Position numbers and translations under genes: made by a program
The notes under the pieces: generated by a model
The model's database searches: none
Seen by the model: only the letters and a program-made list of their open reading frames with translations
What the model was told of the DNA's origin: nothing
From: Myxococcales bacterium
GTDB lineage: Bacteria > Myxococcota_A > UBA796 > GCA-2862545
Length of the DNA stretch: 64,000 nucleotides
NCBI GenBank assembly: GCA_019634415.1
Contig: JAHQVJ010000221.1
Span: 49,989-113,988, forward strand
Direction: 5' to 3'
Shown here: positions 1 to 64,000 of the stretch, piece after piece
How the letters are laid out: each line of letters starts with the position of its first letter
Position numbering within the stretch: the first letter of the stretch is position 1

Positions 1-59
1 GACCGAAGCACCGCCGCTAGCCGTCGTCGTGCGCGATCGCAGCGCGACTGGCCTCACCA

Positions 60-76
60 GTATACATGTGTTCAGT
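60..76 (+). promoter_or_regulatory. LexA-type SOS box upstream of dinB
   Basis: The 17 bases gtatacatgtgttcagt match the Myxococcus xanthus LexA operator consensus as I remember it (CTRHAMRYBYGTTCAGS) at 15 of 17 positions; only the first and last bases differ. The box ends 23 bases before the dinB ATG and sits just upstream of the ribosome binding site, where bound repressor would block transcription. Placement in front of a translesion polymerase supports a real operator; in vivo binding is inference. Confidence 0.65.
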
Positions 77-99
77 GCTCTCCCCTGGGAGGACCGAGC

Positions 100-1344
100 A
101 TGGAGCAGGTGGTACCCGGTGCGCGGATCTGCTGTCTGGACCTCGACACGTTCTTCGTGTCGGTGGAGCGGCTCCTGGATCCCGAGCTGGTGGGCAAGCC
201 CGTGGTCGTGGGCGCTTCACCGGGCAAGCGCGGCGTCGTGACCGCGGCGAGCTACGAGGTGCGCGCCTTCGGCGTGCGCTCCGGCATGCCCATCTCCGAG
301 GCCGTGAGACTCGCGCCCGACGCCGTGTTCCTGCCCTGTCGCCACGGTGTGTACGGGCCCTACGCCGCAGAGGTTCGCGAGATCCTCGAGCGCTACACGC
401 CGAGCGTGCAGACCGCCAGCATCGACGAGTTCTTCCTGGACTTCCGTGGCTGCGAGCGACTGTGGAGGCGTCGCGAGGATCCCACCGACGAAGCCACCAT
501 CGAGCGAGTGGTGCGGCAGATGCGCCAGACCATCCACGACGAGGTGGGCCTGCCAGCAAGCGCGGGGATCGGCAGCACCCGCTCCATCGCCAAGATCGCG
601 TCTGGCAAGGCCAAGCCTGCGGGCGTCCACCTGGTGCCCGCGGGTGCGGAGCAGGCGTTCGTGCGCCCCCTGCCCGTCCGAGCGTTCCCCGGCATCGGTC
701 CCGCCACCGAGGCACGCCTGCACGCACGTGGGATCCACACCGTTGGCGACCTGCTGGCGGTACCCCCAGGACCCCTGCGCGCGCGATTCGGAGGGCTGGC
801 CGCCTCGGTGACGCGCAGCATCGATCCCACCCGTCGCAGCCCGCTGGGCCGGGATCGGCCTGCCTTTCGCGAGCACGACGACCCTGGGCACGGCTCGGTG
901 GGCAGCATCTCCAACGAGCGCACCTTCCATGCCGACGTGTCGGACATCCAGCGCGTGCTCGATCAGCTGCGTTCCTTGGCGGAGCGCGTGAGCTGGCGAG
1001 CGCGGCAGCGTGGCGTGCTGGCGCGCACCGTCACCCTCAAGCTGCGCACCTCGGACTTCCACACCGTCACGCGGGGTCTGACCGCCCATGGCACCCACCA
1101 CGAGGCCGAGATCCACCGGCGGCTGCTCACCCTGCTGCCGAAGGCGTGGTCCCGAGAGCAGGCGGTGCGACTCATCGGAGTGGCGCTGTCCAACTTCGAT
1201 CAGCCGGGCAATCAGCTAGCACTCCCCCTCGCGGTGCGGCACCGTCCGAGCGTGGGAGGGGCCATCGACGCCGTGCGGGAGCGCTTCGGCTACGACGCCA
1301 TTCGCCTCGGTGCCACGGGCTCCCCCACCCAGTGGATCGCGTGA
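100..1344 (+). CDS. dinB: Y-family translesion DNA polymerase IV
   Basis: This 414-residue protein is a Y-family polymerase that copies past damaged template bases. The N-terminal catalytic motif LDLDTFFVSVE (residues 13-23) and the second acidic motif ASIDEFFLDF (about 106-115) hold the metal-binding Asp/Glu residues. A helix-hairpin-helix region with AFPGIGPATEARL (about 190-202) and a little-finger domain follow, and the length is normal for the family. The ATG at 100 has a gggagg ribosome binding site 5-10 bases upstream. A LexA-like box lies just before it, so SOS induction is likely. It converges with the DUF1615 gene, leaving only five bases between the stops. A mutagenesis-associated Y-family relative such as ImuB is excluded by the intact catalytic residues. 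Confidence 0.92.
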   Translation: MEQVVPGARICCLDLDTFFVSVERLLDPELVGKPVVVGASPGKRGVVTAASYEVRAFGVRSGMPISEAVRLAPDAVFLPCRHGVYGPYAAEVREILERYTPSVQTASIDEFFLDFRGCERLWRRREDPTDEATIERVVRQMRQTIHDEVGLPASAGIGSTRSIAKIASGKAKPAGVHLVPAGAEQAFVRPLPVRAFPGIGPATEARLHARGIHTVGDLLAVPPGPLRARFGGLAASVTRSIDPTRRSPLGRDRPAFREHDDPGHGSVGSISNERTFHADVSDIQRVLDQLRSLAERVSWRARQRGVLARTVTLKLRTSDFHTVTRGLTAHGTHHEAEIHRRLLTLLPKAWSREQAVRLIGVALSNFDQPGNQLALPLAVRHRPSVGGAIDAVRERFGYDAIRLGATGSPTQWIA

Positions 1345-1349
1345 GGCGC

Positions 1350-2459
1350 CTAGCTTCGCTCGAGGCAGGCCTTGAAGCGGTGCTCCACGTTCTCGGCGAA
1401 CCAGGCGGTGGTCCGGTCTCGCGACAGCTTCGGGCTGTCGAGGCTCACCACCGGCAGCCGAGCATAGGCGGGATCCTTGCCCGTTCGCTCCTTGTAGGTG
1501 GCGCGGACGGCCTCCCAGGTGCGCGTCTGCTCGAAGGCCGCCGTCTTCTCCTTGCCCACGTCGCGCCGGATCTGGCGCTCCGACAGGTCTCCGCCGTACA
1601 TGGCGCGCCAGGCCATCAGCGCTCCCATGGTCTCTCCATCCTTGGGGCGCCCCCCGTCCTTGGGGTAGGCCAGCAGGTCGCCGTCGAGCGCGAGCTCGAG
1701 CTCCATGATGGCCGCCAGCTGCTCCTGGAAGGCGGCGTTGCGCGACGCATAGAAGCCCGCATTGAAGTCCGCGAACCGGTAGGCCGGCCGGTCGTAGTCC
1801 GCCTCGTGAGCGAACAGGCGAGCCGTTCCCCAGCGCAGTCCGCCCGCGCGCGTGTAGAGCAGATCGCGCACCGTCTTGCGCGGCACACCCGCGTCCGACG
1901 CAGCCTCTTGCGCCCAGGACACCGACACCTGCATCGAGCCCGCCGTCTTCACGGGATTGAGCTGGTCGAATTGGCGCATCAGCAGATCACCCGCGAGCGG
2001 GATGTCCGCTGCTCCGCCCGTGTAGTGCTCCGCCAGATCCCGAAACAGCTCGTCGAGCTGACGCTCCGTGCGCACCTTGGCCAGCCGCGCGTCGAAGGAC
2101 TCGGACGCGCCCTCGGCCACCGGCTTGAGCAACCAATCCACGCCGTGCTTCGACAGGGGGCCGAGCAGCTTCAGCCCCGCCTCGATCTCCCTGCGCGCGA
2201 TCTTGCCGAGCCCAGGCACCGCCGGATCCGCCTCGTAGGTGGACTCCTGCTCCACGACGGCGAGCACCGAGCAGACGCCCTGCTCGTCGACGCCAATCCC
2301 CGATGCTTGCAGCGCCGCCCGCAGATCCGTGGCCCAGCCCGCAGGATCGCTCGATTCCTTGCCGATGTAGGCCACAACTTGCTCGACGGCCATGCCAGGA
2401 TCAGGGGGCTCGTCGCCGAAGCAACCCGACAGCAAGAACAGGGCGACTCGACCGATCAT
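1350..2459 (-). CDS. DUF1615 family lipoprotein
   Basis: The protein matches the DUF1615 pattern as I recall it: VCSVLAVVEQESTYEADPAVPGL near the start and DYDRPAYRFADFNAGFYASRNAAFQ in the middle. Function is unknown. I use the ATG at 2459 rather than the track start, because GGGAGG lies five bases upstream and the product then begins with a short lipoprotein signal ending LLSGC, which would anchor it in the cell envelope. The E-S pair in QESTYEADP resembles the start of lysozyme-like transglycosylase folds, which is suggestive only. It is read alone on the minus strand, convergent with dinB. Confidence 0.8.
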   Translation of the reverse strand: MIGRVALFLLSGCFGDEPPDPGMAVEQVVAYIGKESSDPAGWATDLRAALQASGIGVDEQGVCSVLAVVEQESTYEADPAVPGLGKIARREIEAGLKLLGPLSKHGVDWLLKPVAEGASESFDARLAKVRTERQLDELFRDLAEHYTGGAADIPLAGDLLMRQFDQLNPVKTAGSMQVSVSWAQEAASDAGVPRKTVRDLLYTRAGGLRWGTARLFAHEADYDRPAYRFADFNAGFYASRNAAFQEQLAAIMELELALDGDLLAYPKDGGRPKDGETMGALMAWRAMYGGDLSERQIRRDVGKEKTAAFEQTRTWEAVRATYKERTGKDPAYARLPVVSLDSPKLSRDRTTAWFAENVEHRFKACLERS

Positions 2460-2547
2460 GGATCCTCCCGACACGGCGTGCGGACACCCAACGAAGGGCA
2501 TGGTGTCACGTGCCGTCGTGCCTTCACCTACGCAAGCGCGGCCCTGG

Positions 2548-2928
2548 TCATTCGTGACCCGGCTCGCGGTACGGCTTTCCGACAGTACCGCCGATGGCCA
2601 GGATCCGCGCGGATTCGCCCTCGGTCACCAGCTTTCGGGTCACCTCCGGTGCCACGCACACCATGTCACCTCTCGTAAGTCGGAGGATCTGTCCCTGCGC
2701 GTGGAGCGCCACTGAGCCCTCCAGCACCAGGTAGACCTCCTCCTGCCCGTCCCCCACATGGTCGTGCTCGGGGTAGCCCTGCACGCCCGGCTCCAGCTCC
2801 AGCACGTTCATGCCCCACGCCCGCACGCCCAAGGCCTGACGCACCGCGCGGAAGCGGATCCCGGGGATCTGGTTGGGCCCGACGTAGGGCTCCACGTCGT
2901 CGATGTGGACTCGTCTCACACCTGTCAT
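2548..2928 (-). CDS. Cupin-domain protein
   Basis: This is a small single-domain cupin of 126 residues. The metal-site pattern is visible as PEHDHVGDGQEEVYLVLEGS, with two His and a Glu, followed by the second cupin half (GDMVCVAPEVTRKLV). The track ORF is much longer, but the ATG at 2928 has GGAG seven bases upstream and starts the recognisable domain. It is divergent from the AraC-type regulator at 2953 with only 24 bases between them, so the two probably share a control region and the regulator may control the cupin gene. Substrate is unknown; small cupins of this type bind metal and may act as sensors, isomerases or dioxygenases. Confidence 0.82.
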   Translation of the reverse strand: MTGVRRVHIDDVEPYVGPNQIPGIRFRAVRQALGVRAWGMNVLELEPGVQGYPEHDHVGDGQEEVYLVLEGSVALHAQGQILRLTRGDMVCVAPEVTRKLVTEGESARILAIGGTVGKPYREPGHE

Positions 2929-2952
2929 GCTGATCTCCTGGTGAGGTGTCGC

Positions 2953-3789
2953 ATGTCTTCGAGTCGGCCGCCAGACCCGCCGGAGGAGCTTCCCTTCGAC
3001 GGCCGCGTGCGCGGCATGGTGTCCAACGCCTCGAGCGGCCAGCGCGTGCAGGCCCGCCTGTTCACCGCCCCCGACGATCTGGCTCTGTTGGTCTCCTACC
3101 TGTGGACGACGTCGTGGGACCTGCGGGGTCAAGCTCCCCATCGCTTCCAGATCTTGGGCGCACCCACCGCAGACGTGGTGTTCGAGCCAGCTGCGAGCCG
3201 AGTGGTGGGGGTTTGGACCCGCATGTGGGAGCGCACGCTTCAGGACCAGGGGTGCATGTGGGCGATCAAGCTCCGGCCCGGAGCGGGCCGCGCGGTGCTG
3301 CCCAGCAGCATGGCCACCTACACCGATCGCATCACCCCGCTGGCCGAGGTGTGGCCCAGTGCCGAAGACCCCACCGAGCGGCTGCTCGCCCACCCCGACG
3401 AGGCGCAGACCGCCTCGGCCCTCTCGGACTGGCTGCGAGGCGCGCTGCGGCCCCACGACGAGGAAAAGCGCACGCTGGCGACGGATCTGCTGCAGCGTGT
3501 GGAGGAAGACTCCGAGCTGCTGAGGGCGGAGCAGCTCGCACACACTGCAGGACTGGGGATCCGGGCGCTGCAGCGCCTGTTCTCGGCCTACGTGGGCGCG
3601 TCGCCGAAGTGGGTGATCCGGCGTCGCAGGCTGCAGGAGGCGGCCCAGCGCGTGGAAGCGGGCTCGGCCGAAGATCTGTCGGAGCTCGCCTTCGCCTTGG
3701 GCTACGCCGATCAAGCTCACCTCGCCCGAGACTTCAAGGCGGCGGTGGGCATGCCGCTGCGCGCCTTCGAGCAACACCTGCGGTCCTGA
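2953..3789 (+). CDS. AraC-family transcriptional regulator
   Basis: A 278-residue regulator with an N-terminal ligand-type domain and a C-terminal AraC helix-turn-helix pair. The second helix-turn-helix is clear in LSELAFALGYADQAHLARDFKAAVGMPLRAF (about residues 239-269); the first is around AGLGIRALQRLFSAYVGASPKWVIRRRRL. Start at ATG 2953 because the upstream part of the track ORF overlaps the divergent cupin gene. The N-terminal half resembles the DUF6597 domain often found in AraC regulators of Actinobacteria and Myxococcota. Head-to-head with the cupin gene; the natural guess is that it regulates that gene. Effector unknown. Confidence 0.85.
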   Translation: MSSSRPPDPPEELPFDGRVRGMVSNASSGQRVQARLFTAPDDLALLVSYLWTTSWDLRGQAPHRFQILGAPTADVVFEPAASRVVGVWTRMWERTLQDQGCMWAIKLRPGAGRAVLPSSMATYTDRITPLAEVWPSAEDPTERLLAHPDEAQTASALSDWLRGALRPHDEEKRTLATDLLQRVEEDSELLRAEQLAHTAGLGIRALQRLFSAYVGASPKWVIRRRRLQEAAQRVEAGSAEDLSELAFALGYADQAHLARDFKAAVGMPLRAFEQHLRS

Positions 3790-3870
3790 TCCGCTCCTCC
3801 CCGCATGGTCAAGAAGATGTGAAGCAGGCCCTGGTCAGCGGGCAAGCTCTAGGGCACGAGGAGTGTGACC

Positions 3871-4335
3871 ATGCTGTGGATCGGGATGATGACGGCACTC
3901 GCAGCCGACCTGGACGGCGATGCCATCGACGATGCCATCGACAACTGCATCGAGGTGGCGAACGTCGATCAGGAGGACTTCGACGAGGACGGTGTGGGCG
4001 ATGCCTGCGACAACTGCCCCGACTGGGAGAACGCCGCCCAAGACGACAGGGACGCCGACGGCTTCGGTGATCGCTGCGACCTGTGTCTGTTCATGGCCAC
4101 CGACACCAACGCGGACTCGGACGACGACGGCCTAGGGGACAGCTGTGACAACTGCCCCTTCGCGCCGAACTTCGATCAAGCCGACGACGACGGCGACGGG
4201 ATCGGCAACGTCTGCGATCCGTCGCTGCTCCAGCGCTGCGAGGAGGGGTGCAGCACCGGGGCGACGGGCGCTGTGGGTCCCGTGCTCCTCCTAGCTGCCC
4301 TCCTCGCCACCCGCCGACGCCTCCGCCTCGCCTAG
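3871..4335 (+). CDS. Small secreted thrombospondin type-3 repeat protein
   Basis: A secreted protein of 154 residues made mainly of calcium-binding thrombospondin type-3 repeats: DEDGVGDACDNCPDW, DADGFGDRCDLCL, DDDGLGDSCDNCPF and DDGDGIGNVCDP. The N-terminus is a short hydrophobic signal (MLWIGMMTALAA). The C-terminus (CSTG, a hydrophobic stretch, then RRRLR) looks like a MYXO-CTERM sorting tail, which in myxobacteria anchors proteins at the surface. ATG 3871 is preferred to GTG 3865 because GAGGAG is seven bases upstream. It converges with the DUF1501 gene. Probable surface calcium-binding protein; binding partner unknown. Confidence 0.75.
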   Translation: MLWIGMMTALAADLDGDAIDDAIDNCIEVANVDQEDFDEDGVGDACDNCPDWENAAQDDRDADGFGDRCDLCLFMATDTNADSDDDGLGDSCDNCPFAPNFDQADDDGDGIGNVCDPSLLQRCEEGCSTGATGAVGPVLLLAALLATRRRLRLA

Positions 4336-4508
4336 CAGGCTGCTGAATAAGGTCCGTGAGGGACTGTTTCAACGGCCTGTGCGGAGGGAGCGGCCAACGA
4401 GGGGATCATGGAAGCCCGCCGAGAAGTGATGAACGAAGCAAGGGCTCCCCCCCCCCGCCGCGACCGGCAATCGGTAGCTAGCAGACTGCTGGACTGTTCA
4501 GCTGCTAG
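4332..4508. repeat. Short inverted-repeat-bounded intergenic segment (possible MITE/IS remnant)
   Basis: The gap between two convergent genes is bounded by CTAGCAG on the left and CTGCTAG on the right, continuing as GCTGCTGAATAAGG on one side and the related CTGAACAG on the other. Both genes' TAG stop codons fall inside these ends. Ends of the GGCTGCTGAA type are common in some insertion sequences. Inside are a run of ten C (4447-4456) and no convincing ORF. This could be a dead non-autonomous element or a terminator region; the evidence is weak. Confidence 0.3.
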
Positions 4509-5707
4509 GCGAGCACCTGCGTGAGCGGCGTCGCTCCCCCGACCCACTCGGCGGGGTCCAGATCGGCGGCGGCGAGCAACGTGGCCCCCAGTCGGTTCGC
4601 CGAGAGCGTGACCCCTTCTACCTCGAGGCCGTCGTAGGCTTCGTCGTAGCCCCCCACCACGCTGCCACCTCGCACCCCGGCCCCGAAGAGCAGCGCGGAG
4701 GTGTAGGGCCAGTGGTCCTTGCCAGCGTCGGCGTTGAGCCGCGGCGTGCGCCCCATCTCCGAGAGCACCACCACCATCGTGTCGTCCGACAGGGGCGCAC
4801 CGGTGGGTCCAGGGGTGGTCTGCAGCAGCGCGTCGAGCCGGATCAGATCAGCGAACAGGCTCTCCCACAGTGGTGACTGGCCCAACGCGTTGTTGGTGTG
4901 GGTGTCCCAGGAGCCCGCGGTGGCCGCCATCGCGCAGCGCGACGTGCGCGTGGCCAGGGCCTGCACGGCGAGCTCCAGCTGGTCCTCGAGGGTGAAGCGC
5001 GCGCCCAGCGACAGGCTGTCGTCCACCTTCCGTAGATCGTCGAGCCGCTCCACGGAGGACTCGAAGGCCTCGGCGAGGACCACCTCCGACGCTGCCTGGG
5101 CGCGCGTGGTGCGCGCGGCCGCACGACGGGCCAGCACGCGGTCCACGGCGCTGGCTGCGTCGTCGGACATACCGCGTAGACCCGCCGTGACGGGTCTGCC
5201 AGACAGCAGCTGGCCGAGCTGGCCGTTGGTCCCCATGCGCGCCACGGCTCGGCCGTAGGGTCCCGCGAAGGAGGGTCCCGAGGCCACGAGCTCCGGCAGC
5301 AGGTAGTCGTTGCCCGCGTGAGCCAAGATGGCACCCCAGTCTGCCAGCCCGTCGTCGTTGGAGCCCGTCATCAGCAGGCGGGTGCACTGCTCGTGGGCGA
5401 TGCTGGGCACCAGGATCCCGCGCAGGATGGCGGCTCGGCTGTGGGCCGACTCGAAGAAGGCACGCACGGAGGGCCGCGCTGGGTGGTCCACGTAGGTCAG
5501 GTCGCCGATGGTGGCTCGTTCGGCCTCGGGTTCGGTGTCGGCCACCGTGTGGAACGCGGGCGCCAGCGCGCAGGTGGGATCCCAGCCACCTCGGGCAAAC
5601 ACGAAGATGAACTTGCGGTTTCGACCCTCGTCGGCGAGTGCCCGCAGGGGCACTCCGAAGGCAGCGCCGACTGCGGCGCTCGCTGCGAGAAAATCACGAC
5701 GTCGCAT
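4505..5707 (-). CDS. DUF1501 domain protein with Tat signal
   Basis: A 400-residue exported protein beginning with a twin-arginine signal (MRRRDFLAASAAVGAAFGVPLRALA). The body has DUF1501/sulfatase-like features: FVFARGGWDPTCAL early, an LPELVASGPSFAGPYG segment, and the C-terminal VVLSEMGRTPRLNADAGKDHWPYTSALLFGAGVRGG, where DUF1501 proteins carry the conserved E-x-GRTP and DHW motifs. Biochemical role is not established for the family. It sits 8 bases after the CxxCH lipoprotein gene and is co-directional, so the two are surely an operon; this pairing recurs in Planctomycetes and Myxococcota and suggests a shared envelope complex. Start supported by GAGG eight bases upstream. Confidence 0.88.
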   Translation of the reverse strand: MRRRDFLAASAAVGAAFGVPLRALADEGRNRKFIFVFARGGWDPTCALAPAFHTVADTEPEAERATIGDLTYVDHPARPSVRAFFESAHSRAAILRGILVPSIAHEQCTRLLMTGSNDDGLADWGAILAHAGNDYLLPELVASGPSFAGPYGRAVARMGTNGQLGQLLSGRPVTAGLRGMSDDAASAVDRVLARRAAARTTRAQAASEVVLAEAFESSVERLDDLRKVDDSLSLGARFTLEDQLELAVQALATRTSRCAMAATAGSWDTHTNNALGQSPLWESLFADLIRLDALLQTTPGPTGAPLSDDTMVVVLSEMGRTPRLNADAGKDHWPYTSALLFGAGVRGGSVVGGYDEAYDGLEVEGVTLSANRLGATLLAAADLDPAEWVGGATPLTQVLA

Positions 5708-5715
5708 GGCTCGCC

Positions 5716-7311
5716 TCAGTACAGCAGGAAGTCAGGGTCACGAAGGAGCACGGACAGCGTGCCCGTCCACGCCAGCACGGGGCTGTCCCCCTGCAGCGCG
5801 TACAGCTCCTCCCACAGGTCCATCAGATCGGCGAGCTCGGCTTGTGTGGCGGCTCGTCCGAGGGCTCGCAGCGTAGCCGTGCTCAGCGCCTCCTCCATCC
5901 GATCCGCGTCGGTGTCCGGCCGCCAGGCCTCGTCCAACGCGTCGAGCCAGGGCACGGACCCGGGCTGCTCCAGGGTTGCCCGCACAGCGTGCTCGGCCGC
6001 CGCCTCCGCGAGGCGCTCCTGCACCAGCAGGATGGTGGGCGTGGGCTCGTGGGCACGCTCGGTCACGGTGAAGCCGTCCGCGCCACCCGCGAGGGTCAGG
6101 TAGCCGAGCAGATCGCTCGTGAGCAGCTCCACGCCGCCGGACTCCCACACGTAGCCGGTGAGCGCCTCCACCTGGCTCGCGAGGATCGCAGGCGAGGCCA
6201 GCTTCGCCGGCTGTGCGCCCGAGGCGATGCCGTCGTCCACAGCAGACGTGTAGGCGGCACTCTGGACCACCGAGCGGAGCACGGGGCGCATGGTCTGTCC
6301 GCCGAGGCGCAGCGCGTTGCGGTGCCGCATCAGCTCTCCGTCGTCGATGTCGCGCCCGAGCAGCCCGTCGGAGAGCTGCGTGACCAGGCAGGCCTCGAAC
6401 CTGGGATCCGAGGCGATCTGGCGCCCGAGATCCCGCAGGGTGCTGCCGGGCTCGCCGTAGTAGCCGGGCTCCACACCCGTCGCGTCCACCCACCCGCGCT
6501 CGCGGGAGGGGTGGTAGCGCGTCACCTCGTCGGCGCCGAAGACGTACCAGGTGAAGCCGTACAGGTAGCTGGCGATGGGGTCGAGGGTGCTGTGGCAGGA
6601 CGCACAGCTGGGATCCGTCTGGGTGCGGGCCTCGAAGTCGTCGTCCAGCGCCCCCTCGGAGCGGTCGAAGTCCACCTCGCGGTCCAGGTAGTCGTCACAC
6701 AGCAGGATCCGGCTGATGGCATTGGCGCGCTGGCGGTTCGCGTTGGCCCCGTTCGATGGGTAGCGCCACCACAAGCCGGTGCTCGACAGCACCCCCGCTG
6801 CGGGCCGTCCGTCGGCGTAGCGGACCTCGTGCCAGCCGCGCTCCCCCTGGGGGTAGTCCACGTCGAGCACCTCGCCCAGCACCCGGTTGGCCATGCTCCA
6901 GTCCGCCTGGACGATCTCGTGGATCGGCAGATCGGAAGCGGCCACCCGCGCCACCAGGCGCAGCGGCTCCGTGCCCGCATCGCGCTGCAGCCGTGCCTGC
7001 TCGCCGAGGTCGAGCCCGAAGGAGTTCACGAATACCGTGCCCGCATCGGTGCGGGTGCGGTAGGTCTCGGCGAACAGGTCCTCCATCCGGTCCTCGAGGG
7101 CCGGATCGTCGAGGTACTCCTCGAGATACGACGACAGCTCGCGCACCTCGAGGTCTTCGATCTCCTGCTGGGTGGGTCGCACCCCGCGCAGATCCAGGCT
7201 CATGCGCGACAGCAGCTGGGCGTCGGGCAGCGCCGTCAGAGGAGACACCTCCCGCCGCTCTTCTGCACAGCCCACCAGGGCCGCAAGCACGGCCAGTCGT
7301 CCCGTCACCAT
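5716..7311 (-). CDS. DUF1549-like lipoprotein with CxxCH haem-type motif
   Basis: A 531-residue lipoprotein. The signal MVTGRLAVLAALVGC ends in a lipobox. Residues about 30-55 (LPDAQLLSRMSLDLRGVRPTQQEIEDL) match the start of planctomycete-type DUF1549 domains, and DPSCASCHSTLDPIASYLYGF at about 235-255 carries a CxxCH motif typical of covalent haem or of the degenerate sites of this superfamily. The track ORF runs far upstream; I use ATG 7311 because GGGAGG precedes it and its first bases overlap the TGA of the upstream gene (ATGGTGA), implying translational coupling. It is the partner of the DUF1501 gene downstream. Haem attachment is inference. Confidence 0.78.
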   Translation of the reverse strand: MVTGRLAVLAALVGCAEERREVSPLTALPDAQLLSRMSLDLRGVRPTQQEIEDLEVRELSSYLEEYLDDPALEDRMEDLFAETYRTRTDAGTVFVNSFGLDLGEQARLQRDAGTEPLRLVARVAASDLPIHEIVQADWSMANRVLGEVLDVDYPQGERGWHEVRYADGRPAAGVLSSTGLWWRYPSNGANANRQRANAISRILLCDDYLDREVDFDRSEGALDDDFEARTQTDPSCASCHSTLDPIASYLYGFTWYVFGADEVTRYHPSRERGWVDATGVEPGYYGEPGSTLRDLGRQIASDPRFEACLVTQLSDGLLGRDIDDGELMRHRNALRLGGQTMRPVLRSVVQSAAYTSAVDDGIASGAQPAKLASPAILASQVEALTGYVWESGGVELLTSDLLGYLTLAGGADGFTVTERAHEPTPTILLVQERLAEAAAEHAVRATLEQPGSVPWLDALDEAWRPDTDADRMEEALSTATLRALGRAATQAELADLMDLWEELYALQGDSPVLAWTGTLSVLLRDPDFLLY

Positions 7312-8111
7312 GGCGACACCTCCCAGTCGAGCCAGCCCGCTGCGTCCACACACACCTCGCCCTCGTCGCCGTTCAGCGTGGAGGCCTGGCCACATCCCGT
7401 ACAGTTCATGCCGAAGTCCACGTCCACCCACAGCCCCTCGGGGGTGCGCACCGCGGCGCGGCCCACGGGCTGCTCGACGCAGGGCTGCTCGGGCCAGCCC
7501 GCCTCGGTCACGGTGACGCCCACGAAGTCCACGGCCACCCCCGGGTCGTCGAACAGCGCGCCGAGGCTTCCGCCCACGGAGAGCGCTCGGGGGCCCGTGT
7601 GGTGGGTGTAGGCCCGCACCACCACGTCGGCGTCGTGGCCAGGCCCCATCCTCGAGGAGGGCCCCGAGTCGTGGAAGGTGCCGTACAGGTACGAGTAGAC
7701 GTAGGAGAAGTCCTCGTCCACCCCTTCCCCCGTGCCGGCGTAGCCCCCCAACACCAGGGCCGTGCCGTCGGGCCGGGACACCGTGGCCACTCCGTACAGC
7801 GTCCAGTACGACGCGTCGGGCTCCGCTTGCTCGAACTCGACCACGTACCCGCCGAAGTGCACGCCGTCGGTGGTCTCGCAGTCGTCGTACCAGATCCCGT
7901 TGAAGACGGAGGGACAGGTATCGGATGCCCCCATGGCGTCGTCGTAGACGTCGCGCAGGGCGTAGGCGTCGGCCATCAGAGCGGCTTCGAAGCCGTACTG
8001 AAGCACCTCCTCCACCCACCTCAGATCGACGGCGTCGGGCGCGGAGGGAGGAGGATCCGACCCTGGCGGCGCGCTGCTACACGCCGCAAAGGCCCACAAG
8101 ACCAGTGACAT
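7305..8111 (-). CDS. Uncharacterised lipoprotein in DUF1501 operon
   Basis: I do not recognise the family. The product is 268 residues with a lipoprotein signal (MSLVLWAFAACSS), followed by a globular region rich in aromatic residues and Asp/Gly, and eight cysteines in the mature part, including a CTGCG motif near residue 230. Length and composition suggest a beta-rich secreted domain. Its stop codon overlaps the start of the CxxCH lipoprotein gene, so it is the first gene of a three-gene operon with the DUF1549-like and DUF1501 genes. It may provide a cell-surface or carbohydrate-contacting part of the same module; that is speculation. Confidence 0.7.
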   Translation of the reverse strand: MSLVLWAFAACSSAPPGSDPPPSAPDAVDLRWVEEVLQYGFEAALMADAYALRDVYDDAMGASDTCPSVFNGIWYDDCETTDGVHFGGYVVEFEQAEPDASYWTLYGVATVSRPDGTALVLGGYAGTGEGVDEDFSYVYSYLYGTFHDSGPSSRMGPGHDADVVVRAYTHHTGPRALSVGGSLGALFDDPGVAVDFVGVTVTEAGWPEQPCVEQPVGRAAVRTPEGLWVDVDFGMNCTGCGQASTLNGDEGEVCVDAAGWLDWEVSPW

Positions 8112-8169
8112 TCGACAACCCCCAGCATGTGACCGATCTGTGTCGCACCGGGGAAGTTCGTAAAGGTCC

Positions 8170-8676
8170 TCAGCAGAGCGTGAACGCGGTCACCATGACG
8201 GAGACGGAGTGCTCGTTGCCATCACTGTCCGTCACGGTGAGGGTGATCACGTGATCCGATCCGAAGCAGTCGTCGCCGAAGAGTCGCACCGTAGGGTTGG
8301 TTCCCTCCCCCAGGTCAGCTTGCTGGATGTCCGTGCGGTCGGTGGTCCACACGAGACTGGACCCGGTGAGGGTGCCGTCCTCCGGATCGATTCCGGTTCC
8401 CTCGAGGGTCACGTCGACGAACCAGAGATTGGCCATGTTGTCGAAGTCGTCGTAGTACAGATTGGACTTGTCCTTGGGGGACACGATGGTGGCCTCGGGA
8501 GGCTGGTCCGTCACGTCGGTGTCGGCATCCGAGTCGGTGTCGGCATCCGCATCTGCGTCCGCATCGGCATCGGTATCGGTATCCGCGTCGGCTGCGGTGT
8601 CCTTCGTGTCGGTATCGGTATCGGTGTCGCCAGCGCAGGCTGCGAACATGCTGCACAGAAGGGCGAGACGAAACAT
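8170..8676 (-). CDS. Lipoprotein with Asp/Thr/Ala-repeat linker and Ig-like domain
   Basis: A 168-residue lipoprotein: signal MFRLALLCSMFAAC with lipobox, then a low-complexity linker of alternating DT and DA dipeptides (about residues 16-55), then one Ig/PKD-like beta-sandwich beginning PPEATIVSPKD. The linker comes from a GTCGGTATC/GCATCC-type DNA repeat that could expand or contract by slippage. ATG 8676 is chosen because CGGAGG lies upstream and the lipobox follows properly. It lies 58 bases beyond the previous gene's start on the same strand and may be the distal or separate unit of the secreted cluster. Such acidic linkers in myxobacterial lipoproteins probably act as extended, cation-binding spacers. 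Confidence 0.78.
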   Translation of the reverse strand: MFRLALLCSMFAACAGDTDTDTDTKDTAADADTDTDADADADADADTDSDADTDVTDQPPEATIVSPKDKSNLYYDDFDNMANLWFVDVTLEGTGIDPEDGTLTGSSLVWTTDRTDIQQADLGEGTNPTVRLFGDDCFGSDHVITLTVTDSDGNEHSVSVMVTAFTLC

Positions 8677-8912
8677 GCATCCTCCGAGAGAGTGCAAGGG
8701 GGATTCGGGGGCGTGGGCTCGATCTGACACACCCTAGCGAAGAGGCATACGGATCTCTTTCGGGGTGGCCAGGCCGCAGGGCTCCCGAGGCCAGGTCGAC
8801 ACGGCGTCTAGCAGGGTTCGACGGGCCGCTTCGGGAACTGGCCCGCATCGCGCTGCGGTGGACGCCCCGACTCCGCCATCTCCGCCCAAGACGGGGCAGT
8901 CTCTGTCGCTCC

Positions 8913-9704
8913 TCAACTAGACTCGTAGATCCGGCGGGTGTTGCGGCTCATGAAGCGCACGGCGGCTGCGCGGGGCAGCAAGCGCTGGAGCACGGCCGCG
9001 ACGGTGGCGTTGATCCAGCCGGGCACGGTGAGGGGGCGACGACCGAGGCGCTGCAGGGCCGTGCGCGCGACCACCTCGGGCGCCAGCGGCAAGGCCTGGG
9101 CCTGGCGATCAGCGGGGGTGGCTGCCTCGAAGTTCGGGGTGCGCACCGCTCCGGCCGCGCACACCACCACGTCGATCCCGAGCGGGCCGAGTTCCTCCCA
9201 CAGTCCCTCCCCCAGGATCTGGGTGAAGGCCTTCGTGGCGGCGTAGGTGGTCACCATGGCGGTGCCCTGCATGCCCGACAGCGACGACATGAGCACGATC
9301 CCACCCCGCCCACGCTCGCGCATGCCCTCGATCACCAAGGGCAACAGCAGCAGGGGTCCGCGACAGTTCACGTCGAGGGAGGCGAGCTTCGAGGCGGTGG
9401 AGGTCTCTGCGAAGGAGCCGATGGTGGAGGCGCAGGCGTTGTAGACGAACAGCCCCACCTCGCGCTCGGCGAGCACCGATGCGAGCCGCTCGTGCACGTC
9501 GGGGCGCCCGAGGTCGGCGGCCACGGTCAGCACCTGCACGCCGTGCTTCCGTCGCACACGGGCGGCGGCAGCCTCGAGGGGCTCGACGCGTCGGGCCACC
9601 ATCACCACGTTCAATCCCTCCTCGGCACACAGGTGGCAGAAGGCCGCACCGATCCCCTCCGAGGCTCCCGCGATCACGGCCCAGGGCCCGTAGCGTTTCC
9701 GCAC
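8913..9704 (-). CDS. Short-chain dehydrogenase/reductase
   Basis: An SDR oxidoreductase of 263 residues with the Rossmann nucleotide motif GASEGIG (about 12-18), NAC in place of the usual NAG, and the catalytic S and Y-x3-K (MSSLSG; YAATK near 153). The GTG at 9704 starts the domain in the expected place (RKRYGPWAVIAGASEGIG) and is only two bases after the TGA of the sterol reductase gene, so the pair are translationally coupled. A C-terminal hydrophobic stretch (INATVAAVLQRLLPRAAAVRF) may bind the membrane, as in 3-ketosteroid reductases and other lipid SDRs. Context suggests a keto-reduction step on the same lipid as the reductase; the substrate is inferred, not shown. Confidence 0.88.
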   Translation of the reverse strand: MRKRYGPWAVIAGASEGIGAAFCHLCAEEGLNVVMVARRVEPLEAAAARVRRKHGVQVLTVAADLGRPDVHERLASVLAEREVGLFVYNACASTIGSFAETSTASKLASLDVNCRGPLLLLPLVIEGMRERGRGGIVLMSSLSGMQGTAMVTTYAATKAFTQILGEGLWEELGPLGIDVVVCAAGAVRTPNFEAATPADRQAQALPLAPEVVARTALQRLGRRPLTVPGWINATVAAVLQRLLPRAAAVRFMSRNTRRIYESS

Positions 9705-9706
9705 GG

Positions 9707-10777
9707 TCAGTAGATCCCCGGCACGATCCGAGACGGTACCTTGCGTACGTACTCCTCCCACAGAGGGCCGTATTTCTCGGCACAGCGAGCATCGTCGTCG
9801 CGCTGGCGAGGCACGAGCAGCAGCACGTAGTACAGCGGATACAGCCAGGGCCAGGGCAGCGCCCACCACCCCGCCGAGGCGGCGATGGCGAGCCCCATGG
9901 TGATCTCCCCGAGGTAGTTGACGTGGCGCGACACGCCCCAGAAGCCGTTCACGAGCAGGCTCCTGTCGCCATCCGTGACGACCTGGGGCGCGATCCCAAG
10001 GAAGGGCTCGGACGGGCGCGTCTTGAAGCGGAACTTCTGCATGTTGGCGCCGCGGGCCATGGACCAGCCAGCGAGGAACAGAACCCCGATCCCGACGAGC
10101 ACGGGGAGCGGCGTGTGGGGATTCGGCAGGTCCGCGGTGAACCACAGGGCGATGGTGTAGAAGTAGGGGTAGAAGACGAGGCAGCCCCAGCCGAGCTTGA
10201 AGCCCACTCGCTCGGCGAACAGATCGTAGGTGTACAGGTGCACCCTTTCGAACACGAGATAGTCGTTGACGAAATAGGTCAGCAACCCCGCACAGAGCAC
10301 GATCCCGGGGGATGGGTCAGAGGAGTGGGTCAACGCGTGGTGAGCGGCAAAGCTCAGCACGTTGAGCTGCAAGATCACGGCCCCCACCAGGTACAGCCAC
10401 ATCTTGTGATCGAGCCGACCGCCGAGCAGCTGGGGGTTGATGCGGCGCCCGAGGAACAGGTCGATGGCGAGGCCGCGGCCGGTGGCGCGGGCGGGCAGCA
10501 CCATCGCAGCGGTGTAGAGCAGGCCGAGCACGCAGGCGCCGACGAGACCCTCGACGCGATGCACGAACAGCCAGCTCCACGGCACCCAGTCGAGCCAGCC
10601 GGCCAGCGCCCAGGCGGCGACGAGGGTAGCGTTGACCCTCAGGCCGTTGAGTCGGTAGCGCAGGGGCTCGCCGGTGCGCTCGTGGGGGACGTAGCCGGTG
10701 ATCCATCGGCCGGGCAGCGTCAGGTGCAGCCCGGTGATGACGAGGACGAGGAGCCAGGGCGCGAAGAAGCCGAGCAT
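9707..10777 (-). CDS. Sterol reductase, ERG4/ERG24 (delta-14/delta-24 type) family
   Basis: A 356-residue polytopic membrane protein with about eight to ten hydrophobic segments. The C-terminal half carries the family signatures: SRHVNYLGEI (compare RHPNYLGD) and RDDDARCAEKYGPLWEEY followed by KVPSRIVPGIY, which is close to the conserved end of delta-14-sterol reductase, DHCR7 and ERG4. These enzymes reduce double bonds in the sterol nucleus or side chain using NADPH. Which bond this one reduces cannot be told from sequence alone. It is the first gene of a two-gene operon with an SDR and is divergent from the comB-like gene (35-base gap). Bacterial homologues are rare outside sterol-making myxobacteria and a few intracellular bacteria, so possible sterol synthesis or host-sterol modification should be considered. 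Confidence 0.85.
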   Translation of the reverse strand: MLGFFAPWLLVLVITGLHLTLPGRWITGYVPHERTGEPLRYRLNGLRVNATLVAAWALAGWLDWVPWSWLFVHRVEGLVGACVLGLLYTAAMVLPARATGRGLAIDLFLGRRINPQLLGGRLDHKMWLYLVGAVILQLNVLSFAAHHALTHSSDPSPGIVLCAGLLTYFVNDYLVFERVHLYTYDLFAERVGFKLGWGCLVFYPYFYTIALWFTADLPNPHTPLPVLVGIGVLFLAGWSMARGANMQKFRFKTRPSEPFLGIAPQVVTDGDRSLLVNGFWGVSRHVNYLGEITMGLAIAASAGWWALPWPWLYPLYYVLLLVPRQRDDDARCAEKYGPLWEEYVRKVPSRIVPGIY

Positions 10778-10812
10778 GGGCGGCAGCCTACCCGATCGAG
10801 CTAGAAGGCTGC

Positions 10813-11514
10813 ATGGCGACGGGCGCGACTGCAGCGGACCTGTCCCAGTCGGGAGCGCGGATCCGGGTGGGCTGGGGGCTCTACGGGCTGCGGGCGCTTG
10901 CGGCTGGCGTAGACGTGGCGGTGATCGTGGACGTGCTGTCCTTCACCACCTCGGTGGCGGTGGCGCGCGAGGCAGGGGCGGAGGTGGTGCCCTGGGATCC
11001 GGCCACGCCGGTACCCACGGCCGCCGAGGCCGGTGTGGACGTGGTGGCGGGCCCACGAGCGGCGGACGGTCCGTCGCTGTCGCCAGCGTCGTTGACGTCG
11101 CTGGCAGCAGGCACCCGGCTGCTGCTGCCCTCCCCCAACGGCTCGCGGTTGCTGGCGTGGGCGCAGCGCGAGGGGGTGCCAGCGCACACGGCGTGCCTGC
11201 GGGATCGCCAGGTGGTGGCCCAGGCCCTCGCCGACGCAGGCGCGATCGCGGTGATCGCGGCAGGCGAGCGGTGGCCAGGCGGCGACCGAGCGCGGTTCGC
11301 GCTGGAGGACTGGCTGGGGGCGGGCAGCGTGGTGGCGGCGCTGACGGGATCGCGGTCCCCGGAGGCGGTGGCGGCGGAGGCAGCCTTCGACGCGCATCGT
11401 GGCGATCTGCAGGGAGCGCTGCGCGCGACGGCATCGGGGCGGGAGCTCGACGCTCGCGGGTTCGCGCACGACGTGGTGCTGGCGGCGGAGCTGGATGCGA
11501 CGGGGCGCGTCTGA
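10813..11514 (+). CDS. comB: 2-phosphosulfolactate phosphatase (ComB) family protein
   Basis: A 233-residue member of the ComB family. Recognisable segments are VIVDVLSFTTSVAVA near residue 40, LPSPNGSRLL near 100, AVIAAGERWPGGDRARFALEDWLGAGSVV, and a C-terminal AFDAHRGDLQGALRATASGREL. In methanogens ComB converts 2-phosphosulfolactate to sulfolactate in coenzyme M synthesis, with a Mg-dependent mechanism. None of the other CoM genes is in the window, and such orphan homologues are scattered through bacteria, so the actual substrate may differ. It is divergent from the sterol reductase, with AGAAGG six bases before the ATG. Confidence 0.85.
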   Translation: MATGATAADLSQSGARIRVGWGLYGLRALAAGVDVAVIVDVLSFTTSVAVAREAGAEVVPWDPATPVPTAAEAGVDVVAGPRAADGPSLSPASLTSLAAGTRLLLPSPNGSRLLAWAQREGVPAHTACLRDRQVVAQALADAGAIAVIAAGERWPGGDRARFALEDWLGAGSVVAALTGSRSPEAVAAEAAFDAHRGDLQGALRATASGRELDARGFAHDVVLAAELDATGRV

Positions 11515-11549
11515 TCCGCTCGCGAGGCGGCCTTTGGTAGGCTGCCTCC

Positions 11550-12005
11550 ATGCGGTGGCTGCTGATCGTCGGGTGCATGGGGCTGGCGGGGTGCGAGGGG
11601 TGCGACTTCTCCTTCGGCCCCATCGGCGTGATCGTGGCGGTGACGCCCGAAGACGCCGAGGGCACCTTGGAGCTGTGCGTGGAGGACCAGGGTTGCCAGG
11701 AGGTGCCCCTGCCCCACCTGGGCGGCAGCGGAGCCGCGCACAACGAGGTGCGCTTCGACGTGAGCTGGCAGGGGTACCTGGTGTGCAAGCACCCCGAGGT
11801 GGTGGCCACGGTGCGCACCGAGGCGTGTGAGCGGCGGGTGGTTCGCCCGCGGCAGCGTCCGAGAGGTCCGCAGCCGAAGGCGAGGGCCCAAGGGAATCGT
11901 AGCGCGACGGAGTCGCGCGGGATTCCGGAGCGCCGCGAGGGGCGGACGGTGCGAGGGTCCGTTCGCATCGACGTGAGCGCCACCTGCGACGACGAGCGGT
12001 CGTAG
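11550..12005 (+). CDS. Small Cys-containing lipoprotein
   Basis: A 151-residue product with a lipoprotein signal (MRWLLIVGCMGLAGC) and, in the mature part, an acidic beta-rich segment with three to four cysteines that could form disulfides. The C-terminal third is strongly basic (RRVVRPRQRPRGPQPKARAQ) and ends VSATCDDERS. No family recognised. It follows comB by 35 bases on the same strand; GGTAGG lies about seven bases upstream of the ATG. The basic tail may be a real envelope-binding tail or a sign that the reading frame has drifted; codon use looks coding throughout. Confidence 0.6.
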   Translation: MRWLLIVGCMGLAGCEGCDFSFGPIGVIVAVTPEDAEGTLELCVEDQGCQEVPLPHLGGSGAAHNEVRFDVSWQGYLVCKHPEVVATVRTEACERRVVRPRQRPRGPQPKARAQGNRSATESRGIPERREGRTVRGSVRIDVSATCDDERS

Positions 12006-12017
12006 CGCCCAGCCGCC

Positions 12018-12434
12018 CTACCCCATGCTCTGGGTCATGCGCTCCTGCAGCTCCTCCACCGACAGATCCTCGAGATCCTTCGACAGGATCCAGCAGTGGC
12101 CGAAGGGGTCGCGGATCCGGCCCTCGCGCTTGCCGTAGAAGCGATCCTCGATGGGGATCAGGATCTCCCCGCCGGCCTGAACGATGCGGGCAGCCGCCGT
12201 GTCGGGATCGTCCAGCACGAGATGGAGCAGCACCTGTGGATCGGTGTCGCCGGATGGCTGGCAGCCGAACTCGGTGAGGGAGAACGTGACGCCCGCCACG
12301 GTGACCTCGGCGTGGACCACGGTGCCGTCGGGGGCGGCCAGGCACATGCCGGCCTCTCCCCCCAGGGCGTCGGCGTAGAAGGTCTGGGCGCCGCGGGCAT
12401 CGGTGACGAGGAGACGAGGGGTCAGCGCGGACAT
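12018..12434 (-). CDS. VOC-superfamily (PhnB/glyoxalase-like) protein
   Basis: A 138-residue vicinal-oxygen-chelate protein. The paired beta-alpha-beta-beta-beta halves begin SALTPRLLVTDARGAQTFYADALGG and end IRDPFGHCWILSKDLEDLSVEELQERM, a tail typical of PhnB-like and 3-demethylubiquinone methyltransferase-like VOC proteins. Metal-binding His/Glu residues of true glyoxalase I are only partly present, so substrate and even catalysis are unknown. Start at ATG 12434 (AGG upstream); ATG 12446 adds four residues. The longer track ORF runs into the insertion-sequence region and is not used. Confidence 0.8.
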   Translation of the reverse strand: MSALTPRLLVTDARGAQTFYADALGGEAGMCLAAPDGTVVHAEVTVAGVTFSLTEFGCQPSGDTDPQVLLHLVLDDPDTAAARIVQAGGEILIPIEDRFYGKREGRIRDPFGHCWILSKDLEDLSVEELQERMTQSMG

Positions 12435-12446
12435 GGAACCTACCAT

Positions 12447-14052
12447 GTGTCTGTGGGCCCAAAGGACCCGTGAGAGTTCACGGGCCGAGGTGGCCCGAGT
12501 TCGTTGATCGGATTTGTGGGGAGGGTGCGTCTCGGCAGAACCGGAATTGGGACCTTGCGGCTTGACCGCGACCTGGAGTCTCGGGCTGGGCCCCCTCCCC
12601 ACGATCTCGAATTCCAACATGCGGCTTGGACCGCGCAATTTGGTAGGCCGAGACGGGGCGGGGCGTCCCAGGTCGCCGAGTCGCCACTCACCACGGAGGG
12701 GTCATGGAGCATCAGCTGTTTGCTGGGGTAGACGTCGCCAGCCGCAAGCTGGATGTGTGCGTCGTGGACACCAAGGGCAATCCCGTCTGTCGGGAGCTTC
12801 GAGTCGCCAACAGTCCGGAGGGCTTCGCTGAGTTGCAGGCGGTCCTCGCCACGCTCGGAGCACCGGTGCTCGTGGGTTGCGAGTCCACGAGTGCGTACCA
12901 TCGGCCGCTGCTGCGAGCGCTGGATGGCGTCGCCGATACGGTCGAGCTCAATCCGCTCGTCATCAAGCGCTTCACCCAGCTCCAGCTTCGCGGCTCGCGG
13001 TCGGATCGCACCGACGCAAACTCGATCGCGCAGTACCTGCGGACGTTTCGGCCTAAGCCATCGCCGGTCACCGAGACGAAGCGGCGGGATCTCACGATGG
13101 CCGTGCGCCTTCGCCGTCGGCGCGTCGAGGAGCGGACGGCCAACAAGAACGCCCTGCGGCGCTACCTGGGCGAGTTGCTGCCTGGGTTTCACAACCACTT
13201 CCGCCGCACAACGCCCCTTTGGCTGATCTCGCTGTTTGCTGCACATCCTTGCCCCGCAGAGCTGCTCGCGCTCACGCCGGCCGATCTGGCCACCGTCCGC
13301 ACCCCGGGCGGCCGTTCGATCCGCTCCTCCGAACTCGAGGAACTCCAGGGGTTCCTGCACAGCAGCTCCGTGGAGCCCTGGTCGCCGCTGCTCCGTGCCG
13401 CCGTCGGGCAGCTTCTCCAGGACGTGGTTCGGGCAGAGCAAGCGGTCCGAGAGCTCGAGAGCCTGCTGGAGGAGGAGACCCGAACCCTGCCCGAGTGTAC
13501 GCTGCTTCGAACCATTCCGGGGGTTGGCGCCTTGACTGCGGCCGTGGCGATTGCCGAGGTGGGCGACGTCCGACGGTTCCCGTCCGTGGACCACTTCATC
13601 GGCTACTGCGGCCTGTACGCCACCTCGAAGACCAGCGGCGACGGGAAGACGACCGGGCGCATGGTGCGCAAGGGCAACCGCATGCTCCGGCTGCAGCTGC
13701 TGCTCGCCTCCACGACAGCTCGCGACTAGACCCCGAGATGCGCCGGCGGGGCCGCGGCTCGCAAGCTGGCCACGCAGCTCTTCGCCATCCTCACCACCCA
13801 GCAGCCCTACGACCCAGCGAGGCCCTGAAGGCGCGAAAAGTGAGGGCGGGGCCGCAACAAAGTCGATGCCGACGGCGAACGCCAGCCGGTTCCGCAGTCT
13901 CCCGCCCTCGCCGGACATTCTAGCAGGGCCGTGCGCAGTGCTCATGGGAGCCTGCCCTGATCGACGTGCGCGTCGACCTCAGTGTGCACGCGACCGCCGT
14001 CCTTGACACGTGGCCTCATTCCAACTCCAGGGTGGCGTCTGTCATCCCTCGA
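12447..14052 (+). mobile_element. Decayed IS110-family insertion, approximate extent
   Basis: The span holds an IS110-type transposase pseudogene and the two non-coding flanks of about 257 and 224 bases. Elements of this family lack terminal inverted repeats, so the ends cannot be fixed by eye; the coordinates are simply the gap between the neighbouring genes. In the left flank there is a perfect seven-base stem with a GAGT loop (12467-12484) overlapping a second stem CGGGCC/GGCCCG (12481-12497). Related 11-12 base strings (agggtgcgtct at 12522 and agggtggcgtct at 14029) occur on the two sides in the same orientation. Functional IS110 elements make a structured bridge RNA from a non-coding end, so either flank may hold its remnant. 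Confidence 0.55.
12704..13828 (+). pseudogene. IS110-family DEDD transposase, 3' end broken
   Basis: The reading frame opens with GGAGGGG six bases before ATG 12704 and shows the RuvC-like DEDD domain (FAGVDVASRKLDV, VGCESTSAYH, SDRTDANSIAQYL) and the C-terminal Tnp domain with the serine region (LLRTIPGVGALTAAVAIAEVGD, HFIGYCGLYATSKTSGDG). At 13727 an in-frame TAG interrupts it. Reading on in the same frame gives ARKLATQLFAILTTQQPYDPARP and TGA at 13828, the normal family ending, while LDPEMRR, normally between, is found in another frame. So a frameshift plus a deletion of roughly 20-30 codons seems to have removed the link. The 341-residue remainder probably does not transpose. Confidence 0.85.
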
Positions 14053-14832
14053 TCAGGGGGCGGGCGCTTGTACGGAAAGATGATTGGCCCACCGGCCCAC
14101 GCGTCGTCGGTAGGCGGAGGGCGTGACGCCGGTGATGGCGCGGAAGTCGCGGGTGAAGTGCGCGTGATCGAGCCAGCCGCCGCGGCGTGCGATGGTGGCG
14201 AGATCGTCGGTGGCGCGCAGCCAGGGCAGCGCTCCCTGCACGCGGCGCACGCGCGCGTAGCGCTTGGGTGCGATCCCCACGTGCTCGGCGAACAGGTCGC
14301 GCAGCTGGGCGGCGGACAGCCCGGCGCGATCGGCGACGTGCCCCACCCGCGTGCAGTGCTCGGTGGCGGCGACGAGGGAGGCGATGCCCGGGTCGCTGGG
14401 GCGCACGGCGGCGGACAGCACGGCCGCAGCCGCCGACGCGATCCGCGCGGGGTCGCGCAGCTCGGCGACGGCGTCTGCGAGGCGGTCTCCCCAGGTGGCG
14501 ACCTCGGACAGCGCGACGTGCTGGTCGGCGACCTCGGACAGCGGCTGGTTCAGGAAGGGTCGCAGGCCACCCGGCGCGAACACGATGCCGAGGACGCGTC
14601 CAGGCTGGTGCGTGAGCGTGAACGGCCGGCTGCGGGGCCCCTCCAGGAGGAGCTGGGGCGCCTTCGGTGCGTCCAGGAGCACGAGGAGCTGGGCGAGGCC
14701 CGACGGCAGGCGCTGCTCGGTGGCGGTGGTGTGGCCGTGGTGCACCCAGAGTCGCTGCAGGTGGTGGGCGAGCAGCGGGGGGTGGCTGCGAGCGACGCGT
14801 GCGGGGTCGAAGGTGCGCAGATCGGGGGGCAT
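14053..14832 (-). CDS. AraC-family transcriptional regulator
   Basis: A 259-residue regulator. The N-terminal half (LAHHLQRLWVHHG..., TLTHQPGRVLGIVFAPGGLRPFL) is of the DUF6597 cupin-like sensor type; the C-terminal AraC HTH pair includes AGLSAAQLRDLFAEHVGIAPKRYARVRRVQGAL and ATIARRGGWLDHAHFTRDFRAITGVTPSAYRRR. I start at ATG 14832, which leaves the usual N-terminus; the track start at 14922 overlaps the membrane-protein gene. No obvious partner gene is divergent to it, so its target is unknown. It is the nearest intact gene to the right of the IS110 remnant. Confidence 0.85.
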   Translation of the reverse strand: MPPDLRTFDPARVARSHPPLLAHHLQRLWVHHGHTTATEQRLPSGLAQLLVLLDAPKAPQLLLEGPRSRPFTLTHQPGRVLGIVFAPGGLRPFLNQPLSEVADQHVALSEVATWGDRLADAVAELRDPARIASAAAAVLSAAVRPSDPGIASLVAATEHCTRVGHVADRAGLSAAQLRDLFAEHVGIAPKRYARVRRVQGALPWLRATDDLATIARRGGWLDHAHFTRDFRAITGVTPSAYRRRVGRWANHLSVQAPAP

Positions 14833-14848
14833 GGGCCCAGTGTAGCTG

Positions 14849-15202
14849 CTAGCCGGAGAGCCACAGGGCGGCGGCGAGCGCGAGCATGCCGGAGCTGGCC
14901 ACGGCGGCATGGGCGAACACACCGGGGATCGGGATGAGGCGTCCCATGGCGTGCAGCCCCGACAGCGCCATCCCGCCGACGGTGGCGAGCGCGAGGGCGA
15001 CCAGGGCGAGCGTCAACAATCCGTCGAACCCGGTCCGCATGCCGACGACCAAGAGCACCGCGACTCCGGCGAGTGCACTCACGCCATGAAGCGCGGCGAC
15101 GGGTGTGGGCGGGTTGGCCTCACGCTGAAGGCGCAAGGCGGCTAGGAGCATGCCTGCGAGGGCGGCGACGACGAGGAGCAGCAGCGCAACGAGCAACGAC
15201 AT
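14849..15202 (-). CDS. Small integral membrane protein
   Basis: A 117-residue hydrophobic protein with about four transmembrane helices (LLVALLLLVVAALAGMLLAAL, AALHGVSALAGVAVLLVVG, LLTLALVALALATVGGMAL, AAVASSGMLALAAALWLSG) and short charged loops. The third and fourth helices are joined by a loop with LHAMGRLIPIPGVFAH. Function not recognised. ATG 15202 is chosen over 15217 because GGGGGT is close upstream. It is 16 bases before the AraC gene on the same strand and probably co-transcribed with it. Confidence 0.65.
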   Translation of the reverse strand: MSLLVALLLLVVAALAGMLLAALRLQREANPPTPVAALHGVSALAGVAVLLVVGMRTGFDGLLTLALVALALATVGGMALSGLHAMGRLIPIPGVFAHAAVASSGMLALAAALWLSG

Positions 15203-15305
15203 GGGACCCCCGAGCAACGCCCTGGTTGTACCCGCTGGGTGTGACGATCGCGGGACGGGGTCCCCGCCATCGATGGGCAGTGGTGTTACGTGGGGGCCGG
15301 TTTGC

Positions 15306-15405
15306 GGCGGGCCTTGCCGTGCTGGTGCTGGTCCCGGTCTTCAAAACCGATGGGACGGGTCGAGAGGCTTTGTCCGGTGGGTTCGATTCCCATGGTCCGC
15401 CGCCA
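15306..15405 (+). tRNA. selC: tRNA-Sec (anticodon TCA)
   Basis: The gene folds as a selenocysteine tRNA. The acceptor stem has eight base pairs, the bacterial Sec hallmark (GGCGGGCC with GGTCCGCC, one G-U). The anticodon loop is CTTCAAA with TCA in the centre. There is a long variable arm (GGAC...GTCC, extended inside by wobble pairs), a T arm GTGGG-TTCGATT-CCCAT, discriminator G and an encoded CCA. The D arm can form six pairs with a four-base TGGT loop only if one U is bulged out, slightly off the norm. No selA, selB or selD is in the window, but the gene implies that UGA is read as selenocysteine somewhere in the genome. Confidence 0.9.
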
Positions 15406-15512
15406 ACTACCTCAGATTGAAGGTTCATTCGGCACTCTACGTGTTGCGCTCGCTGCCCGCGACCTTGCTCTGCCGCCACACGAAGAATCGGACGGGGTGT
15501 CGCGGACGTCGC

Positions 15513-16367
15513 TCATGGCGCGAACCCCGCGGGTGGAGCGCTCCAATCTTCCGTGTGGTCGGCGCACCACTCCCACACGTTGCCGAGCATGTCGTACAGG
15601 CCCCATGGGTTGGGAGCCTTGGTCGCAACGAGCATCGTGGAGTCGACGCCAAACCAGGCCACGTCTTCGAGCTGGCCGTATCGAGCTTCGGTGGTGCCCG
15701 CACGGCAGGCGTATTCCCACTCGGCCTCTGTCGGCAGACGCCATGTCAGGCCGTCCGGCAGCCGCTCGAGGAACCCTTGGCAGTCGTCCCACGAGACCTG
15801 CTCCACCGGACGGCTCGGCCAGTCCTCGCCGTTCCGGAAGTGGCTCGGGTTCGCCCCCATCACATCGAGCCACTGCGCCTGGGTCACCGGCGTCTCTCCG
15901 AGCCAGAAGCCGCGCGAGATCCGCACGGGGTGCTGTGGCTCGTTCCCCTCGCGTTCCTCTTCGTCTTCGGGAGCGCCCATCAGGAACTCGCCAGCAGGGA
16001 TCCACCGAAGGCGGAACCCCGCCACCTCGGCGCACAAGCCGTGTTGATCCAGCGTCAGGCGTTCCGCCCACCCCACGCCAAAGCGCCTGAGCAACGCGTC
16101 CCCTGCCCGTTGCTCCCGCAGCGCATCCATCAGGATGCCCACGTCGTCTTGGTCCAACAATCCCGCCTTCCTCGGCGCGTCCCGCGCCTCGTCCCCGGCG
16201 GGATGGCTTTCAGCTCCACCTGCGGCCAAGCGAAAGCCCAGGCTCTCGACGCGGTTGCCAGGGTGAGAGGCGAGGCGACAGGCAGCGCGCACGAGGCGCG
16301 CCTGGCCGAACCAGCCGCCTCCACGGATCACACGCTCCGGGCCTGCGGTTCCAACCGGGTCGATCAT
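15513..16367 (-). CDS. FGE/SUMF1-type C-type-lectin-fold protein with swapped halves
   Basis: The 284-residue product has a formylglycine-generating-enzyme (FGE-sulfatase) domain in an odd order. The normal N-terminal and middle part is at the C-terminus: FRLRWIPAGEFLMGAPEDEEER, LGETPVTQAQWLDVM, WRLPTEAEWEYACRAGT, GLYDMLGNVWEWCADH, then it stops. The normal C-terminal part, RVIRGGGWFGQARLVRAACRLASHPGNRVESLGFRLA, is at the N-terminus right after the ATG. The linker between is charged and of unknown type. The ATG at 16367 overlaps the TGA of the preceding fragment. Either it is a genuine circular permutant or a rearranged remnant of tandem FGE genes next to selC. Catalytic activity is doubtful; many such domains are non-catalytic ligand-binding folds. 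Confidence 0.6.
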   Translation of the reverse strand: MIDPVGTAGPERVIRGGGWFGQARLVRAACRLASHPGNRVESLGFRLAAGGAESHPAGDEARDAPRKAGLLDQDDVGILMDALREQRAGDALLRRFGVGWAERLTLDQHGLCAEVAGFRLRWIPAGEFLMGAPEDEEEREGNEPQHPVRISRGFWLGETPVTQAQWLDVMGANPSHFRNGEDWPSRPVEQVSWDDCQGFLERLPDGLTWRLPTEAEWEYACRAGTTEARYGQLEDVAWFGVDSTMLVATKAPNPWGLYDMLGNVWEWCADHTEDWSAPPAGFAP

Positions 16368-16600
16368 GCGCCACCTCGCACGGCAAGTAGCGCTCTCGCC
16401 GCGGCCTCGGCGAGAGTGGTGCCTTCCGCCGACCAGCCCGAACCCCAGATCAGGAACCGAGCACCCAGCAAGCCCAGGCCCTCCCGCCGGACGCACCAGT
16501 CACCGGGCAGCAACCCCAGCAGCACGCCGCCGTGGGTGAACCGCCCCCGGTAGTCGACGTGGCAGAAGAGCGCGTTCAGCTCCGGGGCGTGCTCGTAGTC
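16364..16600 (-). pseudogene. 3' fragment of an unrecognised gene
   Basis: An open frame of 78 codons without a credible start codon runs from just after a TAG (16601-16603) to a TGA that overlaps the ATG of the FGE-like gene (GCATGA). The translation contains LNALFCHVDYRGRFTHGG, LLPGDWCVRREGLGLL and LIWGSGWSAEGTTLAEAAARALLA, with coding-like composition. I do not recognise it. It ends 17 bases from the 3' end of the MYXO-CTERM gene on the same strand, so its 5' part was probably lost at a junction around 16600-16617. Confidence 0.45.
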
Positions 16601-16616
16601 CTACGACGGCGAGCCA

Positions 16617-17723
16617 CTACCGCCGCCGCACGAACAGCAACGCGACCAATGCGATGCCCGCTGGCAGCGCCGGCGCAGGAGCATGGGAGCAGCCTCCACT
16701 GGTGACGTCGTCACAGGCGTCGCCGAAACCGTCCTCGTCTACGTCTGCCTGGCTGGAGTTGCCGGTGAACGGGCAGTTGTCTTCCCCGTTGGGCACACCA
16801 TCGTTGTCGACGTCGGTGCCATCGGTGGTGTCGCAGGCGTCCCCGAACCCATCGGCGTCGGAATCCTCCTGCATCGGATTGTCTTGGAACGGGCAGTTGT
16901 CCGACCCGTTCTCCAGGCCGTCACCGTCTACGTCGAGACCGTTGCTCGGGTCGCACACGTCGCCGAGCCCGTCGCCATCTCGGTCCTCTTGGTCCGGATT
17001 CCGATCTTCGGGACAGTTGTCGACGAGATCCGCCACACCATCCAGATCGAAGTCGGGGTCGGTGATCTCACACGTCGACGAGCACGTGTCCCCGTTGGTG
17101 AGGTTGCCGTCGTCGCACTCCTCGTGGACAGTCCGTGCCCCGTTGCCACAGCGATCGCTGCCGAGGGTCAGGGACCCGATGGCAAAGAACCCTTCCGTTG
17201 TGGCTTCGCCATCGAAGAGCCCGATGTGGATGCGCTCGATGAACTCGGGCGCCGTGACCCCCCAGAACCCCGAGGCCGGCAGCAGGTGGTTAGACGACGA
17301 GCCATCACCGTAGAAGACGCGTGCGTAGTAGGCGGGTGGACCCTCGTTGACAGAGACCTCGATGCCCACGCCGAAGACCCCGAGCCCGTCTGGCTCCGTC
17401 ACGCTTGACGTGCGAAAGGACAGCTCGAAGGATCCGTTACAACCAGCGCAGTAGGAGAGGTCCCCCTTCACGTCAGTCACGAAATTGAGATTGTCGAAGC
17501 CGGTGGTCTGGTAGTCCGTCTCTCCGAGCACCGCGCTCATCGTCGCGTCGTCTTGAAGCAAGTCGTAGCCGGGATCGCTGTAGTCATCGACCACCGTAGT
17601 CCCGAGCAGTCCCTCGAAGTCGAGCGCATCCTCATGGAGCGTCTGGGTGCTCGCGTGGGCCAGAGGACTGCCTAGGGCGAACACGACGGCCCACAGGTTG
17701 GATGTGGCAACGATGGGGCGCAT
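16617..17723 (-). CDS. Secreted TSP3-repeat protein with MYXO-CTERM-like tail
   Basis: A 368-residue secreted protein. Signal peptide MRPIVATSNLWAVVFALGSPLAHA; an N-terminal beta-rich domain of about 160 residues with a CAGC pair; a DUF4215-type Cys-rich motif CGNGARTVHEECDDGNLTNGD (about 193-213); then thrombospondin type-3 calcium repeats (DFDLDGVADLVDNCPE, DRDGDGLGDVCDP, DSDADGFGDACDT, DVDEDGFGDACDD); and a C-terminal CSHAP-hydrophobic-FVRRR MYXO-CTERM-like sorting tail. It should be exposed and anchored at the outer surface. ATG 17723 has GGAG six bases upstream. Its neighbour is the copper-monooxygenase-like lipoprotein gene, same strand, 56 bases away. Confidence 0.85.
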   Translation of the reverse strand: MRPIVATSNLWAVVFALGSPLAHASTQTLHEDALDFEGLLGTTVVDDYSDPGYDLLQDDATMSAVLGETDYQTTGFDNLNFVTDVKGDLSYCAGCNGSFELSFRTSSVTEPDGLGVFGVGIEVSVNEGPPAYYARVFYGDGSSSNHLLPASGFWGVTAPEFIERIHIGLFDGEATTEGFFAIGSLTLGSDRCGNGARTVHEECDDGNLTNGDTCSSTCEITDPDFDLDGVADLVDNCPEDRNPDQEDRDGDGLGDVCDPSNGLDVDGDGLENGSDNCPFQDNPMQEDSDADGFGDACDTTDGTDVDNDGVPNGEDNCPFTGNSSQADVDEDGFGDACDDVTSGGCSHAPAPALPAGIALVALLFVRRR

Positions 17724-17779
17724 GATGGTCTCCGGGGAGCGTCTGGATTCTACAGCCCGAGACGGCTACGACTAAGGCC

Positions 17780-18970
17780 TTAGAAGACCGACGCGCACTG
17801 GACGGCTGCCTCGGCAGGCGTGACCACCATGAAGTTGAAGCACATCTCGTCGGACGTACCCAGGCCGGCCCACACCGTTCGATCGGTGGGATTGACGTAG
17901 CCACATGTCAGGTCCAGCACATCCCCCGCCCGAACCTGCAGCGGGGTGTCGTACCAGAACTGGGACTCGAAGAACCATCCCGACAGGTCGATCAGATTGT
18001 CCGTCTCCCCCGAGGGACGCTGGATGTTGACCTCCAAGGTGGAGCCGATCTCGTGCATGTGCGGCATCGAGGCCACCACCTCGAAGTCCCTGGACACGGT
18101 GCAGTCCATCTCGGCCGTGGACTCACTGTTCGGCGGAACGCGGATAAGCCAGGTGGAAGGAGCCATGACGGCGTACTCTCTCCCCTCTGGCGGGCCCACC
18201 CAGAGCCGCACGCCGCTGCTGTCCACGGCGTCTGGCACGCCTGCACCATTGTTGTAGTGGATCTCCAAGATCAGCTCATCATCCGGCTCGAGCACGATCC
18301 CACCGTCCTCCATCTGGATGGCTTGCGTGCCCGGCGCCCAGGTGTACAGAAACGGCAGCCCGATGGGACCTCGCGTCAGCGTCATGTGGTGCAGCACGCG
18401 GCTGTCGTCGATCAGGGGCTCGATGCGACGAATGAACATGCGCTCTGTGGTGAGGTTGGTGAAGGAAAAATCCCGATAGTCGTCGAGCACGCTGGGACCG
18501 ATCTCCTCCTTGTCGGCCGTGACGTCGACGGGGATCGTGTTGGCTGGTGGCGTGGCGCCAGCCACCCACACCTCTCGGTTGGTGAGCAGCCCATCGGGAG
18601 GATCGGGATGCACTGCACCGCAAGACGCCCAGCCCACGAGGGTGTCGAGCTCGGTGTGGCTCAATGCGGGAGAGGTCTGAGGGGGCATCGAGCCCTCGAG
18701 CAACTCGTCGAGCATCGCATCGACCTTGCGGTCCCCCTCGATGCCCGCAACGATGTCGCCATGGTCCACGATGGGGTACGGGGCGCCGAACTGCGGCGTG
18801 GCCCCGTGACACGATCCGCACTTGTCTTGCAAGATCGGTGCGATGTTGGCGTCGAAGACGGAGCCGATGGGCACACACTCCGCAGAGGGGGTGGAGGGAC
18901 TGGGCTTGGTTGGGGTGGTGTCTTCACCAGGGCCCGAGCAGCCCAACATCCACCCCATGACGATCAGCAT
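17780..18970 (-). CDS. Lipoprotein with CxxCH motif and copper type II monooxygenase fold
   Basis: A 396-residue lipoprotein (MLIVMGWMLGC lipobox). Residues 35-120 resemble a cytochrome c-like domain with one CGSCH site (51-55). The rest has the peptidylglycine/dopamine monooxygenase two-domain fold: HH at 194-195 (VLHHMTL), H238 (LEIHYNN), H304 and H306 (MPHMHEIG), and M376 (SDEMCFNF), which line up with the known CuH and CuM ligands. The enzymes of this family hydroxylate C-H bonds with copper, O2 and a reductant. A built-in haem could feed electrons; that is inference. Start has GAGGAGG upstream. It lies next to the MYXO-CTERM protein gene. Confidence 0.82.
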   Translation of the reverse strand: MLIVMGWMLGCSGPGEDTTPTKPSPSTPSAECVPIGSVFDANIAPILQDKCGSCHGATPQFGAPYPIVDHGDIVAGIEGDRKVDAMLDELLEGSMPPQTSPALSHTELDTLVGWASCGAVHPDPPDGLLTNREVWVAGATPPANTIPVDVTADKEEIGPSVLDDYRDFSFTNLTTERMFIRRIEPLIDDSRVLHHMTLTRGPIGLPFLYTWAPGTQAIQMEDGGIVLEPDDELILEIHYNNGAGVPDAVDSSGVRLWVGPPEGREYAVMAPSTWLIRVPPNSESTAEMDCTVSRDFEVVASMPHMHEIGSTLEVNIQRPSGETDNLIDLSGWFFESQFWYDTPLQVRAGDVLDLTCGYVNPTDRTVWAGLGTSDEMCFNFMVVTPAEAAVQCASVF

Positions 18971-19196
18971 GCGTCCTCCTCACACCACGCCATGCTAACG
19001 GAAACGCCGAGGCATCAACGGCGTCAAGGTGCCGCCCAGCTGACCCACGGTGGTTCGACTGCGGAGCCGGCGCCCTTGCTGCTGTTGCCGTTCGTTTCGT
19101 CCTGGCCGGCAGGTCCTTCTGGGCGTGTGGGGCGGTCATGAAGCGAGTGGGGGTTCCGAGATCAAGACCACCGAGGTGAGCGCGACGCAGAGCCAA

Positions 19197-19235
19197 CTGA
19201 TCGCGACAATCAACGGGGTTGATTGTCGCGATCAG
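19197..19235. repeat. 18-bp perfect inverted repeat with 3-base loop
   Basis: CTGATCGCGACAATCAAC, loop GGG, then its exact complement GTTGATTGTCGCGATCAG. With a three-base bulge the stem extends five more pairs (AGAGC/GCTCT). It overlaps the last codons and stop of the MazG-like gene on the minus strand. No T-tract follows on either strand, so it is not a textbook rho-independent terminator; it could still stop or protect mRNA, or be a protein-binding site. Confidence 0.75.
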
Positions 19236-19605
19236 GCTCTGGTTTGTCCGGCTGGTGTGCAGGTTGCTCAGGCACCTGGAGACGCACGGGAGACGAAATC
19301 CGGACGCTCACCTCGTTGAACTTGGCCACCGTGGCCATCGCCAAGTCGACGCCAGCTCGAGCAGCCAGCAGGTCGAGGTAGCAGACAACGTCGGCGAACT
19401 CCTTCGCCAGCTCCTCTCGCACCTCGCCCAACGTGCAGTCGCCCCGCTCGACCTTCTTGATCAGGTTCGCGGCCTCGCCAAGCTCGCCGAGGCACGCATT
19501 GCTCCACTGCGCGAGACCCCACTCCCGCAGGCCTCCGTGCCCGAACTCGGACACCCGCGCCAAGTTGGCCCGTCGCAGCTCGGCAAAGGTCAGTTGGTCG
19601 CCCAC
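19210..19605 (-). CDS. MazG-like nucleotide pyrophosphohydrolase
   Basis: A 131-residue all-helical MazG-type protein. The Mg-binding E-x-x-E and E-x-x-D motifs are visible: CLGELGEAANLIKKVERGD (about 37-55) and LAKEFADVVCYLDLLAARAGVDL (about 66-88). MazG-like enzymes hydrolyse (d)NTPs to NMP and pyrophosphate for house cleaning or phage/stress response. The GTG at 19605 follows GGAGGAG and begins the fold correctly. The C-terminal tail (QPAHQPDKPEPDRDNQPR) is low complexity and its last codons are the left arm of the strong palindrome. No toxin partner is adjacent. Isolated from neighbours on both sides. Confidence 0.82.
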   Translation of the reverse strand: MGDQLTFAELRRANLARVSEFGHGGLREWGLAQWSNACLGELGEAANLIKKVERGDCTLGEVREELAKEFADVVCYLDLLAARAGVDLAMATVAKFNEVSVRISSPVRLQVPEQPAHQPDKPEPDRDNQPR

Positions 19606-20125
19606 CGCTCCTCCCCGCCACGCGCTCGCGCGGCCAGCTCATCTCCCCTCAGCGCGCAGCCGCTCGGGCTGGACAGGGTGTCGTGGCTGCCCCTCGGAGT
19701 CAACACGACGCCTACAGTCGGTCCAGCTCGCAAGTGAGCACCGCATCCTCGTAGTGATCAGACCACGGCGTCAGGTCTCCCTCCAGGATGCCACCGTCCA
19801 CGAACCCGGTGAGCTGGAGGAAGTTCCCCTGCTTGGCCGTGGCGAACACCAGCTGGTGCTGGGGGCCGCCCGCCCCCCCCGTCAAGAGACAAGAAGTCTC
19901 CCGCAGTTGGTGTGCGACTCGCTCGGCTCGCGCCAGTGGCGAGCAAGGCGCACCCTGCACGCACGACCCGTGCCGGAGCGTTCAGCCAGCGAACAACGAC
20001 GACCGCAACGACCGCAGTGCGCCTCGTAGCACCTTCTGACCGCAGTCTCGTGGATGGCATCGCGGTTGCAGTGCGAGAGCCCAGGAGGGAACCAACTCTC
20101 CGCACACAATCCATGGAGCTCATCG
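19606..20125. other. 520-base gap without a certain gene
   Basis: I see no well-supported gene here. A minus-strand frame from GTG 19960 to 19712 (82 codons) ends in a protein-like stretch (HQLVFATAKQGNFLQLTGFVDGG) but has no ribosome binding site and begins weakly. Just inside it is a run of eight C (19873-19880), and another minus frame stops at 19882 beside that run, so a frameshifted or decayed gene with its 3' end at 19712 is possible. Composition is otherwise unremarkable. Confidence 0.35.
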
Positions 20126-20584
20126 ATGACCTTTCTCGCCATGACACTCGCGGCCAGTCACGCGAGCGTCCCCAGCAGCGTTCAGCTCCTCGATCCCCAG
20201 TCGACCCCTGTGCTCACCGCCCGGGATCATACCAGTGACCATGAACCACTCCCCTTCGCCGTCCGTGCCATCGGACCCGTCGACGTCGGCGTAGAAGTGC
20301 CACACGGGACCACGATCCTGGGCTGGGAGTGCGCAGCAGATCTGTGCGAGACGGCCCTCGACGTCGAGGAGTCTTGCGAGACCTCGTTCGACGTCGACGA
20401 CCCTGACGGAAATCCACTCGGCACGGTCGCGGTGAGCATTCACCTCGTGGGTCCCACCGATGGCTCCTGCGCGAACTGCACCGTGGACGACCTGTGGGCG
20501 GAGCGCGAGGAGTCGGAGCCAGCGGCAGATGCCAACGAGCTGATCGCGGCTTGTCGTCTCTTGGTTCAGCCACAGGGACGGTAG
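20126..20584 (+). CDS. Secreted protein of unknown function
   Basis: A 152-residue product with a plausible signal peptide (MTFLAMTLAASHASVP) and an acidic mature domain. Cysteines appear in pairs: WECAADLCE, ESCETSF, SCANC, and AACR near the end. These may form two disulfides. No family recognised. ATG 20126 is preferred over the track start because GGAG is eight bases upstream and it places the signal correctly. It faces the glutamine synthetase gene, stop to stop, with only six bases between. Confidence 0.65.
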   Translation: MTFLAMTLAASHASVPSSVQLLDPQSTPVLTARDHTSDHEPLPFAVRAIGPVDVGVEVPHGTTILGWECAADLCETALDVEESCETSFDVDDPDGNPLGTVAVSIHLVGPTDGSCANCTVDDLWAEREESEPAADANELIAACRLLVQPQGR

Positions 20585-20590
20585 GTCGGC

Positions 20591-21583
20591 TCAGCCGCAG
20601 ACCGTCTCGATCAGCAGACGCGTGACCACGTACGGGTCCACGTTGGCGCACGGGCGACGGTCCTCGAAGTAGCCGCAGCCCTCCGCCACCGTGGACGGTG
20701 GGATCCGCACCGACGCGCCCCGATCCGAGTCGCCGTACCGGAACTCGCGGAAGGAGCAGGTCTCGTGCGTACCCGTGAGACGCTGCTCGATGCCCTCGCC
20801 GTAGTGCGCAATGTGATGGGCGTGCCGCTCCTGCAGCCTCTCGATGGCGACATGGATGGCGCGGATCCCACCTGGTGCACGCATGGCGGCGGTGGAGAAG
20901 TTGGTGTGCGCCCCCGCGCCGTTCCAGTCACCGCGCACCGGCTTCGGATGCAGCGTCATGCTGGTCTGGTGGGCCTCGCCGATTCGATACAGCAAGTACC
21001 GCGCCATCACGAGGTGATCGGCCACCTCCAGCGGCCCGGCCGTGCCCACCTGGAACTCCCACTGACCCGGCATCACCTCGGCGTTGATGCCGTAGATCGA
21101 CAACCCCGCCGCAATGCAGGCGTCCAGGTGGGCCTCGGCGATCGACCGTCCGAACACCTCGTCGGCGCCCACCCCGCAGTAGAACGGCCCCTGAGGAGCC
21201 GGATAGCCTCCCTCGGGCCACCCGAGCGGCCGGCTCTCGCGGAACATCGTGTATTCCTGCTCGATCCCGAACCAGGGCACCTGATCCTGATGCCGGGCAG
21301 CCACCTCCCGGAGGTGTACCCGCTGGTTGGATGCATGGGGCGAGCCATCGACGTTCATGACCTCGCACAGCACGAGCTTGTGCGGCCCGCCGCGCAGCGG
21401 GTCGGCACACACGAACACCGGCTCCAACAGACAATCCGAGGCGTGCCCCTCGGCCTGCTGCGTGGAGGAGCCGTCGAAGCCCCAGGTGGGCAGCTCGGCA
21501 CCCGGTGCCAGCACCCGCGTCTTCGACCTCAGGGTCTGGGTGGGCTTCGTCCCGTCCACCCAGATGTACTCTGCCTTGACCAT
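20591..21583 (-). CDS. Type II glutamine synthetase
   Basis: A 330-residue glutamine synthetase of the GSII (eukaryotic-like, glnII) class, which joins ammonia to glutamate with ATP in the cytoplasm. Family landmarks: YIWVDGTKPTQTLRSKTR at the start, the beta-grasp WGFDGSSTQQAEGHASDCLLEP, the catalytic GIEQEYTM, NAEVMPGQWEFQVG, the ATP/glutamate loops DWNGAGAHTNFSTAAMR, and the C-terminal RGASVRIPPSTV and GYFEDRRPCANVDPY. The length is typical for GSII, shorter than GSI. Start ATG 21583 follows GAGGAG. GSII in proteobacteria usually accompanies a GSI elsewhere and is not adenylylated; regulation cannot be seen here. Confidence 0.93.
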   Translation of the reverse strand: MVKAEYIWVDGTKPTQTLRSKTRVLAPGAELPTWGFDGSSTQQAEGHASDCLLEPVFVCADPLRGGPHKLVLCEVMNVDGSPHASNQRVHLREVAARHQDQVPWFGIEQEYTMFRESRPLGWPEGGYPAPQGPFYCGVGADEVFGRSIAEAHLDACIAAGLSIYGINAEVMPGQWEFQVGTAGPLEVADHLVMARYLLYRIGEAHQTSMTLHPKPVRGDWNGAGAHTNFSTAAMRAPGGIRAIHVAIERLQERHAHHIAHYGEGIEQRLTGTHETCSFREFRYGDSDRGASVRIPPSTVAEGCGYFEDRRPCANVDPYVVTRLLIETVCG

Positions 21584-21769
21584 CGCTACTCCTCGGTTGC
21601 ACCGGTCCCGCGCTGGCCCCTAGCGAGAACCGTGCCGACCCCAAACGTCAGCTCCGACCGTCCATCCACCCGCACATCCTACGGCAGCGTGGGAGACTGT
21701 CCGCAGCGAGCCGCATGCCGTGGCGACGGCATCACACGAGGAACAGCCTCCTATCGGCCGAATTGTTCA

Positions 21770-21827
21770 ATCCTACGCACGAGTAGGCCGACAGCCCCGA
21801 TCCTACATCTTCGTAGGATCCGGACAG
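21770..21827. repeat. Two tandem hairpin units sharing a CCTAC/GTAGG stem
   Basis: Two adjacent copies of an imperfect unit: ATCCTAC-GCACGA-GTAGG-CCGACAG and ATCCTAC-ATCTTC-GTAGGAT-CCGGACAG. Each forms a stem (five and eight pairs) with a six-base loop, and the trailing sequence is also shared, so this is a duplicated element rather than chance hairpins. They lie 6 bases past the 3' end of the lipase gene. No T-tract follows, so simple termination is uncertain. Confidence 0.7.
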
Positions 21828-21832
21828 TGAAC

Positions 21833-22726
21833 TCACTGCACCAAGCTGTGCTGCTCGCTGACCGTGTCGTCGCGCAGCTCGAAGTGGCCCAGGCTCGACA
21901 CCACCTCCGTGTCTTGCCCTGGGATGCGAGAGGTGTACGTGCCGTAGACCAGATTGCCGTAGCCGATGATCCCGTCCGACGTGGACCAGATGGACGCCAC
22001 CTGAGCGCCCTCGTACCCCACCTGGTCGTTGAGGTCGTCGAGGAAGTCCGAGACCCCGAAGGGCCCCAGGCCCCACCACAGATACCCGGGGTACAGGCCG
22101 TTCGTGGCACCGCAGGTGGGGGTCGTGGCCCCCGTCAGGTAGCAGTTCACCAGGCCCTGGTTCGCCCCTGCGATCCCCACGAACGCATCGATCTCCTGGG
22201 TCAGGGGAGCGCCGAGATCGTATGCCCCGCCGTCCAGTGCGTCGTGGGCGGAGCCGCCGAGGATGGCCTTGCGCGCCAAGGTCACCCCCATGGAGTGCGA
22301 CACCACGTCGATGTGGTCGGCACCAGTGTAGTCGAGCACCGCCTCGAGGAAAGCTCGCAGGCCCGTCAGGTGCTCCCGCGAGTGGTACTGCAGCGGAATG
22401 CCCGCGGTCGTAGCGGGTCCCCACGTCGTGGCGTACAGCTCCGCCGACGTGTAGCCCTGCGCCAGGAAGTGATCGATGGACGGCTCCCAGCTCGCCGCTG
22501 AGTCGCCGTTGCCGTGAACGAAGACCACGGGATGCCGGGTGACCGGATCGGATGCGGACACCCGACCACCGAAGCTGCCATCCACCAGCTCCGTCCGCGC
22601 GAAGTCGAAGCCACCGTAGCCGTTGTCGTCGAGCCATCCGTCGAAGTGAGCCGTGAGACCCCCAGCGAAGGCAGGTGCAGACATGGTCATCGACGACCAC
22701 ATCGCAAGAGTTGACATCCGAATCAT
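21833..22726 (-). CDS. Secreted lipase (class 2 alpha/beta hydrolase)
   Basis: A 297-residue secreted alpha/beta-hydrolase. The signal MIRMSTLAMWSSMTMSAPAFA is followed by HPVVFVHGNGDSAASW (oxyanion HG) near residue 66-80, and the nucleophile elbow in VVSHSMG near 142-148. The acid and His are probably in WSTSDGIIGYGN and SLGHFELR near the end. The pattern fits the bacterial lipase-2 family (esterase/triacylglycerol lipase). GGAGG lies six bases before ATG 22726. Six bases from its 3' end are two tandem hairpins. No chaperone (Lif) or secretion gene is close. Confidence 0.85.
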   Translation of the reverse strand: MIRMSTLAMWSSMTMSAPAFAGGLTAHFDGWLDDNGYGGFDFARTELVDGSFGGRVSASDPVTRHPVVFVHGNGDSAASWEPSIDHFLAQGYTSAELYATTWGPATTAGIPLQYHSREHLTGLRAFLEAVLDYTGADHIDVVSHSMGVTLARKAILGGSAHDALDGGAYDLGAPLTQEIDAFVGIAGANQGLVNCYLTGATTPTCGATNGLYPGYLWWGLGPFGVSDFLDDLNDQVGYEGAQVASIWSTSDGIIGYGNLVYGTYTSRIPGQDTEVVSSLGHFELRDDTVSEQHSLVQ

Positions 22727-22829
22727 GTTTCACCTCCGCAGTCAGTGAAGCACGATTGCCGCGAACGCACAACAGCAAGCCCTTGGCTTGGGCATGTCCG
22801 CTGCCTGAAGGGCCGGCAGTACGCATTCC

Positions 22830-23312
22830 TCACAAGGCGCCACCCAGACTGACCCGGACGGACGGCCCTGCCAGATCCACGCCCACCTCGACGCCATAGT
22901 GGAGCTTGCCCGACGTCTTGTCAGCGCCGATGGACAAGCCACCGTCCACATAGGGGAACCCCACCACGCTGCACTCAAAGATGCAGAGATCAGCCACCGT
23001 GACACCGGCAGCGATGTGGGGCGCGATGTACGGACCGTTCGTGCTGTTCGCACCGGGGTAGATGCGAAACTGCTCTCGTACGAACCCACCCCCCAGCAGC
23101 ACATCACCATCCCCCACTCCTGTGGGGATGGAGGCACCGAGCGACGTCACGAAGACACTGCGGTCACCGCGACGTCGGCCGAAGCTGACGGTGGGACGGG
23201 CCATGGCCTGGGTCGTGATCCAGTTCCAGCGGACGTCCGGCGCCACATCCACGAACGAGAGATCAGCCGCCTGGGCCGGTCCGGACAGGGCGACGAGGGC
23301 GATGTGCAACAC
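22830..23312 (-). CDS. Secreted beta-rich protein of unknown function
   Basis: A 160-residue exported protein: signal MLHIALVALSGPAQA, then short amphipathic beta-strand-like stretches with Gly turns (VFVTSLGASIPTGVGDGDVLLGGGFVREQF, YVDGGLSIGADKTSGKLHYGVEVGVDL). Two cysteines (LCIFECSVVG) could pair. This looks like a small outer-membrane barrel or periplasmic beta-sandwich but I do not recognise a family. The GTG at 23312 is used since GGAGG is five bases upstream and starts the signal; the track ATG at 23339 has no site. It stands 104 bases upstream of the lipase gene on the same strand. Confidence 0.65.
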   Translation of the reverse strand: MLHIALVALSGPAQAADLSFVDVAPDVRWNWITTQAMARPTVSFGRRRGDRSVFVTSLGASIPTGVGDGDVLLGGGFVREQFRIYPGANSTNGPYIAPHIAAGVTVADLCIFECSVVGFPYVDGGLSIGADKTSGKLHYGVEVGVDLAGPSVRVSLGGAL

Positions 23313-23431
23313 GGAACCTCCACGGTCCACGAAGCACATCCCGTGCCGGCGATATCCGAGGATCCACCATTGCCGTGGTCATCGCCCGGCCCCAGGAGTC
23401 GCCGATCGTGGTCACCCCTGCCCAAGGGCGG

Positions 23432-24850
23432 TCACGCGACCCGGAACCCCGAGATATCGGTGGACTCGAAGCCGCTCCACAGGCCCGGAATGCCGGAGTC
23501 CACCCCGTAGGCGGCGAGCGCCTCGTGGTAGACGTGCTCCGGTCCCAGCTGCTGGTCGTACCAACCCGAGGCGAACCGTCCGCCCCCACCCAGCACCGCG
23601 TGGAACGCGTGCTCGACGTCGTGGTTCTTGCCGTACTCGGTGCCCATCAACACCAGTGAGTTGTCGAGCACCGTGCGACCGTTGCTCTCCACGATGGCGT
23701 CCATCGCAGACAGAGCGTGGGCCAGCTGGCGGATCGAGAAGTGCTGGTACAGGCGGATCGCCGTGGCGTCGTAGCTATGGAAGATGAGATCGTGGGGACT
23801 GCCGCCAGCAAACCGATCGCCGAAGTCCAGCGAGCCGCCCAGTGCCTCGTAGGTGCCGTCGAAGCGCACGTGGCCACCACCACCGACGAAGATCAGGCTG
23901 CCGAAGCGCACGGCATCACACGACATGCCCAGAGCCAGCAGCTCCCCCAGCAGCTGCATCACCTCGTCGGCCACCTGCCAGTCGATGCTCGGAGAGCTGG
24001 GCCCGACCGGACCGCTCGCGGCATCGTAGAAGGAGTGGCCCTCGGGATCGAGGTAGTCCGATGCCTCGGGAGGATCACAGGCCAGGCCCCCGGGCAGCTT
24101 GCCCTCGGTCGGCGCCAGCTGAAGCTCCGAGCTGCGGATCGCGTCGAGGTGGAGCTGCAGCCGAGCCTTCGAGCGCGCCCCAAGCACCGACCGATCCGAC
24201 AGCAAGCTGCGGTACTGCTCGGTGACCGTGTCGAGCACGCTGCGGTGCACGTGGTCGCGCGCGAGACGCTCGGGATCGGGCTTGGTGGCGTCGGGCTCGA
24301 AGCTGCCGAACAGTGCATCGAAGATCCGCGAAGGACGACGCTCTGGACGCGGTCCTGGCGACCCGTCGGAGTTCCACTGCCGGGTGAACTGTGAGTCGGC
24401 GCCGGTGCGCGACCAAAGACCGCAGCTGATCTCCGCCGCGCTCACGTTCGGCACGCCGTTCGGGAACAACGCGCGCTTCATCACCTGCTCCATGCTCGGG
24501 CCGCCCGCGTGGTAGTTGCCGGAGCTGCCCTGCTGGTGAACGCCGGTGAACAGGGCCGACGACGTGGAGAAGTGTGGCGTGCCGCTGCTCGCCAGGCCCC
24601 CCCCGTCCACGTTCGTGAAGAAGGCGGCCTTGTCGGCGAAGGGAGCGAGGGGCTGCAGCGGGCCGTCGAAGCGCTCGAGCTGCATGGCGTGCTCGATGCC
24701 CAGCCCGAAGGACATGGTGAAGAGCCGCCATGGAACTCCGTCGTCACTCTGTGCACGGGCGACGGACATCAGCTCGGGAAGCAACGGCAAGGCGATGGCG
24801 ATGCTTCCGGCGCCGCGGAGGAAGGCACGGCGCGACGGGGTGCGAGACAT
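23432..24850 (-). CDS. DUF1552 domain protein with Tat signal
   Basis: A 472-residue exported protein of the DUF1552 type. Tat signal SRRAFLRGAGSIAIALPLLPELMSVARA; then PWRLFTMSFGLGIEHAMQ, GPSMEQVMKRAL, the conserved middle SVLDTVTEQYRSLLSDRSVLG...LDAIRSSELQL, and C-terminal NSLVLMGTEYGKNHDVEHAF with LGGGGRFASGWY. The family is related in layout to DUF1501 and alkaline-phosphatase-like folds, but its function is unknown. It is 8 bases after the DUF1592 lipoprotein gene on the same strand; the two-gene set DUF1592-DUF1552 recurs in Planctomycetes and Myxococcota. GGGAG precedes the ATG. Confidence 0.9.
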   Translation of the reverse strand: MSRTPSRRAFLRGAGSIAIALPLLPELMSVARAQSDDGVPWRLFTMSFGLGIEHAMQLERFDGPLQPLAPFADKAAFFTNVDGGGLASSGTPHFSTSSALFTGVHQQGSSGNYHAGGPSMEQVMKRALFPNGVPNVSAAEISCGLWSRTGADSQFTRQWNSDGSPGPRPERRPSRIFDALFGSFEPDATKPDPERLARDHVHRSVLDTVTEQYRSLLSDRSVLGARSKARLQLHLDAIRSSELQLAPTEGKLPGGLACDPPEASDYLDPEGHSFYDAASGPVGPSSPSIDWQVADEVMQLLGELLALGMSCDAVRFGSLIFVGGGGHVRFDGTYEALGGSLDFGDRFAGGSPHDLIFHSYDATAIRLYQHFSIRQLAHALSAMDAIVESNGRTVLDNSLVLMGTEYGKNHDVEHAFHAVLGGGGRFASGWYDQQLGPEHVYHEALAAYGVDSGIPGLWSGFESTDISGFRVA

Positions 24851-24858
24851 GGAACTCC

Positions 24859-26496
24859 CTACTCGGCAGGGGCGCGGGACATGGTGAGGCGTGGGCTGGT
24901 GGCGGCGGCGCGCACCAGATCCCGGAAGCTACTGCGGGGCGACTCGATCTGGGTGGCCGCGTCGTCGAGGAAGGCCCCGGCTCCGCGAGCGGATGCACCA
25001 GAGGCGAACTCGAACACGTTCTCCGCCAGGCAGCGCCGAACGCTCGGCTCGTCGGACAGGGCCCGCAGGAGCACCGGAGCAGAGTCGAAGGGGATCGCGG
25101 CTCGCTCACCGTCCTCGGGAAGCTCGCCGTCCGAGAACAGCGCCCTACCCTCGGCATCGGTGAGGGTGTAGCGCCCGTTCACGTCGTAGCGCTCGAAGGC
25201 GTAGGCGATGGGCTCGAACCGGATGTGGCACGCATAGCAAGGCCCCTCGAGGGAGAACCGGAACGCACTCGCCTCGCGTGGGGTGAGGGAGACGGTGGCC
25301 AGCTCCGTCTCCTCGATGCGCGTGGAGGTGTCGTCGTCGCTGGGAGGTGCGATGACGTGCTCGCAGAGCAGCCGCTCCGACAGGAACGTGCCCCGCCCCA
25401 CGAAGGAGGTGGTACCGATCGCTGCGAGGAACGCCGGATGGGTGACGAGCCCCAGCCGATCGGGCACGTCGTCGTAGACCGCCAGGCCCTGCTCGGAGGG
25501 CGCCACGTCGATGAGCTCGGCCACCCGCCCTGTCAGGACGAATCGGGTGCCGTCGAACAGCGACGACAGCGGCTCTGGATCGTCGGCACTCGATAGGCCC
25601 GCGAAGCTCGCGAGCATGCTCGCCCGCAGATCCTCCGCTGTGTCGGCAGGCACCGTGGAGAACGACGCGGTGGACACCAGGGAGTAGTCGCCCCAGAACG
25701 CCCGGATGGCCCGCTCGAAGCGCGGGTCGGCGAGCATGCGCTCCACCTGCAGCGGCAGCGCCTCTCGGTCGAAGACCCCGTCACCAGCTGGGCCCGCGGC
25801 GAACTCCAGCAGCTCCTCGTCGGGGGCCGACAGCCACAGGAAGCTGGCCAGCCGCGCCCCCAACTCCCACCCCGAGATCACCCGCACCCCTGGCTCGATG
25901 CGCTCGGCCTCCAGTCGGTACAGGAACGACGGCGCCTGGAGCATGGCCTGCATCAGACCCTCGATCACCAACCCGTCCGTGGGGTGCGCACTGTCACGGA
26001 TCGCGTCGACGAGGGCCAGGTAGATCGCCTGCTCCTCCAGGGTCACGGGGCGACGGAACAGACGCAGCCCGAGGGCATCCACGAACCGCGACAGGCAGTC
26101 GTCGCCCGTGTCGGAGCAGCCCGCGAGCTCGGCGAGAAGGCCATCGCCGTCGAGCCGCTCGGCCACGGAGCGGGCGATCCGCGCGTAGCCGACCACGAAC
26201 TCGTCCGCGAAGCTCTGCGCCGTGACATCGGACTGGTAGCGACCTGGCAGTACCTCGCTGCGGGGCAGCCAACCCTCCTCTTGCTCGGTGAGGGTGACGC
26301 CCAAGACATCGAAGAGCGTGTTCCGGAACTGGACGTCGGACAAACGCGCCGCAATCGGCTCGGCGACGGCCTCGGGATCGTGTTGGTTCCGATCCTCGCC
26401 GTCGCCTCCAGAGGTACAGGCGAGTAACCCCAGCAACGCGAGGAAAGCAGCGCTCGGTTCCGTCAGGCTCGAAGCCAGCGCGCGGAGAGGGTGCAT
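24859..26496 (-). CDS. DUF1592-family lipoprotein with CxxCH
   Basis: A 545-residue lipoprotein carrying the DUF1587/1592/1588/1585 set. Signal ends LLGLLAC. SDVQFRNTLFDVLGV fits the DUF1587-like start; LRLFRRPVTLEEQAIYLALVDAIRDSAHPTDGL fits DUF1595; APSFLYRLEAE and FLWLSAPDEELLEFA fit DUF1592; RLGLVTHPAFLA and GRGTFLSERLLCE fit DUF1588; and EGPCYACHIRFEPIAYAFERYDVNGRY contains a CxxCH site before the DUF1585 end. It is coupled to the DUF1552 gene. The pair parallels the DUF1549/DUF1501 pair at 4.5-7.3 kb. Role in the envelope is unknown; haem attachment is inference from the motif. Confidence 0.9.
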   Translation of the reverse strand: MHPLRALASSLTEPSAAFLALLGLLACTSGGDGEDRNQHDPEAVAEPIAARLSDVQFRNTLFDVLGVTLTEQEEGWLPRSEVLPGRYQSDVTAQSFADEFVVGYARIARSVAERLDGDGLLAELAGCSDTGDDCLSRFVDALGLRLFRRPVTLEEQAIYLALVDAIRDSAHPTDGLVIEGLMQAMLQAPSFLYRLEAERIEPGVRVISGWELGARLASFLWLSAPDEELLEFAAGPAGDGVFDREALPLQVERMLADPRFERAIRAFWGDYSLVSTASFSTVPADTAEDLRASMLASFAGLSSADDPEPLSSLFDGTRFVLTGRVAELIDVAPSEQGLAVYDDVPDRLGLVTHPAFLAAIGTTSFVGRGTFLSERLLCEHVIAPPSDDDTSTRIEETELATVSLTPREASAFRFSLEGPCYACHIRFEPIAYAFERYDVNGRYTLTDAEGRALFSDGELPEDGERAAIPFDSAPVLLRALSDEPSVRRCLAENVFEFASGASARGAGAFLDDAATQIESPRSSFRDLVRAAATSPRLTMSRAPAE

Positions 26497-26712
26497 GTAA
26501 GGTGCTCCAGGGCAGCGTCGTCGACGCTAGCACGGACCCACCTTCATCGGCTCGCGTCGGCGGCACATTGTTTCACGCTGGTGCATTCACCTCTCGCCGA
26601 CCCAGACCAGCGCTCGGGTTCTCGATTACGGTGCGAGGCGAGCGATCCGATAGGTCTCGTGTGAGGACCTCCATCCATCCAGCGCTTCACCAACAACAAC
26701 CAGGAGTTCCAA

Positions 26713-26865
26713 ATGATCCGACACTTCATCCTCGACGAGGAAGGCGCGACCGCCATCGAGTATGGCCTCATCGCTTCGCTGATCGCCATCGTCATCATCG
26801 CTGGCGTGGCCGCGCTCGGCACCAACCTGGGTGCCACCTTCAGCTCGGTCGCAGTCCACGTGTGA
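26713..26865 (+). CDS. Flp/Fap-family type IVb pilin
   Basis: This 50-residue gene is below the length cut of the ORF track. The product starts with a short charged leader MIRHFILDEEG followed by ATAIEYGLIASLIAIVIIAGVAALG, the exact Flp pilin pattern: cleavage after G, then a hydrophobic helix with Glu at +5 and Tyr at +6. It would form thin tight-adherence (Tad) type fibres after processing by a TadV-like peptidase. AGGAG lies six bases before the ATG. No tad genes are in the window, so it is an orphan pilin; the Tad machinery must be elsewhere if it works. It is divergent from the DUF1592 gene. Confidence 0.88.
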   Translation: MIRHFILDEEGATAIEYGLIASLIAIVIIAGVAALGTNLGATFSSVAVHV

Positions 26866-26918
26866 TGTGCGTCCTCGGCGCGAGCTCCGCCTCGCGCCGA
26901 GGGCCTCGGCTCCATGCC

Positions 26919-27479
26919 TCAGCGACCTCGGGCGCGCCGTCCTCCGGCAAACCCCAGGGTCACCTCCCACGTCTGCCGCTCCCCCACGAGCTTGGCCCCG
27001 CTGCGCCATCGAACCTTCCCACCGAACGGGCCCGACCCAGGTTCGGCTGACGCGCGCACCCTCTCCGCGTGATCCTCCAAGCGCTCGCGCAGGGTGTGTG
27101 CCGCTGCCTCGCTGCGCGACGTCGTGCGCCACCGCACAGCGGCCACCCTGCCCCTGCGGACCACCGCCTCGACCACCCCGAAGTGTCCCTGCACGATGAG
27201 CGGCTTGCCGCAAGGCCATGGCTCCCCCTCGCAGGACGGCCATTCGCTGCTGCCGAGCTGCCCATGAACCAGCTGAAAGGCGCGCTCCACCGACACCGGA
27301 CCGTTCGGCCAGCCAGGCTCCCACACCGTCATCGCCCGCAGTCGTGCCTGTGCGGCCGCATGGGCCTTCGCGCGCGCGTCCACCGGGACCGTCAACGCCG
27401 CCATCGTGCGATCGAACACGTCCCAGCGGGCGTCGTCCTCGGATGGATCCTGCGCCAAGGCCAGTGCCCCGAGCATCAC
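26919..27479 (-). CDS. Exported protein of unknown function
   Basis: About 186 residues. After a short hydrophobic leader (LGALALA) comes a charged alpha/beta protein with a single CEGEPWPCG loop and segments VQGHFGVVEAVVRRGRVAAVRWRTT and SGPFGGKVRWRSGAKLVGERQTWEVTLGF, which read like paired beta-hairpins. No family recognised. The start is uncertain: TTG 27485, GTG 27479 and ATG 27476 all follow a GGGAGG site, and the longer track ORF overlaps the SDR gene. Lies 55 bases beyond the SDR gene on the same strand. Confidence 0.55.
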   Translation of the reverse strand: MMLGALALAQDPSEDDARWDVFDRTMAALTVPVDARAKAHAAAQARLRAMTVWEPGWPNGPVSVERAFQLVHGQLGSSEWPSCEGEPWPCGKPLIVQGHFGVVEAVVRRGRVAAVRWRTTSRSEAAAHTLRERLEDHAERVRASAEPGSGPFGGKVRWRSGAKLVGERQTWEVTLGFAGGRRARGR

Positions 27480-27534
27480 CAGCAAGGAACCTCCCGTAGC
27501 GCCCACGCTATCACCTGCCACCACGAGCGGGGCC

Positions 27535-28506
27535 TCACACCTCGAAGGTGCCCACCGCAGCCTCGCAGCCCTGCCAGTTGATCCGCAGGTTCTCGGGATC
27601 CCGCAGCAGATCCTCGGGAGGCAGCCGCTCGGGAAAGCCGGTCCATCCCTGCGGCCCGAAGAAGTCGCCGGACGCCGCCTCCGGATCGGCGCAGGCCCGG
27701 AGGATACCGAGCGCACCGTCCTCCGCCGACTGAGCTTGCGACATGAAGCCGCTGTTCACGTCCATTCCGCCCGTCTGCGCCGTGGTCGTCTGTAGCCCCG
27801 TGGCTGCCAGGCCAGGATGGGCAAGGAGGGCCTTGACGTTCGAGATCCCCTTCGCCTCGAGCCGCTGCTGCAGCCCGTAGGTGAAGGCGCAGTTCGCCAG
27901 CTTGGTCTGGTGGTAGCGGGACCAGCGAGGGCCGCCGAAGCTGGCGTTCTCCTCGTCGGTGCCGTCACCACCCAGATCGCCGCCGTTCTTGCCGAAGTAC
28001 CGCTCCTCGAGGGGAGGCCCGAGCCGCGCCATCGACGAGTGGTTGACGACGCGGGCGTCGTCGCTGCGCTTCAACAGCTCGAAGAGCTCCTTGGTGAGCA
28101 GAAAGTGAGACAGGCAGTTCGTCTGCATCTGCACGTCGTACCCGTCGCCCGTGGCTCGATCCGGCAGCGCCATCACGCCTGCGTTGTTGCAGAGCACGTC
28201 GAGGCGGTCGTACTGCTGGCGGATCTGGGCAGCCGCTGCGCGAACGCTGTCGAAGTCCTGCAGATCGCACACGACGGCGTCGAACCGACCGTCCGGCACC
28301 TCCGCCCGCAGCCGGGCCAGCGACGACTCCGCCCGCTCGCTCGCCCGGTTCAGCAACAGGACACTGGCCCCGAGCTTCGCCAGCTCGCGGGCGCAGACGA
28401 AGCCTGTCCCGCTGGTGGTTCCCGTCACCGCGGCCACGCGACCGGTCAGGTCCCGCGTGTGGTTCTCCACGACCGCGTCGAGATGAAGGGTGTCGATCTC
28501 ACTCAT
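27535..28506 (-). CDS. SDR oxidoreductase, retinol dehydrogenase/POR-like
   Basis: A 323-residue SDR with the nucleotide motif TGTTSGTG (about 28-35), CNNAGV, and the catalytic Y-x3-K in SRYHQTKLANCAFTYGL. The extended insert between the NAG and Ser strands and the overall length are like retinol dehydrogenases and protochlorophyllide reductase-like SDRs. Substrate unknown. It is divergent from the AraC gene at 28657 with a 150-base shared promoter region; this is a very common arrangement in which the regulator controls the oxidoreductase. GGAG precedes the ATG. Confidence 0.88.
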   Translation of the reverse strand: MSEIDTLHLDAVVENHTRDLTGRVAAVTGTTSGTGFVCARELAKLGASVLLLNRASERAESSLARLRAEVPDGRFDAVVCDLQDFDSVRAAAAQIRQQYDRLDVLCNNAGVMALPDRATGDGYDVQMQTNCLSHFLLTKELFELLKRSDDARVVNHSSMARLGPPLEERYFGKNGGDLGGDGTDEENASFGGPRWSRYHQTKLANCAFTYGLQQRLEAKGISNVKALLAHPGLAATGLQTTTAQTGGMDVNSGFMSQAQSAEDGALGILRACADPEAASGDFFGPQGWTGFPERLPPEDLLRDPENLRINWQGCEAAVGTFEV

Positions 28507-28656
28507 GGTGTCTCCAGTTCACCTGGACGACCTATCGAGGGCGCGCGCCTCATCCATGCCTCATCCTCTCCATGGCATGCCCGTTCCTCCGAGACTACGG
28601 AGAGCCGCGGCCATCGGAGCCCTCGCCCCCGTAGAGCTGCTGCAGGAGGAGCACCC

Positions 28657-29526
28657 GTGACCCTCGACGCCCTGATCCAGCAGCTGACCCTCGCCCGCGG
28701 AGGGCCGCTCGCCCCCGGGCTCCACCTCGCACGACGCACCACCTCGCACACCATCGAGGCGCTCGTGTACGAGCCGGTCGTATGCCTGATCCTCCAGGGC
28801 GCGAAGGAGACCACTGTGGGGGATCACACCGTGGCGCTGCACGCTGGGCAGTCGTTGGTGGTCAGCCACCACCTGCCGGTGCTCGCCCGTGTGACCCAGG
28901 CCTCCCCCGAGCAGCCCTACCTCGCCCTCGTCGCCGCGGTGGACGTGGCCGAGCTGCGGAGCCTGCACGACGAGGTGGCCGACGACCTGCCCCCGCCCGA
29001 GCCCACGTCGTCCCTGGCGGTCACCCGAGCCGACGCGTCCACCTTGGGTGTGCTCTCCCGCTACGTCGACCTGGCGCGCAACCCGACCGAGGCACGCGTC
29101 CTCGCACCGTTGATCCGTCGCGAGCTTCACTATCGCCTACTGCGGGCCGACAACGGCGGCATGCTGCGCGCCTTGCTGCAGCACAACAGCCATGCGAGCC
29201 ACATCTCCCGAGCGATCCACCGCCTTCGCACCGAGTTTCGCCGCCGCGTGGAGGTGGGGGATCTGGCGTCGTCGGTGGGGATGAGCCCGTCGTCCTTCCA
29301 CAAACACTTCAAGGCCATCACCTCCACCACGCCCCTGCAGTACCTCAAGGATCTACGCCTGATGGAGGCACGGCGGCTGCTGCGGGGCGGAGAGTACACA
29401 GTGTCCACGGCAGCCTTCGAGGTCGGCTACGTCAGCTCGTCGCAGTTCAGTCGGGAGTATTCCCGCAAGTTCGGAGCCCCACCACGGTCCGACCTGCCCC
29501 GCACGTCTCCATCGCCAGGTCCATAA
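28657..29526 (+). CDS. AraC-family regulator with AraC_N domain
   Basis: A 289-residue regulator. The N-terminal AraC_N-type cupin domain reads YEPVVCLILQGAKETTVGDHTVALHAGQSLVVSHHLPV; the C-terminal HTH pair is VGDLASSVGMSPSSFHKHFKAITSTTPLQYLKDLRLMEARRLL and VSTAAFEVGYVSSSQFSREYSRKFGAPP. The GTG at 28657 follows AGGAGG by six bases; the longer track frame overlaps the divergent SDR. Regulators of this subfamily typically sit beside the SDR or aldo-keto reductase they control, as here. Likely activates the SDR gene and perhaps the hydrolase gene 19 bases downstream. Confidence 0.88.
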   Translation: MTLDALIQQLTLARGGPLAPGLHLARRTTSHTIEALVYEPVVCLILQGAKETTVGDHTVALHAGQSLVVSHHLPVLARVTQASPEQPYLALVAAVDVAELRSLHDEVADDLPPPEPTSSLAVTRADASTLGVLSRYVDLARNPTEARVLAPLIRRELHYRLLRADNGGMLRALLQHNSHASHISRAIHRLRTEFRRRVEVGDLASSVGMSPSSFHKHFKAITSTTPLQYLKDLRLMEARRLLRGGEYTVSTAAFEVGYVSSSQFSREYSRKFGAPPRSDLPRTSPSPGP

Positions 29527-29545
29527 TGGACGACAGGGGGGAACC

Positions 29546-30304
29546 ATGGAGGAGACGACGCTCGAGACCATCCGGGGCGGCGCCGGACCGGGTCCACTCC
29601 TCGTCTTCCTCCACGAGGGCCTCGGCAGCGCACGGCACTTCAAGGACTTCCCGGAGATCGTCGCTCGCGCATGTGGTTGTCCAACCCTGGTCTACAGCCG
29701 ACGGGGGCACGGCTCGAGCCCGCCGCTGAGCGCACCTCGGCGCCCTGCCTTCATGCACGACGCCGCCACCGACGAGCTCGCACCGCTGCTGGCCGACCAC
29801 GACGGGCCACGCATCTTGATCGGTCACTCCGACGGTGCGTCCATCGCGCTGCTCTATGCCGCACTGGTGCACGATCCCGCGTTGCTCGGTGTGGTCGCCA
29901 TCGCCCCCCACGTGTTCGTGGAGTCCGTGTGCGTGGACGCCATCACACAGCTGCGTCGAGACTTCCCGGACTCTTCCGTGCGTCGACGGCTGGGGCGGTA
30001 CCACGCCGACGTGGATCACACCTTCTTCGCCTGGGCCGACATCTGGCTCGATCCGCAGTTCCGGAGCTGGAACATCGAGTCCGCGTTGCAGCGGGTGGAC
30101 GTGCCGGTCCTGGTGATCCAGGGGACGGACGACGCCTACGGCACCCTGGACCAGGTCGACGCCGTGGCACGGGGATGTAGTGGTCCGGTGGATCGGATGC
30201 TCCTCGCTGCCTGTGGCCACAGCCCCCCGCGCGAGCGCCCCCACCTCACGGCTGCCGCCATCACCGGGTTCGTCTCGCAGCACATGGCCGCCACGGAGTC
30301 GTAG
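29546..30304 (+). CDS. Alpha/beta hydrolase
   Basis: A 252-residue cytoplasmic alpha/beta hydrolase: oxyanion motif LLVFLHEGLGSA near 18-29, nucleophile GHSDG near 93-97, acid in VLVIQGTDDAYG near 188-199 and His in ACGHSPPRERP near 225-235. The GHSDGA elbow and the EGLG oxyanion turn are typical of small-molecule esterases close to the MhpC/haloalkane group rather than lipases. GGGGG precedes ATG 29546, only 19 bases after the AraC gene, so the two are likely co-transcribed. Confidence 0.86.
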   Translation: MEETTLETIRGGAGPGPLLVFLHEGLGSARHFKDFPEIVARACGCPTLVYSRRGHGSSPPLSAPRRPAFMHDAATDELAPLLADHDGPRILIGHSDGASIALLYAALVHDPALLGVVAIAPHVFVESVCVDAITQLRRDFPDSSVRRRLGRYHADVDHTFFAWADIWLDPQFRSWNIESALQRVDVPVLVIQGTDDAYGTLDQVDAVARGCSGPVDRMLLAACGHSPPRERPHLTAAAITGFVSQHMAATES

Positions 30305-30451
30305 AGCGTTGGTCCCCGAGTCGTCCGAGGGCGTAAGCACCCGTCACGATCAGCACCCCCTCGGGCTCGCCATTCCCTAGGTTCCCCCTGTTACTCCACT
30401 GTGTCTACCGAGCCTCCAGTCGCGCTTACCTCCATAGACGAGGAGGATGGG

Positions 30452-30751
30452 ATGACCCGACAGATCGCGGATCTGCAGGTGCACGAACGCCGGGCCACCG
30501 GCTGGTACGTCCGCTTCCGTCACGGCCAGTGCTGGCGAGGCGCCTGGATCCCACGACCCGTGGTGGAGGCGGCGCGCAGCCAAGGTCCCCTCCAGCCACA
30601 GCTCGTTCAGGTGGTGGATGGAGGACCCGAGCTGGGCTCCCTCGCCCGAGAGCTGCTGGAGCACCTGCCCTCCGTACCACCCGCGGACGACACGATGGAA
30701 GACGACTTCGGACCGAGCCCGACCCTCGTGGTCGACCGTGACGAGCCCTAG
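30452..30751 (+). CDS. Small hypothetical protein
   Basis: A 99-residue acidic product with no recognised family. The N-terminal half (QIADLQVHERRATGWYVRFRHGQCWRGAWIPRPVVEAAR) is beta-like; the rest is acidic and Pro-rich. ATG 30452 is chosen because AGGAGG is five bases upstream; a GTG at 30401 would add 17 residues without a site. Located 147 bases after the hydrolase and 52 bases before the endopeptidase gene, both on the same strand. Confidence 0.55.
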   Translation: MTRQIADLQVHERRATGWYVRFRHGQCWRGAWIPRPVVEAARSQGPLQPQLVQVVDGGPELGSLARELLEHLPSVPPADDTMEDDFGPSPTLVVDRDEP

Positions 30752-30803
30752 GAGCCGAGCGGTTAAACTGCGCGAGCGGCTCACATCGTGCGTTCCTGGG
30801 CCG

Positions 30804-31778
30804 ATGACCTCACCTGGAGCCCCCCTGCCCACCGTTGTCCTGGCCCTCGTCGCTTCCCTGCTGTCCCCGCCCGCTCACGCGCAGGGGAAGAGGCCCTACT
30901 ACGCCGGCTACCAGCTCCCGCCCGCCGACGGCCTGTACGAGCGCTGGGACCCGCGCCGCAGCTGGGGTGCCGACCACGTGATCGAGGCCCTGCAGGAGGT
31001 GGCCAACCGGGTGGCCTTCCAGCTGCCCTTGGCCGATCCCATCTTCATCGGCGACATCAGCCGTCGCGGCGGCGGGCGCTTGCCTGGCCACCGTACTCAC
31101 CACATCGGCATCGACGTCGACATCGGCCTGTTCATGGGCGACGGCCGGCAGCCGCTGGGCGGCTTCGTGGACCTGCTGCCCCACGAGCTGGACGTGGCGA
31201 GCAACTGGGTGCTGCTCACCGCCCTGCTCGACACGGGTCAGGTGAAGTTCGTGCTCCTCGACCACGCCCACATCCAGGTGCTGCGAAAGTACGCGCTGGA
31301 AGAGGTGGGCCTCGACGCCGACACCGTCGACGAGATCTTCCCGCCCCCGGGCTCTCGGATCCTCTGGCGCCAGCGCGGTGTGGTGCGCCATGCGCCGAAC
31401 CACGCCAGCCACTTCCACGTGCGCCTCACCTCCAACCAGCTGGAGGAGGGCTACTCACTGGAGGAGGACGAGCTGTTCGGCAGCGTGCAGATGCCCGCCA
31501 CACCGAGGCCACCTGCGCCTGCCCCCACGGCTTCGCCTGCACCTACGGCCGACGCGGCGGTGGCTCAAGCGAACCCGGCCCCCACGCGCGAGGTTCCGCC
31601 TCCGGCGCCGGCGAGCGACACCGAGATGCACGTGCAGACGCCCCCACCCGCCGCGGCGGAGCCTGCACCGGCGGAGCCCATCCCCGAGGTCCCGCCACCC
31701 CTGCCCGAGCCGGCCCCACCTCCGGAGCCCGCGCCGCCGCCAGAGCCGGAGCCCGTGGCGCCCACGGACCCGCTCTGA
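30804..31778 (+). CDS. Penicillin-insensitive murein endopeptidase-like (M74) protein
   Basis: A 324-residue exported protein: signal ending PPAHA, then a MepA-like M74 peptidase domain. Zinc-ligand type motifs are visible: GDISRRGGGRLPGHRTHHIGIDVDIG (about 82-107; the H-x-x-G-x-D-x-D of MepA) and FVLLDHAHIQVLRKYALEEV, with HASHFHVRL (about 205-213) as the final His-x-His. MepA cleaves meso-DAP-D-Ala cross-links in peptidoglycan. The C-terminal 80 residues are a long Pro/Ala/Glu-rich tail that probably extends through the wall or is disordered. It converges with the EgtB-like gene. Confidence 0.85.
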   Translation: MTSPGAPLPTVVLALVASLLSPPAHAQGKRPYYAGYQLPPADGLYERWDPRRSWGADHVIEALQEVANRVAFQLPLADPIFIGDISRRGGGRLPGHRTHHIGIDVDIGLFMGDGRQPLGGFVDLLPHELDVASNWVLLTALLDTGQVKFVLLDHAHIQVLRKYALEEVGLDADTVDEIFPPPGSRILWRQRGVVRHAPNHASHFHVRLTSNQLEEGYSLEEDELFGSVQMPATPRPPAPAPTASPAPTADAAVAQANPAPTREVPPPAPASDTEMHVQTPPPAAAEPAPAEPIPEVPPPLPEPAPPPEPAPPPEPEPVAPTDPL

Positions 31779-31785
31779 CCGATCC

Positions 31786-33123
31786 TCACCGGGCGACCGT
31801 CCGGAAGGTGGTGAAGGCATAGGGGTAGCGCGCCTGGTACCAGTTGCGAAAGCTCCTCCGGACCAGCCGCGCCGCCGTGGCCCACGAGGCGCCGAACACC
31901 ACGAAGTGCTCCCCGTCGAAGAAGTCCGCCGAGTAGCCAGGGTAGTTCCGGTGGATGGCCTCGAAGCCGGGGCGAGGCAGGAACGGTGTGCTGCTCCACT
32001 CCCACCCGTTGCCCACCAGCTGGTCCACCCCCCATGCACTGCGCGCCTCGGGGTTGGCGTCCACGGCCACGCGGCCATGGCGAGCGAAGTCCATGGCACC
32101 GTGCTCGGGCTGGAGCGGTCCGTCCCCCCAGGGATAGGCCCGCTGCCCCCCGTCGGGCGTGGTGAAGGCCGCTCGGTGCAGCTCCGCCTCGCTGGGCAGC
32201 CGGCTCGCCGTCCAGCGACAGTAGGCGCGCGCCTCCGCCAGCGACACCTGGACAGGCCAGCCTGCTACCTCGTCGAGGGGGTGCCACGCGAGCAGCGACC
32301 GCACCTCGCGACTCCCCTTCTCGCCCCGCCATCCGAGGGGCTGCTGCAGGCCCACCTCGGTCAGCCATTCGTGGTCGCCCGGCTCGAACAACGACGGATC
32401 GGCATAGCCACCACTGTCCACGAAGCGGCGGAACTGGTCGACGGTGATCGGGAACCGGTCCATGCGGAACGCGGGCACGTCCACCGTGAGGCTGGGGAAC
32501 TCGTTGCACCAGCCGAAGGTGCCTCCACCGCGCTCTGCCCCGAGCCGCACGGATCCCGCGCCCACCACCACGCGCTCGGGCGCCGGAGCTGGACCGGGCA
32601 GCGGGTGCAGCGACGGCTCGGGTCGATGCAGCTCCTCGGCTGGCCGCTGTCGGATCATGTACAGCAGCGTCTCGTGGTGCATCAGCTCGTGCTCTAGCAC
32701 CAAGGGGAGCAGGTCACGAGCCACCTCGTCGTGCGCGGCGGCCGCTGCGATCGCGGGCACCTGCTCGCCGATCCGCCCCCGGATGGCGTCTCGGTAGGCC
32801 AGCACCGCCTCGATCCGTGGCCAGGCCACGTCGCTCAACGCACGGGCCTCGGCCTCCGTCGCCGGATCAATACCTCGAGCGAACAGCTCGTCGAGCCGCT
32901 CGTCGTGGGGCGGAAGACCCAACGCGCGGCGAGTGTGATTCCACGCGAAGGACGGCAGGTGGCCCACGTAGAACAGGAACGGATGGCGCAGCACGATGCC
33001 CTTCTGCAGCCATCGGTCACGGCCCACCACCTCGAACAGCCAATCACTTCGCGCCCACGCCCGCCGCAGTGCGTCGTACACCAAGGTCAGGTCACGCTCA
33101 CCCGAGCGTTGTGGGTCCACCAT
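31786..33123 (-). CDS. EgtB-like sulfoxide synthase (DinB_2 + FGE domains)
   Basis: A 445-residue nonheme-iron enzyme of the EgtB/OvoA N-terminal type. The DinB_2 four-helix domain carries candidate iron ligands: GHLPSFAWNH near 54-63 and HELMHHETLLYM near 143-154. The C-terminal FGE-like domain reads FRMDRFPITVDQFRRFV, WTASRLPSEAELHRAAF, QLVGNGWEWSSTPFLPR and RRSFRNWYQARYPYAFTTFR. EgtB joins oxygen and a thiol to hercynine in ergothioneine synthesis. No egtD methyltransferase is next to it, so the substrate is not confirmed. GGAGG precedes ATG 33123, which overlaps the end of the receiver gene by 26 bases, making it the last gene of the signalling operon. Confidence 0.82.
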   Translation of the reverse strand: MVDPQRSGERDLTLVYDALRRAWARSDWLFEVVGRDRWLQKGIVLRHPFLFYVGHLPSFAWNHTRRALGLPPHDERLDELFARGIDPATEAEARALSDVAWPRIEAVLAYRDAIRGRIGEQVPAIAAAAAHDEVARDLLPLVLEHELMHHETLLYMIRQRPAEELHRPEPSLHPLPGPAPAPERVVVGAGSVRLGAERGGGTFGWCNEFPSLTVDVPAFRMDRFPITVDQFRRFVDSGGYADPSLFEPGDHEWLTEVGLQQPLGWRGEKGSREVRSLLAWHPLDEVAGWPVQVSLAEARAYCRWTASRLPSEAELHRAAFTTPDGGQRAYPWGDGPLQPEHGAMDFARHGRVAVDANPEARSAWGVDQLVGNGWEWSSTPFLPRPGFEAIHRNYPGYSADFFDGEHFVVFGASWATAARLVRRSFRNWYQARYPYAFTTFRTVAR

Positions 33124-33580
33124 CCGAACGTCCTCCGAGGGATCTGAGACGCTCGGCCACCTCCGACGGCGACGCCACGTCGATCAGAAAATCGACGGGA
33201 GCGTAACGTGTGCTCAGCTTTGCCCAGCGCCGTGGCTCGGATGTGAAATCGTGTGACAGGAGGACCGGCGTGTCGTGTCCCGCCGCCCGGATCGCCGCGA
33301 GGATGAAGTTCCCCTGATGGTCCTCGAGGTAGCGTCGGGCCTGCACCGCGTCGCCGTTGAAGCGACGCGCCGCCGCCTGCCGGTCCCCGAGGAGCTGGGC
33401 CTCCGGTGTGCGGTCGAAGCGCATGTCCAGGAACACCACGTCCGCGCCCGGATGCGCCAGCAGGGCAAGCGCCTCGGGTCCCGAGCCCGCACGCGACCAA
33501 GCGAAGCCCTGCGCCAGGAAGCGGCCGAGCGTGTCGATGTACTCGGTGCCGTCCTCCACCACGAGCACCCTCAGGTCCAC
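33098..33580 (-). CDS. Stand-alone receiver-domain protein, unusual insertion
   Basis: A 160-residue single receiver domain. VLVVEDGTEYIDTL gives the acidic pair, VVFLDMRF the phospho-acceptor Asp, and VLLSHDF the Ser switch; the usual Lys after the fifth strand is not evident (FLIDVASPSEV). After the acceptor Asp there is an insertion of about 30 residues containing QLLGDRQAAARRFNGDAVQ. The sigma-54 activator in the same operon has a related insertion (DVHFEIPAEQLLG). GTG 33580 follows AGGAGG and overlaps the kinase stop by 10 bases. Likely a phospho-signalling partner or phosphate sink for the kinase. Confidence 0.78.
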   Translation of the reverse strand: MDLRVLVVEDGTEYIDTLGRFLAQGFAWSRAGSGPEALALLAHPGADVVFLDMRFDRTPEAQLLGDRQAAARRFNGDAVQARRYLEDHQGNFILAAIRAAGHDTPVLLSHDFTSEPRRWAKLSTRYAPVDFLIDVASPSEVAERLRSLGGRSDGGPTTLG

Positions 33581-36192
33581 GGCTCCTCCTCTGCTCTGGG
33601 GATGCGTACCACCACGGCCTTGCGCCACCCAGGGTCGGGCTCCACGTGCACGCTGCCGCCTGCGTGCTTCACCAGGTCCGCCACCAGCCCCAGGCCTCGG
33701 GAGATCTCCCGAGCCTCGATCATCTGCGTGGTGAGCCTGCCAGAGAGCGTGTCGCGCACGCGCAGGACCACCTCCTCGAGCCCCGTGATCTCGTCCTCTT
33801 CGACGCCCACCGCCAAGCCGATCCGCCCAGCGCGGGCATCGACGCATGCCTGAACGACGTTGCGGAGCAGGTTCACGACCACGTCGCGCAGGTCCGCCAG
33901 CGACATGCGTACCGACACGTCCTCGGCTACGGGCTCGAGGACCAACTCCGGCAGCACCCGGCCTCGAAAGGCGGGCTCGGCGGTCACCTGGCTCCAAAAG
34001 CCCTCGAGCAGCGCCGTGTCGACGCGTTGCACGGACAGACCGCTGATGAGCTGTCCCAGCTGCTGATAGGCTTGGCCGTTGAGAGCGGTGGACACGTCGC
34101 GCAGGCGCTGCGCAAGCCGCGTTCCCTCGCCCCTCCGGAGATCCGATTCCAGCCCACGCAGCCGCTCCACCGCCGCCAGCAAGGGGCGAAACACCGGATC
34201 CCGCACCCGGAGGTTCAACGACACCCCCGCCTGCTCGGCGACGTGCTCGAGCTCGATCACGTAGCCATCGAGCTGCTCCAAGGCGCCGCCAGGTCCGAAC
34301 AGCCGATCGGCGGCCCAGTCCCCCAGCTCCACGGCGGGCTCCCCCGCCTCCAGCGCCTCCGCCACGGCGTCGAGCACCGACGTGTGGTGCTTGAGGACCT
34401 CGTGGCGAATGGCCGAGGCGATGCGGGCCACCTCCCGCCAGGCGCGAGGGGACTGGTCCAGCAGCCCCTGCAGATCCACTCCGGCCTGCTGACGGACTCG
34501 CACCCACACCGGCAACAGCACCAGGGAGGCCGAGCTGATCACCATGAACGCCACGGCGGTTCGGATCCGACCCGCCAGGCGCTGATCGAGGGCGCGCGCC
34601 TCGTCGTAGCTGGACGCGCTGGTGGTGCGTCCGAAGTAGGTCGCGAGGGTCGCCCGAGCCGCCCACCAGCGGCCCTCGGCAGCCTGGCGACGGGCCTGGC
34701 GCCACAGGGCGTCCGGGTCCCCCAGCTTCGCAGCACGCTCCCACAGCCCCGCCGCCGCATCGACGGCTCCGCTGCGCTCCTCGAGTCCCGCCAGGATGGC
34801 CAGCACGCGTGGCTGCGCCTCGTCCAGCTCCAGCGACTGCCACAGCAGCGTGCGCGCCTCCTCCGTACGACCGAGATCCGCCAGCAGCTGCGCCTCGAGG
34901 TTGATGGCTCGCACGAACCGGGGCGCCTCCGACAGCGCAAGCCGGACCTGCTCCAGCGCCTGATCGGGATCTCCTTCCTCGCGCCATGCCCAGGCACGAT
35001 GAAACGCCATCCAGGCTCCGGGGGGCACCGAGCTCGGCCGCTCGGCACGCTGCGGAAGCACCTGATCGGCCGGACGCACCCGCTCGGCACCAGCCAGGAC
35101 CGCGCGCGCCTCGTCAGCCCAGGAGGCCTCGGGATCGAGCGACAGTGCCTGCCTGTACGATTCCACCGACCGCTCGAATCGCCCCGCTCGTCGCTCCGCC
35201 CGCGCCTTGCGCACCCACAGCTCCGGATCCGTGGCCCCGCGTCGGACGGCGGCCGCGTAGGCGTTGGCCGCATCCACGTCGTAGCGCCCTCCATAGGCGG
35301 AGAGCAGGTCCCCGTGGCGGGCGAGGTAGCCAGGCTCCAGCGGTGCCAGCTGGTGGGCCGCCCGAATGGCCTGCTCGGCAGCCGCGACGTCGCCCTGGGC
35401 CGCACGCACGTCGGAGACGGCCGCCCACGCCACGGCGGCCTGCGGCTCGTCGATCACGAGTGCCTCGAGCACCTCCGAGGCCCGCGCCACGTCCCCATCG
35501 GCGAACGCCTCGCGCGCGGTCCGCAGCCGCTCCGCGCCCGCGTCCGACAAGTCCTGGGTAGAGGCACGCGCCAGCTGCAGCGCGGTGCGATCGATGTCGA
35601 ACTGCACCATGAGCGCCTCCAAGTGCGCTCGGCCCTGTGTGCCCTCGGGCGTGCGATCCAGGAGCCGCTCCAGCAGCCCCACTGCCCCCTCGGCCCGCTC
35701 CTGTTGGCGCAGGATGGTCGCCACCCGCAGCGCCACCTCCAGCAGTCCATGGTCCTGCACCGAGGTGTTGTGGAACTCGAGGTACTCGAGCAACAGCGCC
35801 ACCGCGACCTCGGGCGACTCCTCTCCCACGGTGTCGGCCATGAGCAACCGCCAGCTCGGATCGCTGGGCCGAAGCGATCGGAGCTTGTCGAAGGTGCTGG
35901 CGGCGCCGCGCCGATCCCCCAGGGCAAGCTGCAGCCGGCCCATCGCCTCCACCACGTCCGCGTCGTGGGGCGCTCGCCCATAGGCTTCCAGCGCGTCTCG
36001 GGGGGCGTCCGCCCGCTCGAGCACCCGCCCCAGATCCAACACCGCCTGGGTGTAGGAGGGCTCGGCCTTCACCACCATGCGATAGTGGGCGGCCGCCTCG
36101 AGGTAGCGCTCCTCGGCCTCGAGCTGCCGGCCAGTGAGCACCTGCTGGCGGAGCAGCGGACGCAGCGCGTCCTCGGGGGCACCGAGCGCCAC
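33571..36192 (-). CDS. TPR-containing membrane histidine kinase
   Basis: About 873 residues. An N-terminal hydrophobic leader (LLALLALVALGAPEDA) is followed by some 500 residues of TPR-type helical repeats (for example EAEERYLEAAAHYRMVVKAEPSYTQAVLDLGRVLERADAPRDALEAYGRA), a transmembrane helix (AVAFMVISSASLVLLPVWV near 548-567) and a cytoplasmic kinase. SAIRHEVLKHHTSVL near 597 is a candidate H-box; NLLRNVVQACVDA near 774 is a clear N-box; LGLVADLVKHAGGSV is the G2 box, but the G1 box reads VRDTLSG and is degenerate. The TPR part is probably periplasmic. Start is uncertain (GTG 36192; an upstream CTG is possible). Overlaps the receiver gene and follows the sigma-54 activator gene. Confidence 0.8.
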   Translation of the reverse strand: MALGAPEDALRPLLRQQVLTGRQLEAEERYLEAAAHYRMVVKAEPSYTQAVLDLGRVLERADAPRDALEAYGRAPHDADVVEAMGRLQLALGDRRGAASTFDKLRSLRPSDPSWRLLMADTVGEESPEVAVALLLEYLEFHNTSVQDHGLLEVALRVATILRQQERAEGAVGLLERLLDRTPEGTQGRAHLEALMVQFDIDRTALQLARASTQDLSDAGAERLRTAREAFADGDVARASEVLEALVIDEPQAAVAWAAVSDVRAAQGDVAAAEQAIRAAHQLAPLEPGYLARHGDLLSAYGGRYDVDAANAYAAAVRRGATDPELWVRKARAERRAGRFERSVESYRQALSLDPEASWADEARAVLAGAERVRPADQVLPQRAERPSSVPPGAWMAFHRAWAWREEGDPDQALEQVRLALSEAPRFVRAINLEAQLLADLGRTEEARTLLWQSLELDEAQPRVLAILAGLEERSGAVDAAAGLWERAAKLGDPDALWRQARRQAAEGRWWAARATLATYFGRTTSASSYDEARALDQRLAGRIRTAVAFMVISSASLVLLPVWVRVRQQAGVDLQGLLDQSPRAWREVARIASAIRHEVLKHHTSVLDAVAEALEAGEPAVELGDWAADRLFGPGGALEQLDGYVIELEHVAEQAGVSLNLRVRDPVFRPLLAAVERLRGLESDLRRGEGTRLAQRLRDVSTALNGQAYQQLGQLISGLSVQRVDTALLEGFWSQVTAEPAFRGRVLPELVLEPVAEDVSVRMSLADLRDVVVNLLRNVVQACVDARAGRIGLAVGVEEDEITGLEEVVLRVRDTLSGRLTTQMIEAREISRGLGLVADLVKHAGGSVHVEPDPGWRKAVVVRIPRAEEEPWT

Positions 36193-36206
36193 CAGCGCCA
36201 GGAGGG

Positions 36207-37817
36207 CTAGGAGCGTAGGCGCTCCTTCAGGTCCCGCACGCGGAGCCCCAGCTGGTTGAACCGCAGCTGCACCTTGCGGGCGTGGGCCACATCCCCGAGC
36301 AGCAGCATCGCCATGCGCCCGAAGTCCCCCTGGTTGTCGAGCCACAGCGCCTCGAAGTACTGGCGCTCACACTCCACGGCCACGCGGTTCAGCGTGTCCT
36401 GCGGGCGCAGCGCCACCGTGAAGCGCCACCCCTCGCCCCCCGCCGAGAGGCTGCTGGTGGGATCGGCGGCCAGCATGTCGCGCACCAGCTTGGGGCGCAC
36501 CTGCACCACGTCCGGGCGCTCGCCCGGCGGCACACCCGTGAGCTCCGACAGTGCGAAGAGCACGGCGTTCTCCGCCACCATCGCGAACTCGCGCAGGTTC
36601 CCCGGCCAGGAGTGGGCCCGGAGCAGGCGCATGGCCCGATCGGGGAAGTGGATCCGGAGCACCCCCACTTGCCGGGCTTCCACCGCGCCTCCCGCCGACA
36701 CCGCCACGGTGCCCGCGTCGAGCCGTGTGGCAGCGCGGTAGTCGTCGATCAGGCCTCGCAGGTAGGGACGCGACAGCGCCTGCTCCAAGCAGAAGGCGAG
36801 CAGCTGCCCCAGGTCGGCGCCGCGCTGCGACAGCGGCGGCAACGTGACCGCGGCAGCCGGGTTGAGGCGCATGTAGAGATCCGCTCGAAAGCTGCCCTCC
36901 GCCACCTTCGCGCGCAGGTCCTCGTTGGTGGCCACCACGAGCTTCACGTCGACGGATCGCTCCTTCAGATCCCCCAACCGGGTGACCACCCCCTCCTGCA
37001 GCACCGACAGCAGCATCTTCTGGGCATCCAGCGACAGGTTGCCCACCTCGTCGAGGAACAACGTGCCCCCCGACGCCGCCTCGAAGGCCCCCACCCGATC
37101 GGCCACCGAGCCCGTGTAGGACCCCTTGACCGCCCCGAACAGGTGCGCGGCGCACAGATCCGAGGGGATCGTGGACAGATCCACCGACACGAACCGACCG
37201 GACCGGCCGGAGTGAGGATGCACGAAGTGCCGCGCGATGAGGCTCTTGCCCGTTCCCGTGGGCCCCAGCAGCACCACGGGCAGTCGCCCTCGCGCCAGGA
37301 TCCCCATCTTCTGCCGGATCCGGTGCATGGCCCGCGACGTGCCCCAGTACACCGGTCCATCCGACACCCGGGCGCGGCGGCCCGCCACGATGCCGTCGAT
37401 CTGTCCGCGCAAGGTCTGGGCGTCGACCACGTCGTCGTCGAGGAAGTAGGTGTACTCTTCGTCGCTGAAGTCGTCGGGCAACGACTCGAGGGCCAGCTCC
37501 TGCCGCGACGTCATCAGCACCACGGGCAGATCCGGCCACGACGAGCGCAGGCGACGCAAGATCTCCACCCCCTGACGCCGCTTCAGATCCCCGATCTCCG
37601 AGTCGTTCAGTCCGTCGCGAAACCCCAGCAGCTGCTCTGCCGGAATCTCGAAGTGCACGTCGAGCAGCACCACGTCGATGCGACCCGCCGCCCGATCCAG
37701 CTCCCGCTTGGCCTCGGACCAGCCACGGGCAGGCCCGCGATAGCGATGCTCCGGCATCGTCCGGCGGCACAGCTCGGCGTAGCGATCCTGGTCGTCGACG
37801 ATGAGGATGTCGGCCAT
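36207..37817 (-). CDS. Sigma-54-dependent response regulator, NtrC-type
   Basis: A 536-residue activator: receiver (ILIVDDQDRYAEL; acceptor in VVLLDVHF; VVLMTSR), central AAA+ domain and a divergent Fis-like HTH. In the AAA+ part are Walker A LGPTGTGKSL (about 181-190), the sigma-54 contact loop as GSYTGS in place of GAFTGA, Walker B GTLFLDEVG, and the R-finger region FRADLYMRLN. The HTH segment is RQYFEALWLDNQGDFGRMAMLLLGDVAHARKVQLRF. The receiver has the same unusual QLLG-containing insertion as the downstream stand-alone receiver, and lacks an obvious conserved Lys. Track start is shadow; ATG 37817 overlaps the upstream TGA. Cognate of the TPR kinase. Confidence 0.9.
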   Translation of the reverse strand: MADILIVDDQDRYAELCRRTMPEHRYRGPARGWSEAKRELDRAAGRIDVVLLDVHFEIPAEQLLGFRDGLNDSEIGDLKRRQGVEILRRLRSSWPDLPVVLMTSRQELALESLPDDFSDEEYTYFLDDDVVDAQTLRGQIDGIVAGRRARVSDGPVYWGTSRAMHRIRQKMGILARGRLPVVLLGPTGTGKSLIARHFVHPHSGRSGRFVSVDLSTIPSDLCAAHLFGAVKGSYTGSVADRVGAFEAASGGTLFLDEVGNLSLDAQKMLLSVLQEGVVTRLGDLKERSVDVKLVVATNEDLRAKVAEGSFRADLYMRLNPAAAVTLPPLSQRGADLGQLLAFCLEQALSRPYLRGLIDDYRAATRLDAGTVAVSAGGAVEARQVGVLRIHFPDRAMRLLRAHSWPGNLREFAMVAENAVLFALSELTGVPPGERPDVVQVRPKLVRDMLAADPTSSLSAGGEGWRFTVALRPQDTLNRVAVECERQYFEALWLDNQGDFGRMAMLLLGDVAHARKVQLRFNQLGLRVRDLKERLRS

Positions 37818-38281
37818 CAGGCGCTCCGGATCCGGGTGGCCAGGTCCCGGCACGCGCCACTCACGACGACGGCTCCCTCGGCCGCGGCACGCACGTCGAC
37901 GTCCTGGGCCACGCCCTCTCGCAACGCGCCGACCACCCTCGCGATGGTGACCATGGCGTGGTCGATGGCCTGCACCTCTCGGCTGGTCGACAGGTCCACC
38001 CAAACCCCGTCCACGAGGGGCTGTCCTCCCGTGAGCGGACCTCGCAGCTCCGCCCACAGGGTGGCTGCGTCGGTGACGCCTTGGGGCCCACGGCGAGTGG
38101 CGAGCAGATCCTGCGACACCGCCTCCCGCAGATCCGCCGGCTCCGGATCGGCGCCGATCCAGCGCACCTGCAGGCTCACGTACTTGCCCAGGTCGTGCCG
38201 CAGACGAGCCAGGTGGCGCCCCAGGGCGTGGAGGGCCTCGGAGGGCAGGTCTGAGACGTCGGTGGCCACGGGATCGGACAT
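37817..38281 (-). CDS. Helical protein heading the signalling operon
   Basis: A 154-residue mostly helical protein, not recognised. EALHALGRHLARLRHDLGKYVSLQVRWI near 18-45 contains a His-Asp pair in an amphipathic helix, reminiscent of phosphotransfer (HPt) or DHp helices but not diagnostic. The C-terminal helices (AIDHAMVTIARVVGALREGVAQDVDVRAAAEGAVVVSG) would complete a bundle. Its TGA overlaps the ATG of the sigma-54 activator, so it is the first gene of a five-gene operon with the activator, kinase, receiver and EgtB-like enzyme. A role in phosphorelay is plausible but unproven. Confidence 0.65.
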   Translation of the reverse strand: MSDPVATDVSDLPSEALHALGRHLARLRHDLGKYVSLQVRWIGADPEPADLREAVSQDLLATRRGPQGVTDAATLWAELRGPLTGGQPLVDGVWVDLSTSREVQAIDHAMVTIARVVGALREGVAQDVDVRAAAEGAVVVSGACRDLATRIRSA

Positions 38282-38340
38282 CTCAGCGTTCCTAACCAGC
38301 TGGTGCCTGGTTACGCCTTCGGCCGCCGTCCGGGGGACGC

Positions 38341-39291
38341 ATGCACACCTACCGCTGGGACCTCGACCGTACCTACCTGGAGACGGAGATCCACTCCATG
38401 CGCGGCTTGGTGCGCGCAGCCATGGAGCAAGCCTCCAGCAAGCGCACGGTGCCCGGCGCGGGCGCCTTGATCCGCGGGCTGCTCGCCGCAGACCCGGAGG
38501 CCCAGCTGTTCGTGCTGTCGGGCTCTCCGCAGCAGATGCGCAGCGTGCTCGAGGAGAAGCTCGCGCTCGACGGAGTGCGGGTGGATCGCTTCATCCTCAA
38601 GGACAACCTCGGCAACCTCACCCGTGGCCGGCTGCGCGCCGTGCGCGGTCAGGTCGGCTACAAGCTGCCCCACCTGCTGGCCGATCGCGCCAACGCGACG
38701 CGGGTGGCCACCGAGACCCTGTTCGGCGACGACTCGGAGACCGACGCCGTCATCTACGCGGTGTACGCGAGCGTCGTGGCCGGAGCGCTGTCCGCCGACG
38801 ACGTAGGGCGCTTCCTGGAGCGAGGGGGAGCCTACCCCGACGCCATCGAGCAGTCCCTGGCCAGCATGGCCACCCTGGAGAACACGCCGGCACCGAGCGT
38901 GGAGGACATCTTCATCCGGGTGGACCGCGGACTGCCCATGCGGCTGTTCAAGCTCCTCGGCCCCCTGGTGAAGCCCGTCTTCTCCTGGTGGCAAGCGGCA
39001 GCCGTGCTCGCGCTGCGCGAGCGCCTCACGCCCAACGCGCTGGGCCACGTCACCCGTGCCTGCGGCCTGCTCGACCGGCCCCACGACCTCGCCGGCCTGG
39101 TCCAGGACGCAGCTCGACGCGCCCTCGCTCCGCCCGATGCCCTAGCCGAGCTCATGCGCCTCGAGGTGCTTGCCCCAGTGGGTGAGGTCGCTCTGCGCGC
39201 CATCGACCAGCTCGGGCCATCGACCCCGCCGGTGGCGCAGCCATCCGTGCCCGACTACCTGGCATTCCTCGACGGACTCGAGGCCTTGTGA
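38341..39291 (+). CDS. HAD-like / App1-type phosphatase domain protein
   Basis: A 316-residue protein whose N-terminal 170 residues resemble the App1/DUF2183 phosphatidate-phosphatase-like branch of the HAD superfamily: WDLDRTYLETE (the D-x-D-x-T-like motif, about 6-16), VPGAGALIRGLLAADPEAQLFVLSGSPQQM (Ser after strand 2), KLPHLLADR and LFGDDSETDAVIYAVYASVVAG (acidic motif). The normal second Asp of D-x-D is present; Thr is replaced to give RTYL. The C-terminal half (LALRERLTPNALGHVTRACGLLDRP) is helical and unassigned. GGGGGA precedes the ATG. Divergent from the signalling operon, 59 bases away. Confidence 0.75.
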   Translation: MHTYRWDLDRTYLETEIHSMRGLVRAAMEQASSKRTVPGAGALIRGLLAADPEAQLFVLSGSPQQMRSVLEEKLALDGVRVDRFILKDNLGNLTRGRLRAVRGQVGYKLPHLLADRANATRVATETLFGDDSETDAVIYAVYASVVAGALSADDVGRFLERGGAYPDAIEQSLASMATLENTPAPSVEDIFIRVDRGLPMRLFKLLGPLVKPVFSWWQAAAVLALRERLTPNALGHVTRACGLLDRPHDLAGLVQDAARRALAPPDALAELMRLEVLAPVGEVALRAIDQLGPSTPPVAQPSVPDYLAFLDGLEAL

Positions 39292-39396
39292 GGAGCGTGG
39301 CGTGCGGTGCGGCGTACCCCAAATGGGTGTGGCGCGCTCATCCGTGCTATGCTCGACATCAAACCGGAGCCGGATCAACCGGCAGAATGTGAGGAC

Positions 39397-40113
39397 ATGG
39401 GCAGCAAGCTGTTTGTTGGTGGGCTGAGTTGGAATACCACCGACGACTCCCTTCGAACCGCCTTCGAGACTTTCGGGGCCGTTCGCGAAGCACGCGTGAT
39501 TCTGGATCGGGAGACGGGGCGTAGCCGAGGCTTCGGCTTCGTCACGTTCGAGACCCCAGATCACGCTCGAGAAGCCATGACGAAGATGGACGGTGCCTCC
39601 TTGGATGGCCGGACCATCCGCGTCAACGAGGCCGAAGACCGACGAGGCGGCGGCGGCGGGCGCGGAGGTCCGAGAGGAGGCCCACGCGATCGAGGGTCAC
39701 GTCCCGACGTGACCGTGCGTGGTCGCCCGGGTGGCGGGTATCGAGGCCGCGACGATCGAGGCCCTCGCGGGCCAGGAGGCCCACGCGGAGGCGGACGCCC
39801 CGGCGGCCCGCCACGCGGTCCGGGAGGCCCCCGTGGACCTGGCGGCCCACGTGGCCCAGCTGGCCAAGGCGGCGGATACCGACCGCGCGGCCCTGGTGGG
39901 TCCGGTGGCGGCAGCGGTGGTCCACCGCAGGAGGCCGCCGAGAGCTGGGACGACCGCGAGCGCCGCGCCGAGCGCCGCCCCATCAAGAAGAAGAAGACGT
40001 CGGAAGAAGAGTTCCGTATGCGGAACCCGCCTCAGCGTCGCGAGAAGCGGCAGAGCGGGAAGTCGTGGCGCGACTACGAGATCGACGACGACTTCGGCGA
40101 GTGGGAAGACTGA
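39397..40113 (+). CDS. RRM RNA-binding protein with Gly/Arg-rich tail
   Basis: A 238-residue protein: one N-terminal RNA recognition motif with RNP2 KLFVGGLSW and RNP1 SRGFGFVTFE (about residues 4-12 and 44-53), then about 110 residues of low-complexity G/R/P (RGG and GPRGPGG repeats), and a basic-acidic end (RRPIKKKKTSEEEFRMRN...DDFGEWED). Glycine-rich RRM proteins act as RNA chaperones, often cold-induced, in cyanobacteria and some Proteobacteria; the RGG tail adds non-specific RNA binding and possibly condensation. ATG 39397 follows TGTGAGGAC and starts the domain exactly; the track start is 30 codons too early. Confidence 0.9.
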   Translation: MGSKLFVGGLSWNTTDDSLRTAFETFGAVREARVILDRETGRSRGFGFVTFETPDHAREAMTKMDGASLDGRTIRVNEAEDRRGGGGGRGGPRGGPRDRGSRPDVTVRGRPGGGYRGRDDRGPRGPGGPRGGGRPGGPPRGPGGPRGPGGPRGPAGQGGGYRPRGPGGSGGGSGGPPQEAAESWDDRERRAERRPIKKKKTSEEEFRMRNPPQRREKRQSGKSWRDYEIDDDFGEWED

Positions 40114-40144
40114 GGCTCGTCGGGCGTCTCCGGGCGCTCACCTG

Positions 40145-43100
40145 CTACGGGACTGATGGCCCCGAGCTTCGCTCGCGGCCGATCAGCGCTCTTGCCTGCT
40201 CTGCACGCCACGACTCCCCAGCCTGATCGGCCAGCGCCGCCCCGAGCTCGAGCGCCCACCGGCTTCGCTCGTCGTCGTGGCTCGCGTCGCCGCCGAGGCG
40301 TCCCAGCTGGTGATCGTAGTCTTCCCAGTCCCCCACCCCGGCGCCTGCCGCGAGGTGCATGGCATCGAGACCCGCCACCGCCCCTTGCCGGCGCTGACGC
40401 CCGAGGGTGAGCCGGACGGCGTTGAGCAACTCGCGAGCTTCCTCGAACCGCGCGACCCGCAGGCGAAGCTCCGCCAGATCGGCCCGAGGCTGAACCACCT
40501 CGCTGGAGCCCGCGAGCTCGTACAGGTGAATCGCTTCCTCCAGGCGCTCCTCGGCCACGTGGGACTCGTGACGAAACGCAGCCGCCCGCCCCAGCCCAGC
40601 CAGGCAGCTCGCCTGCCCCACCACGTTGCCACGGCGCTCGTTGAGCTTCAGGGCCCGGCCCAGCATCTCCTCTGCCTGGTGGAGGTTGCGAGCCAGCAAC
40701 GCCGTGCTTCCCACCAGCTGGCAGCACTCGGCCACCGCTCGCGAGCTCGCCGCTCTGCGCAGCTGCCGGATCGCCTCGTCGGTGTGGGTTCGGCGCACCT
40801 CGTCGTCCCCTCGGTGAGCTGCGAGGAGCGCACGCTCGGCGTGGGCTACGCCCAGCTGCGCCGGATCCGACGAGGACTGGAGCACCTTGCGCAGCAAGGC
40901 CTCTGCACCCGCCAGATCGCCAACCGTGCGGCGCATTCGAGCCATGGTCAGCTGCGCACTCCACACGTGCGGAAACCACTCGGGTCGGCCCTGAGCGTTC
41001 TTCGCCAGGTGGTTCGCCAGTCGCTGCGCCTCGGTGGTCTCCCCCAGCTCGGCACACAGATCCACCCGCCACTGCAGCACGTCTGCCCAGCGAGCGTCCG
41101 TTCGGGGCAGCTCCAGCTGGCGAAGAGCATCCTCCGCCAGAGCCAGCAGCCCCAGCGCGGCGCGCGCTCCCGATCGATCCCGCCTCAGCGACACCGCCTC
41201 CATCAAGTAGACCGAGGCGTCATCGAGCCGACCCGCCCCCAGTAGGTGCCGGCCGATCCGCTCCGCGAGCTCGGCTCCCCCAGCGTCCGTCGCCTGGGCG
41301 GACGCGTGGCGCAGGTAGCCCGCACAGCTCGCGTGATGAACCGCGAGGTCTCCCGCTTCTCGGGCCCGCTCCAGCAGCGCCTCTCGCAGCATGCCGTGGG
41401 AGAAGGTGAAGCGGTTCTCGTCGAGGGTGATCAGCCGCGCCCCAGACAGCCGCTTCAGCACCTCGGCTCGCAGGCGCTCGTGCTCCGGCACCCGTCGCTG
41501 ACGACCCGCAGCTCCCCAGTCTCCTCCCGGATCGTCGCAGACCACGGCCCACTCGCGCAGCTCCACCTGAAGCCCCAACACGGCCGCGCGCGCGAGCAGC
41601 CATCCGGCGCGCGCCGGCAGATCAGCGAGCAGCTCGTCCACCCGTGTCATCCATCGGACCTGCATCGCCTCGGGCAGATCGGGCCGGGCCCCTTGTCGGA
41701 TGGTGAAGCCCGTAGGGCTCGGCACCAGCAGATCGCGGCGGACCCAGTCTCCGATCAGATCCACCGCGAAGGAGGGGTTGCCTCCGGTGCGCTCCGCCAC
41801 CTGAGCAGCCAGCGCTGGAGACAGGCCGAGCACTTCCTCCACCAGCGACGCACGATCTCGTCCGGAGAGCGGCCCCAGCTCGATCCCCGTAGCCGGAAGC
41901 GACCTCAAGCGTGCCAGCACCTCGGGGCGCTGCGCCACCCCCTCCCGCTGGGCGGTGGCCACCACCAACACGGGCACCACCGAGGGAGCAGCGAGTAGAT
42001 CGCGAGCCAGGTCGAGGCCCTCGGAGCCATGGTGCACGTCGTCGAGCCAGAGCACCACTGGCCGCTCTTGCGTGATGGCCTTCAGCACCTGGATGGACGC
42101 CCGTCGCCGGGTCGACGCATCCGCTGGCGACACCAGCGCCACCAGCTCCGAGACCGACTCGGCGAGGCCGAGCTGGCCGAGGCGGGTCCTGAGCCACCCG
42201 ACCCGGTCCTTCGGCTGAGCCGCATCGAGCTGGAGGTAGGTCGCCCACATGCGGCGGATGGCGGCGTCCGGCGGGTCGCTGTGATGGAACCGTGCCTCCA
42301 GCGGCGTGGCCGCCCCCACCTCGTGGGCGCGCTCGCACAGCCAACGCGCCAGCCGAGACGCACCGCACCCCGCTGGCCCCTGCACGAGCACCAGCTGCGG
42401 CCGCCCCGTCTGCGTGACCCGTCGGAGCTGTCGCCACAGCGCATCGCGCTCGTCGATGCGGCCCACCATGGGAGGGCGGCGCACCCCATACAGACGCAAC
42501 CCCGCTCCCAGCAGCTGGAGCGCACGGCGCTTGGAGTTTGGCCTGCGCCAATCCGACAGCGTGTTGGAGGGCACCCAGGTGCGATCCAGTCCACCCAGCT
42601 GCGGCGGTCGCACCGCGTTGTGCAGCGTGACGTGGTCGGTGGTCAGCTCGACCCCTGCGGGAAGCCCGACCACCGTGGACGCCATGTCGTCCAGATCGTC
42701 GGCCTCGCGTCGGACCAGCACGCCCGTGGTGCCCAGTCCACCGCCCAGGGCGATCAGGGCGTCTGCGGCGTCCGCAGCCCGCTGGAAGCGCGCAGCCGGC
42801 TCCTTGGCGATGCAGCGTCGCACCCAGGCTCCGAAGCCGTCTGGGAACCCTTCGGCCTCCAACGCCGGTAGCTCCTGCTCCAGCTGCCCCCGCACCAGCT
42901 GCGGTTGCTCCAGCCAGTGGAACGGGACGCGTCCCGTGACCAGCTGCCACGCCACGTTCCCCAACCCGTACAGATCCGTCCAAGGCCCGTAGGCCTCGGC
43001 CTGCGACCGGATCTGCTCGGGGGCCATGTACTGCACCGTGCCGATGGCCGGCCCCTTGCCCGGCAGCGTGGGGTTGTAGCGCCCCAGGGCTCGGGCGATG

Positions 43101-43594
43101 CCGAAGTCCGCCAGCTTCAGGCCCGGTCGCAGGTCCTCCGGACCACACAGCAACACGTTGGCCGGCTTCAGATCCAGGTGAATCACACCCCGTGCATGGG
43201 CATGGGCAAGCGCATCCAGCAAGGCCAGGAGCACTTCGCGCACGGCGGGCCACTGTAGCTCTGAGCACTCCCGCAGCGTCCCGCGCCCCGCATGCTCCAT
43301 GGCGATGAAGGGGGTGCCCTCCGGCAACCGGGGCTCCGACGCAGCCGTCTGCGCGCCCACCACCCCCACGTCGAACACCCACACCACACTCGGGTGGTCC
43401 AGCTTGGCGACGGCACGAACCTCGTTCTGGAAGGCTTGCGCCAGATCCTCCGTGGTGCGGTCGAGGATCTTGAGGGCCACCGGAATCCCACGCTCCTGGT
43501 GCAGCGCCCGCCACACGGTGGCCATGCCTCCCTGGCCCAGGGGCGACTCGATCCGAAATGGCCCGAGGTGAACCCCGGTGAGGGTGTCTGCCAT
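40145..43594 (-). CDS. Ser/Thr protein kinase fused to AAA-like ATPase and TPR domains
   Basis: A 1,149-residue cytoplasmic protein. Hanks-type kinase at 1-280: GQGGMATVW, VALKIL (Lys), HLDLKPANVL, KLADFGIAR, GTVQYMAPEQ, and an intact catalytic loop Asp. A predicted STAND/LuxR-type ATPase follows: VLVQGPAGCGASRL near 400-413 has Ala where the Walker A Lys should be; LWLDDVHHGSEGLDL is Walker B-like. The rest (about 680-1140) is TPR helices. Such PknK-like proteins couple phosphorylation to protein-protein assembly. The missing Walker Lys suggests weak or no ATP hydrolysis in that domain. Start ATG 43594 has GGGGAA upstream; the neighbouring M1 peptidase is upstream on the same strand. Confidence 0.87.
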   Translation of the reverse strand: MADTLTGVHLGPFRIESPLGQGGMATVWRALHQERGIPVALKILDRTTEDLAQAFQNEVRAVAKLDHPSVVWVFDVGVVGAQTAASEPRLPEGTPFIAMEHAGRGTLRECSELQWPAVREVLLALLDALAHAHARGVIHLDLKPANVLLCGPEDLRPGLKLADFGIARALGRYNPTLPGKGPAIGTVQYMAPEQIRSQAEAYGPWTDLYGLGNVAWQLVTGRVPFHWLEQPQLVRGQLEQELPALEAEGFPDGFGAWVRRCIAKEPAARFQRAADAADALIALGGGLGTTGVLVRREADDLDDMASTVVGLPAGVELTTDHVTLHNAVRPPQLGGLDRTWVPSNTLSDWRRPNSKRRALQLLGAGLRLYGVRRPPMVGRIDERDALWRQLRRVTQTGRPQLVLVQGPAGCGASRLARWLCERAHEVGAATPLEARFHHSDPPDAAIRRMWATYLQLDAAQPKDRVGWLRTRLGQLGLAESVSELVALVSPADASTRRRASIQVLKAITQERPVVLWLDDVHHGSEGLDLARDLLAAPSVVPVLVVATAQREGVAQRPEVLARLRSLPATGIELGPLSGRDRASLVEEVLGLSPALAAQVAERTGGNPSFAVDLIGDWVRRDLLVPSPTGFTIRQGARPDLPEAMQVRWMTRVDELLADLPARAGWLLARAAVLGLQVELREWAVVCDDPGGDWGAAGRQRRVPEHERLRAEVLKRLSGARLITLDENRFTFSHGMLREALLERAREAGDLAVHHASCAGYLRHASAQATDAGGAELAERIGRHLLGAGRLDDASVYLMEAVSLRRDRSGARAALGLLALAEDALRQLELPRTDARWADVLQWRVDLCAELGETTEAQRLANHLAKNAQGRPEWFPHVWSAQLTMARMRRTVGDLAGAEALLRKVLQSSSDPAQLGVAHAERALLAAHRGDDEVRRTHTDEAIRQLRRAASSRAVAECCQLVGSTALLARNLHQAEEMLGRALKLNERRGNVVGQASCLAGLGRAAAFRHESHVAEERLEEAIHLYELAGSSEVVQPRADLAELRLRVARFEEARELLNAVRLTLGRQRRQGAVAGLDAMHLAAGAGVGDWEDYDHQLGRLGGDASHDDERSRWALELGAALADQAGESWRAEQARALIGRERSSGPSVP

Positions 43595-43637
43595 TGTTCC
43601 CCCTCGGGTGGCCCGCCCACGACCCCCGCAGGCAGAA

Positions 43638-46133
43638 TCAGGACATCCTATCCAATCGGCTCCTCAGCTTGGAGACGTCCGTCGCGACCTCCTCCATTCG
43701 TCGCCGCAGGGTCGACAGTCCCTCCTCCGTGGTGCGGCCGCGACGAATGCGCATCATGGCCTCGTATGCGGTGCGCTTGGCCCGCCCGTCCGCGGCCGAG
43801 GCATGGACCTGCTGCAGCGGGCCGATGGCTGCCGGATCACCGAGGCGGCCCAGCGCTGCGATGGTGGCGCTCTGAACCCGAAAGCCTGGCTCGCGCACCA
43901 ACTCCACCAGCCGCTCCAGCACGGTGCGACGCACCGCCTCGCTGCTGACCTCCCCCAGTGCGGCGAGCCCCTGAGCCGCCGCCGCGCGAGCGCGATCGGA
44001 GTGACCTGGCTCCGTGTGGCGCGACAGATCGGCAAGCACCGCCTCGTCTTGGGTGGCGGCGAGTCCCTCGAGCGCCCTCTGGCGAACGATGTCGGCCCAA
44101 GAGTTCGTGTCGAGGTGGGTCCGCAGCACGTCTGCAGCTCTAGGATCCCGAGTCTTGCCGAGCGCCACCAGCGCTGCACCCATCGATTGCCAGGTGGGTA
44201 GTCCACGCTCCAGCAGCGCGATCAGAGCATCCGCCGCCTCTGGCGTGCGCCACTTGCCCACCGCCGTCGCCAGCGCGCGCAGCGCCCTGGGCTCCTCCTC
44301 CTCGGCCAGGCGCCCGATCACGTGCTGCATGGCCTGCTCGGTGCCCCGGGATGCCAGCGCACCCGCCACGGTGGCTCGAACCCCCCAGAAGGGATGCTCC
44401 GTAAGGGCTCGCTCCGCAGCGGCCAGCGCCCGCGGCGTGCCCAAGGTGAGCAGGGCACGACAGGCGCGCACCGCCAGCACGGGACACGCATCCTGCGACA
44501 GGCGCTCGAGCCAGGCATCGGACCCCTTCAGCTCCACGGTCGCCAGCACGCGGTAGCCGGGATCCACTCGCACGTGGGCGTCGGCTGCAGACGGGATCAC
44601 GTAGGTGCGCTGGCGCTCGCGCACCGCAAGGTCCACGATGCGTTCGCCGTCGGGCTCCACGATGACCAGCCGCAGGGGAAACGCGAAGACCTCGTCGTCG
44701 CCGCTTCCCTGCTTCTGCACCACCGTCACACACAGATTCGACCCCTCGCGCGAGACCTCCACGGTGAGCTGCGGGTGACCTGCCCGATGGACCCATTGGT
44801 GGAAGAAGCCGTCGAGGTTGGTCCCGCTGGCGTCCTCCAGCGCCCGCTGGAAGTGCCGAGTGTGCACCGTGCTGTGCGCGTGCCGCTCCAGGTACAGCCG
44901 GACCCCCGCGAAGAAGGCCTCGGTTCCGAGCTGGTGCCGCAGCGTCCACAGCACACAGGAGCCCTTGTTGTAGAGGTGACGATCGAACAGATCGATGGGC
45001 TCGCGGAAGTCGTAGGCGACGATGGGTCGCCGGTAGCGGTTGTCGTGCTCGTCGAGGTAGCCCGCAGCCGTGCTCCAGCGGTACCAGGTGGCCTCTTCCG
45101 CCGGACGCGAGCTCTCCCACCACAGCGCCTCCATGTAGGTCGCCCAGGACTCGTTGAGCCACCCCTGTGACCAGTCCTGGCACGTCACGAGATCTCCGAA
45201 CCACTGGTGCGCCAGCTCGTGGGCCACCAAGGAGTCGGGCTGTCCGTCCAGCTCCGCCTTCTCGTCCATCAGCAGCACGTCGGTCATCGTGGTGCAGGAG
45301 ACGTTCTCCATGCCACCGAACACGAAGTCGTGCACCACCACCTGATCGTAGCGAGGCCAGGGGTACGGCACCCCCAACAGGTGACTGAAGTGGTCGAGCA
45401 TGGCCGGAGTGCGGCCGAAGGCCCGCTCCACGTTGCGCTCCTGACCCACCGGCACGAAGTAGCGCACGGGCTTGCCGTTCCAGCTGGCCGCCATCACCGT
45501 GAGCTGCGCGGCCACGAAGGTCACGAGGTACGCGGGCATGGGCTCTTCTTGTTCGAAGCGCGCCCACACCTGATCCCCCAGCTCTCCGCTGCCCACCTGC
45601 TTGCCGTTGGACAGCAAGGTGTACCCAGCGGGGGCCACCAGCTCCAGGGTCCACGGGTGCTTCACGGAGGGGTGATCGTGGCAGGGGAACACGACGTGAC
45701 CGTCTTCGTCCTGGCACTGCGTCCACGCCATGTGAGCCCGATCGGGCTCGGACGGGGTCGGCCCCGTGAAGTACAGCCCCCGCCTCGGGTTCGCGCCGCG
45801 CCAGCGCACCACCAGCTCCTGAGGCACCGTCTCGGCTCGGATCACGAGTCGACCATCCTCGTGGACCCAGTCCACCGCGGCCCCTTCGGCCGTGACCTGC
45901 TCCACCTCGACCTCGTCCAGATCGAGGCTGAAGCTCCCATCGAAGGTGGGCAGTGCATCGAGGGAGTACTCACCGACCCCCGAGAAGGTGGCCGTGGCGG
46001 GATCCACCGTCAGCCGGATCGTGGCTCGGGTGATGCGGACCACGCGATCCGGGGCATAGTGCGGACGCGCCCCCGGCTCCGCGAAGGGCAGTGGCTCGGC
46101 GCTGGAGCCGTCACGGTAGGATAGGCAGGCCAC
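43638..46133 (-). CDS. M1-family metallo-aminopeptidase with HEAT repeats
   Basis: An 831-residue zinc aminopeptidase. GGMENVSCTT near 274 is the exopeptidase G-x-M-E-N motif; VAHELAHQWFGDLVTCQDWSQGWLNESWATYMEALWWE near 303-340 supplies H-E-x-x-H-(x18)-E. N-terminal beta domain VVRITRATIRLTVDPATATFSGVGEY. After the peptidase comes a C-terminal HEAT-like helical part (AGALASRGTEQAMQHVIGRL, VGKWRTPEAADALIALLERG, AALGRLGDPAAIGPLQQV). The enzyme removes N-terminal residues from peptides; cellular role is general turnover. GTG 46133 has GGAGG nine bases upstream. Confidence 0.92.
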   Translation of the reverse strand: MACLSYRDGSSAEPLPFAEPGARPHYAPDRVVRITRATIRLTVDPATATFSGVGEYSLDALPTFDGSFSLDLDEVEVEQVTAEGAAVDWVHEDGRLVIRAETVPQELVVRWRGANPRRGLYFTGPTPSEPDRAHMAWTQCQDEDGHVVFPCHDHPSVKHPWTLELVAPAGYTLLSNGKQVGSGELGDQVWARFEQEEPMPAYLVTFVAAQLTVMAASWNGKPVRYFVPVGQERNVERAFGRTPAMLDHFSHLLGVPYPWPRYDQVVVHDFVFGGMENVSCTTMTDVLLMDEKAELDGQPDSLVAHELAHQWFGDLVTCQDWSQGWLNESWATYMEALWWESSRPAEEATWYRWSTAAGYLDEHDNRYRRPIVAYDFREPIDLFDRHLYNKGSCVLWTLRHQLGTEAFFAGVRLYLERHAHSTVHTRHFQRALEDASGTNLDGFFHQWVHRAGHPQLTVEVSREGSNLCVTVVQKQGSGDDEVFAFPLRLVIVEPDGERIVDLAVRERQRTYVIPSAADAHVRVDPGYRVLATVELKGSDAWLERLSQDACPVLAVRACRALLTLGTPRALAAAERALTEHPFWGVRATVAGALASRGTEQAMQHVIGRLAEEEEPRALRALATAVGKWRTPEAADALIALLERGLPTWQSMGAALVALGKTRDPRAADVLRTHLDTNSWADIVRQRALEGLAATQDEAVLADLSRHTEPGHSDRARAAAAQGLAALGEVSSEAVRRTVLERLVELVREPGFRVQSATIAALGRLGDPAAIGPLQQVHASAADGRAKRTAYEAMMRIRRGRTTEEGLSTLRRRMEEVATDVSKLRSRLDRMS

Positions 46134-46190
46134 GTCGACGTCCCTCCGGTCGGAAGAAGCCGACGGCCGTAACCCGGAAACGTCCCGAGA

Positions 46191-47180
46191 TCACGACCGG
46201 TTCAGGTCAGTGACCTCGTTCACCAGCGATTCGTCGCCGATGAACAACGGGGTGCGCTCGTGCAGCTCCTCGGGCAGCCGATCCAGGATGGCGCCACGAC
46301 CGTCCGTGGCCGCGCCGCCCGCCTTCTCTGCCAAGAACGCCAGGGGAAACCCCTCGTACAACAACCGGAGCTTGCCCTTGGGCGAGCGATCGTCGGCTGG
46401 GTACAGGAACACGCCTCCCTTCACCAGCGTGCGGTGGAAGTCCGCCACCAAGCTTCCGATGTAGCGCGCTCGGAAGCCGCGCTCCTTCGCGCGCTGCACG
46501 AAGCGGTTCACGCCCTCGGCCCAGCGTGGGGAGTAGGCCTCGTTGCAGCTGTAGATCTTGCCCTCGGGGATGCGGATCCGGGGGTGCGACAAGAAGAACT
46601 CGCCCACCGTGGGATCGAGGGTGAAGCCGTTCACCCCCGACGCGGAACCGAGCACCAACACGGTCCCCGAGCCATAGATCACGTAGCCGGCGGCCACCAG
46701 ATCCCGGCCCGTGCGGAGCACGTCCGTCAGCTCTGCGGGGCTCCCCTCGCTGGAGCGACGACGGAACACCCCGAAGATCGTGCCGATGGTCGCGTTGCAG
46801 TCGATGTTGGAGGATCCGTCCAGCGGATCGACGGTCACCACGTACCTGCCGGAGTGCCAGCGCTCTCCCACCAGCACGGGGGACTCCTCCTCCTCGGAGA
46901 CCACCATGCAGGTGTGTCCGCGATGCTCCAGCGAGCGCTTGAAGGTCTCGTTGGCGTACTCGTCGAGCTTCTGGACGAACTCGCCCTGGATGTTGACCTC
47001 GCCCGTCGCCCCCAGCATGCCTGCCAAGCCTGCGCGGTTCACACGGGAGCTGATCATCTTGCCGGCGAGCGCGATGCTCTGGCAGAGGTTCACGAAGGTA
47101 CCTGTGGCCTCGGGATGATCCGCCAAGGTGTCCATCAGGAACCGGTCCAGGGTGACTCCCTCCTCGAACTGCCGCTCCAT
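46191..47180 (-). CDS. fbp: Class I fructose-1,6-bisphosphatase
   Basis: A 329-residue FBPase that makes fructose 6-phosphate in gluconeogenesis. Metal and substrate motifs: VSEEEESPVLV, YVVTVDPLDGSSNIDCNATIGTIFGVFR (about 112-139), EAYSPRWAEGVNRFV, GGVFLYPADDRSPKGKLRLLYEGFPLAFLAEKAGG and the C-terminal RTPLFIGDESLVNEV. The protein starts MERQFEEGVTLDRF: ATG 47180 is chosen as GGAGG ends five bases before it; the track GTG at 47186 sits in the site. Single gene, 58 bases after the peptidase gene on the same strand. Confidence 0.94.
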   Translation of the reverse strand: MERQFEEGVTLDRFLMDTLADHPEATGTFVNLCQSIALAGKMISSRVNRAGLAGMLGATGEVNIQGEFVQKLDEYANETFKRSLEHRGHTCMVVSEEEESPVLVGERWHSGRYVVTVDPLDGSSNIDCNATIGTIFGVFRRRSSEGSPAELTDVLRTGRDLVAAGYVIYGSGTVLVLGSASGVNGFTLDPTVGEFFLSHPRIRIPEGKIYSCNEAYSPRWAEGVNRFVQRAKERGFRARYIGSLVADFHRTLVKGGVFLYPADDRSPKGKLRLLYEGFPLAFLAEKAGGAATDGRGAILDRLPEELHERTPLFIGDESLVNEVTDLNRS

Positions 47181-47238
47181 CTGCACCTCCGGAGGGCCCG
47201 CAGGCGAAGCCGAGGGCCGAAAGTCGATGCAAGGGGGG

Positions 47239-47631
47239 CTATCCGACTTCGGGCCAGTCGCCCTTCACCGGGCCGCGGTCGTCCTCGGGTGCTGCGATGT
47301 ACTCGCTGGGCTCGAGCACCTCCAGAGAGAACTCCGACACCGGGGGCCGACTGTCGGTGGCCCCAGGCGCTCGGCGACGCTCGGCGGCGGCCTTGCTGGA
47401 CTCGAAGGCCAGCGCCAGCCCTCCGCCCTCCGGCACGAACAGCGTGACCTTGCCCCGCGACAGCTCCGTGGTGACCCCATCCTCCCGCACCGCCCGGATC
47501 AGGTCGGCATGGGCGGCGATCGCACGAGCCATGGCCTCCCGGAGGTTCCCGTTGGTCATGGGCAGGAAGCCCGACGCCACCATCAACAGTTGATCCCAGT
47601 CCCGCTGATGGAGCTGGCGAACCTTCGGCAT
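47239..47631 (-). CDS. Small hypothetical protein
   Basis: A 130-residue cytoplasmic protein without recognised domain. N-terminal helices MPKVRQLHQRDWDQLLMVASGFLPM and NLREAMARAIAAHADLIRAV precede a beta segment (TELSRGKVTLFVPEGGGLALAFE) and an acidic, Pro-rich tail. ATG 47631 follows GGAGGCTCC. Lies 58 bases upstream of fbp on the same strand and 52 bases after the sulfatase-like gene; probably expressed with neighbours. Confidence 0.65.
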   Translation of the reverse strand: MPKVRQLHQRDWDQLLMVASGFLPMTNGNLREAMARAIAAHADLIRAVREDGVTTELSRGKVTLFVPEGGGLALAFESSKAAAERRRAPGATDSRPPVSEFSLEVLEPSEYIAAPEDDRGPVKGDWPEVG

Positions 47632-47683
47632 GGAGCCTCCGACGTCATTCAACATACCGGGCCCGGCCCGAGTTGGGCACGAA

Positions 47684-49123
47684 CTACTCTCGGTAGCCCA
47701 ATGCCTCGAGCTGTGCGTCCAGGTCATCCGCCGGCTCGAGCTGCTCGGGATCCGCCCCCTCTCCCTCCGCAAGGCGCTGCTGTCGCCATGCATCCAGCTC
47801 CGCCAGCAAGGCCGCATCCTCGCTGGGTAGGCGGAAGGAGGGATCGGATTCGCGATCGAAGCAGCCGCGCGGAATGCGATCCCGAGGGCGCACCTCGGGA
47901 TCGTAGCCCGACTGGCACTGGGTCTCGTCGGTCCACACCGAGGCGATGTTCGACCGCAGGAACATCGAGGCGGCGAAGGCCCGCTCGCGATCCGTGCGAC
48001 CTCCCTCCCCCTGCACCAGCGCAGAGAAGTCTCTGCCGGGCAGCGCAGGATCGGCGGGCAACCCGGTCAGACCGATGAGCGTGGGCACGAGATCCACACC
48101 GCTGGCCAGACCGTCGATGCGGTGTCCCGCCGGAACCCCGGGCCCCCGCACCAGCCACGGGATCCGCACCGTGCTTCCGTACATGCGCTTGCCGTGTCCG
48201 CCCCCGTGGTGCGCGGGCATCGACAACCCCTCCCCGTGGTCCGCCACGAACACCCACAGCGTGTCCTGCGGAGTGATGCCGCGCTCCTTGAGCTCCCCCT
48301 GCAGCCTGGCCACTGCTGCGTCGGTGCGACGCAGCAGGGCGCGGTACTCGAGCACCGTGCGCGACACGCGAGTGCCGGGGTCGCCGACGGCCATCAGCTC
48401 CTTCGGCCGGGGGTACCGGGGCGTGTGGGGATCGATGATCACGACCTGCAGAAAGAGGGGGCGCTCCGCGTCCTCGGGAGTTCGCGCGTCCACCAACTTC
48501 AGCGCGTCCCGCACCACGCGGGTGCCTCCGATCTTGTTCTCGGTGGCGAAGGCCCGCTCCGACAGCGTGTCACGGTAGGCATCGAACCCCTGGCCGAAGC
48601 CGAACTCGTAGTTGAGGTTGGGGTTGGCCGTCACGCCCACGGTGCTCCACCCGGCGGCCTGGAAGCGCTCCGCGAGGGTGGTCAGCTCCGAGGGCAACAC
48701 CCGCTCGCTGTGTCGCGGACCGGGCTCGGCCATCCCCACCGACGCGGCGTGGCGGCCCACCAGCAACCCCACCGACGCCTCACGCGTCCACGAAGACGTC
48801 GACAGCGCACCCTCGAAGCGCACCCCGTCGTTGGCCAGCTCGGTCAGGAAGGGAGTGGTCTGCGCCGGCCCACCGTAGGGCGTCATCTGATCCCGACGGA
48901 CCGTGCAACCAATCACGAGCACCACGTTGGGAGCCCCCTCGGGCGCCCGAGCCCGATCCACCGGTGCCGCCGGTGTGTGCCGGAGCGTCTCCTCCGACGC
49001 CTCCTTGGCGCCACGGCCCTGGAGGGGAGCGTCGTCGCCAGCCAGCCAAGGCCACGCCAGGTAGAGCGCAGCCGAGCCGAACACCACCGCTGCCACCGCC
49101 CCAGCCGCCACCCTCCGATCCAC
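47684..49123 (-). CDS. Sulfatase/alkaline-phosphatase-fold membrane-anchored protein
   Basis: A 479-residue protein with an N-terminal membrane helix (AAGAVAAVVFGSAALYLAWPWL) and a sulfatase-type domain. Landmarks: APNVVLVIGCTVRRDQMTPYGGP, SSWTREASVGLLVGRHAASVG (region of the modified Cys/Ser), VFVADHGEGLSMPAHHGGGHGKRMYG and TVRIPWLVRGPG. In active relatives the first segment is V-V-D-T-x-R with a metal Asp; here it is I-G-C-T-V-R, so the Asp ligand is replaced by Cys and activity is in doubt. GTG 49123 has GGGAGGAGG four bases upstream. Could be a phosphoglycerol or lipid-modifying relative; substrate unknown. Confidence 0.82.
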   Translation of the reverse strand: MDRRVAAGAVAAVVFGSAALYLAWPWLAGDDAPLQGRGAKEASEETLRHTPAAPVDRARAPEGAPNVVLVIGCTVRRDQMTPYGGPAQTTPFLTELANDGVRFEGALSTSSWTREASVGLLVGRHAASVGMAEPGPRHSERVLPSELTTLAERFQAAGWSTVGVTANPNLNYEFGFGQGFDAYRDTLSERAFATENKIGGTRVVRDALKLVDARTPEDAERPLFLQVVIIDPHTPRYPRPKELMAVGDPGTRVSRTVLEYRALLRRTDAAVARLQGELKERGITPQDTLWVFVADHGEGLSMPAHHGGGHGKRMYGSTVRIPWLVRGPGVPAGHRIDGLASGVDLVPTLIGLTGLPADPALPGRDFSALVQGEGGRTDRERAFAASMFLRSNIASVWTDETQCQSGYDPEVRPRDRIPRGCFDRESDPSFRLPSEDAALLAELDAWRQQRLAEGEGADPEQLEPADDLDAQLEALGYRE

Positions 49124-49145
49124 GTACCCTCCTCCCGCGGCGCGG

Positions 49146-50378
49146 TTAACGCCCCTGTCGCAGCCTGACCTGAACCTCGCCGCCCAGCATTCGTCCCCGC
49201 AACAGGAGACGACCATCGTCGGTGCGTCCCCACACCCAGGTGCCCTCGCCCAGGGCCATGAGCCACTCCCCCATCCCGAAGCCCTTCGCCGGCATCGCGA
49301 AGCGGTCGCGGCGGCCGTGCATCGTCAGGCTGTGGGTCTCGATCCCCACGAACCGTAGCTCCTGCTCCCCCGCCACGCACCAGCGCCCCGAGCAGGTCCC
49401 GCTCGTTCCCATCCGGTCGGCCATTCCCACGGCCGCCAAGGGACCCACGAAGGCGTCGGCGAGCACGACCTGGAGCCGACCATCGGCGCTGAACTCGAAG
49501 CGCACACCCCGCGCTCCCATCACCTGCCCGAAGCCCTCGGCGCTGGCCACCTCCCAGGTGCCCACGGGCCCACCGGTGTCGGTCACCAGCGAGCACCCTC
49601 CGTCGACCGCCGCCGCCAGGGTCTTCAGCGCATGGTCCGCCCGCGCCCACGGCTGGTCCACCGCTCCCGCGCCCTGCACCACCACCCGACCGCCCCTGGA
49701 GTGGCCGGGAACGAGGAGCGGCTGCCAGCTCCACGCATCCAAGGCACACGGCACGTCCCGAGGTGCGACGGGCTCCACCTGCACCGGGAGGGCACCTCGC
49801 CCCCCTCGCGGCGACAGCACCCAAGCTCCCAGCCGCAGCCACTCCGCCGCCGACAGCACCCCGCCCTTCAGCAGGCGCACGGCCTGCGCCAGCGGATCCG
49901 CCTTGGCCGCGTGCCACGCCTGCATCACGGCTCCACCAGCCCGAGGATGCCCACCCGGGTGCCCCGTCGCGATCGCCACCGCGAGATCGGCGTGCGCGAT
50001 CCCGAGCTCCGGCGCCACGCGGTGCGCAGCAAAGGCAGCCGCGCCCGTCCACCTCCAGTCGTCACCCGCTTGCGCTTCGCAGCGTCGCGACAGCTCCAGC
50101 AGGGCCACTCCCTCCAGCACACTCGCCGCCGCGCGGCGCCATCGATCCACCGGGATCGCAGGCGACTCGTCGGGGTGATGCAGGGCGGGTCCTGCCAGGT
50201 GCTCCGACAGCACGACTCGTCGGCCGTCCGCATGCCACGCAAAGAAGCCGGGAACGTTGCCCAGCTCTACGTGAACGGGCCCCCCCGCGGGAGGCAGCTG
50301 CTCGAGACCCCGCTCCACCGTGGCGCGGACCGGCTCGAGGACGGACCGTGTGGAGTCGTCGACGGCAATGCGTCCCAT
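49146..50378 (-). CDS. Uncharacterised protein
   Basis: A 410-residue cytoplasmic protein I cannot assign. The N-terminal half is helical (LEPVRATVERGLEQL, WRRAAASVLEGVALLELSRRCEAQ, AHADLAVAIATGHPGGHPRAGGAVMQAW); the C-terminal half is beta-rich (GARGVRFEFSADGRLQVVLADAFVG, QELRFVGIETHSLTMHGR, EGTWVWGRTDDGRLLLRGRMLGGEVQVRL). Several HxG and charged loops are present but no catalytic motif stands out. ATG 50378 follows GGAG; 22 bases upstream of the sulfatase-like gene, so likely in operon with it. Confidence 0.7.
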   Translation of the reverse strand: MGRIAVDDSTRSVLEPVRATVERGLEQLPPAGGPVHVELGNVPGFFAWHADGRRVVLSEHLAGPALHHPDESPAIPVDRWRRAAASVLEGVALLELSRRCEAQAGDDWRWTGAAAFAAHRVAPELGIAHADLAVAIATGHPGGHPRAGGAVMQAWHAAKADPLAQAVRLLKGGVLSAAEWLRLGAWVLSPRGGRGALPVQVEPVAPRDVPCALDAWSWQPLLVPGHSRGGRVVVQGAGAVDQPWARADHALKTLAAAVDGGCSLVTDTGGPVGTWEVASAEGFGQVMGARGVRFEFSADGRLQVVLADAFVGPLAAVGMADRMGTSGTCSGRWCVAGEQELRFVGIETHSLTMHGRRDRFAMPAKGFGMGEWLMALGEGTWVWGRTDDGRLLLRGRMLGGEVQVRLRQGR

Positions 50379-50687
50379 CGCTCCGCACGTATCCGAACGC
50401 GCGCCCACGGGCGCACGATCGTCAGCCGCCGATGGCGACCGCCAAGACGGTACCAGCCCAAATGACCATGACGCCGACCAACCGAGGTGCCATGCTGACC
50501 ATCAATGAGGACACGGGCGCTCCCTGTGCTCGGGGTCGACGATCCACCGACCCTCTAGTTCCAGTAGACACATCGGACGGAAGGCCGTTCGTCTGAAACG
50601 GTCAGCAATTGCCGTAACCAGCGTGAGACCCCTCATCGCAGGATCGGGACTCGGGCTCGCTCGACCGGTTAGGACTCCCCCCGATCC
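50379..50687. other. 309-base divergent gap before pheS
   Basis: This region separates minus-strand genes from pheS-pheT and must hold both promoters. Apart from the possible small peptide at 50422-50514 I find no RNA gene, repeat or clear promoter by eye; no T-box or leader-peptide attenuator rich in Phe codons is evident before pheS. Confidence 0.4.
50422..50514 (-). CDS. Possible 30-residue membrane peptide
   Basis: Too short for the track. GTG 50514 follows GGGAG by five bases and opens a 30-codon frame, MSSLMVSMAPRLVGVMVIW followed by AGTVLAVAIGG and TGA. The product is one hydrophobic helix with two charges (one Arg near the middle). It lies 43 bases before the 49146-50378 gene on the same strand. 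The ribosome binding site and hydrophobicity are the only support, so this is tentative. Confidence 0.3.
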   Translation of the reverse strand: MSSLMVSMAPRLVGVMVIWAGTVLAVAIGG

Positions 50688-51755
50688 ATGAGGCCGATGC
50701 CGATGCCAGACGTCGAGTCCCTCCTAAGGGACTTCCGAGCTGATCTCTCCGCTGTCACCGATCCTGCCCACCTCGACGAGGTGAAGCGCCGACACACGGG
50801 CAAGAAGAGTCCGCTGAAGGCAGCGTTCAAGGAGCTCCGATCCGTCCCCGATGCCGATCGCCCTGCGGTGGCGGCCGCCATTAACGCGGCCAAGGCCACC
50901 ATGGAGGCGGAGGTGGAGCAAGCCGCACAGCGCGTGCAGCAACAGGCCCTCGCCCGCCAGCTGCAGGCCGAGTGGCAGGATCTCACCCTGCCCGGGCTCG
51001 CGCCGCACCGTGGGGCCCGGCACCCGATCACCCAGGTGGAGCGAAGGGCGATGCAGATGCTCCGCCAGCTGGGCTTCGAGGTGGTGGACGGACCCGAGGT
51101 GGAGCACCCCTGGTACAACTTCGACGCGCTGAACATCCCAGAGCACCACCCTGCTCGGGACATGCAGGACACCTTCTGGGTGACTGGCGGGTGGTTGCTG
51201 CGATCGCACACCACCACCGTGCAGGCACGAGTGCTCGAGGAGCGGCCCGAGCTGCCCATCAAGATCGCGAGCATCGGGCGCGTGTACCGAAACGAGGCCG
51301 TGGACGCCACCCACACCGCGATGTTCCATCAATTCGAGGGACTGTGGGTCGAGCCCGGCCTGACCTTCGCCCACCTCAAGGGTGTGCTGGCCTTCGTGGC
51401 ACGCACCCTGTACGGAAGCAGTCGCCGAATTCGGTTCAAGCCCAAGTTCTACCCCTACACCGAGCCCAGCATCGGCATGGACCTGGCGTGCGTGGCCTGT
51501 GACGGCAGCGGCCAGTCCGATGGGGGCGGCTGCGGCGCCTGCCACGGCGCGGGCTGGCTCACCGTCTTGGGTGCGGGAATGGTCCACCCCAAGGTGTTCG
51601 AGACCTTCGGCTTCGACCACACCGAGGTGACGGGCATCGCCTTCGGGCTGGGCACCACCCGCCTGGGCGCCCAGTGGGCCGGAGTCAGCAAGTCCGCCAC
51701 CCTCTACGAACAGGACTTGCGGGTCCACGAGACCATGCAGCGAGGCACGCCGTGA
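50688..51755 (+). CDS. pheS: Phenylalanyl-tRNA synthetase alpha chain
   Basis: A 355-residue class II synthetase alpha chain. It has the N-terminal coiled-coil region, motif 2 (ASIGRVYRNEAVDATHTAMFHQFEGLWVE, about 201-219), motif 3 (EVTGIAFGLGTTRLGAQ near 313-329), and a Cys-rich insert (CVACDGSGQSDGGGCGACHGAGW) before GAGMVHPKVFE that likely binds zinc as in other bacterial PheS. With PheT it forms the alpha2-beta2 enzyme charging tRNA-Phe. Start is uncertain among ATG 50688, 50697 and 50703; no strong ribosome site is seen. TGA overlaps the pheT GTG. Confidence 0.95.
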   Translation: MRPMPMPDVESLLRDFRADLSAVTDPAHLDEVKRRHTGKKSPLKAAFKELRSVPDADRPAVAAAINAAKATMEAEVEQAAQRVQQQALARQLQAEWQDLTLPGLAPHRGARHPITQVERRAMQMLRQLGFEVVDGPEVEHPWYNFDALNIPEHHPARDMQDTFWVTGGWLLRSHTTTVQARVLEERPELPIKIASIGRVYRNEAVDATHTAMFHQFEGLWVEPGLTFAHLKGVLAFVARTLYGSSRRIRFKPKFYPYTEPSIGMDLACVACDGSGQSDGGGCGACHGAGWLTVLGAGMVHPKVFETFGFDHTEVTGIAFGLGTTRLGAQWAGVSKSATLYEQDLRVHETMQRGTP

Positions 51756-53893
51756 GGATCGCCCTGGACGTGTTGCGTCGACACATCGACGCCCCAGAAG
51801 ACCCCGTACAGCTGCGCCGTCTGATGGACGAGCAGGGTCTGGAGGTCAAGCGCGTAGAGCACGACGGAACCGGCACCGTCTTCACCCTCGAGCTGCTCGC
51901 CAACCGAGGGGATCACCACTGCTACGACGGCGTCGCCCGCGAGCTCGACGGACGACTCGGCGTGGGGCTCACCGCTCCGGAGACCGCGAAGTTGCAGCTC
52001 GGAGAGCCGCCCTGGGAGCTTCGCTGCGAGACCGAGCTGTGCCTGCGCTACACCGCCACGCTGATGACGCGCAAGAAGCGGAAGAAGAAGGGCACCGTGG
52101 GCGCCGATGCCCTGCGCGTGCTCGAGGGCGCCCAGATCCACAGCCTCGAGGCCCCCATCGACGCCAGCAACGTCGCGAACCTCGAGCTCGGCCAGCCCAC
52201 CCACGCCTTCGATGCAGACACCATCGTGGGCCCCGTCACCATCCGAGAGTCGGTGGCGGGCGAGCAGGCGCTGCCCTTGTTCGCCGAGTCCCGCGTGGAG
52301 CTGCCCGAGGGCACGCTGGTGATCGCGGACGACGAGAAGATCTTGGCCATCGCGGGCGTCATCGGATGCGAGGAGTCCAAGACCACCGAGGCGACCACCC
52401 GGCTGTTGCTGGAGTCGGCCTGCTTCGACCCGGTGGCGGTGCGCAAGGCGAGCAGGGCGCTGTCGATCCACACCGACTCCTCGGCACGGTTCGAGCGCGG
52501 ATCGGATCCCGACCGGGTGCTCACGGGAGCAGGTCGGGTGGCACACTTGCTCGAGACCCATGCGGGATGGCGACGAGAAGGCCTCACGGGCTCCGTGGGC
52601 AGCTTCACCGACCCCGCGCGGGTCATCGAGATCGACGTCGCCGAGGTGAACGCCTTCCTCGCCACGGATCTCACCGAAGCCCAGATGATCGAGCGCCTGG
52701 GTCGCTACGGCTTCGCGACCGTGTCGGGTGCGACGACGAGCGTTCGGGTTCCGACCTGGCGCCTGTGGGACGTGCACTACCCCGCGGATCTGTACGAGGA
52801 GCTCGCCAAGTCCGTGGGCTACGACACCACGCCCATCGAGCTTCCCCAGGCCGATCTGGGCGCCCAGCCCTCCGCCGAGGAGGAGCGACGGGATCGCGTC
52901 GAAGAAGTGTTGCTGGGCTACGGCTTCCACGAGGTCTTCACCGACGGCTTCTATGGCAGGCGCGCACGGGAGCTGCTCGGCCTGGTGGAAGGACACCCGC
53001 TGTTCGAGCACATCGAGACCACCAACGCGATGGATCGGGCCTACTCGCTGCTGAAGAACAACTGCCTGCACCAGGCCATGGAGGCGGTGGCGATCAACGA
53101 GCGGCGGCGCACCCTGCACGGCAAGATGTTCGAGTGGACGCGCACGTTCCACCCGGCGCCAGGTGCGGACTCGGACCGAGCGGACCGCACCCGCTCACCA
53201 TGTTCCGAGCGGCAGCTGCTGTGGCTCGCCACGTTCTCGGCCGAGCCCCCCACGCAGTGGTCCCCCACGGCACGGGTCCAGACGGGGGCATGGTTCCTCA
53301 AGGGCGTGGTCGAGGAGCTGGCGGTGGAGCTCGGACTGCCGCTGGAGCTGTCGGAGTGCCCCGAAGAACATCCACTGGCCATCGCGCTGCACCCGGGCCG
53401 CCGCGCCCTCGTGACCCTGCAGGGCCAACCCGTGGGCGTGCTGGGAGAGGTGCATCCGGCCGTGGTTCGCAGGTACAAGATCAAGGTCGTACGCCCCTGC
53501 TACCTGGAGATCGATCGCGAGGTCCTGGTGTCGGAGGGGCGGAGACCTACCTACCAGGAGCCTCCCACGAGCCAGCCCATCGCTCGCAGCGTGGCCTTCG
53601 CCATCCCCGACGGCATCACCGTCGCCACGGTGGTGGACTGCATGTCCAGCGCAGGACCCGATTGGCTGCAGAGGGTGTGGGTGGTGGACGTCTTCGTCAT
53701 GGAGGAAGGCGGAGATCCATCGACCGACCGCGCCTCTCCCACGTCCAGTGATCTCGTGCGAAGCGTCACCTTCGAGCTCACCTATGCCAACCCGGAGAAC
53801 CGGCGATCCGCCGACGAGGTTAATCTGGTGACGGAGACCGTCGTCCGGGCGGTTCACGACCAGCTCGGTGGGCAGGGCGTTCAGCAAAGGTAG
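51752..53893 (+). CDS. pheT: Phenylalanyl-tRNA synthetase beta chain, lacking the EMAP domain
   Basis: A 713-residue beta chain; the GTG start at 51752 lies in the pheS stop (GTGA), typical of this gene pair. It begins RIALDVLRRHIDAPEDPVQLRRLMDEQGLEVKRVE and passes directly to ELLANRGDHHCYDGVARELDGRL, so the roughly 110-residue tRNA-binding (EMAP) domain normally inserted here is absent, explaining the short length. B3/B4 (editing), B5, the core (PADLYEELAKSVGYDTTPIELPQ, FYGRRARELLGL) and a C-terminal FDX-ACB-type domain (SVAFAIPDGITVATVVD...ELTYANPENRRSADEV) remain. A basic RKKRKKKG insert is in the B3/B4 region. Confidence 0.93.
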   Translation: MRIALDVLRRHIDAPEDPVQLRRLMDEQGLEVKRVEHDGTGTVFTLELLANRGDHHCYDGVARELDGRLGVGLTAPETAKLQLGEPPWELRCETELCLRYTATLMTRKKRKKKGTVGADALRVLEGAQIHSLEAPIDASNVANLELGQPTHAFDADTIVGPVTIRESVAGEQALPLFAESRVELPEGTLVIADDEKILAIAGVIGCEESKTTEATTRLLLESACFDPVAVRKASRALSIHTDSSARFERGSDPDRVLTGAGRVAHLLETHAGWRREGLTGSVGSFTDPARVIEIDVAEVNAFLATDLTEAQMIERLGRYGFATVSGATTSVRVPTWRLWDVHYPADLYEELAKSVGYDTTPIELPQADLGAQPSAEEERRDRVEEVLLGYGFHEVFTDGFYGRRARELLGLVEGHPLFEHIETTNAMDRAYSLLKNNCLHQAMEAVAINERRRTLHGKMFEWTRTFHPAPGADSDRADRTRSPCSERQLLWLATFSAEPPTQWSPTARVQTGAWFLKGVVEELAVELGLPLELSECPEEHPLAIALHPGRRALVTLQGQPVGVLGEVHPAVVRRYKIKVVRPCYLEIDREVLVSEGRRPTYQEPPTSQPIARSVAFAIPDGITVATVVDCMSSAGPDWLQRVWVVDVFVMEEGGDPSTDRASPTSSDLVRSVTFELTYANPENRRSADEVNLVTETVVRAVHDQLGGQGVQQR

Positions 53894-53901
53894 GTCGACT
53901 C

Positions 53902-55284
53902 GTGACGTCCCGCAAGCGAGGCAAGCACGCTGATCAGTCCGTCGAAGACTGGCTCTCCGAGCGACTCGACTTCGAGCTCGACGATCCTCCCACCGAGGTG
54001 ATGGAGCCCGACAAGCGCGCCAAGCTCGCGGCAGAGGCCGCAGAGGAGGCCCCCACCGCGCCTCCCACCTCTGCTCCCCGGCGCCCGTCGAAGGTGGTGG
54101 CCAAGTCGCTTGCGGCTGCGCCCTCCCAACCCTCCCGTGCCCAGTCCAGCGGCAACGCACACGCCAAGCCAGAGGGCCCGGGCGAAGCGGGCCAAGACGC
54201 TGGCCTGCTCTGGCCCAACTGGCAGGCCGAGCCCCTCCCCGAGTTCCAGGATCCGCCCACTGGCCCCGACGGCGAGGCACCGGAGCTGACGGCGGAGCTC
54301 CTGAAGGGGGGCGACACCCGCCCCCTGCCGACGGGCATGCCCCTGCCCATCGACGCGGGTCCGGGCTTGCCTTCCTGGAGTCAGGGCGAGAGCACGAACA
54401 GTCTGCTGCAGAGCTTGATGGACACCACCGCCGAGGGGCTCGAGGCACCCGGTGGACCCGTCCAGCGCGGCCCCACGACGCGCCCGCTCCCCTCCAACCC
54501 CGACGACGATCGAACCACGGGCGAGGTCCGCCCCAACCAGCCGACGGTCCCCCTGCCCACGGGAGCTCGGCCTCCCCACCTGGAGACCGGCAGCCCACTG
54601 TCGGACGACGCTCGCTTCGATCCTCCCAGCCCGTCTCGCCCCGCCACGGGTCTGCCTCCCAAGGTGGCAGCCCTCAGCGCCGCGAGAGCCAACCCACGGC
54701 CACTGTCGGAGGCCCGTCCCACCGAGGTGCTCGAGGAGCCGCCACCCGCTCGCAGGCCCCCCAGCTGGTCCGATGCCGAAGATGTGCACGACGCGCCCAC
54801 CATCTTCACCAACGACGGCGACGGCTACATCGAGCGCGCGCTGCAGGAGCTCGGGCCCAGACCCGGAGAGGACATCCACGACGCGCCCACGATGGCCATC
54901 TCGGGAGGCGACAACCCCGCAGCAGCACTCCTGGACGACCCGAAGGCGCTTCACCCGGACCTCCGAGGCCCCCTCGAGCCAGGCTCGGCCGATGCCGATC
55001 GGCCCACCTCGGTGCTCGAAGAAGCCCCACCGCCGCCCCGAGGAGACTTCTCCCGTCCCGCGGCGCCAGACAGCTTCCTGTTCGCCGGCGACGACCCTGC
55101 CAACAGCCCTCGGACGATGGCCCACGAGCCCGAGCCCACCGCCACCCCCCCTTCGGCCATGAGCGCCCCCGCGGGCATCTCCCGGGCATGGCTGGCGTGG
55201 ACGGGAGCCACGGTCGGCCTGCTCCTGTTCCTGTTCATGCTGCTGGTGGTGGCCGCGATCCTGTGGATCGCGGCCCCCGCATGA
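53902..55284 (+). CDS. Tail-anchored, Thr/Pro-rich protein of unknown function
   Basis: A 460-residue, mostly disordered protein with one C-terminal transmembrane helix (LAWTGATVGLLLFLFMLLVVAAILWIA), so the N-terminus is cytoplasmic. Short motifs recur: DTRPLPTGMPLP, TTRPLPSNP and PTVPLPTGARP; EDVHDAPTIFTNDGD and EDIHDAPTMAISGGD; RPTEVLEEPP and RPTSVLEEAP. These Thr motifs look like kinase or FHA-binding sites. No known domain. GTG 53902 is 8 bases after pheT and 10 bases before the phosphoesterase gene; likely one transcription unit. The nearest kinase is the one at 40.1-43.6 kb; a link is only a guess. Confidence 0.68.
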   Translation: MTSRKRGKHADQSVEDWLSERLDFELDDPPTEVMEPDKRAKLAAEAAEEAPTAPPTSAPRRPSKVVAKSLAAAPSQPSRAQSSGNAHAKPEGPGEAGQDAGLLWPNWQAEPLPEFQDPPTGPDGEAPELTAELLKGGDTRPLPTGMPLPIDAGPGLPSWSQGESTNSLLQSLMDTTAEGLEAPGGPVQRGPTTRPLPSNPDDDRTTGEVRPNQPTVPLPTGARPPHLETGSPLSDDARFDPPSPSRPATGLPPKVAALSAARANPRPLSEARPTEVLEEPPPARRPPSWSDAEDVHDAPTIFTNDGDGYIERALQELGPRPGEDIHDAPTMAISGGDNPAAALLDDPKALHPDLRGPLEPGSADADRPTSVLEEAPPPPRGDFSRPAAPDSFLFAGDDPANSPRTMAHEPEPTATPPSAMSAPAGISRAWLAWTGATVGLLLFLFMLLVVAAILWIAAPA

Positions 55285-55294
55285 CCTGATCGGG

Positions 55295-56209
55295 GTGCCC
55301 GCTGGTTGGCTGCTGTGGCTGGGGTGCAGCGCCAGCCCCCTCACCTTTGCGGAAGCACCCACCACCGCCACTGCCAGCGACGGCGTGGTGCGGCTGATCG
55401 TGGTTGGCGACACCGGAAAAGGCAACGCCGGGCAGGCGCAGGTGGCCCACGCCATCGTCGAGACCTGTGCCGTGCGTGGCTGCGATCTGATCCTGATGCT
55501 GGGGGACAACCTCTACCCGCGCGGCATGGAGTACCCCGACGATCCCTTGGCTGACGACCGCATCGCCGCGCCCTACACCGCCGCTGGGGTGCCGGTGTAC
55601 TTGGTCCTTGGCAACCACGACTACGCCCATGGTCGCGACCAGGAGCGAGCCGGATGGCAGCTCGCCTGGGCAGCGCGTACGGCGGGCGTCGAGCTGCCCG
55701 GCCATGCGTGGCACGCTCGCGTGGGGCCGGTACAGCTCGTCGGGCTCGACACCAACGCGGCCCTGCAGTTCGGGGCCGAGCCCCAGCGCAGCTGGCTGCA
55801 GGGTGTTCTCGACAGCAGCGACGCACCCGTGCGCGTGGTGGCTGGCCATCATCCGTGGCGGTCCAACGGGCCCCACGGCAACGCCGGTAGCTACGAGGGT
55901 TGGTCGATCCTGCCCTACGCCTCGGGACGCGGCGTAGCCAGGCTGCTGCAGCCGCTGTGCAATCAGGTACAGCTGTACCTGTCGGGCCACGACCACACCC
56001 GACAGCTGCTCGACCACTGCGGCGTACAGCTCGTGGTGTCCGGAGCCGGGGCGTCGGTGACCCGCTTGGTGGATCGTGGCAACGAACCGCGCTTCGCCTC
56101 TGCCACACTCGGATTCGCCTGGTTGGCCCTGTCTGCCGACCGAGGGGAGGTCACGTTCGTCTCCGCCGACGGTGTCGATGAGGGCACGTTTGTGCTGTTC
56201 GGGGGTTGA
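55295..56209 (+). CDS. Metallophosphoesterase lipoprotein (purple acid phosphatase-like)
   Basis: A 304-residue lipoprotein (MPAGWLLWLGC lipobox). Calcineurin-fold motifs are complete: VVGDTGKGN (GDxG), LILMLGDNLYPRG (GDN), VLGNHDYAHG (GNHD), VVAGHHPW (H), and LSGHDHTRQLL (GHDH). Close to tartrate-resistant/purple acid phosphatases and related acid phosphatases that use an Fe/Mn pair. It would act at the outer membrane on phosphoesters. GTG start; the lipobox confirms it. The neighbours are the tail-anchored protein upstream and the giant lipoprotein downstream (48-base gap). Confidence 0.88.
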   Translation: MPAGWLLWLGCSASPLTFAEAPTTATASDGVVRLIVVGDTGKGNAGQAQVAHAIVETCAVRGCDLILMLGDNLYPRGMEYPDDPLADDRIAAPYTAAGVPVYLVLGNHDYAHGRDQERAGWQLAWAARTAGVELPGHAWHARVGPVQLVGLDTNAALQFGAEPQRSWLQGVLDSSDAPVRVVAGHHPWRSNGPHGNAGSYEGWSILPYASGRGVARLLQPLCNQVQLYLSGHDHTRQLLDHCGVQLVVSGAGASVTRLVDRGNEPRFASATLGFAWLALSADRGEVTFVSADGVDEGTFVLFGG

Positions 56210-56257
56210 CTTGCGGGCCCGCTACAAAAGGGGCACCCTGCCGAGGGAGGAGGACGC

Positions 56258-59200
56258 ATGGGATGGCGAGCGAGCTGGGTGATCGTCGCGTTCCTGGGCC
56301 TGATGGGCTGCAGCGACACAGACGGAGACGGTACCCGCGACGGCCGTGACTGCGAGCCAGACAACCCTGCAGCCCACCGTGGCGGGGTGGAGGTCTGTGA
56401 CGGCCTCGACAACGACTGCGACGGACAGGTCGACGAGGACGTCGCCATCACCGCCTTCTGGGACCGCGACCGCGACGGCTACGGAGACGACGACTTCGTC
56501 CGGCGCGTGTGCGAGCTGCCTGCCGACGGATCCCTGCAGGGTGGCGACTGCAACGACGAGGACAACCAGTCGAGCCCCGACAAGCCCGAGATCTGCGATC
56601 TGCTCGACAACGACTGCGACGACGAGGTGGACGAAGGCGTCCAGCTCACCTTCTACGAAGATCTCGACGGAGACGGCCGCGGAACCGACGCCAACACCAC
56701 ACAGGGGTGCTGGGTCACACCCGGCTTCGCCCTGGCCGCCGACGACTGCGACGACGCAGAGCCCGAGGCGTGGACCGATCGCGCCGAGATCTGTGACGGC
56801 ATCGACAACGACTGCGACGGCGCCATCGACGAGGACGTCGAGCTCACCCAGATGTGGACCGACGACGACGGAGACGGCTACGGCGATCCCGCCTCCCCCG
56901 TGCTCGCCTGCGGCCCCGGCGACGGCGTGGCCGACAACGCCCTGGACTGCAACGACGCCGACGCCAGCCACAGCCCCGACACCATCGAGGTGGTGGGCAA
57001 CGACGTCGACGAGGACTGCGACGGCTACGTCGACGAGTACGCCGTGGGCCCCAAGCCCAACCCGTTCCAGACCTTCGAGGACGCCCTACGCACTGTTCCG
57101 ACGGGCGTTCCCGTGGTGATTCAGTTCGACGCGGGCACGTACTTCGCCAACATCGACCTCACCACCAAGGCAGCCGAGGGCAAGCAGCTCACCCTCGCGG
57201 GCGAAGGATGCGATCGCACGCAGCTGTTCGGCCAGTCCCCCGACTCCGTGGTGCGCCTCGCAGACGGCGCCATCGAGCGGATCACCCTGTCGGGGGGCTC
57301 CGGCACGCTGCTCGGTGAGGTGCGCGTGGGTGGAGGCGTGCTCGTCGAGGGCGCCGTGACCATGCGCGAGGTCTGCGTGGACGGCAACAGCGCCGCCAAC
57401 AGCGGCGGCGGAATCGCCGTGAACAGCGGCGGTTCGCTCACCCTCGAGGACTCCCGCGTCACCCGCAACGCGTCTGGCGCACTCGGAGCAGGGATCTACG
57501 TGCGCGAGGGCGGCAGTGTGGAGCTGGCCCGCGTCCAGATCCTCGACAACGAGTCGGCGGGTGGCCGCGGTGGCGGAATGGCCTTCGAGAACGGCTCCGG
57601 CACCGTGCGCAACACGGTGATCGCAGGCAACAGCTGCGCCACGCAGCAGGGCTGCGGGGTGGCCGCGCTCGAGTTCCCCGCCGGCACCGCGCAGGCGTCC
57701 GACGTCACCTTCGAGCACGTCACGTGGCACGACAACCGCCTCCTCGGCTCCAGCCTCTTCGGAGGAGCACGCGGATCGGCCCTGTGGGCTCGCAACAGCA
57801 TCGTCACCGTGCGCGCGTCGCTCGTGACCGGCCATGCCGATCCCGTTCGCACCATCGCCTTCGACCTCGACACCGACGTGTGCCCGGCGCAGACCTGCAC
57901 CCTGGCGGTCGCCGAGACCGGCTTCCGCGGCAACGCCGGACCCGACTGGATCGGCAACGACTACCTGATCACCCGCATCGCTGGCGACCCCGCCTACGTG
58001 GCCAGCGACGCCTCGGATGCACCGCTCGACTGGGACCTGCGCCTGCTGTCGACCTCGGACTTCCTGGACGCCTCCACCACCGGCGATCTCGGTGCCTTCG
58101 GCGGCCTCCCCGACGACACCACCACCTTTGCCGACACGCCCTTCGCCCACTGGGCCCACGGCCAGACGCGGGACTCCGACGCCGATGGCCTGACCGACGG
58201 CTTCGAGGACCACTACGGCACCAACCGCTTCGTCGACGACGCCGGCGACGATCCCGACGCGGATGGCCGTACCTCGCTGCAGGAGGCAGACGACGGCACC
58301 GATCCCCTCGTCGACGACACCGACATCGACGGTGTCTCGGACGGCGACGAGGCCACAGCCGGCACCGATCCCGGCGATCCGCGCACCAATCGCCCCATCG
58401 CCGACGCCGGCAAGGACCGCGTGGCCTGGGTGGGCGACCCCGTGGAGATCAGTGGCTCCGCCAGCTTCGACCCCAACGGAGATCCCCTCACCTACAGCTG
58501 GGATCTGCTGTCGGTTCCCGGCGTCTCCACCGCCACCCTGTCGGGCGCCACCACCGCCACCGCGTCGCTGACACCCGACGAGCCTGGCACCTACGAGCTG
58601 CAGCTCACCGCCAGCGACGGCGCGGCCACCCACACCGATCTCGTGCAGGTGCGCGCCTTCGAGGGCGTGATCGTGCCGGACGACTTCACCGATCTGCAGG
58701 CAGCGGTGGTCGCCGCTGGCGGCGATGCGGTGGGCGTGCGCGCGGGCGAGTGGCTCGGCCCCATCGTGGGCAACGGCGACGACATCGTGCTGGTCGGCCT
58801 CGACGATGCCGACAGCGTGGTGATCCAGGGCGACTCCCAGACGTCCGTGATCACGTCCACCCTCGGCGAGCGGGTCACGCTCGCCAACCTCACGCTGACT
58901 GGTGGGCACTCCCAGCACGGCGGCGGCGTGTGGATGGATCGCGGCGCGGGCCTGGAGCTGTTCGGGGTGCACGTCACCGGCAACAGCGCCGATCTGGACG
59001 GAGGAGGCGTGCGCCTGGTCCGCACGCCCGCCATCGTCCACGACACCACCTTCTCGAACAACGTGGCAGGCCGCGATGGCGGTGGCCTGTCCATGGACGG
59101 CAGCGTCGACGACCAGCTGCTGCAGCTCGAGCGCACCGTGTTCGCGCGAAACGAGGCCGCCACGAACGGGGGCGGCATGCACCTCGACGGCGGCAACCTG

Positions 59201-62200
59201 AACGGGACCACCAACTTCTGGCTGTCGAGCTTCGTGTGCCAGGAGAACACCGCACTGCGCGGCGCGTGCTGGCGCCACAGCGGCTCGGGCAACGACAACG
59301 TGTTCGCCAGCAACGGGGCCGTTGTCGGCCATCGCTCGGCGCCGAACCTGGTGTGGTCCAACAGCGGCAGCAACGTCATGCAGTCGCTGGTGTTCGCCGG
59401 CAACGACGCCGGATCCGATGCCACCGCGACGTACACCCTCATGGGGACGGGGAGCACCTCGAGCCACCAGCCCTTCGACGGGTTGGTGTTCGACAACGTG
59501 GGGCGCGACATCTGGCCCGACGATGCCGGGGAGGTCTCCACCCTGAGTCTGCTGCGCGATGCCGATCCGCAGCTGCTGCTGTACACGGACGACGGGGATC
59601 CCAGCGACGACGTGCTGGTCGCCTCGCCTCGGGGCCCCGCCTTCGACGCGGGCTTCATCGAGCACGTCGATCCCGACGGCAGCCGGTCCGACATCGGCCT
59701 GTGCGGCGGCGCGCTCGCCGCGACCGCCTGCAGCCGCTTCGCGGTGGATCTGGACGCCGACGGCATGTCCGACGGATGGGAGCTGGCCGTGGGCCTCGAT
59801 CCCAGCGTGGCGGACGATACCCTCGATCCGGACGGCGATGGGCTCGACAACGCCGCAGAGCTCGCCGCCGGAACGCATCCCTTCGCCGCCGACTCCGACG
59901 ACGACGGCGTGAGCGACGACGTGGAGCTCGGCGTTCAGGATCCCACCGTGGCGTGGGACAACCGGCCGGTGGCCCGCGTGACCTACACCGCCGATCCCCT
60001 GACCGGGCTCATCACCCTCGACGGCACGGGCTCGATGGACCCCAACGGCGATGCGCTGACCTACGACTGGTCCATCATCGCGCTGCCCGCCGGATCCGCC
60101 ATCACCGACGCCGACCTGGTGGACGCCGAAACCCCCACTCCCTGGCTGCTCGCCGACGTGCGCGGCACCTACCGCATCCAGCTCGTGGTCAACGACGGCA
60201 CCGTGGACTCGCTGCCCGCACGGCCCGCCATCCTGCGGGCCGCCGCCCGACGCGTGCCCGAGGACTACCCGACCATCGAAGAGGCGCTGGCCGAGGCACT
60301 GCCAGGCGACGCCATCCAGATCGGACCGGGCACCTACGAGGCGCACATCGATCCCGGCGACACGCCCATCTCGGTGGTGGGCGCAGGGCGCGACGTCACC
60401 ATCCTACGCCCAGCCGTCGACGCCCGTCCCATGGTGGACGTGGTCACCAACGGCGTGGTGCAGATCCGCGACCTCACCATGACCGGCGGCTGGAGCCAAG
60501 TGGGGGGAGCCGTGTCGTGCGAGCGTGGGGACGTCTCGCTCACCCGCGTGACCATCGAGCGCTCCGCTGCGAACCAAGGCGGTGCCCTGGGCGCAGTGAG
60601 CTGCACCTCCACCCTGATCGACGTGGATCTGCACGCCAACACGGCAGCCGTGGCAGGAGGCGCGCTGCACATCGACGAGGGCACCTTGTCCATGGTGCGC
60701 GGCACCATCAGCGAGAACACCCTCGACGGTACCGGCGGCGGCGGCGGAGCCAACGTGCGCCACGCGGCGGCCACCTTCCGCAACGTGCTGTTCCTGCGCA
60801 ACTGGTCGGACAGCAACGCGGGCTCCTGCCTGCGCGGCGAGGGCAACCGCGGGAGTGTGGTGCTCGATCACGTGACCTTCGCGGGCAACCTCGGCACCCA
60901 GTGCGTGAACCGCGCGAGCACCTTCTCCCCCATCGCCATGACGATGACGAACAGCCTGCTCGTCAGCTCCAACTCCATCGGCCTGTTCGAGACGGGCAGC
61001 GACGACAACCTGGACTTCCGCTACAACGGCTTCTTCGACAACCCCATCCAGTCCTCCCCCGTCATCCACTCCTCGGGGCCCACCGATCTCAGGGCCGATC
61101 CGCTGTTCGTGGACTGGGACGGTCAGGGCCTGGGCGCGTTCGATCTGCGGCTGCTCGAAGGCAGCCCGATGGTCGACAGCGGCGACGGCCTGGATCGGGA
61201 TGGAACCACCGCGGATCGCGGCGCCTTCGGCGGCCCCGACGCGCCGGACGACTGGGACTTGTTCCTGCGCGACACCGACGGCGACGGCATGCCCGACGGC
61301 TGGGAGCTACGGTTCGGACTCGACCCCGCGCTGTTCGCCGACGGCGCGGGCGATGTCGACGGCGATGGGCTCGACAACCTCGCGGAGTATCAGCAGGGAA
61401 CGGACCCCACAGCATCCGACTCCGACGGGGACGGGGTCGACGATGCCACCGAAGTGGCGGACGGCACCGATCCCACCTCGCCGCTGGACTACGTGCCCGT
61501 GGCCAGCGTGGACGTGGGCTTCGTGGAGCTCGTGGCTGGCGTCGACGGCACTGCAGTGGACGTGGAGGGCTCCGGCACCGACCCCAATGCTGTGGCGCTC
61601 ACGCCTACGTGGACGCTGGTAGCGGCTCCCGGACGCTCGGTGCTCACGGACGCCGATCTGGCGAGCAGCCGTGTGGGCAACGACTTCACCGCCACCTTCA
61701 CGCCCGACACACCAGGCGTGTTCGCGCTGCAGCTCACCGTGAACAACGGCAGCCAGACCTCGGCACCCGCCGTCACCGAGGTCCGCGTAGCCGGTGAGAT
61801 CGAGGTGCCCGCGGACTACGGCACCATGGCCGAGGCCCTCGACAGCCTCGCGCCCGGCTCCACCCTCCGGGTGGCCGCAGGCACCTGGCCCATGGTCGTG
61901 GACCGTGGACGCCTCGACACCACCATCATCGGAGCCGGGCGCGGCCTGACCATCCTCGACGGGGAGGGCCAGGGCACCGTGTTCAGCGCCGCCGGAGTCA
62001 GCGGGAACCGAGTGGTGGTGCACCTCGAAGACCTCACCATCACCGGCGGCCTCGGCGGTCTCGGCGGCGGAGTCTTCCAAGAGCAGACCAACACCACGCT
62101 GATCAACGTGGAGCTGACCGACAACGTCGCAGGCGAAGGCGGCGGGATCTACTGCCACGTCTGCAGCCTCGACGCCGACCGCGTGACCGTCACCGACAAC

Positions 62201-62857
62201 GGAGCTGGCTACGCAGCCGGTGGGATCCGGGTGGGCGGGAACGCGGCATCGCTGACCCTCACGCGGGCGCTGGTGGCGGGCAACCTCGCCCCCAACAACT
62301 GGGGCGGCGGCCTGCTGGTGGAGGGAGGCGGCGGAGGCACCGTACGCAACGTCGTGTTCGCCGACAACGAGGCCCTCGTGGGCGGTGGGATCGCCATGAA
62401 CTCGGCGACCGCCGGGCTGACCGTCGATCACGTCACCGCCACGCACAACACCGGGATCAACAGCGGCGACTTCGCCCAGGTCAACGCCACCAACACCGGG
62501 TTCTCGTTGACCAACAGCATCGTCGTGGGCCACGACACCAGCGAGGCGGTGTTCGTCGCCTCGGCAGCCAACTACGACCAGGACTTCTCCCTGTTCTCGG
62601 ACAACGCAGTGGACTTCGTGCTGGTCAGCTCCACCGCCGTGGTGCCCACCGACGGCGTGGACGGCAACCAGATCAACAGTGGAGTGCCCGACTTCACTGC
62701 GCTGTCGGACGACGACGACTGGACCAACGAGGACTGGACCCTGGGAGCGACGTCCGACGCCGTGGACGCAGGAGATCCGGCGGCGCCCGCCGATCTCGAC
62801 GACAGCACCGCGGATCTGGGTGCCTTCGGGGGCATGACAGGCGATTGGACGCCGTGA
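56258..62857 (+). CDS. Giant modular surface lipoprotein: MopE-type, TSP3, PKD and beta-helix repeats
   Basis: A 2,199-residue lipoprotein (signal to LGLMGC). First come four MopE-type Cys/Asp motifs (CDGLDNDCDGQVDE, CDLLDNDCDDEVDE, CDGIDNDCDGAIDE, DEDCDGYVDEY) to about residue 265. Then a right-handed parallel beta-helix domain (about 267-630), followed by three repeats of one cassette: TSP3-like calcium repeats (DSDADGLTDGFEDHYGT; DLDADGMSDGWELAVGLDP; DTDGDGMPDGWELRFGLDP), a PKD-like sandwich, and another beta-helix (starting VPDDFTDLQAAV, VPEDYPTIEEAL and VPADYGTMAEAL near 806, 1333 and 1849). GGGAGGAGG precedes the ATG. Likely surface carbohydrate-binding or pectate-lyase-like adhesin; catalysis not shown. 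Confidence 0.88.
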   Translation: MGWRASWVIVAFLGLMGCSDTDGDGTRDGRDCEPDNPAAHRGGVEVCDGLDNDCDGQVDEDVAITAFWDRDRDGYGDDDFVRRVCELPADGSLQGGDCNDEDNQSSPDKPEICDLLDNDCDDEVDEGVQLTFYEDLDGDGRGTDANTTQGCWVTPGFALAADDCDDAEPEAWTDRAEICDGIDNDCDGAIDEDVELTQMWTDDDGDGYGDPASPVLACGPGDGVADNALDCNDADASHSPDTIEVVGNDVDEDCDGYVDEYAVGPKPNPFQTFEDALRTVPTGVPVVIQFDAGTYFANIDLTTKAAEGKQLTLAGEGCDRTQLFGQSPDSVVRLADGAIERITLSGGSGTLLGEVRVGGGVLVEGAVTMREVCVDGNSAANSGGGIAVNSGGSLTLEDSRVTRNASGALGAGIYVREGGSVELARVQILDNESAGGRGGGMAFENGSGTVRNTVIAGNSCATQQGCGVAALEFPAGTAQASDVTFEHVTWHDNRLLGSSLFGGARGSALWARNSIVTVRASLVTGHADPVRTIAFDLDTDVCPAQTCTLAVAETGFRGNAGPDWIGNDYLITRIAGDPAYVASDASDAPLDWDLRLLSTSDFLDASTTGDLGAFGGLPDDTTTFADTPFAHWAHGQTRDSDADGLTDGFEDHYGTNRFVDDAGDDPDADGRTSLQEADDGTDPLVDDTDIDGVSDGDEATAGTDPGDPRTNRPIADAGKDRVAWVGDPVEISGSASFDPNGDPLTYSWDLLSVPGVSTATLSGATTATASLTPDEPGTYELQLTASDGAATHTDLVQVRAFEGVIVPDDFTDLQAAVVAAGGDAVGVRAGEWLGPIVGNGDDIVLVGLDDADSVVIQGDSQTSVITSTLGERVTLANLTLTGGHSQHGGGVWMDRGAGLELFGVHVTGNSADLDGGGVRLVRTPAIVHDTTFSNNVAGRDGGGLSMDGSVDDQLLQLERTVFARNEAATNGGGMHLDGGNLNGTTNFWLSSFVCQENTALRGACWRHSGSGNDNVFASNGAVVGHRSAPNLVWSNSGSNVMQSLVFAGNDAGSDATATYTLMGTGSTSSHQPFDGLVFDNVGRDIWPDDAGEVSTLSLLRDADPQLLLYTDDGDPSDDVLVASPRGPAFDAGFIEHVDPDGSRSDIGLCGGALAATACSRFAVDLDADGMSDGWELAVGLDPSVADDTLDPDGDGLDNAAELAAGTHPFAADSDDDGVSDDVELGVQDPTVAWDNRPVARVTYTADPLTGLITLDGTGSMDPNGDALTYDWSIIALPAGSAITDADLVDAETPTPWLLADVRGTYRIQLVVNDGTVDSLPARPAILRAAARRVPEDYPTIEEALAEALPGDAIQIGPGTYEAHIDPGDTPISVVGAGRDVTILRPAVDARPMVDVVTNGVVQIRDLTMTGGWSQVGGAVSCERGDVSLTRVTIERSAANQGGALGAVSCTSTLIDVDLHANTAAVAGGALHIDEGTLSMVRGTISENTLDGTGGGGGANVRHAAATFRNVLFLRNWSDSNAGSCLRGEGNRGSVVLDHVTFAGNLGTQCVNRASTFSPIAMTMTNSLLVSSNSIGLFETGSDDNLDFRYNGFFDNPIQSSPVIHSSGPTDLRADPLFVDWDGQGLGAFDLRLLEGSPMVDSGDGLDRDGTTADRGAFGGPDAPDDWDLFLRDTDGDGMPDGWELRFGLDPALFADGAGDVDGDGLDNLAEYQQGTDPTASDSDGDGVDDATEVADGTDPTSPLDYVPVASVDVGFVELVAGVDGTAVDVEGSGTDPNAVALTPTWTLVAAPGRSVLTDADLASSRVGNDFTATFTPDTPGVFALQLTVNNGSQTSAPAVTEVRVAGEIEVPADYGTMAEALDSLAPGSTLRVAAGTWPMVVDRGRLDTTIIGAGRGLTILDGEGQGTVFSAAGVSGNRVVVHLEDLTITGGLGGLGGGVFQEQTNTTLINVELTDNVAGEGGGIYCHVCSLDADRVTVTDNGAGYAAGGIRVGGNAASLTLTRALVAGNLAPNNWGGGLLVEGGGGGTVRNVVFADNEALVGGGIAMNSATAGLTVDHVTATHNTGINSGDFAQVNATNTGFSLTNSIVVGHDTSEAVFVASAANYDQDFSLFSDNAVDFVLVSSTAVVPTDGVDGNQINSGVPDFTALSDDDDWTNEDWTLGATSDAVDAGDPAAPADLDDSTADLGAFGGMTGDWTP

Positions 62858-62961
62858 GGGCCTGGTTCCGAGTGCTACCTGACAGAGCGCTCGCGAAGTG
62901 CTATCCACCGAGCTGACGTGGAGTTGCCCGTGGGCTGCGGGCGACCTCCGCTGGAGGGGAT

Positions 62962-63594
62962 GTGCTTCGAGCGACACCCGAATCACCCCGCATGTTCGAC
63001 AACGACGTGCTGGACTTCTTCTCTCGGATCCCCTGGTGGGTGGTTCCGCTGATCTACGTGCCCACCGTAGGGGCGTGTCTGTGGCTGGGCCACCAGTCCG
63101 GGGTCGGGGCAACCTGGCTGGCGGCTCAGTTCCTCGGGGGCTGGTTCGCCTGGACGCTGCTGGAGTACTGGGCTCACCGCACCCTGTTCCACTGGGTTCC
63201 CGACGCCTCCTGGGGAGAACGCTTCCACTTCATCCTGCACGGTGTGCACCACACCTGGTTCCAGGACAAGCTGCGGCTGGTGATGCCGCCTGCCGTCAGC
63301 ATCGGCGCGTCGGTGGTGGTCTGCGGCCTGTTGTGGGGCATCAGCCAGGTGCTGGCGCCCTGGCTCACCCCCACCTGGCCCTTCGCCTTCTTCGGGGGCA
63401 TCGCCTTCGGGTACATGGTCTACGACGTGACCCACTACTACATCCACCACTGCAAGCCGATCACAGCGATGGGCAAGGCGCTGCGGGCGCACCACAACAA
63501 GCACCACCACAACGCCAAGTACAAGGATCTGAAGTTCGGTGTGAGCACCACCTTGTGGGATCACGTCTTCAGAACCTACGAGGTCCGCAGCTAG
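62962..63594 (+). CDS. Fatty-acid 2-hydroxylase-type membrane protein
   Basis: A 210-residue integral membrane enzyme of the fatty-acid hydroxylase superfamily. The His-box pattern of Scs7/FA2H is complete: LLEYWAHRTLFHW, HFILHGVHHTWFQDKLRLVMPP, YDVTHYYIHHCKPI and RAHHNKHHHNAKYKDLKFGVSTTLWDHVF. Two or three hydrophobic helices flank the boxes. Its relatives 2-hydroxylate acyl chains of sphingolipids, although bacterial members can act on other lipids. GTG 62962 has GGAGG upstream; the internal ATG 62992 would also encode all boxes. With the sterol reductase it points to a modified membrane lipid set. Divalent iron dependence is inferred from the boxes. Confidence 0.88.
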   Translation: MLRATPESPRMFDNDVLDFFSRIPWWVVPLIYVPTVGACLWLGHQSGVGATWLAAQFLGGWFAWTLLEYWAHRTLFHWVPDASWGERFHFILHGVHHTWFQDKLRLVMPPAVSIGASVVVCGLLWGISQVLAPWLTPTWPFAFFGGIAFGYMVYDVTHYYIHHCKPITAMGKALRAHHNKHHHNAKYKDLKFGVSTTLWDHVFRTYEVRS

Positions 63595-63631
63595 AACCCC
63601 CACGTTCGCGTTTCGGGGGTACGTTCTCTCC

Positions 63632-64000
63632 ATGAGCACACTCTCGGCCCCTCTAGACCCTGCACGCGCCCCCTCCGTCGACCAGGAGGCCTTTCGTGAG
63701 GCGCTGCTGCAGGTGATGGAGGCCAAGCGTCACTGGGCTTGGCCGCACTTCACCTCGGGCAAGGTGGCGCAAGAGCGCTTGCACCTTCACCTCGAGCAGG
63801 AGTGGGAGGTCTACGTGCGAGATTTTCCCGTGCTGCTCGGGCGGGCCTACGTGCAGTGTCCCGTGCCCGAGGTGCGGCAGGATCTCGCCGAGAACCTCTT
63901 CGAGGAGGAGACCGGCGGCCTCGCGGCAGGGCGCCCCCACCCACAGCTCTTCATGCTGATCCCCGAGGGCCTGGGCATGGATCTGCGCCGCTTCGAGCAC
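63632..64000 (+). CDS. Haem-oxygenase-fold (TenA/PqqC/CADD-like) protein, 3' truncated by window end
   Basis: The first 123 residues lie within the window and run off its end. The fold is suggested by the helical pattern and His/Glu-rich segments: EALLQVMEAKRHWAWPHFTSGKVAQERLHLHLEQEW, VRDFPVLLGRAYVQCPVPEVRQDLAENLFEEETGGL and an ELFM-like LFMLIPEGLGMDL. This resembles iron-containing redox enzymes of the PqqC/TenA/CADD type. The Glu-rich FEEETG segment suits metal binding. Substrate unknown. It follows the fatty-acid hydroxylase gene by 37 bases. Not in the ORF track because it is incomplete. Confidence 0.7.
   Translation, partial: MSTLSAPLDPARAPSVDQEAFREALLQVMEAKRHWAWPHFTSGKVAQERLHLHLEQEWEVYVRDFPVLLGRAYVQCPVPEVRQDLAENLFEEETGGLAAGRPHPQLFMLIPEGLGMDLRRFEH

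Follow-up and report, generated by a model that had tools for sequence, protein, structure and literature searches.

An ERG4/ERG24-family membrane reductase and an adjoining short-chain dehydrogenase in a Myxococcota genome: a reductase clade without the usual catalytic tyrosine

The reductase and dehydrogenase genes

The window, i.e. the whole 64,000-nucleotide stretch of a Myxococcales metagenome-assembled genome (MAG) that was analysed, carries on its minus strand a gene for an ERG4/ERG24-family reductase and, directly behind it, a gene for a short-chain dehydrogenase/reductase (SDR) (Table 1).

Table 1. Features of the reductase-SDR locus (window positions).
Feature	Position	Strand	Basis
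ERG4/ERG24-family integral membrane reductase, 356 aa; first gene of the pair	9707..10777	minus	PF01222, 4quv, AlphaFold
Classical SDR, 263 aa, GTG start	8913..9704	minus	PF00106; 5fyd nearest; invariant residues
Junction: TGA (9709-9707), CC, then the SDR GTG; no overlap	9705..9709	minus	direct sequence reading
Divergent gap, 35 nt, from the reductase start to a 2-phosphosulfolactate phosphatase-like gene	10778..10812	.	frames and Pfam

The reductase frame (10777-9707, minus strand) is complete from ATG to TGA. A profile search matched its product to PF01222 with 180.4 bits against a curated cut-off of 27 (E 6.9e-53), and by sequence it matched the delta-14-sterol reductase structure 4quv (MaSR1) with an E value of 2.3e-39. 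The structure predicted by AlphaFold from an alignment of 30 relatives had a pLDDT of 88.8 and a pTM of 0.90, and a fold search with this model returned 4quv as the sole confident match (E 4.9e-17, TMq 0.82), no other structure falling under E 1. The N-terminus is ca. 72 residues shorter than that of MaSR1, and the C-terminal motifs (W280, R284 H285, N287 Y288, R324, D328, K335 Y336, and Y343) are all present. These results bear out the first-pass annotation, made from the sequence alone, which had described an ERG4/ERG24-family reductase with intact C-terminal motifs. The protein does not belong among isoprenylcysteine methyltransferase-like proteins, a placement that the annotation had named as one that would refute it: the Pfam profile search gave no such match, and the fold match was to 4quv. 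A Pfam DUF1295 match (27.8 bits versus 180 for PF01222) was rejected as a sign of an unrelated family because MaSR1 scores alike (27.6 bits).

The SDR matched PF00106 with an E value of 2e-34 in a profile search, and its catalytic tetrad N113/S140/Y154/K158 is complete; the SDR of the first-pass annotation is thus indeed there. The tetrad is invariant among the homologues, as are G13-S15-G17-G19 and Arg38, and the latter residue suggests NADP(H) as the likely cofactor. By sequence and by fold, the nearest solved relative is the 7beta-hydroxysteroid dehydrogenase (7beta-HSDH; 5fyd/5gt9) 5fyd, with which the SDR shares the KYG.W N-terminus and the classical SDR type. However, the identity over the fold alignment is 28-30%, from which the specificity of the SDR cannot be read, and the score against the NCBIfam 7beta-HSDH equivalog NF050024 was 111 bits, below the curated cut-off of 300. 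Further matches of the SDR were to models of 17beta-HSD13 and mycolate reductase.

The two genes had been annotated as overlapping in translation. The SDR frame on the minus strand stays open from 10145, and this long upstream opening is due to DNA of ca. 70% G+C (the window has 69% G+C and long spurious frames throughout). Homologues of the SDR start a few residues ahead of KYGPWAV, which fits the GTG at 9704, 2 nt past the reductase stop. Overlapping translation in the window was therefore ruled out, the extended SDR frame being a high-GC artefact. A membrane-like tail of the SDR, claimed likewise, did not hold up: the Kyte-Doolittle value peaks at 1.15 over 19 residues, which is under the transmembrane level and too weakly hydrophobic for a membrane span, and the predicted structure of the tail consists of two short helices of low confidence.

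On the other side of the reductase, the 2-phosphosulfolactate phosphatase-like gene (10813-11514, plus strand) diverges, so that on this side the operon comprises two genes at most; no sigma-70-like site was found in the 35-nt gap. An IS110-family transposase gene lies at 12704-13729 (plus strand), 1.9 kb from the reductase start. Elsewhere in the window, a sulfatase-modifying-factor (FGE) domain protein is encoded at 15513-16496 (minus strand) and thrombospondin type 3 repeat proteins at 3865-4335 (plus strand, by Pfam) and 16617-17723 (minus strand, by eye), both of the latter with a hydrophobic Arg-rich end resembling a MYXO-CTERM anchor.

Active-site residues and place in the family

Residues were compared in MaSR1 numbering in an alignment of 55 sequences, 30 from the clade of the window reductase (query clade) and 25 others, and the positions tied to NADPH or catalysis were taken from PMC12489058 and PMC4951196. 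N316, K319, W352, H357, N359, Y360, R395, D399, K406, and Y414 were conserved in all 30 query-clade sequences, across which the mean column identity was 65%. Two of these, N359 and R395, are NADPH-binding residues and disease sites in LBR (PMC4951196), and their equivalents in the window reductase are N287 and R324. At R323 the query clade has Lys, at F312 Ala, Ser, or Thr, and at F388 Tyr; the NADPH site is thus kept mostly, not wholly. Tyr241 and Asp363 are the predicted catalytic residues of MaSR1 (PMC12489058). Position 241 is Phe in 30/30 query-clade sequences as against Tyr in 25/25 sequences of the other clades, and Asp363 is replaced by Glu, which alone is not unusual because two other clades have it too. 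The window reductase has F169 and E291 at these positions, and the predicted delta-14 catalytic pair is not matched. Furthermore, pocket positions 201, 206, and 275 in the query clade are unlike those of every sterol-associated clade, differences that would fit a non-sterol substrate equally well.

In an unrooted tree, from which fungal ERG4 and animal and plant DHCR7 were absent, the 30 query-clade sequences lay on one side of a long branch (1.39) with a support of 100/100. The support of the other groups was 96/94 for the C14 type including MaSR1, 100/100 for the DHCR7-like type, and 100/99 for group IV, which contains a Planktothrix plasmid protein. As the sequences had been grouped with their residues in view, the tree serves to check this grouping; group III is the one that, from plant-enzyme motifs, we take to be DHCR7-like. 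The 100/100 branch separates the window reductase from the C14 clade, and the protein also falls outside the DHCR7-like clade, with which it shares 25-29% identity and whose HFHY..E motif it lacks. A placement relative to delta-14, delta-7, and delta-24 enzymes had been proposed in the first-pass annotation; what stands is membership of the ERG4/ERG24 family in a clade of its own, and what does not is a place among the delta-14 or DHCR7-like enzymes. The protein should not be named a delta-14- or delta-7-sterol reductase.

With MaSR1 (4quv), ERG24, LBR, and TM7SF2, the query clade shares the fold (TMq 0.82), PF01222, and N316, K319, W352, H357, N359, Y360, R395, D399, and Y414. It differs from MaSR1 in that, besides the changes at Y241 and D363, W209 is Leu and L275 is Tyr, while the window reductase has the shorter N-terminus, belongs to a separate clade, and comes from a genome in which the sterol pathway genes were not found. 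The plant-type DHCR7 (delta-7) reductases of Legionella drancourtii, Protochlamydia, and Coxiella are likewise PF01222 proteins from bacteria to which no sterol synthesis is ascribed (PMC2667531; PMC5418226); in contrast, the query clade lacks the group III motifs HFHY..E and FFWWE, and these amoeba-associated reductases are not known to have an SDR partner. Coxiella, apparently not a cholesterol maker, has a delta-24 reductase able to complement yeast erg4 (PMC5418226), which offers a precedent for a reductase of this family acting on an acquired sterol. Group IV (Planktothrix agardhii p2; HKST-UBA33) is 31-34% identical and has Leu at W209 and Glu at D363 in common with the query clade, but it retains Tyr241 and has Lys at H357. 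Its Planktothrix gene sits in an apparent sterol gene cluster on plasmid p2 (L073, NZ_LR882940.1:36556-59122) with genes for squalene synthase, FAD oxidoreductases, a squalene-cyclase-repeat protein (cyclase), P450s, Rieske proteins, an SDR, the ERG4/24 reductase, an emopamil-binding protein, and a carbamoyltransferase. SRD5A2 is also a membrane NADPH-dependent steroid C=C reductase, acts on an enone, and has a core partly superposable on MaSR1 (PMC7591894); however, it is a 7-TM protein without a sequence match to the window reductase, and its E57/Y91 are not comparable by sequence. A bacterial sterol reductase of NTF2 fold (PMC13277303) belongs to a different family.

Pairing, distribution and sterol synthesis genes

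An SDR homologue adjoins the reductase in 21 of the 29 other query-clade loci; two loci end at a contig edge, and six are without an SDR. The gene order was SDR then reductase in all 20 other loci in which both genes were placeable, and in 19 of them the start of the second gene may overlap the stop of the first by 4 nt; the window pair alone among the placed loci has the reverse order. No wider conserved gene cluster was found in the 30 loci, no other neighbour family recurring across lineages, and no uptake or steroid-degradation genes were recognised near the pair. At one locus (L009), and there only, the pair has carotenoid-like neighbours, namely genes for a UbiA prenyltransferase and an FAD amine-oxidase-type desaturase. 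The distances among reductases and among SDRs correlated (r 0.80, 0/5000 permutations), although shared species history may add to r. The mean distance of the window SDR to the others was 2.1 versus 1.3 among the others, and the window reductase was at the usual distance. We read the reversed order and the diverged SDR of the window as a re-pairing with the SDR or as its rapid divergence. That the clade is tight and keeps an SDR partner in several phyla is more than chance, and the reductase and SDR very likely form one reductive pathway unit.

The query clade has members in Myxococcota, Alphaproteobacteria, Actinobacteria, and one Bacteroidota MAG. It was present in 16 of the 379 Myxococcota genomes sampled (window counted), in 6/96 genomes of the order of an alphaproteobacterial MAG, and in 2/396 genomes of one actinobacterial order, as well as in named MAGs of Actinobacteria, an Alphaproteobacterium, and an Aureispira. 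Within the class of the window, only the window genome carries a query-clade gene; DHCR7-like genes occur in eight other Myxococcota genomes of this class (L013, L021-L027), in none of which squalene epoxidase (SE) was detected. The scattered occurrence suggests horizontal transfer, and MAG binning errors could contribute. One plasmid homologue of the reductase was found (32% identity), and it belongs to a different clade. On a contig filed as viral (L095), a cut query-clade reductase and a phage tail tape-measure-like neighbour occupy 3-752 and 878-3541, which could reflect a chimeric contig or the border of a prophage. Another contig from a viral collection (L096:4649-5539) matched ERG4/ERG24 with 389 bits over 258 profile positions and is 30% identical to the query clade.

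The first-pass annotation had suggested a late reduction/keto-reduction step in sterol synthesis, to be checked by looking for SE and oxidosqualene cyclase (OSC). Profile searches of the window genome (MAG, 82% complete) detected no SE and, of the oxidosqualene/hopene cyclases, only a 28.7-bit fragment (L002), which was treated as a chance match, the longest ORF scanned there having no Pfam domain. Both genes were also missing in eight genomes with 54-64% identical reductases, the searches having covered nine of the 30 carrier genomes. The same searches were positive for SE and OSC in G002 and G019, both of the window's family, and in G066, which indicates that they work, while at 82% completeness the absence from the window genome alone is not proof. 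In the class survey, SE was found in 0/9 PF01222 carriers and a cyclase-family gene in one (G071), and both SE-bearing genomes were without a PF01222 gene. G066 (Myxococcales HKST-UBA33) encodes SE and a squalene/oxidosqualene cyclase in one 1163-residue frame, an apparent fusion (G066:C420:1188-4076; L020 with L019). As neither SE nor OSC was found in the window genome or in the eight genomes with close relatives, the data do not support a late step in sterol synthesis by the host itself; the logic of a reduction and a keto-reduction, and the coupling to the SDR, remain.

Possible substrates and their meaning

The locus combines a membrane protein, whose predicted structure has the sterol-reductase fold and which keeps most NADPH-site residues, with a neighbouring SDR whose tetrad is complete. 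Rather than completing a sterol made by the cell itself, the pair probably acts on a sterol-like lipid of outside origin or on a different lipid. We give a probability of ca. 0.4 to the reading that the substrate is an exogenous sterol or steroid-like lipid. On this reading, the two enzymes would make up a reductive module that is complete in itself and has spread horizontally. The substrate would be a polycyclic lipid resembling a sterol or steroid that the cell acquires from prey, algae, or detritus; the membrane enzyme would reduce one of its C=C bonds, and the SDR would use NADP(H) to reduce, or reversibly interconvert, a ketone on one of its rings. Given Phe in place of the usual acid Tyr, the most probable reaction would be hydride addition to a double bond polarised by an adjacent ketone (enone), after which the SDR would convert the ketone to an alcohol; the invariant pocket Tyr203 is a candidate substitute donor. 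We infer from the altered residues an enone substrate with Tyr203 as a stand-in. No literature linking sterol reductase, short-chain dehydrogenase, and cholestanol in bacteria was found.

The same two reductions on a non-sterol, non-steroid lipid, i.e. a carotenoid, another isoprenoid, or an acyl chain (the last modelled on fatty-acid elongation, with a 3-ketoacyl reductase and a membrane enoyl reductase), are almost as likely as those on an acquired sterol or steroid. The missing sterol pathway genes in nine genomes, the changed pocket beside mostly intact cofactor residues, the neighbours of the L009 pair, and the SDR matches to 17beta-HSD13 and mycolate-reductase models all point in this direction. 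However, the carotenoid-like neighbours occur at a single locus with no neighbour family recurring across lineages, the only structure matched confidently by fold is that of a sterol reductase, and the SDR matches a steroid-active enzyme best. It is highly improbable that the pair performs a late reduction in the home-made sterol synthesis of a sterol-producing myxobacterium: while PF01222 membership, the sterol makers among Myxococcota (PMC12004948), and an assembly from which SE and OSC could be missing would agree with this, the searches that recovered both genes in three genomes found neither here nor in the eight relatives, and the two SE-bearing genomes of the class survey have no PF01222 gene. 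The replacement of Tyr241 by Phe in the whole clade would also be expected if the protein had lost its acid residue and its reductase activity and were now lipid-binding or decaying, which we consider very unlikely, since NADPH-site and many other residues are invariant across phyla at a mean column identity of 65%, the GC3 of the gene (0.90) is similar to that of the genes around it, and the partner SDR is complete.

If the preferred reading, an acquired sterol or steroid-like substrate, is taken further, the clade would be a new class of membrane reductase with the sterol-reductase fold, its acid catalyst relocated or dispensed with, which together with a dedicated SDR would provide a mobile two-gene route for remodelling environmental sterols or oxysterols (enone, then ketone reduction) in several phyla that do not make sterols; in this full form the proposal is speculative and rather unlikely.

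ERG4/ERG24 homologues are readily taken as a sign of bacterial sterol synthesis. The query clade bears the family name without the usual catalytic Tyr, the sterol pathway was not found in the nine carrier genomes checked, and a steroid-dehydrogenase-like partner accompanies the reductase across phyla. If the pair acts on outside sterols, it would be a way of altering sterols, patchily distributed and so far unrecorded, that bears on sterol biomarkers; if it does not, the ERG4/ERG24 family would have a substrate that nobody has assigned to it.
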